NCBI GenBank assembly: GCA_019693395.1
Contig: JAAMXP010000073.1
Span: forward strand, 1 to 38,387
DNA from: Ettlia oleoabundans
Lineage: Eukaryota; Chlorophyta; Chlorophyceae; Chlamydomonadales
Direction: 5' to 3'
DNA: 38,387 bases
The position numbers and the translations under genes were made by a program. Position 1 is the first letter of the stretch; every line of letters begins with the position of its first letter. Below are positions 1 to 38,387 of the stretch, in pieces. The notes under the pieces are model-generated. The model did not search any database and was not told the DNA's origin. It saw nothing but the letters and a program-made list of their open reading frames with translations.

Positions 1-27
1 ACCCACACCCACCCACACCCACCCACC
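1..27. repeat. ACCCACACCC simple repeat at window edge
   Basis: Tandem ACCCACACCC units at the left edge, in an intron of the ankyrin gene. It does not match plant/algal telomere units (CCCTAAA). Confidence 0.7.
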
Positions 28-3000
28 GCAACCGTGGATGGTTTTGCATGAAACGCCACCAGCGAGCACACGCAGGACTCAACACAAGTTGTGACACCAT
101 GTGCCCGCCGTACCTGCGGCAAAGTGGAGCGGCGTGCATCCGTGCGAGTCCTGTGCATCCACGCGGCAGCCGCTGGCCAGCAGCACCTCCGCCACCTGGT
201 GGTGGTCGGCACCGCGCCGGGCACACAGACCCGCCTGCCCGCAACCAATGGCCGCATGGTGCAGCGGTAGCTTGCGCTCGGAGTCCAACTCTGTGGCGCA
301 ATGTGGCAAGGTCAGGTTGGGGGGGGAGCGCAGAGTGGATCAGGGAAGGTGGTGGAGATAGGAGATCCCGGCTCGACAAACAAAGGCAAGGTACAGGGAA
401 GGCGGGCCCAGCAAGCCCAGATGCAGCGACACATGTTGCTAAATGCGCATGCGATCTGAGCCAGCAACAGGGGCGAGGCAAGGCGAGGCGCGATGGCATG
501 CCCATGCTGGCAATAGGGTTTGCTGAAGCATAACGCGGTGCAAAGGAAGGCTATGCAGTACAAAGCGCAGTACCTGCCATGTCGAAGCCTGAGCCGTACA
601 GGTACTGCAGCACATCCAGGCTGCCCTCCCGCGCCGCCGCGTGCACAGGCATCTGCCCCGCCTCACGACAATTCTGCAATGTTTGATTGGGGTGCGGAAG
701 CGAGGCAGGGTGTTAGGCACGGCAACAGCAGGTTGGCAGAGAGGCTAATGCGATTGACTAAGGAAGAGCAAGGACCCCCAGAGATGATGCTCTCCAACGT
801 GGGCAGAACAGGCAAACTTAGTTGGCTCGGCTCTTTTTGCCCACCCAAATAGTCATGGCAGCCATTGAGCTGCTCCACACCTGGTGCTGGAACATTTTCG
901 TATAGGACCAATTGCCCACTACCTACAGTCCACCCCCTTCCAACCGGTTCACCTGTGGCGTGGCAGCCCCCGTCATCAGCACAATGCCCACCATCTCACT
1001 ACTGCCCCCACGAATGGCGGCAGTCAGCAATGCCGCGCCCGCCCCTGCCGAAGGCCCCAGGCTTGGCGCAGAGGGAGAGAAGAGCAGCACAAACAGCGCC
1101 AAGTCGCCACGAAGAGCGCAGTAGTGCAGTGGCATGCAGCCGTGAGCATCCATGGCCGTCGCTGAAGCGCCGGCATCCAGCAAGGCGTGCGCTGCACCCA
1201 CGTGACCCGCCTTGGCTGCCAGGTGTAGGGGGGTCTGCCCCTCGCCCGACACCAGATCAGTGGCCGCTCCGCTTGCCAACAGTTTGCGCAGTATACCTGC
1301 AGCGGACATGAGGGAAAGCGCGCGCAATTCGTTGGCAACTTCCAGGCACTTGTCAAGGACAAATGGCACCCGCGTTCCCCCGGGGCTGTTGCTGCATATA
1401 TCACAGCCGCACTAGTCAATCACTCAAGTTGATTCCTTCTCTCCCAGCTTTTCTTTGACCCTCACGCAAACGTGCATCAGAATACCGCCCCCACCACACC
1501 TGTGCTGCCCTTCAACGCTGCCCAGTGGAGTGCGGTGTAGCCCCTGCTGTCCGCCACATTTAGGCCGCCACCAAACGCGGCAGGTGTGGAGACGTCAGTC
1601 CCCTCCCCAGAGATGCTCGCCGCTGATCCCTCGCCACTTGCTGCAGCATGCGCCGTGTCCTGGCTAGCCATACTTGGCGCAGCCGGAGCGGCAGGCGCAG
1701 CGAATGCAGGCGCGGCAGGCTGCCCCCCAGCCTGTGCAGCTGCGGTTGCAGTTGAGACCTGCTCCCTGCCCGGCAGATGCGCCTGTATGAGCAGCTCTGC
1801 AGCCGCCGACTGGCCGTGAATGATGGCGCTGTGCAATGGTATGCGCCCCAGCCCCCGCCCATCTGTGCGTGCCAGGCAGGCGGCGCCTGCGGCTGCCAGC
1901 AAGGACTGAAGCACTTGCATGTCACCGCGGCTGGCAGCCTCATGCAGCAAGTCCTCCTGCTCCAGTGCAGCCTCCACGTTGCAACGCCCACCCTCAAGCA
2001 GCCAGGCAACCAGCGGTGCCGCGCCGCTGTGCACCGCAGCAGCCAGCACCATGCTGCCGTCACGCCCGCTCAGGTCCAGCCCCCGGGCAACAAGCGCCTG
2101 CAGCACCTCCAGCTGTCCGGCTGCAGGAGACAAAGCAACAGGGGGTGGGTGCTGGCGTACTTGAGAGCTGTCGGGCCAATTGATTTAAGAATTGCAGCAA
2201 CAAAACAGGACCAACACATCATGCACAAACCACCTACGGTAGTCATGTGCCGCTACAAAGGCAACAGCTACCAATGCAGGCGGCTTGCAACATTTCTAGC
2301 CTGCTTCATAATGTTTGTGCCAGCCTTTACGCCCCAATTACCTCTGGCTGCACACTCGGCAAAGGAGAGGCGGAATGACTCCGCCACCATGCCACGCCCA
2401 TCCCCCAAATTGTCCCAGGCGGGATGCTTCATGGGTGGGTCAGCTGCCAAGCAGCGCAGCAGCTCCAGCTGGCGTGCGGCAGGCTCGCCAGCAGCAGGTT
2501 GGGGTGGACACTCCTCGAAATCTGCTGTGACATTATGGGAAGCGCAACAGCAAGCGAGGGATGAACCAGGTGTCAATGGGCAGCGTGGGTTGCAACAACC
2601 ATTGAGAGCAACAACATACTCTGTTGACTGTGAGCTCAAACGTCTGAGGGCAGCCAAAGACAAGCTTCTGCGCCGTGCATGCCAGAATGGCAGAGTCTTT
2701 GTCGTGATCCCTTGCCCTCTGCCTGCTCTACAACAGTACCTGATCCATTCGTGAACCAGCAGCCAGCAGCCAGTAGGGCAGGCACAAGGTGGGGGTGGCC
2801 ATTGAGCACCGCCAGGTCCAATGAATTGCGAGCCGAGAAATCCAGCCGCCGTGGGTCCGCCCCGGCATGCAGAAGCGCCAGCACCGCTGCCTCGCAGCCC
2901 TGTGATGCCGCCAGGTGCAGCGCTGAACCTCCCTCTGTGCCGTCTGCCAGCGGCCCCGCCACGCTGTCTGGCATGTAGCCGGCCAACAGCAGCTTCTCAA

Positions 3001-6000
3001 CAATGTCTGCACAGGCAGGTAGATAGGGTGGGGCGGGGTGGGTGCGTGAGTGGGGGGCATTCAGAATGCTTTGTCGAAGCACTGGACTCAGTTTCAGTGT
3101 CATAAAATGAAATGCAAGCATGGACGGAAACAAGCGGGCGAGGACACCTGGCAGTCTAGAAGGTGTAAAAGGGCTGGCAGCAAGCCCTTTTACATGTGCA
3201 CATGAATGGTGGAACCCTCCATAGCTGCCGCCAACTTGATACCCAGCCCTGGCTATACACCACACGCTACACCATTTGCCAACCTGAGAATCCTCGCTCT
3301 GCTGCCAGGTGTGCGGGGGCGATGGCATGCGGGTCACAGGCTGCCACCGAGGCCCCCGCAATCACAAGCTTGGCTGCAACCTCCGTGTGTCCCGTTCGTG
3401 AGGCATAGTGGAGGGCTGCAGCGGGCAGACAGGAGGGGGGTTATCAGCTGCTATGACACCGGTGCTGAACAGTACTACAGTGTGCTACACGGGTGTTGCG
3501 GTGAGCTTGCTTGTTCACAGCTTGGCAAGAGACTGGCAATAGGTACACCGCTGCCGAGGCAAGCAGCCATGCCTTTCCGCGGCATTCCCACCTGTCCAGC
3601 CATGCAGGTCGCACGGATCAACGAGCGCGCCCTTGGCCCATAACTCCACAACAACTGCATGGACGGAGGGGCAGGACGGGGCAGGTGATGTGAGCAAGCC
3701 TGTAGGAGGCAGGGAAAGCGCAGTGAGTTGCAAGGCTTGTAGCCCTCAGCACAAACAATACCCACTGGCTTTTTTCTTAGTACAAACAACAGCCTTGCAC
3801 CCCCAATTGCCTTGCTACAACCCACACACCTGCATCATGGCCCCTTGCAGCTGCCAGGTGCAGCGGCGCTCGTCCCTGCAAATCAGGCGCGTCCAGCTGC
3901 ACACCTGGCGTGCGGCACAGGCGTGCCACCACCTGCAGCATTGACATGAGACCAGCCAGTGAACAAGAGCCTTCGTCAGCAATTCAACAGGACAGTAGCA
4001 ATGCCTGTCGTGCATCCAGAATCCCTCGCCCGAATCACGCCTACAAAAAGGAAGGTCATGCAAGCAGTACATGGGCGCAGACATCCTATCCCACCTGCTC
4101 ATGCCCTGCATAGGCCGCTAAGTGCAGTGGCGTCGCTCCTTCAATGTTCTTGGCGTTGACGTCGCACTGCAGGCAGTGTGAACGATGAACTCGTGATATT
4201 GAGTTTGGCCATGGGAGGATAGTCAAAGACCATTGTTGAGCACAGCTTTTGCAAGGATAGGCATGCTGCAGTGTAAAGTGCTTGAAACATCAAACTTGTG
4301 TTGGTGACTGCGGCGCTGCTGCAGTTCCTTGCCAGCGAAGCATTCAGCCTCAGCTTTGCATCAGCGAGCGTGAATCAATGGCTCACCTGCCGGTAGGATA
4401 GCAATTCCACCACCACCTCCAAGTGCCCGTATAATGCTGCCAGGTGCAGTGCTGTACAGTACTGCAGGCTGGGGGCACTGAGCTCAGGAGGACCTGCAGT
4501 GACATACCGTCCACGCTTGGGTGGCGGCGCACGGCCGCTCTGCCGTCGAACAGGCTTCGCTGTGCGTGCTGAGCTGGCGCTGCCGCCGCTGCATGCACTG
4601 CAGGGCTTGCCCTCGCCACAGCTCTCGGGTTCGCATGTTTCGCCAGGTGACTCAGAGTCTGATCCCTCCTCCTCCTCCTCCTCTTCCCCCTCCTGCTGCA
4701 GTTCAAGCTGCTCCAGTCTCATGTCGGGGTGTTGCTTCAACAGGGTGCGGTAATCCATGGGCAGCGGTTTGTTGATGCTGGTGCCAGCAGCGGTCAGCTG
4801 TCGAACAATGTCGGCCCGCCCCGTAGCTGCAGCCACGTGCAGAGCTGCAACACAGCAAGGGGTTCCTGGTTACAAGACCATGTTCTCAACCAGCCCCATA
4901 CCCCTCACACCACAGCAAATAAAACGTTGCCGGCCCACGCAGGCGGATTGCCAACCTAACAGCAGGGCCCTGGCCAGCAGCAGGATTACAACCTCAAGTA
5001 AAAAGAGCAATGTATTGCCAGCAATATAAGAATCCCACCTGTCCTTCCCAGCAGGTCCATGCGATCCACAAGGCTGCCCCCCAGTAACATGCTCAGGGGC
5101 AGGCTGGCGCTGCCGCTGGCGGGTGCTGCCACCTGCTGCGGCAGCGACAGGCCGCGGGACGCCACCTCTTCTTGCAGGTTGGCCACAATGCGCTGCAACA
5201 AACAGAGGCACGTGCGCTGGCACTGTCACATGCACATGCAGCAACTTAGGCAACAGCAGCTGCAATGTGAGCTAGGTGCACCAACAGCTCAAAGCATGAT
5301 CCAATCAATGTAATATAACCACAAGCAAAGAGCCGTCGCATCCTTGTCCTACCTGTGATAGATCATGAACGAGGCTCAAGCTGTCCAACAGGCCCCTCTG
5401 CAGTTCAGGTTGTGCAGCGCCAGTGGCCCTGCTGTCCAGGCCTGGCGTATCTGTAACTCTGACACTCCTAGATGCAGTGCCAGCGGTTTGCTGCACGCCA
5501 GCTCCATCAGTGGAAACAGCGGCTGCTGCAGGAACAGCACCCGAACGGCTGTGACTGGCACCGCTGCTGGTGGGTGCACCACCAAGGTCGGCTTCCTGTC
5601 CTGCAGCCGCCTCCGCAGCCGCAGAGCCGTTGATGTTCAGCTTGGAAACCTGGCGAATCACCCGCTGAACAAGGAATGGCTTGCTGCCACACTCTCTGCT
5701 GCTGGACACCACACCAGGGATGTTGTCCCCAACCTCTGCGCTCGTGCTGCTGCCACCTGGCGTGTCGGGGGGCCCACCAGTCTGCTGTTGCCCCGACTGC
5801 TGCATGCCATTGGCAGGTGATCCTCCTGTGCCTTCCTCGTCAGGTGGAGGTGTGGGTGAGCTATACGGGGAGTCTGGTGAGGCTGCACGCTTCCGCCGCA
5901 GCCGCCGCCGCTTCCCATCCACATCCACCGCCTCAACAGTGAAGGCCCTGGTGGCAGCTGCAGCCACCGGCGCAGCGCTATTAACCGCGACGCAAGAAGC

Positions 6001-6629
6001 AGAGGCCGCCGCGGCATGCTGCACTACAGGGGCTGGTCTCGCATATGGCGCCCCAGCACTTGACATACCATTGGCAGGCGTCCCAGCTGCCGCTGCTGCT
6101 GCTGCAGGTACAGGGCCAGAACTGCTGCTGTTGCTGGCACCTGCGCTGCTGCTTTCCTTGCTGGAGCTGCCAGCAGGGGATCCGCTAGACGCCGGGGGCT
6201 GAAGAGACAGCTGCAGCGCGATCATGGCTGCAACTTCGCCATCATATTTGCTGCGCCACTCCGAACCCAGTGCCAGGCTAAGCACCGGCAGCCAGTTGTG
6301 TGCAACAAAGGCGTCCCAGCTGCCGGCCGCAGACGGCGTGTTGGCATACTCGCTCTGCACATCACCAGGCACAAACCAATGCCACATGTGACAGCTCTTC
6401 TTCATGTTCATCCAGCATGAGCAAAAACATTGCGTGGTGTTGATAGGAAACGAACCCAAGGGGCAGGCCCAGTGAAGCGTGGCGCCAGAGGCGGCGCCGT
6501 TTCGCCCTTGGCAGCAAGTCGCCTCACCAGCATCTGGGCGGCGTTGGTAGCGGGCAGGGCGCATCCTTCCAATAGCTGCTGTAAGCCATCAAACTCAGGC
6601 TTGGCAGCCCCGCTCTCGTCAGTCACCAT
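1..6629 (-). CDS. Long ankyrin-repeat protein (3' end beyond window)
   Basis: Fourteen exons join in phase: 6629-6429, 6354-5353, 5192-5039, 4844-4387, 4166-4095, 3932-3830, 3654-3592, 3415-3284, 3006-2740, 2521-2342, 2120-1500, 1296-953, 673-574 and 290-114, about 1290 residues so far. The last visible exon ends on a donor at 113, so the gene runs off the left edge. The N-terminal 400 residues are mostly Ala/Ser/Gly-rich and disordered, with a basic nuclear-localisation-like patch (KRRRLRRKR). From about residue 450 there are roughly 17 ankyrin repeats with the TPLHLAA...GH hallmark, interrupted by an acidic Glu run (about 4665-4700) and an Ala/Pro-rich insert. Repeats read continuously across introns, for example GHEQ|VVARL, which confirms the splicing. 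No catalytic domain is visible, so a protein-interaction scaffold is inferred. The intron between exons 1 and 2 has a weak GTTTTT donor and is the least certain. Confidence 0.85.
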
Positions 6630-7266
6630 GTGAGTGTATGCGCAACCCTGAAGGCGTAGGCGTTAGCTTGGGGTTGATTAGCAATGATTCTTGTAATAAA
6701 GCAGCAGATAGCAGGCTGCACAGCAGCCCCAGGCTTGCTCAGTGAGAACCTGGCTCTTCAAGCTTAGGCTGCCCTGCACCAGGACCTGCTGAGGAGAGCC
6801 AAACAACCTCCAACAATGTATCCGGGCAGTTCCGAGTGTTGGACCACGCGCTCAAGCGCCTACCAGCCCTATGCACCTCACCTTCTCGCATTCAGCGCAA
6901 GTCCTTGGCTGCTTCCGCCCAAACTCTTTAGAGAATAGCCAGCCCGGAAATGGCGGCCTTGCAAGCCGGCTTTCGACAGAAGGTGCAAGAACCTATCAAG
7001 TCAAGGATTGCTAGCTCAAGGCTTGGGCTGGACGCCTCAGGTATTAAAATAAGGCGCCAGAGCACGTGCTTCAGAGTAGCGCTGAGCCGCAGGCCGTCAT
7101 AGACGGGACGATGCCAGCTCAGCGACCTCGTCTTCTGGTCATTTATTTATTGAATTCTGGCCATTTACTTATACATGCATGCATTGATTGCGCCACAAAA
7201 ACCCTGACGCACTGTGGCAAAGGTCTTTAGGGTGACGGCAGTCAAACGAAGCCAGCCCTTGATGCA
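6630..7266. promoter_or_regulatory. Divergent intergenic region, ankyrin gene / ADC synthase
   Basis: The 637 bp lie between two divergent start codons and must hold both promoters and 5' leaders. The end nearest ADC synthase is AT-rich (about 7138-7180, TTATTTATTGAATTC followed by alternating CATGCATGCA). A CTTTAG at 7225-7230 could be the acceptor of an unseen leader exon. No core element can be assigned with confidence by eye. Confidence 0.45.
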
Positions 7267-13161
<5,895 letters not shown>

Positions 13162-14134
13162 AGGCAAGGTGCATTGTGCATGTAGTGATAGAACCTACTG
13201 GGATTTGTTATGAAGACCGTGCCAACTCTGTACATGGCATGGCAGGTTCTGTGTCTTTACGACAGTGGTAATCCCACTTAGGCAGCCTTGGGCTGCTGAC
13301 TGTACTGATGTTACACAAGGGCCACAGAGAGAGTTGGTGGTGGCCGGAGGCAATACAACTGTGTTGTCAGTGCAGGATGGACACCTGCCTCCTTCAGCGC
13401 AATAAGGAGGTGTGGGCAGTCCGAAAAAAGCTTAACAGATTGATGCTGTGCGTTGAGGGGTGAGGCACTTCAGGGGTGCATTTGGAAAGGGCAACTCAGG
13501 TGACTCAGGCGTTGTCAGCAGGCGAACAGCAAAGAAGGCTGTGCCAACGAACTGGGGGCATGTGCCAAACGAAAGAGGACAGGATTGGGATGGATCCAGG
13601 CTTTTGTGCAAGGAAGTGGGGGTTCAGAGCACAGTAAGTGTTGCGTTTGGGTAGAAGACGAAGAGGAATAGCGTCAGCACCTGAGAGCGGCAGCAATAAC
13701 GGGAGGCCAAAATCAAAAGCCAGCATTGGGCCTGCCAACAGAAAGAGGAAGAGGCAAAAGACAGATGGCTGGGCACATCAAACGGGGGCTGGGTTGAGGG
13801 CAGTAGGGATGCCGCAAAGCACAGCACCCGCATACAAGGGAGACGGCTGTTCTGTGTGATATGGGAATGAATCACATGTGAACGCAACATGGCAAGAATC
13901 CTGACGGGTCATGGGCAAGGGGAAGGGAAGGCAGCTGCAGGCTGGCTGAAGTCAGTGTGGTGGCAAATGGTACACCAACAAACAGGGCAAACAACATGCG
14001 TGGGGTGCAATGAGAGGCTGGCTACGCCAAGGAAAGTCTGTCGGTGCAAGGAGTATGAGAGAACTCTTACCAGCCCTGGCTTGGATGCCAGGTGCATGCC
14101 TGAGCTGAAAGGAGCCAGACCGCATGGTGCTGTC
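13162..14134. other. Convergent 3' spacer
   Basis: About 970 bp separate the stop codons of the convergent ADC synthase and the corrinoid locus. It should hold both 3' UTRs. Short open frames here lack any recognisable protein signature. I see no RNA gene, transposon or strong repeat in it. Confidence 0.5.
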
Positions 14135-17100
14135 TCAGGTGAAGGGCACAAAATGGTTTGGCAGCAGGCGCGGCCGGCAGCGCTGGCCTGGCCGCAGGCT
14201 CAGCTTGAGCACGGCGCGTTCCGGGCAGGCGCAGGCCGGCGCTTGATCGTCCCACAGCATGCGCACCAAGCACTCGACGCCCTCCACCAGCCGCGGCCCA
14301 GGACGGCAGAACAGCGGGGCATCCGCCACATACACTGCCGACGCCCTGACTGCGGGTAGCAGCCACCAGCCTGGCAGCGATGCAATGGAACAGAGGTCTG
14401 TGAGCGGGCACCGTGCACTGCCTCCATGCATGCCCGCCACAATCAGCACCTCGGGCGCGAAAGCTTGCACCTGCGACAAAAGGAACAGAGGGCAGCCGCG
14501 GGGGTGGGTCAGGCTGCAGCAGGGGGAGGAGGCCAGCAAGAGGAACAAGGACGGAGCCAAAGCCGCAGCCCGCTGACGCAGCCACAATAACAAACTCTTG
14601 AGACACGTGCCAACCAGGCAGCTAGCCAGCCAGCCAAGCAGCACAACAAGCCTGCTCACAGAAAGAGCCTGCTGCACTAAGCCCCGCACCTGCTCCCAAG
14701 TCAGGTCCACAGGCGCATCTCCTGCCTGCTCCTCCGTCCAGCAGCTGCCGCCCGCCAGCGTAACCTGGTCAGCCAGCCACCAGCCCACGGTGCGCAGTGG
14801 CCGCAGCGACTGCAGCACCAGCACACGCGGGCGGGAAGGCGCAGCGGCAGCTGCAGCTGCAGCCTCTCCTGCAACACGCCGCAGCCGCGCGCGCAGCCGG
14901 TCCACTGTGCGCAGCGCCTCCTCGCGCACACCTGCTGCCTCGCCCACCTGCAGGGCACAGGAAAGAAAGGTGAAGAGCAGCCCCTGTTCGGCAGCACTTA
15001 TGAGCTGGAAAGGGAAGAATCGGCCTTAAACAACCAAAGGACACGCCCTGCCAGCCCTCGCCCTGCCCATGCTTATGCCAGGCAACTGCTAGGCGCACGT
15101 TGCTTCCTTGTCAACTCGCCATCCGATCCCTAACACGTGCCACTCCTACCTGCTGTCTGCTGCTGTACCTAATAGCCCAGCTACTTGCATTCTCCACTCA
15201 CCACGAGCATTGAGTCGAGCACATCGCTCAGCGTGCGGCGCCGCATGCATACCACACGGCACGCTTGCTGCAGCCCAACCGCCATCAGCGCCTCCAGCAC
15301 CGCCTGCCCCATGCCGCAGCCGCCGCACATCATGGCACTGCTGGCTGCGGAGCCGTGGACACACAGCGCTGACTCCTGCTCCTCATAGACAACCAGCCCG
15401 GGGCGCTCCCGTGCCAACACCTCCTCATCAACCACAAACTCCACTTGCGTTGCCAGCTGTGCCTGTAAGTGCGGCTGCTGTGTGTGTGGCAATGGACCGC
15501 CGATAGGGCTTGCGTCACCGCCACTGGCGGCCGCTGCCAGCTGCCATGCCACGCTTCCGCGACGCTGCGCCTGCTGAGCACACGTGGGGCTTTCCCGCCT
15601 GCTGGCCGACGAGCTGGTTGCGGCGCTACTTCCCTGGCGGTCAAGCGACGAGGCGAAGGAGGGGAAGGCGGCAAAGCTGCGGCGTGCCTTCGCCCGCGCC
15701 ACAACGTCAGGAGGGAAGTCGCAGGCATCGCTGACTGCTGCCACCCTAGCACCCAAGCCCAGCGCCCACAGCAGCTCAGTTGCCCCGGGGCTCAAGCTCA
15801 CAATCTTGTCGCTGGGGGTGGGACTGCAGGCAGACGGGCGGGCAGGTGAGCAGGCAGACGTGAGCGAAAAGTTAGGGCAAACACACAGGCCAATCGGTCA
15901 AGCAGCCGGCAGGCAGCCAGAACCCACCTATGCTGCCAGTTGTAGGGCGTAGCACTGAGGGCCAGGTGGCGTGGCTCTAGCCCCGCATGCAGCTCCAGAG
16001 GGCTGGAGGAGCGAGCTGCCAGCATACTGCCGGCACTGGGGGGCCGTTCATATGACGACGACCGATGGTGCCTGCCGTTAGGAGGGCCCCATGCGCCGCC
16101 CGCGGTGCCAGTCGCGGGGTACAAGGGTGCTGCTGGTGCAGCGGGAGGATGAGGCGCGTGCGCGGCTGCTGCAAAGGCGCTGGCACTGAGGCGGCCATTC
16201 GCCAGCGGCGGAGGCGCATGCTGGTGCAAATGAGGCCAGCTGTAGCAGTTGGGAATGTGCCCCGAGCTAGCTCTTGTTGCTGCCTGCTGCTGCCGGTGCC
16301 TGCCGTTGTAAGGCAGCGACGCCATACTTTCCAACGGCAAAGGTGGAACGTGCGGAGGCTGGTGGTGCTGATGCTGACCGTAGTGCCCATTCTGCAGCTG
16401 CACATTCATATGCCCATACTGCAAATGGTGCTGCTGCCCTGCTGCTTGCATGTGTGCCGGCACGCCACCAAAGTAGCCATGCTGCGCTCCCTGTAGCTCT
16501 GGTTCACGGGGTGACAGCTGCTGCGGCGAGTCACTGAGTGGCGGCGACAGCACCTCACCGGGGGGCAGCACCCCCACACCAATGTGAGGGCTGTAACTGC
16601 TCAGTGAGTTCATGCTGACAACCTTGGACAGAGTGGTGGCAGGAGACAGCGAGCGCAGCGGCATGCCGGGCTGAGCCAGGCTGCCATGCCGCAGCAGGTC
16701 TGCAACGCCGGGGCGAGCAGGACAAGAGGGGCAGCGCAGTCAGATGTGCAGCAATAAACGACAACATCCAGCCAGGGAGAGTCAGCCATCAACGATTGCA
16801 GCACACACTGGGAAACGGTTCACAACAGCGCCAGGCGGCAAGGGCTCCTCACAGTGTGTGCCATTCTCGCCCTGGGGCAGCGACACGTGATGTCGTGCTG
16901 TGGGCAGCCCATCCTCCGAATGCCCGCGGTGCAGCTCCCCTGTCCCTGCTGCGAGCCGCTGCTTGGCCGCCAGCCGCTCATCACGTGAGAAATCGGGGGA
17001 AGATCGGCACTGCTGCACTGTTCGGCCCCCCTTGGTTGCAGACTGCACAGCAGGGACAGAAGTGCTACTATAGGGAGCAGCAAGTTTGCATTTGCAGGTG

Positions 17101-17145
17101 CAAGCAGCCTACATCAGGCAAAGACAGCGAAGAGGCTATGCACAT
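14135..17145 (-). other. BtuF/TroA-like (helical-backbone metal receptor) module
   Basis: Exons 15823-15202, 14947-14690 and 14470-14135 encode a substrate-binding-protein fold close to cobalamin-binding BtuF-type proteins. They begin with IVSLSPGATELLWALGLG and CDFPPDV, continue with LARERPGLVVYEEQESALCV and RRTLSDVLDSMLVVGEAAG, and end with a second lobe containing EVLIVAGMHGG and SLPGWWLLPAVRASAVYVAD. The family binds corrinoids or metal chelates in a cleft between two lobes joined by a long helix. Preceding it is a roughly 330-residue low-complexity region with a His cluster at about 16350-16500. There is no signal peptide, unlike bacterial periplasmic BtuF, and no permease or ATPase gene nearby, so a soluble binding role is inferred rather than classic ABC import. 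If this is a separate gene, the best start I can find is 17145. Confidence 0.8.
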
Positions 17146-20100
17146 GCCAATGATAAGTCATTGACCTTTCAGAGCTGGGCAGCCAAGGTTGAAGTTAATT
17201 TACAGCTCAAGCACAGCAGCACCCACCTTAGGCGTGCTGTGCTGGGAAGCAACCGCAGTGTCTAGGTATGCAGCCGACTTTGCCGCCTCCAGCACAGCTG
17301 CGCCCACAACCTCCAGATCCACTGATCGGCACTTGTCAACCAGGCTGGCTGCGAAGTCTGCAAAGTGTGCATTGGCAACACCGGCAGCAGCGAATCGATG
17401 TGCAAGTGTCTGCAAGCCAGCTAGCCATATACGAGTGGCCTGCGGATCCCGCAACATGAAAAGTTCGGCCACCACGGTAACCGCCTCTCTGGCCCAGTCA
17501 AATATTGCCACCCACAACCACCAAGAAGACAGCAGGAGATCCCCAGGCAGCTTGTACGAGAAACGCCGCACCTGGGCAGTTTCCAAAGTGCAGGTGCACA
17601 TAGCTGGCGAGCACATTCTGCTGGCAGAAGCCCTCCGACACCTCAGCAGCACCGGGGATCTGCGGCTGCACACGGTAGCACGTGCTCCACGCATGCTGCT
17701 CCATTGCCTGGTCGCCCACCAGGGCCTGGTCCAGCCCGCCCACCACACTCTCCTGCAACCACGAGGTTCCATGTAGATCAGCAACATTGTGAGTAGCTAT
17801 CGCTTCTACTTATTGCAGCAACAACCGAACAAGCATTGGCCTCTCCTGGCCTAGCAGCAGAGGTCGGTGCACAAATATTGAGTGCAGCTCATTGCTTGGG
17901 AAAACAGTGGCGACAAAGATAGCCACCACGTTCCTTGCTTGCCTGCACGATTTGGGAGAAGTGGTAGACCTGGCCCCGCACGGTGCGGCCTGGGGGAAAG
18001 AATGGGCAGCCCTTCTTTGTCTGCACCTCCACATAGCCCATGGTCATTTTGTTGCGAGACATGATGGTCTTGAAGGGGAACACACCCACTGCAAGCCAAG
18101 GAACAGGGCAGCTAGTTAAAACGGGTGCCCAGGAAGTGACGTCAACCTGCTGCCCCAGGGCTATGTGGCGCTCTGTGCGTTTTGCAGCGCGGGTGGCAGG
18201 CATAAAAAATGCATGGACATGTGTTTACTCGAGGGCCGCGCACCCATGGGGCTGGCAGGCTCATCCGGGCTGGGCTGAATGCTCTTGGACAGGTAGATGA
18301 GGCCGCCACACTCCGCATACATCACACCTCCCGCCTTTGCAAAGGCTGCCAGGCTGGCACGCAGAGCGCGATTCTGTGCCAGCTCAGCAGCATGCCTGCA
18401 GGTGGCGGCAGGTGGCCACAGAAAGGAAAGGAGCAGCAGTGTTTCTAACCGCATGAAGCCAACAGCACTCCTAACCAACCTCATGATTCCTGCCGCTGTA
18501 GCATGACCTCACAAGTGAGAAAGGTAGCATGACCTCCCGAGTGAGAAAGGCAGCAAAACCACTGGCACAGCCGCCAAAGCAGCTGCGGGGAGTGGGACTG
18601 CGGTGTCGCAAGCAGGCTCATTTGCAGCCCCGCTCTCACCGTTCCGGGTAGCCACCTCCAAGGTACACGCCAGCACAGTCATGTGGAAGCGGGTCTGTCA
18701 GCGGCGAGAAAAACACCAACTCAGCGCCGGCCTGGTGCAGCAGGTTGAGGTTGTCATGGTAGTAGAAGCAAAACGCGGGGTCCCTTGCTACCGCAATGCG
18801 CATCGCCGGTTTCCGCGGCGACTGCTGCCTCGGCACAGCCTCGTGTACGTCATCTGAAGCTCCGCCGTTGCCTGCTGTGACCGGCAGAGGCGGAACCTCT
18901 GCCGTTTCTCCTAGAGCCAGCAGGGCATCCAGATCCACGTGCGCCGCCACAAGCTCAGCCAGCGTGGCCACAAGGCCGGCCGGCACGCTGTCGTCACTGG
19001 GCATGTGCAGGCCCAAGTGGCGCTCAGGTACCACCACTGCCTCGCTCTGCAGTGCAGGAGCCTCACATTGGCACAGCTGAACCACCACAAAGCGGAAGCC
19101 ACATTGTATTTGGTGCAACTAACACCCAGCACGGGACGAACACGGCGGCAAGTCAGCAAAAAAGCCTGCCCACCCCTATATACAGCAACCGTCCCGCTTC
19201 CCCACCCAGCATTCAGCGCGATTGAGCGGCATGTCACCCACCTTGGGCACGCCTCCCAGCACCTCAGCTCTGATGCCAGCTGCAACCATGGCATCCTGCA
19301 GCCACTGCGTGTGTGCTGGCCCCCCAACTTTGTTGAACAAGATGCCGCCCAGGCGCAAGTCTGGATCAAACTCTATGTAGCCCTTCGCAACCGCGGCGGC
19401 GGACCGGGCCACCGCCGATGCATCTAATACCAGCACCACTGGAACTCCCAGCCACTTGGCCAGCTGCGCTGTGCTGCCCTGTTCGGTAGTGCCGTCCCGA
19501 CCGTCAAACAGGCCCATCACGCCCTCCACCACTGCCACGTCAGCACCATACGCAGCACGGTGGAATGCGCCCAGCACCTGCTCCCGGCTCAGCATCCAGC
19601 TGTCCAGGTTAATGCTGGGGCGCCCAGTGGCTGCCTCGTGATGCATAGGATCAATAAAGTCTGCAACGGCACAGGCAATTTAGCACCGGAAAGTAAGCAG
19701 GGGCTGCAGGCCCGCCAAGCTGAGCGAGTTGGCAGTCCGAGGGCGGGAGCTGCGGCAGCAGGCGCTGGAGCAAGGCGAGCGCCCACCTGGCCCGACTTTG
19801 AAGGCTTGCACGGTCAGACCCCGTTCCCTGCACAAGGAAGCAGTAAAGTTAGCGTCCCGACCCGACAGCTGCCCTCTCATCCTGCCCTCTCATCCTCCCG
19901 CTCCATGACATCCTTTGCCGTCGCAGCCGCACCTGAGGGCTGCCGCGATGCCAACAACCATAGAGCTCTTTCCCACGCCGCTGCTGGTCCCAGCTACGCA
20001 GAAGACGGCCTTGGGCGGACCCCGCCGCCCTTCTGCTGGCTCGCTGTGCTGCGGCAGGGTCATCTTTGCGGCAAACACTCTGCCATGGCTTCGGTGAACT

Positions 20101-20159
20101 CCTGGTAACCTTGAGAGCTGCCCCGCTGCTGTTGGTGCTCGTGCACGTTGGTGGCTCAA
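14135..20159 (-). CDS. Putative fused CbiA (cobyrinate a,c-diamide synthase) - BtuF-like protein
   Basis: Thirteen exons stay open in one frame: 20159-19933, 19827-19787, 19660-19242, 19046-18640, 18395-18244, 18088-17943, 17752-17572, 17486-17227, 17042-16817, 16699-15928, 15823-15202, 14947-14690 and 14470-14135 (4047 nt, 1348 residues). The order is a CbiA module (1-524), a helical stretch (about 525-611), a disordered His/Gln/Pro-rich linker (about 612-940) and a BtuF/TroA-like module (about 945-1348). The joining intron (17226-17043) has an AAG|GTGGGT donor and a pyrimidine-rich ...CTGCTGTGCAG acceptor, phase 0. If that intron is not used, the CbiA product ends at 17200 and a second gene would have to start near 17145 with an 11-codon first exon, leaving 54 bp between them. 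I favour the fusion. Weak points are the acceptor at 17487, the donor at 16816 and one GC-AG intron. A role in corrinoid salvage, amidation or delivery is inferred. Confidence 0.62.
17043..17226 (-). other. Intron joining the CbiA and BtuF-like modules (predicted)
   Basis: It is a 184-bp phase-0 intron with donor AAG|GTGGGT and acceptor CTGCTGTGCAG|T. Retaining it gives a stop nine codons later, at 17202-17200. Whether it is spliced decides between one fused protein and two proteins. Confidence 0.55.
17753..17942 (-). other. Predicted GC-AG intron in the CbiA module
   Basis: The upstream exon ends ...GTGCAG and is followed by GCAAGC, the form typical of GC-AG donors. The acceptor is GGTTGCAG at 17760-17753. 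Phase 0 on both sides joins YHFSQIVQ to ESVVGGL, matching the expected CbiA sequence. I found no GT donor that keeps the frame here. Confidence 0.6.
18498..18549. repeat. Imperfect 26-bp tandem duplication
   Basis: Two adjacent copies of GTAGCATGACCTC... (18498-18523 and 18524-18549) differ at two positions. They lie inside a CbiA-module intron. Confidence 0.85.
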
Positions 20160-20717
20160 ACGCGGCGTAACACGTACTTTGACTATTTAGGTCGTTGTTG
20201 CTACACTTAGCGTAACTGGAGGAGCAAGCAATCGCTGCGGCCGCAACAGAATCAGCAACACAGCCCAGCATGCCTGACAGGGCGCCGTGAGATTTGAGGC
20301 CAGCAAGGGCAGGTAAGGTAGTAGTGCTTTCTCAGTAGCAGAAACGGTACAGTGAACTTGTTGTAGATCGGCTGATACTACCTATGAATACATGTCACTT
20401 GAGCAATTGTTACAAGTCAAAGCAGCAGCCACACCAGAACCCAGCAATGCCAACTAACAAAGTTCAGCCAGCGCTACAGTCTGCGCTGTACACGTCGCAA
20501 AGGGCAGGTGCGGTGATGCGACGCTGAGACATGAGGATGATGGTACCGGGAAAGTAATTGGCAGGGGTCAATGTATAATACAGACAAGGTACAAGGCCGC
20601 AAGCATGGGGGTAAATGCACAGGGACTCCTTGCACTCCATCTTGCTCGGCATGAAATGCACAGGCATGCATGGTGCTTGCATGAAATTGCCTAGCAGGCA
20701 CGTGGGTTGATTTTTTA
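20160..20717. other. Spacer between CbiA-module gene and DUF4864-like gene
   Basis: About 560 bp between two genes on the same strand. It should contain the 3' UTR of the upstream (DUF4864-like) gene and the promoter of the corrinoid gene. No B12-riboswitch-like structure is recognisable by eye, and I see no coding signature. Confidence 0.45.
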
Positions 20718-21999
20718 GATCACGCCATACAAAGTCTGGGGCGTACAGCCCTCGGCCAACAGTCGTGAGCAGTACCAGACCCTGCAGTGCAACAGGTGAG
20801 CGACAGTGCGGCCAGATGGAACACGGCTTCAATGTCTATTTGCGACGGTGGCGATTTCAGTTGAGCAACGCACAGTGCCGCGCCCAACCCACAACAGGCT
20901 CTTGTCTGCTGATGCTGCCTAAAAACAACGCACTTACAAAACATGCTTGTCCTTCCTGCACTATTTCTGCTGCCCTCCAAAGGTGTGGGCCGTGCTGCTG
21001 CACACAAATCTACTCACCCATCGTACTTTCCGCCTAGCCGCTGCTCCAGAAAGAAGCTATATGCACGCTCCTCCTTGCGATAAGCATTCACAATATGAAC
21101 GCGTGCTACCCACTGCGTTTCAGACACCTGCATGGCAGATGTGCAAAATAGAGGCATGCTGTAAGGCCACATCCGCTTAACAACTCGCGGCAAGAGTGGC
21201 ACGCAAATGCTTGAAGGTACTAGACGCGCAGGCAGAAACTGCCAGCAGTGCCAGATTCAATGCCCGCAGTTGATGAGCTATATGAGTCACCTCTAGGGTG
21301 GAAGTGAGCTCCCAGTCCGACCAGTTGAGCAGCGTGACGTAATAGGGCGTGTAGAATATGCGGCGAAAGCGCTCAAACTGGCCCAGATCCAAACTGACGC
21401 CAAAGTAGCTGCTGCGGGCAAAGGGATCGAATGCTGCAGCCAGCAAGACAACAGGGGCACGGAGGAACGCAGGATTACAAACACTGTTGGAAATAATGCC
21501 ATGACCGGTTGCACAATACAAGCATTACGATACAAGCATTACGAGCTGCTGCTGGCATAAGCGCTATACGCGAAGTGTACTCACCTGCGAAACGATACAG
21601 CGCCTCAATGCCAGCATCGTGGTGGGGAAAGTTGTTGTTCTTGAGTGCCTGGAGTCACCATGGAAGCGGCGTTTCTCAAGGGAAGTGAAGTGCAAGTGCA
21701 GGTAGCCTGCATTAAGCACATGCTTTACTGCTTCCCACCTTCAACTGGGCTTCTACGGTGCCCTCTGGACCTAGCCAGAAGGAGGGCTCAAGCTGCGACG
21801 ATTTTTTGGGTCGCGGCAACGGCAGCGAGTACCCTGCTTCCGCCTCCTCAGCGGGCCCACACCGAGACACTGCCAGCTGCCGCCGCCGACGCGGGGCTGC
21901 TGCTGCGCAACCTGCTGCTAGCCTTCCTCCTGCAGGGAGACGCTGTCCATAGGCGGGCCAGCTGCTTTGCTGCCGGGTAGTAGCTGCCCTGCCACACAT
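20718..21999 (-). CDS. DUF4864-like plastid-type protein
   Basis: Exons 21999-21739, 21648-21585, 21433-21291 and 21127-21018 join in phase and read ...GTVEAQLK|ALKNNNFPHHDAGIEALYRFA|FDPFARSSYFG...LGQFERFRRI...|VSETQWVARVHIV...FLEQRLGGKYD. That pattern (sequence before a GIE..YRFA block, then FDP..RS.YFG, FERFR and a C-terminal Q..GG.WDG) resembles the DUF4864 proteins of plants and bacteria, whose function is unknown. The N-terminus is Arg/Ser/Ala-rich and could be a transit peptide. The last exon is not fixed: all acceptors I considered between about 20780 and 20720 lead to the same stop at 20720-20718. An alternative upstream start at 22243 is in another frame. Family assignment is from memory of the motif pattern and is moderate. 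Confidence 0.62.
21516..21543. repeat. Perfect 14-bp tandem duplication
   Basis: ATACAAGCATTACG occurs twice in direct succession, within an intron of the DUF4864-like gene. Confidence 0.9.
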
Positions 22000-22921
22000 G
22001 GGACAGCTCAGGGCCCGGAGACGGCGACCCTTTTGATAAATCCGAGGTGTTCAGCGTTCTGATCGGCAAGGGACTGCCGGCAAGTGGGAAGTGCGTTTCA
22101 AGTTTGCACGAGTAACGGTGATTGTGGTGATTTATGCGAAACGGAGCGAACACTGTTCGCAAAGAGTTACATTTAGACTGTGTGTTGTACCTGGGTGCAA
22201 GCCTTGGGCTAAGCTGACAGGGCAGGTCTTGGCGCCAGCGCATTTGTGCCGCTAGGGCAGCACCCTGCCACTCGAGAAGGACGCATGCTCCGGCTGGCTT
22301 ACGGCACTGATATGCCCGGGCAAGCCTGAAGTGGATCTTAATAGCAGAAAACTAGACATGGGATGTTGCCAGACAGCATGTTTGTCACGGGCAGAGGCGG
22401 CAACAAATGGTGTGTCCATTACCCCCACCCACCCCACTCCCACCGCGCTTACACCCTGAAACCGCCAACACTACACATACGCACGCATATCACCACCACC
22501 ACCACCATTCTGTCTCACATGCACACACATGTGTCACACCACGACCACCTCCCCCTCCCGTTCACGCACGCACGAACGCACGTCACCATGTGCTATAGGC
22601 GCTGCTGAAAATGTAATTTAAAGCTGGCACATATCATGTGACACACATTGCATCGTTCCATCGTACGCTTGCGCTATGTGCAAATGCGTGATGCCAATGC
22701 GCACCAAAACGAGGACTGTTGAATCGGTGGGGCAGTGCTGGCGCTGGTGGCTGCCTGCTGCTGCCACATGTGGCCTGTCCCAAGAAACAGGCAGCTACAT
22801 CGCTCAGCGTCCAATTATAAGCAGTGCTTCGGAAACCTCTAACGCGATGGAACCTGTTGAGCATGTAGTTCAAAGATTTCGGGCCGACAAGCTCGCAGCG
22901 GGCCCTGGGCATTGCGCGCCA

Positions 22922-22969
22922 ACTTTAAGGAACCGTAAAACCTTACGGAACGAAAGTTAAACTTAAAGT
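22922..22969. repeat. Nested inverted repeat
   Basis: Outer arms ACTTTAAG (22922-22929) and CTTAAAGT (22962-22969) enclose an inner hairpin CCGTAA-AACC-TTACGG (22933-22948). Both stems are perfect. Confidence 0.7.
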
Positions 22970-23100
22970 ACTCCAAGATTTCGGCCCTCGGGCAAACATT
23001 TGCCGCTGGCCAAGAGGCGCGGTGTTTGCCTTGTGTTTGCCATTGTGCAATATTTTCATTAGAACGTAGTCGCCTATTCTACCCGCCATACACATATCGC

Positions 23101-23143
23101 CATCCTCGAGACTGTCGAGGATGACGTGGCGCTCTGAGAGCGC
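23101..23143. repeat. Two adjacent perfect hairpins
   Basis: CATCCTCGA-GACTG-TCGAGGATG (23101-23123) forms a 9-bp stem with a 5-nt loop. Five bases later GCGCTCT-G-AGAGCGC (23129-23143) is a 15-nt odd palindrome. Neither is in coding sequence. Confidence 0.75.
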
Positions 23144-23692
23144 GGGAACGGTCGAAGTCGTGCCAAGGCAACATCCTAACAACCCAGCCTAGCACACACG
23201 AATTGACTACATTGAGGGGGGAAGTGAGGAGGTCAGTAGGCTACCGCCAATCATTGCAGAGCTCCAAATCTCCGTACACCATGCAATGTAACATTGCCAT
23301 CGTTGATCTGTTGCACGACTGTTTGCTGAAATTGCAATCTGATATGCACCAACAAACAAAGGTAGTTGTATGTAGCCTTACAATATCCCACATGCCTGTA
23401 TTGCACGATGATGGCTTGATGGAAAGCGAGATTAAAACTGGAGTGTGTTCAAACATGCCAACCCAAGGAACAAGAAGGAATATGCACATACGTGCCAGTG
23501 ATTTATGCTAGTACTGGATTTACTAGGGTTTGTCTGCCAAATTGTGAGACAAGGGATTGATGTATTTGTCGATGTGACTACTGCGTAAGTCAGCCATAAA
23601 AAGAGGATGAAAAATTGGTAAGAAAACTGCACAGTGATAACATGGGGGTGCCATGGTTGACAAACCTGCAGGGAACGCGGTGTCAGAGCTGC

Positions 23693-26634
23693 TCATGGCG
23701 CCTTGGGCAAGAGGGAGCGCACAGCATCCCACGTCTGTGTGGTGCCAGCATCCGGGGTGCTGCTCCGGTTGGCCGCCAATTCCACCATGCTGGTGGTGGT
23801 GATTAAGGCGATGAGGATTGAACTGGCAGCTAGCATGACGCAAAGCCCACATCGCGCCGGGCACCTCAGCCGGCGCCATGCCAGGCAGGTGTAGAAGGCG
23901 GCCGGCAATAGGAGGCTGCAAGTCAGCGAGCACAATCCGCCCACCAGGCTCAGAACGCTGCCCAAGGCTGAATACGCTGTCAGAGCCAGCGCGACAGCAG
24001 CGCCAAAGAGAAGCATGCGCAGCCCACGCTCCACCCATTTCCGTGGCTGGCGGAAGCTGCCTAAGGAGTCGGGTGGGAGCGGCAGCACCGACAGAATCAT
24101 ATCCTGCAACAACTATCGTGCAGGCAGTGTGGCAGGTTCACCAGGATCGCCTTACAAGACTTAAGGTGCACTACAAAGCATGGCACAGCAGAACGCACAC
24201 AGCGAGCGAACGGCTGTGCGACTTGACAGCGCAACACAGCATAGGCAGCACAGTAAGCGTGGGTTGGTCAACGTGGGCCTCTCACTTGCAGGATCATGTT
24301 CAGGGCTGGATACTTGGTGAGGCCAGACACGAGCACAAACACGGCCTGCAGGAAGTTTGACAAGGCGTGGAATGGTGAGAATGGTGAGTTGAAACCACTG
24401 CTCGCAATGTAAAACCCCCACAGCCAAAAAGTCACAGCAGCAGCACCAGCCGAGTCGCCTGTCACATGGCGAGACTGGCCGAAGCTGCTCAACCCAGCAT
24501 CAAAAGCCAGCTGGGGAGGCTGGAAGGCCCCCTGCCCACCCACAACCCACCAACAGTCGGTCGACGGGCACACGCGAGAAGGAGTAGTAGGAGTTGATGG
24601 CCAAATCTGTTGTTACAATGGGGGACGCGCTGTCGCCCTGCAATGGGAGGGCAAGCGGGCACTGCGAATGACAAATCACCCGAGCACACAGGCATCCTTT
24701 CCGGAGGTGCATGCTGAGTAGGGGCCACAAAGGCAGAGGGGCTCCAGTGAGGGGAATTGCCTCCACCGCACAAACACATTGACCCCCCTGTGACACATGC
24801 AGCCCAGCAGCACAGGCTGGTTCAGGCCAGGTGGTGCCAACTCACAAAGTACCAGTACCCAGTGGCTGCCACCGCTGAGTAGCAGGCAAACATGACGCCA
24901 AACGAGATGCCCAGAGCAGCCGGGAACCTCGCCGGCCTCGCCATGGAGCTGCGGCGGCGACAGCGGAGCAAGGGAAGGAGCAGAGTTGAAAGAGTGCGTA
25001 CATGACAGAACCGCAGTACCAGCGCTGGTGGTCAGGTATGCACCGGTAAGAAAAGTTCTTGTGGTGGTGGTATCACAGCTGCCTCCGTGTCTTTCTTGTG
25101 TACTGGCAGCGGGGGGCCTCACCTCCTGAGGGCCGGCAGCGTGGTGTGCGCGCTGCAGCTGAGGGCAAAGATGCCCAGCGACTGGATGAGACCCATGCTG
25201 GCCAGGTGGCGGCTGGGTGGTGGCTGCAGGCAGGCGGACAGGCAGGCAGGCAGGATGTCATCAGAAATGCTGGCAGGCGGGCAGATGGGTTTCAAGCATT
25301 TTGCAACCAACCTTGCAGATTGAGTGTGTGGAGTTGGAGCTGCGATTCCGCAGCAACAAGCTACAGCTACCAGCCATGCAAGCGCCTGCCAAGCGCAGGT
25401 GCAGTCCCACCTGCTGCGGCATAGCTGTGCGATGTGGGTCCAGGACCGGCAGTGCCAGCACCAGCGAGACCACCATGGCCGTGGAGCAGCCCCCAAGCAT
25501 TGAAAAGCGGCTCAGGCGACGCAGGTCAGTGAACAGCAACGGCAGCAGCACTGCACAGGTGATGCAGGCTGCCAGCGGCATGGGGTGCAAGGGCCCAATG
25601 CCTGCAGGCAGCATGAAGCAGCAGGTGGTGGTGTGACGCATAAGGAACAGCAACTAGCTGTAGATGAACTTGCACTTGCAGCTGCTAAGCAGCCAGCCGC
25701 ACATTTGTAATACCGTCCATCCCCTCAATCCACCCTTGCTGCCTATCACCCGATATGTTTTGACTATCCAAGGCTTATCTTCACCTTCTGTGGGCAATAG
25801 AAGCTCGAGCATCTGCCAGCAAACCATCAGTGTGATCAACGACGCCCCAAACAGCTCGAAGCAGCTGAAGGACATCACAGTGCGACTTCCCAGCTTGCCC
25901 GCCGCGACACAGCCAAGGTTGGGGTATGTTTTGGGGGCATCGGCAGGCATCAAATCAAAGGCCGCACAGATGAGCCCGCCAGAGCTACCGAATAGCGGCA
26001 CCAGTGCTGCCAGGGCCGCCAAGGCCACCCAGCCTCCCTTCATTATTGCGAACGGCATGGATAGGAGGCCAAGCCCTGCAGACATACAAATGCTGCAATA
26101 ATGAGTGCAACTCTTCTAGTTGCACTTACAGAACCGCATGGTTTGCAACGTCAAACACTGATGACTGCAGCAACAACCAACCAATTACCAGACTGCTGGA
26201 GCCTCACCGACAAAAATGTTGATCAGGTTGGCGCATGTTTGACACAGGGAGGCACCTCGGAGCGACGCGTCGCTGTCACCTGCGCCATCGCTGCAGACAG
26301 TTGCTGGCAAAGCGAGCACCTGAGTTGGAGCTCAGAAATTTCAGCCCGGAATCCGATGCACCATGTAGCGAGTTGCAAGCAAACCAAACAGCACAGCAAA
26401 AAGGTGCGCGACCTAATGCGCGACAGCTGCTGCCGCCACGGCCAGCGCTGGTGCCTTTAGCGGCGGACAAGAGCCCCGGGACCCATACTGACTTCTAATG
26501 CCATATCAATACGATCCAGGTGTTTGATAAACAGGTACAACTCAGACAGAGTTCCACACCCTTTACGCAGGCAAAAAAGCCCACCTTTGCCCCAGCAGCG
26601 GCAGTGCGAGCTCCGGAATATCTTCCATAGTCAT
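23693..26634 (-). CDS. AAAP-family amino acid transporter
   Basis: Nine exons close exactly in frame: 26634-26585, 26290-26208, 26075-25785, 25601-25411, 25223-25123, 24948-24846, 24637-24551, 24345-24286 and 24103-23693, giving 458 residues. The protein starts with a short soluble tail, then the family signature SLCQTCANLINIFVG and GLLSMPFAIMKGGWV in the first membrane helix. About ten further hydrophobic segments follow, including PLHPMPLAACITCAVLLP, GLIQSLGIFALSCSAHT, ARFPAALGISFGVMFACYS, AVFVLVSGLTKYPALNM and a final block at 23.7-24.0 kb. This is the amino acid/auxin permease (vacuolar amino acid transporter, AVT-like) fold. Substrate cannot be read from sequence; proton-coupled neutral amino acid transport at plasma or vacuolar membrane is the family norm. 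It is transcribed divergently from dihydropyrimidinase. Confidence 0.9.
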
Positions 26635-26800
26635 TTGGGACTGCTGAAATATCCGATAAGCTCGGTGGGCCGCCTGCTTGCTTCCGCTGGAACTACAGTA
26701 CTTGCATCCGTACTCCAGTCCATATAGAGAAGCATCCTGGTTTGCATGCCCTGATCTAGTGTCGGGCAGCGTTCGATTACTGACAGTCGGCCAGGGTGCG
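26635..26800. promoter_or_regulatory. Compact bidirectional promoter, transporter / dihydropyrimidinase
   Basis: Only 166 bp separate the two divergent start codons, which must include both 5' leaders and both promoters. No consensus element is clear by eye. If the start choices are right, the two genes are likely to share control elements. Confidence 0.5.
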
Positions 26801-29800
26801 ATGGACAAGTCGCTGAACCCTGCCCTAGGGGCCAGCGCTTGCCTGTTGCTGTTCCTGGCTGGTGCAGTGGCGGAAGACATTCTGATCAAGGTGAGAGAAT
26901 CGACGACATGCCGGATCGCGATGTAGCCTTGGCCAGTCCCGTCTGCTCAAGCCAGCGCCGTCGGTGCCGTAGGGCCTTCAGTAGGGCCTTAATCCAACCG
27001 TGCCTGCAGGCCGGCACAGTGGTCAATGCTGATCGCCAGTTCCAGGCAGACGTGCTCATTAGGGACGGCCTGGTCTTGAGAGTCGGGCCTGGGCTTCAGG
27101 TGAGCTGTTGGCGTGCGTTTCCCTTGAAAGGGTAGCTTGCTGAAGCTGTCGTGTTGAAAATCGTATGATATTCTAGCCAAGTTTTCCTCTTGAATGAATT
27201 TGGTACAGCATTTTGCTCACGATGCACATGTCTGTTAAGCTGACCACAGTTCCATTGTGTGTCTGCTTGTGTCAGGCGATGCGCGCGGGGACACGCGAGC
27301 TGGATGCGAGCGGCAAGCTGGTGATGCCCGGCGGCATCGACCCGCACACCCACCTCGCCATGCCCTTCATGGGGCAAATCGCTTGCGACGATTTCTTCAG
27401 GTGCGGAGGGATATGGTAGGGAGGGATTTGCTTAACTGGGGTGGGAAGGGAATGGTGTTGAGCATTACAGTCAGCTGCTGTTCTGCCAGCAGTTCGCGAG
27501 TAGCAGGCTGGCGACTTGTGATTCTCTGGTGCCTGCCTGTCTCCATCTACACCCCCTGGTTTGGATGCGCCTTCATTCTCGCCCCCAACCGCGTTTTAGT
27601 CAACCAAGACGTTCTCATCGTGGCCGCAGTGGCCAGGCGGCGGCGCTGGCGGGCGGCACCACCATGCACATTGACTTTGCGCTGCCAGTGGGCCACGACC
27701 TGCTGGCAGGGTGGGAAGAGTGGCAGAACAAGGCTGAGGCGGCCGTGATGGACTATGGCTTCCATATGGCGGTGACCAGCTGGAGCGACAAGGTAGCGGC
27801 TGACATGGCCCAAATTGCTGCCAGGGGAGTCAACTCCTTCAAGTTTTTCATGGCCTACAAAGGTGGGGTGACGCGGGTGCAAGGGCGGTTCTGTAACGGG
27901 CGAGAAGGGAAGGTCAGCAACAACGTAATGACGGCAATTGCAGCAGCAGCAGCATGGTTTGGGAAAGGGTGTGGTGTTGTCCCCCAGGCACCTGCAGACC
28001 CCAGGCTTTGCCATAAATGACGCCACGTATCTGCCTGCAGCCAGCAGCAACAAGCGATTATGGGACACTAGGGAAGCAATGAGCGGCGTTCGGTTGCTGC
28101 CTGCAGGTGCCCTGATGGTCCGCGATGATCAGCTGCTGGCAGGCCTGCGACGGTGCAAGGAGCTGGGGGCCCTGGCACAGGTGGCTGGTTGCTGCATTGA
28201 ACTAGTGCACTGGAGTGTACAGCAAAGCATTGCTGCCACCTCCGCCACCCTACTCAATCCCCCCCATCCTATCCCACCAACCCCACCCATCCACCCACCC
28301 GCCCACTACAACCCCACCCCGTCTGTTTGGATCCTCGCAGGTCCATGCAGAGAACGGCGATGCAGTGGCTGAGGGGCAGCGCCGAGTGTATGAGGCGGGC
28401 ATAACAGGGCCCGAGGGGCATGCTCTCTCGCGCCCCGCAGCTTTGGAGGGCGAGGCCACTGGGCGCGCCATACGGCTGGCTGAGTTTGTGGGCACTCCGC
28501 TGTATGTGGTGCATGTGATGAGCAGGGATGCAATGGAGGAGGTGGCGCGGGCCAGGTGAGTGGCTGGGTGGGCGCTTGGCTGGTTGGTAGGGTGGCTGGG
28601 TGGCTGACTGAGTGGGTGGGCAACTGGTGGATAGATTGATGAGTCGGTGGGTGGTTGAATGTGCGGCTGCATGCAGACTGGCTGTGCTGGGCTGGGGAGT
28701 GTAGCAGTCAAGAAAGTGGTTTCAGCCACCCTGCGACACGAGTCACTTTTGTTGATAGTGACTGCTGCTGGCCGATTTCCCCTCTTCCACATCCACACTT
28801 GGCCCCGGACACCGCCCCACACACACGAATCGTTTGCAGGCAGCGTGGTGTGCGGGTGATCGGGGAGACGGTTGCCTCCGCAATATCTATGGATGAGAGC
28901 CGGCTGTGGCACCCAAACTTTGATGTGGCGGCACAGTATGTGATGAGCCCACCCATCCGCAGCAGGTGAGAGGGAGAGCTAGGCCGCATGCGGGTGGCGT
29001 GTGTCATGCTATAACTTGCCGGGCGTCGCAAGCCGAGCTGCCTTGCTGGAAGCTTTTCTATGCTGCCGCCTGGCGGCTGGCACAACCCCTCCAGTGCTTT
29101 GCTTGGCTGGCTGACTGCCTGCCACGTGCCCAACAAGGCACAGTGGATGCCTGCCTGCCTGCCTCCTCACACCTGGGCTGCCTGCCTTCCTGGCTGTAGG
29201 GAGCACGGCGCAGCGCTAAAGGCTGCACTGGCAGGCGGCACGCTGCAGCTGGTAGGTACCGACCACGCCGTGTTCAACAGCAGCCAAAAGGCAGTGGGGC
29301 GGCACGACTTCCGCGTCATACCCAACGGCGTCAACGGCCTGGAGGTGGGTGGGCTGGGTGGGTACACACCGCGGTAATACTGATAATGTCCATTTGCTGA
29401 GTTGGAAAAGAGCGAATGAAGGCGTATGTGTATGTGCTGTTTGCACAAAGTTTATGAAGCGGGCAGGGAGTAGCCTAACTTGTGATGGGGAGGCGGTCTG
29501 TCCCAGCTGGAACCCAGATGTTGGGTGCTTGCATGACTACAGTTGGTTGCACCTTGTACACTCCTGCAGCTTGGCTTGTTGCCCAACAACACTCCAGCAC
29601 GCCACAAAACCATCTGCCTCCCCCTCACAGCTAATCACCACCCCCCCACCCCTGATGAGGCTCCTGACTGCAGGAGCGGCTTCATGTGGTGTGGCAGGAG
29701 CTGGTGAACAGCGGCCTGCTCACCCCCTCGGACTTTGTGCGGGTCACAAGCACTGCCGCCGCACAAATATTCAACATCTACCCTCGCAAGGTGTGGGCTG

Positions 29801-30461
29801 TTGTGAGTGACTGTGTTTGCACCAGAACCGCCACCGCTCCTGCAACTTGTGCGGCCACACAAATTGTTCCGCTGTGTTCCAGGGCGTGGTGGCACCAGGT
29901 GCAGACGCTGATGTGATCTTATTTGACCCGCTGCTGGAGCACACCATCAGCGCATCTGCCCACCATTCAGCCATGGACACCAACATCTATGAGGGCTACC
30001 GGGTGAAGGGCAAGGTGAGCCGATAACCAGGAATGGCAGCTTGGGAAGGGCGCTTCAAATGAAAAGCGGTGGAGTGTGGAGTGCCCAGGTACAAACACCC
30101 CTCTACAGCTGTGTCCTGGCTGCTTTCAAGGTATCATGCGAGACGCAGTGCCTCAGCCGCTGCCGGTGACATGCGAACATGCCAAGATATGCCCCCCCCC
30201 GCCCCCCCCCCTTTGTGCACCATCCCACTCGCAATCGCTATTGATTTTCAGGTTGTGACTACCATCAGTCGAGGCCGCGTGGTGTGGCACGAGGGCAAGT
30301 TGAATGTGACACGAGGCAGCGGCCGGTTTGTCCCGACGCCCACCCACGGCCCGCTGTTTGACGGGCTGGAGAAGCTGCCGGCACATCTGGTGGATGTGGA
30401 GCGGTATGGCGGGGTGCCTGTCAAGCGCAGCGGTGGCAGCAGCGCAAGAGACGAGCTGTGA
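26801..30461 (+). CDS. PYD2: Dihydropyrimidinase, secretory signal plus RDEL tail
   Basis: It hydrolyses dihydrouracil/dihydrothymine to N-carbamoyl-beta-amino acids, the second step of reductive pyrimidine catabolism. Eleven exons close in frame: 26801-26890, 27010-27099, 27276-27400, 27630-27862, 28107-28180, 28341-28555, 28840-28965, 29200-29344, 29674-29790, 29883-30014 and 30252-30461, giving 518 residues. The amidohydrolase metal site is complete: His84 and His86 in GGIDPHTH, carboxylated Lys173 in SFKFFMAYK, His206 in VHAENGD, His262 in YVVHVMS and Asp339 in GTDHAVFN. Residues 1-25 form a signal peptide (Lys then a hydrophobic core ending AVA|ED), and the protein ends in SSARDEL, a KDEL-type retrieval signal. 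Both together point to the ER lumen, consistent with what I recall of plant PYD2. It shares a 166-bp upstream region with an amino acid transporter. Confidence 0.94.
30192..30211 (+). repeat. Poly-C tract
   Basis: C9-G-C10 in the last intron of the dihydropyrimidinase gene, upstream of its acceptor at 30251. Assembly or sequencing length errors are likely in such a tract. Confidence 0.8.
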
Positions 30462-30619
30462 CATGCTTGGCAAGCAAGGGGCAGCGACTGCTTGTCCGCC
30501 CGCCATGCCAGCTGGGCGGCGGGCTGCTTCCCTGGCATCAATGCTTCTGGCATTCCAATGGTGATTGCTCCTCGGTAACGTCTTCTGCATATTGCCAAGG
30601 TGACCCGGCGTACAGCGCT
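30462..30619 (+). other. Short tandem spacer, dihydropyrimidinase to Mpv17-like gene
   Basis: 158 bp between a stop codon and the next start on the same strand. It must hold a 3' UTR, polyadenylation site, promoter and leader, or the downstream gene starts further on. No distinct element is visible. Confidence 0.4.
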
Positions 30620-32021
30620 ATGAACTCGGGCTGTTTTCGGCTGCTGCTGGGCAGCGTCCGGGGTTTCGGGAACCTCAGGCCTCGTGGACGGCGCGGTCAG
30701 CGCTCGCGGAGTACATCAGATGCGGCAGCAGCCCCGAACCCCCCGCCGCAGCAGGTGAGCGGAGAATTCACTCCGTTGGCGTCTACCGCGCTCTTTGCCG
30801 CAATTTGATACAAATTAAAGTAAGGTCTAGAAAACCTGCACGTCGATGTCTGTGTAGACTCAGTGGAACAACCCCGTGCTGAAGAGCGGCTTGACTGCCG
30901 GCTCGCTGGCGCTGGCGGGAGACGTGCTGGCCCAGCTGATAGCGGCTCGTACTAAGGTACGCTACCCCGTGTAGCATTGGAACTGGATCGGTGGTGCTGT
31001 GCAGCACCACCTACATCCTGCCGCTACGCGGATTAGGGAGGCTGCCGTGTCATTCCCATACTGCTGCCTGTCAGCCCCTGGTGCTCAACTATGCCCCGTG
31101 CCTGTTGCCTGGTTCTCTGCTGCAGAGCAGCACGGACGCTGCTGGCTACGATGTGGCCCGTGCTGCGCGCATGGGCAGCTTTGGTCTGGTCTTCTACGGC
31201 CCCTACCAGTATTTTTGGTATCGCGCCCTTGACCGAGCCTTCCCCGGCCGCACCCTCGTCAACTTTGCCACTAAGGTACGCATTTGCTTTGCGCATAGAT
31301 TCAGCTGGGATACTCGCAACCAAAATTAAAGCGTACCAAGTTGGCCTTGCGTGAGCACGCCATGCCACGATGTTTTGGTTCAGGGATAACCTCCCCTGAA
31401 TCAAGTGGGCAGCCAGCTGTTCTGCCCTGCCACGTGCCTTGATCACTCCGCCTCCCTGCCGTGGCACCTGCGATGTGCCACCCTTGAGCCCTGCGTGTGC
31501 CTGCCTCCCAATCCTGCTCAACCATTGCAGGTGGCCCTCAACCAGCTGGCGCTGGCGCCCGTCGTCATCTCCGTTGTGTTTGCCTGGAACCTGGCCCTGC
31601 AGCAGCGCCTGGGGGAGCTGCCGGGCAAGCTGCGCGCCGACTTTGTGTCCACCATGCTCAACGGCTGGAAGTTCTGGGTGCCTGCAGCCGCAATCAACTT
31701 TGCTGCCGTGCCGCTGCGGTACCAGGTGGGTGGGTGCGGCGGCTGGTTGGTGAGGTGGCTGTGTGTGTGTGTTGGGCGGGCGGGCAATCAAGTGCATTGC
31801 TGGTTGGGTGCTTGCTCACATAGGGCCAGATACCACAAACTGCGGAGTGACAGCGATTACACTCCTAGCATCCAGTGCACGTTTACCCCTCCCTTGGATG
31901 GTTGGCTGTACAGAGAAGTTGTGAATTCCACTTTATTTGCGTTCAACTGCAGGTACTCTACATGAGCACCTGCGGCTGCCTCTGGACCGGCTACCTCTCG
32001 TACAGTAGCGCCAAGGGCTAG
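30620..32021 (+). CDS. Mpv17/PMP22-family membrane protein
   Basis: Five exons close in frame: 30620-30754, 30858-30956, 31126-31275, 31531-31725 and 31953-32021, giving 215 residues. Family landmarks are WNNPVLKSGLTAGSLALAGDVLAQ, RAARMGSFGLVFYGPYQYFWYRALDRAFPG, NQLALAPVVISVVFAWN and the C-terminal WKFWVPAAAINFAAVPLRYQVLY (read as successive pieces), followed by CLWTGYLSY. Mpv17 proteins have four membrane helices and sit in inner mitochondrial, peroxisomal or plastid membranes as channel- or transporter-like proteins. The N-terminal 45 residues are Arg/Gly-rich (GNLRPRGRRGQRSRS), compatible with an organelle-targeting peptide. It is convergent with the CPBP protease gene. The first exon is the least certain because it carries no family motif. 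Confidence 0.9.
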
Positions 32022-32422
32022 ATCACCTCACATTACTGTTTCAGCATACAAGCCAACAAGCCTTTCTGATTGGTGCAAAGGTACAGCGGTTTACAAGGAG
32101 CTGCAACACCTGGTGCAGCATGGAGCCGCCTTCACAAACAATTATGAGTATGCCTTGAAATACGTGCAAAAGAAATCGTGCATTGCAATCTCTGGTTCAT
32201 AACAATTTGCTCTCTACTCAAATGTTCACTACCTGCCTGCCTGCTTGTCAACTGTCAACGTACTGCTGCCTGCTATGTCCCTGCTGTACCGCTGAGGAAT
32301 CTTTGTGCTGCTCTATCAATGGTGGCATTGTGCTGCTCTATCAATGGTGGCACATCAGCAACACTTGCTGCTTGACGTAGTCATCTTCGGTGCCCGCTGG
32401 TGCGCCTTAAGCGGTGCATGGC
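32022..32422. other. Convergent 3' spacer with tandem duplication
   Basis: About 400 bp between two convergent stop codons. It should hold both 3' UTRs and contains a perfect 25-bp tandem duplication at 32303-32352. No coding signature is seen. Confidence 0.5.
32303..32352. repeat. Perfect 25-bp tandem duplication
   Basis: The unit starting TTGTGCTGCTCTATC and ending GGTGGCA is present at 32303-32327 and again at 32328-32352 without mismatch. Confidence 0.92.
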
Positions 32423-34933
32423 TTAGTTGGCGTGAATGAGCTCGTTAATGTCGATGCCTTGGCTGGCAAGGAAGAACAGGATGGTCAGCACGCTGCCGTT
32501 CCACGCGCCATGGATGAGTATGGGCGTCAGCAGGTTGCGGGACCGCACGTAGGAAAACCCCAGAAGGAAACCCAGGGCAGTCAGCTGCAGGAAACCAGGC
32601 ATTGCACTTGACAGACACAGTAAACAAGAGCAGACAGGTAGGGGTTGGATGGGGTGAGGGAGAGCACAGCACAGCCCAGCGGCATTGCACAGCGAGCCTT
32701 GCTTGATCACCAACAGGGGCATGCTGGGTGCTAGCATGACACATAACCCACAGGCAGAAATCCTGCACAGGTCGCATCAACCAGCTGCAAGCATAATAAA
32801 CAACACCGCCACATTTGCCACCCTCAAGCAAGAGTAGCAGCGCTTTGCGGCATCACCTGTGGGAAGTCTCTGGGCGTGAGGTGAACCATGCCGAACGCGA
32901 CGGAGGAGAGTGCCACGGCAGCAGGCACCGGCATCCACTTGGTCAGTGATGTGAGCAGGAAGCCTCGGAACACGGTTTCCTCCAGCAGCGGCGCCAGCAG
33001 CGAGGTGGTGGCCATGAGTGAGGCGTAGGTGGAGAAGTTGATGGTGATGATGGAGGACACGGCGTCCACTGTGCCTCGTCCCCCCGCATCGGAAACGCCC
33101 AGCCCTTCAGACAGAGTGGCGGCGGCGTAGACGACAAGGGGGGAGAGCGCAACCCCCAGCAGCCCCCACAGCAGCCAGCCACGAGGCTTCTTGAACGGCT
33201 CGCTGCGGTGGGAAGGGAGGCGGGTGTAGTGGTGTTGAGGTGCAATAGAAGGGAGGTGGTGGTGATGCTGGTTTTGTGTGCAGGAGATGACAGTGGTGGG
33301 ACCAAATGGCGCAGCTGTTTACAGCACCCAGGGCTGGGATGTATGAGTAAACAGGGCTTGGCCTCTGCTGCTGCACGCCCACTAACGCAATGCAACCAAC
33401 TGCTGAGGCCACAACACCAAACACTTGCATCCCCCCCTACACAACGCCCCCAGACAACCGACGCAAGCAGAAGGGCTGCCAGCCACTTGGAGCCAACTCT
33501 TAGCCAGCCAGCCAGCCAGCCAGCCAGCCAGGCACCTCCGCACATCCCCTCAAGCCCCGCCCACCTCAGGTCGTATTTGAAGAGTTGAGGTGGCAGCGGC
33601 TCGTACTTGGCTACACCCAGCCGGATGATGGCCAGGCTAACCACCGTCTCTGCCACCTGGTTGGCCAGCGCAAAAGCCGACTTGTCCCCAGCTGAGAGGC
33701 CTGAGAAGCCTGAGGGCCCTGCTAGCGACTGTGCCACTGGGATGAAAGCCAGCCCCACTCCCACAAAAGCGGCGCACCAGGCCAGCATGCCCAGCACCGT
33801 CTCCTTGGCACCCCAGGGAATCTGCAAGGTACGAAGGGCTGGGTACATGTGTGTAGTCGTGGTGGTGTGGTGGTGCTGGTGCTGGTGGTGGCGCAAGGGG
33901 CCGGGGGGCAGGCGGGGGGGGGGGGCTCCCAGCATCCACTCCTCCCACCATACCAAGGGGGCGCCAGCACGCCCCCACACAACCGACAGGCTTGTAAGCA
34001 GGCAGGCAGGCAGGCAGGTCAGATTAAGCCTCACATGCCAGCAATGCATATCCTGGCTGCCAGTCCTGCCGCTAACTTTCCCGCCTTATCAAATCAACAA
34101 GGGTTGCTGACTGCTGCTGTGCGATGGCAGGGCACGGAACCACCACTCACATCAAACCGCTCGTTGTAAGCCTTCCAGTCCAACAACCCAAACGCCTCCT
34201 CCAACTCCTGCACCCATCAGGTACAGCACCCGTGGCTGTAAAATCTTGCACACAAATTATGCAGGCAACAGATAGGTGCATTGATCCAGCGCTTTTTGGC
34301 AATGACCACCTTGTTGATCAGCGGATCCATCCCCGCATGACGCCTCCGCACCTCTGGGCTGTCCCGGCTACTAGTCAACCCAGTTGGTGGGTCTGGTACT
34401 TTTTGTTGCCGTTCTGTTCCTGTTTGCTCTGCACACCAAGCATGAGGGTCAGGAGGGAGAATGATCACCAGGTGGACATTAGAAGCCCTCTGCATCCCTG
34501 ACCGCCCACTGCCGCACGATCGCAACTCCGCCACCTGCCCACCCCGCGTCGGGCTTACTCTCGGAGCGAACTACCACAACCAATTGCCTCCTGCAATCAA
34601 TTCAAATCAGAATGGCAGTCAGCAAGGACCAAGGCGTTGGGCAGGGCGCCATACGTGCCGCCCTCTGCAGAGTATTACCTGCCGCATCTTTGTCGCCACG
34701 CTGGGCTGACATGGAGGACTGCAATGCGTGATGGAGGTGGCGCGGTGCGACAAGGGGCGGCCAGCGCTGCAAACCGAGTGGCGGAAGCCTGCCCTTTGGT
34801 TGCTGCTGTCCACCACATGCTGCTGGGTGAAGTAGATGAAGACAAGCGGAATTGTGTTGGCTAGAGTGTTAGAGGTGTCATTGAGCAACACACTGCAGGC
34901 ATCAGCCAGGTCAGCAAAGGCCGCAGCTGACAA
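32423..34933 (-). CDS. CPBP (CAAX-type) intramembrane metalloprotease
   Basis: Seven exons close in frame: 34933-34679, 34590-34559, 34358-34310, 34207-34151, 33821-33565, 33202-32857 and 32584-32423, giving 385 residues. The three catalytic motifs of the family are all present: EETVFRG (EExxxR), FGMVH (FxxxH) and HGAWN (HxxxN), each in or next to a hydrophobic segment. Before them lie EAFGLLDWKAYNERFD|IPWGAKETVLGM and a membrane helix with AFVGVGLAFIPVAQ. This layout resembles plastid CPBP proteins of plants. The first 85 residues are Ser/Thr/Arg-containing and may act as a transit peptide, though a hydrophobic stretch (TIPLVFIYF) is present; the true start could be internal. The substrate is unknown; family members cleave prenylated proteins or act in bacteriocin and membrane-protein processing. 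Introns carry several simple repeats. Confidence 0.88.
33502..33532. repeat. (CCAG)n microsatellite
   Basis: About seven tandem AGCC units in an intron of the CPBP protease gene. Confidence 0.85.
33914..33925. repeat. Poly-G run (12)
   Basis: Twelve consecutive G residues within a G-rich stretch (about 33895-33925) in a CPBP protease intron. On the coding (minus) strand it is a poly-C tract near the intron's 5' half. Confidence 0.85.
33998..34018. repeat. (GCAG)n microsatellite
   Basis: Five tandem GCAG units in the intron between CPBP exons 34207-34151 and 33821-33565. Confidence 0.85.
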
Positions 34934-35170
34934 CCCGCCTCCTTTGTGCTTTAGCTCCTTTGTGCCATCATGTTTACAGAGCCCGTCACAGTTTGGGAAG
35001 GTTTATTTGAACAGTACATTTCTCCTGCACCTTGTGCAAACGTCCAGCGCAAATGGGCGCATAATGCAACAAAATGTGATACCGACTGCGGGAGCCATGC
35101 TTGTGCGGTTGCTGACTGCTTCCTGACTGCTGGTTGCTTCGCATGCTCCCGTGCACGTTGATCCTGCCTT
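34934..35170 (-). promoter_or_regulatory. IF-2 3' end to CPBP protease promoter interval
   Basis: 237 bp between the IF-2 stop codon and the CPBP start, same strand. It should contain the IF-2 3' UTR and the CPBP promoter. No specific element is recognisable. Confidence 0.4.
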
Positions 35171-35543
35171 TCACCACTTGTTTTCGGGCCCAGTGTTTAC
35201 GTGCGCATCAGCACGCATCTCTACAGCAATACACTGTAGCTGGTCGCCGGGGCGGACGTCAGAGAAGCCCTCGAGAAGCACTCCGCACTCGGTGCCCTTG
35301 CCGACAGTCTCCACCTCCAGCTTGTGGCGCTTCAGGGAGGCACAAGGGCCCTCATGCACCACCTCACCTCTGCAGGAACGCAAGGAATGGACGTCACAAA
35401 CCGCGATTTGGAAACAGGAGTCGGGTTCTACAGAGACGGAGGGCTGGAGGAGAGAGAATGGCCAGGGCGAGCAGCAACTCAAGAGGGTGGTGAACTGCCA
35501 AGCGGGCATGTGCGACTACCCACCCCTAAGAGGGTTGGTTGGC

Positions 35544-35632
<89 letters not shown>

Positions 35633-38387
35633 GCCGCGCCCAAAGGTTAGTGCACATTTTGCGCTGATACACTCACCCTCGCAACACACGGTACTTGAGA
35701 GATCCCTTGATTGAGCCCTCGGTGACGCGGCAGCCCGCCACAACACCCGCCTCTTTGCCCCTGCATAACGTGGGCACAAGGCAGCCACAGCACGTGGATT
35801 GTAGGTGAATGCAGCCTGTGTTCAATGTGCAGTGACAATGGCATGGCTTGGCAGCGCATGACAGGAAACCTTCGAAGCGCCATTCCACCTGCAGTTGGCG
35901 GGCCGCCCCGCATTTGTCAGCCCAGCCCAACTACCCCGGCGATGGTCAGCACAGCACAGCACAGCACAACACAGCACAGCACAGCGTGGTCAGCCAGGCA
36001 TAGGTGTCAGCCCTGCACCCTCACCTGTTGCCCTTAAGCTGGAAGACCTGCAGCACATCTGCCGCCCCCGCCACCACCTCGTGCTCCACCTTGGGTGAGG
36101 CGCCCACCAGCAGGCCACCCACATCCTCCAGCATGTGGTAGATCACACGCTGACACCGCACCTGCGGCACCATGGCGTCAGGGCAGAAGTCAGGGCAGGC
36201 TCAAGGCAGGGGTGGTTTCATGCTGGCGTGCTGAGGGGGGAGCCAAACAGCACCAGGCATCGACAGCCGTACGATTTGGCACCGTGGACGGCGGTGTTGC
36301 GCAGCGAGTGCAAAGGGTTAAATGCAGCAGCAGGCAGAGGGATTCAGAAGGTAGCGCATGTCTTCCCATTTAACTGCAGACAGCCAGCCTTTCTCTCATC
36401 CCATCACGGCGCAAATTCATGTACTGGCACTGAGTAGCTGAACCCACCTCGATGCCGTGCTGCTTTGCCAGTGCATCCACGTCAGCTGCTGCTGTGCGCA
36501 CGTTGAATCCCAGGATTTTGGCGCGCATGGGTACTGCCAGCTGTACATCTGACTGTGATACGGGGCCCACGCCCACGTGCACCACCTGCAGCAAGCTTCC
36601 AGAGGGCGTGAGTGGGCAAGTTGCAACAACCAAGGATGGGAAAGGCAAGTTTGGCAGAGCAAGGGCAAGGCAGCATCACAAACACGATTGCACTTTGCGG
36701 ATACAACCGCGCAACCCCAAGCATCTGCTTGCAGTTACCAACAACAAATACAATAAAAAGTATAGCCGCTCGCCACCACAGATGCCACGTGCACCACGCA
36801 ATGCAGCCATTCACCAGCCAGACTGCTGGAAACCCAGTTTACTCAATCACGCAAGCCAGCTAGCAGGCCAGGCAGCCACCCACCTGCACCCGCACACGGT
36901 CGGTGCACATATGCGCCACCGCCTCGCGCACCGCCTCGGCTGAGCCCTGCACGTCAGCCTTGATGATGACAGGCAGGCTGCGCTGCTCCCCCTCCCCTTC
37001 TGCCGCCGCCTCCTCCCCCTCTGCCGCCAACCGCTGCTCTGCCAGCATGCGTGCAATGGCGGCACGGCGGTGCACCTCTGCGTTTTTGGTGCGGGCACGG
37101 CTGATCACCTGCGCGCGCTCCTCGCTGTCAACAACCTGCATGCGGGGTCATGCGACAGAGAGAGGGGGTGGGCGAAGGCAGGGAGGAGATATGGAAAGCA
37201 TATGATCGGGGTATTGGGGAAAGGGCTCAGGACTAAGCCAGAGAAAGTGCAGAATGTTGACGGTGGATGGTGCCCAGCCAAAGAAAAAGGAAGGGTGCAA
37301 GAGGACCAGAAGAAGGTGCTTCTGTGTTTGTGCAAAGGAAGGTTAACGCAGCCGAACGGCCCTAGTGTAAAAAGTTGCGCAAAACACTGGAAACACCGAA
37401 GCCGTCAAGTCAACAATATTTTCTGCTCACCAGTAGATGGTCCCCCGCCTGCGGCAGCCCCTTGAGCCCCGCAATCTCTGCAGGCTGACCCGGCAGCACC
37501 TCCTGGATGGCACGCCCGCCGGTGCCGCGCAGGCTGCGCACACGGCCCCACTCTGTGCCCACCACCATGGGCTGACCAACCTGCAACAACACCAAGAACA
37601 GGTGAACACAGAAACACAGCAGGTTCTGCAGGGTAAAGGCCTGGTGATGTCAGCAACACAAACTGCAACCGACACCCGCTCCATGCTTGCGCACCTTGAG
37701 CGTTCCGCGGCGCACCACCACTGTGGCGACTGGCCCCTGCCCCTTGTCCACCCTGGCTTCTATCACCACAGCCTCCCCCCGCCGGCTGCGGCTGGCGGCC
37801 AGCTCCATGAGCTCCGCCTGCAGCAGCAGACTCTCCTCCAGTTCCTCCAGGCCCTGCCCCGTCACAGCTGCGACCTCAACAACCTGCCGGGTGGGCAGGC
37901 AGGGCAGGGAGGGCGTCAGACAAGCCTACCGCCACTGACTGACTGACTGTGTGGTTGCTGCATTGTGTGGTGAATGCGACGACGACAAGTTGTTTGGTCG
38001 ATAGACTGGACGGCTGCAGATCTCATGCATCCGATGCATGCATCACAAGTTGGAGGTACAACATCCTGCTGGTCTGCCAGTCTGACCCAGCCATAGAGGT
38101 TGATGAGCACAGCAGAGGCCAGGCATTCCCACCTGCGTGCTGCCACCCGCGTCCTCTGTCTCTAGGCCGGCGGCCATCAGCTGCTCCCGCACGCGCTGGG
38201 GCTGTGCTTTGGGCGAGTCGCACTTGGTGATTGCCACCACTATGGGGCAGCCGGCAGCCTTGGCGTGGGATATGGCCTCACGGGTCTGCAAGAATGGGTG
38301 GCGAGGGATTGCGTGCGTGCGTGCGTGCGTGTGTGTGTATGTGGGTGTGGGTGGGTGGTGGTGGTGGTGGTGGTGGTGGGGTGGTGG
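35171..38387 (-). CDS. infB: Organellar translation initiation factor IF-2 (5' end beyond window)
   Basis: Eight exons are visible and in phase: 38285-38133, 37883-37695, 37580-37431, 37135-36884, 36585-36448, 36161-36025, 35760-35677 and 35369-35171. They cover about 433 residues from the end of the GTPase domain to the C-terminus. The G4 region reads [10 protein letters not shown], with Thr where IF-2 usually has Asn (NKxD), and the G5 region reads VTGQGLEEL. Domain II follows ([35 protein letters not shown]), then the domain III block [16 protein letters not shown] and [15 protein letters not shown], and domain IV ending [22 protein letters not shown]-2 is a GTPase that places initiator tRNA on bacterial-type ribosomes, so this nuclear gene should serve plastid or mitochondrion. 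The targeting peptide and P-loop are outside the window. A Glu/Ala-rich insert ([13 protein letters not shown]) precedes domain III. Confidence 0.95.
35545..35630. repeat. (AC)43 microsatellite
   Basis: An uninterrupted 86-bp AC/GT dinucleotide run inside the last intron of the IF-2 gene (35676-35370). On the transcribed strand it is (GT)43. Confidence 0.97.
35947..35985. repeat. (CAGCA)n pentanucleotide repeat
   Basis: About eight tandem CAGCA-type units with one interruption, in the IF-2 intron between exons 36161-36025 and 35760-35677. Confidence 0.85.
38311..38387. repeat. Compound GCGT/GT/GGT microsatellite at window edge
   Basis: (GCGT)5 passes into (GT)n and then (GGT)n up to the right edge. 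It lies in the IF-2 intron upstream of the exon starting at 38285. Confidence 0.85.

What the first reader, a model, noticed from the sequence alone, without database searches (positions are those of the whole stretch)
14135..20159. CbiA amidase and BtuF-like binding module apparently fused in one algal gene
Seen: the CbiA frame runs through AAG|GTGGGT (17227/17226) and CTGCTGTGCAG (to 17043) into the BtuF-like frame in phase 0, and the whole 13-exon chain of 4047 nt has no stop. If they are two genes, only 54 bp separate the stop from the best start. Known: CbiA amidates cobyrinate side chains; BtuF binds cobalamin for uptake. Inference: one protein could capture a corrinoid and modify its side chains, a possible salvage or remodelling module. 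I cannot say whether this architecture has been reported.
Basis: partly seen in the sequence, partly recalled or inferred. Interest (0 to 1): 0.88.

Follow-up and report, generated by a model that had tools for sequence, protein, structure and literature searches.

The report
Algal cobyrinate-amidase/BtuF-like fusion gene
A green-alga gene really does join a vitamin-B12-pathway amidating enzyme to a B12/heme-binding-type module in one protein, and the same joined protein turns up in other green algae, mosses, liverworts, clubmosses, dinoflagellates and water moulds, although eukaryotes are thought unable to make B12, so its job is an open and testable question.

Summary
The fusion is real. A 13-exon minus-strand model (20063-14135, 3816 nt, 1271 aa) reads without a stop from a complete CbiA-type amidotransferase, through a linker, into a BtuF-like binding module. 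The best relative, from Micractinium, is 60% identical over 98% of the length and carries the same linker motifs. Over three database searches 110 of 204 sequences examined, window included, hold both modules (109 after dropping one bacterial case): green algae, liverworts, mosses, lycophytes, dinoflagellates, Triparma, water moulds. In the trees each module forms one eukaryotic clade, so one ancient fusion is likely. The second module has the BtuF/heme-binder fold (on a Chlorokybus relative) but fails the curated BtuF model. Its bacterial relatives lack room for a signal peptide in 49 of 50 cases, so it probably works inside the cell, not in uptake. The alga also has METE, METH and mutase pieces. 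Best guess: an intracellular ATP- and glutamine-dependent amidase for corrinoid acetate side chains with its own binding module; a siroheme-type substrate is a serious rival. My ten paper searches listed no report of the fusion.

The parts
19933..20063 (-). exon 1: start ATG 20063; P-loop AGTSSGVGKSS (Lys32 codon 19970-19968)
   Evidence: Pfam CbiA 3.4e-16 on the spliced protein
19787..19827 (-). exon 2: CbiA (VQAFKVGP)
19242..19660 (-). exon 3: CbiA, substrate/phosphorylation-site motifs PDFIDP (its Asp58 codon is split with exon 2) and VEGVMGLFDGRDG
   Evidence: roles recalled
18640..19046 (-). exon 4: end of the CbiA synthetase part and start of GATase_3
18244..18395 (-). exon 5: GATase_3 with nucleophile Cys362 (YAECGGL; codon 18310-18308)
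17943..18088 (-). exon 6: GATase_3; followed by the single GC-AG intron
17572..17752 (-). exon 7: GATase_3 with conserved YVHLHF (His485 codon 17596-17594)
17227..17357 (-). exon 8: CbiA C-terminus DFAASLVDKC and start of linker
17043..17226 (-). junction intron GTGGGT...GTGCAG joining the two halves in phase 0; holds stop TAA 17202-17200 if unspliced
16853..17042 (-). exon 9: linker, CRSSPD motif shared with Micractinium
15928..16699 (-). exon 10: low-complexity linker with LSPATTLSKVVS and PPLSDSPQQLSPRE shared with Micractinium; first downstream in-frame Met at 16664
15202..15823 (-). exon 11: start of BtuF-like module (KIVSLSPGATE at 15807)
14660..14947 (-). exon 12: BtuF-like module
   Evidence: Peripla_BP_2 6.6e-4, 19.6 bits against a cut-off of 27.5
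14135..14470 (-). exon 13: end of BtuF-like module (CRPGPRLVEGVE) and stop codon

Best explanation
One nuclear gene encodes one protein that works inside the cell. The N-terminal half is an intact cobyrinate a,c-diamide synthase-type enzyme: ATP activates an acetate side chain of a tetrapyrrole and ammonia from glutamine (nucleophile Cys362) amidates it. The C-terminal half has the class-III binding-protein fold used for B12 and heme, and is related to a family of signal-less bacterial proteins. Shown: gene structure, intact sequence motifs, fold of a relative, one eukaryotic clade for each half, wide conservation. Inferred: location, that the second half holds the corrinoid for the first, and that the substrate is an imported or damaged corrinoid with free a/c acetate groups, since this alga has B12-enzyme genes but intron-blind searches showed no CobQ-type second GATase_3 gene, CbiB, CobS or CobT. 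I put the single fused gene at about 0.95 and the corrinoid-amidase function at about 0.4.
Against: No activity, ligand or transcript data. Class-III folds that bind heme or iron complexes tie with BtuF, so the ligand is not fixed. The TQDxCxxC-like motif of 62 of the 109 fused rows is missing from the window. Marchantia keeps all six residues although METH was not found in liverworts, so a B12-only role does not fit neatly. A lone CbiA cannot complete B12 from cobyrinate. The lack of partner genes is weak evidence: the intron-blind search also missed this gene's own second half and a weak B12-binding piece that I found later. No bacterial locus of the second module had a CbiA gene nearby (0 of 80). 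Six relatives have long N-terminal extensions. The land-plant contrast rests on 8 related species, two of them with N-terminally short gene models.
Confidence: 0.5

Rival explanations
1. The protein is a tetrapyrrole amidase for a non-corrinoid ring, most likely siroheme or sirohydrochlorin, which carry the same a and c acetates and are made by plants, algae and water moulds (distribution recalled). The second half would bind that ring.
For: [quoted passage not shown] DsrN, a CbiA homologue, may amidate siroheme (PMC6018796, passages). Would explain full-length proteins in liverworts and lycophytes. Heme-binding structures score as well as BtuF.
Against: The window scores 393.1 against a cut-off of 560 on the CfbB model but passes the cobyrinate model. 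The catalytic set is incomplete in 6 of 8 land plants, which still make siroheme (recalled). No DsrN sequence was compared.
Confidence: 0.22
2. A corrinoid chaperone or loading ATPase: the CbiA half uses ATP to drive transfer of B12 bound by the second half, and amidation is secondary or lost.
For: The nucleophile Cys is replaced in 12 of 109 fused rows and unreadable in one, while in most of these 12 the P-loop Lys and synthetase acids remain; e.g. Riccia, Selaginella, Elliptochloris, Picochlorum.
Against: 96 of 109 keep the Cys. Cys loss could mean use of free ammonia or simple decay; Raphidocelis has also lost the P-loop Lys.
Confidence: 0.15
3. Two neighbouring genes mistakenly joined.
For: CbiA-only proteins or models exist in some eukaryotes: Rhizophlyctis 467 aa, Closterium 484 aa, Chara 582 aa. 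There is a stop at 17200 if the junction intron is kept.
Against: No usable start codon before exon 10 for the second half; linker conserved across the junction in Micractinium; fused proteins annotated on long contigs of Marchantia, Physcomitrium, Ceratodon, Diphasiastrum and Selaginella.
Confidence: 0.03
4. A relic under weak constraint with no present function in this alga.
For: Repeated loss of the Cys in several lineages; the BtuF-like module of the window is divergent (Peripla_BP_2 below cut-off; motif missing).
Against: All six checked residues intact in the window and 60% identity over 98% of the length to Micractinium.
Confidence: 0.1

Closest known systems
Cobyrinic/hydrogenobyrinic acid a,c-diamide synthase (CbiA/CobB; NF002204, TIGR00379)
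   Same: Full-length match over both domains, P-loop, acidic residues, GATase Cys and His
   Different: Nuclear, intron-rich, in a eukaryotic clade of its own, fused to a second module, in organisms not known to make the corrin ring
BtuF and class-III B12/heme binding proteins
   Different: Fails the BtuF model, no secretion signal seen, covalently tied to an enzyme
Signal-less bacterial BtuF-like proteins of Nitrospira, Acidobacteriota, Actinomycetota and others
   Same: Best prokaryotic relatives of the second module that one pattern scan found, 34-42% identity to Chlorokybus
   Different: Stand-alone; 0 of 80 loci had CbiA nearby; function unknown to me
Algal CBA1 (cobalamin acquisition protein 1)
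   Same: Also described as structurally like BtuF (PMC10828217, passages)
   Different: Described as an uptake protein; not compared by sequence here
CfbB and DsrN
   Same: CbiA relatives acting on, or linked to, sirohydrochlorin-type rings
   Different: CfbB model cut-off not reached; DsrN not compared

Membership tests
CbiA/CobB cobyrinate a,c-diamide synthase | Score over the curated equivalog cut-off | tested here: met
   NF002204 471.5 against 254; TIGR00379 409.5 against 261.4
CbiA/CobB cobyrinate a,c-diamide synthase | P-loop, acidic synthetase residues, GATase Cys and His present | tested here: met
   Window reads K, D, D, E, C, H at the six checked positions; residue roles recalled
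CbiA/CobB cobyrinate a,c-diamide synthase | Amidates cobyrinate a and c side chains | not testable with these tools
   Needs enzyme assay
CbiA/CobB cobyrinate a,c-diamide synthase | Sits in a corrin ring pathway | tested here: inconclusive
   No CbiB, CobS or CobT hit and GATase_3 hits only in this gene, but the intron-blind search misses genes
BtuF | Score over the curated BtuF model | tested here: not met
   NF002894 17.2 against 234
BtuF | Class-III binding-protein fold | tested here: met
BtuF | Secreted, signal peptide | tested here: inconclusive
   Module is internal and no signal-like start was seen by eye, no predictor was run; bacterial relatives have no room for one in 49 of 50; six eukaryotic relatives have long N-terminal extensions
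BtuF | Binds B12 | not testable with these tools
   Needs binding assay
CfbB Ni-sirohydrochlorin a,c-diamide synthase | Score over the curated cut-off | tested here: not met
   NF033195 393.1 against 560
DsrN siroheme amidase | Groups with DsrN, linked to dsr genes | not tested
   No DsrN sequence was fetched

The most novel reading that the evidence does not exclude
Eukaryotes keep an ancient self-contained tetrapyrrole side-chain amidase with its own ring-holding domain, present since before green plants and the stramenopile/dinoflagellate line parted or spread between them. It repairs or edits acetate side chains of corrinoids or siroheme, a step that no account of eukaryotic tetrapyrrole metabolism I saw includes.
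Probability: 0.35. Interest if true: 0.88.

Novelty: new variant of a known kind. Interest (0 to 1): 0.72.

Why it matters
[quoted passage not shown] A conserved corrin-pathway amidase, with its active-site residues intact in most algae and water moulds checked and fused to a binding module, does not fit that picture. It would point to unknown corrinoid repair, salvage or siroheme modification in plants and algae, and is open to direct genetics in Marchantia, which keeps all six checked active-site residues although METH was not found in liverworts (PMC11439496, passages).

Full report
What is there. The window is contig C34 of an unnamed 32.9 Mb assembly. On the minus strand, 13 exons from ATG 20063 to the stop at 14135 give a 3816-nt frame and a 1271-residue protein. 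Exons 1-8 carry a complete CbiA-type enzyme. Pfam finds the nucleotide-binding domain at 3.4e-16 and GATase_3 at 5.6e-33, and the curated cobyrinate a,c-diamide synthase model scores 471.5 bits against a cut-off of 254. Exons 9 and 10 are a linker. Exons 11-13 hold a BtuF-like module that Pfam sees only weakly (6.6e-4, below cut-off).

Is it one gene? The junction intron 17226-17043 has the same donor hexamer as two other introns of the gene and keeps phase. Unspliced, the alternative start at 17145 dies after 25 codons, and the second half has no usable start before exon 10. The best relative, P0001 from Micractinium tetrahymenae on a 3.9 Mb contig, is 60% identical over 98% of the fused query; its linker shares several motifs with ours beyond the junction. 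I had no RNA reads.

Is it found elsewhere? My own profiles for the two modules (built from 8 sequences, the window among them) found both in 48 of the 80 proteins of the first search. Over all three searches they found both in 110 of 204 sequences, which are the 203 listed proteins plus the window. Dropping P0153 leaves 109. This count includes fragments, several models of one species and one reversed model (P0134). The second and third searches listed only the best 120 of 6431 and of 7964 hits, so absence from these lists means nothing. Holders with a name or a label include Micractinium, Nannochloris, Auxenochlorella, Prototheca, Trebouxia, Myrmecia, Elliptochloris, Picochlorum, Monoraphidium, Raphidocelis, Chloropicon, Tetraselmis, Chlorokybus, Mesostigma, Spirogloea, Mesotaenium, Marchantia, Riccia, Physcomitrium, Ceratodon, Selaginella, Diphasiastrum, Aphanomyces, Achlya, Saprolegnia, Thraustotheca, Prorocentrum, Polarella and Triparma. 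For Picochlorum, Tetraselmis, Chlorokybus, Mesostigma, Spirogloea and Mesotaenium the genus is my reading of a coded label (Picsp, Tetstr, Chlat, Mesvir, SM0000, Mesen), recalled and not looked up. In water moulds, Triparma and dinoflagellates the precomputed domains add Kelch repeats and DUF5522; the order CbiA, BtuF-like, Kelch, DUF5522 was checked on Aphanomyces P0035. CbiA without the second module was seen in the chytrid Rhizophlyctis and in the models of Chara and Closterium.

Where did it come from? In a 67-row CbiA tree the 47 rows I labelled eukaryotic form one clade (99/99, in all of 200 bootstrap trees). With 51 bacterial rows, 41 of them new from the third search, 27 eukaryotic rows again form one clade (100/99, 78 rows). 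The nearest bacteria include unnamed metagenome proteins, cyanobacteria and an Acidobacterium; the sister group is not resolved (81/65). Bacterial rows were limited to what the searches listed, and some rows labelled eukaryotic are unnamed metagenome proteins, labelled so because they carry the fusion. In the tree of the second module, 38 of 39 rows labelled eukaryotic form one clade (97/100) against 27 bacterial and archaeal rows picked from the 80 loci; the 39th is P0153. A single fusion event is the simplest reading.

Active site. At six positions chosen from recalled CbiA mechanism work, the window has all the expected residues. So do 23 of the 28 named eukaryotes outside land plants that I picked, the window included, but only 2 of 8 land plants, both Marchantia. 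Riccia has Gly, Selaginella Ala and Diphasiastrum Ser in place of the nucleophile Cys; the two moss models lack the N-terminal part. Of the five failures outside land plants, three have lost the Cys (Elliptochloris, Picochlorum, Raphidocelis) and two only lack the P-loop in the model (Trebouxia, Thraustotheca). Over all 109 fused rows, 96 have the Cys, 12 another residue and one is unreadable. METH is reported in land plants only from hornworts, and liverworts keep CblB and CblJ of the proteins surveyed (PMC11439496: abstract, outline, passages, sections 9 and 10). The decay fits a B12-linked role; Marchantia does not fit it neatly.

B12 use in this alga. METE pieces lie on C345. On C117, S-methyl_trans and Pterin_bind pieces lie in order, as in METH, in a contig that ends before a B12-binding part was seen. 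On C204, mutase pieces (best 6.8e-7) are followed by a weak B12-binding piece (4.2e-4, below cut-off). GATase_3 rang only in our gene. CbiB, CobS and CobT did not ring, with the caveat that split genes are missed.

How it most likely works. The first half is expected to bind ATP, activate a side-chain acetate and amidate it with glutamine nitrogen. The second half is expected to hold a ring ligand. Since the other amidations and the nucleotide-loop steps were not seen, the likely substrate is a nearly finished corrinoid that has lost an a or c amide, or a cobyrinate-level compound. This step is inference. The strongest rival is siroheme or a related ring, because CbiA relatives CfbB and DsrN work on or are linked to such rings (PMC7242693 and PMC6018796, passages).

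Prior reports. Ten full-text searches of an open-licence library listed no paper that I could see reporting this fusion. I read passages or sections of six papers and only listings of the rest. A CobB-like protein was noted in one haptophyte transcriptome (PMC4057078, passages). A survey of B12 use in early fungi has no hit for CbiA, CobB or cobyrinic in its main text, though it names the later adenosyltransferase (PMC8085122, term search). [quoted passage not shown]

Verdict. Its function is not known, and a specialist would find it surprising.

Noticed in passing
window 10997-11734 (+): Open frame with a partial chorismate-binding domain (Pfam PF00425, 9.4e-9), part of a neighbouring gene.
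   Followed up: no
P0035, P0045, P0110, P0111, P0123: In water moulds, Triparma and dinoflagellates the fusion is extended by Kelch repeats and a DUF5522 domain, a hint that these parts act in the same process.
   Followed up: partly
L003-L082: A widespread bacterial family of signal-less BtuF-like proteins with no evident partner gene; its function deserves study.
   Followed up: partly
P0015, P0024, P0026, P0033, P0079, P0103, P0160: The GATase nucleophile Cys has been replaced by Gly, Ala or Ser in several lineages; in six of these seven the P-loop Lys remains.
   Followed up: partly
L098 (G000:C117:9000-15370): The METH start (homocysteine-binding part) appears twice, near 10918-12589 and again at 15029-15169 at the contig end: partial duplication or assembly error.
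   Followed up: no
P0153: A bacterial-looking CbiA reads on into a BtuF with a signal-like stretch, suggesting overlapping cbiA and btuF genes in that genome.
   Followed up: partly
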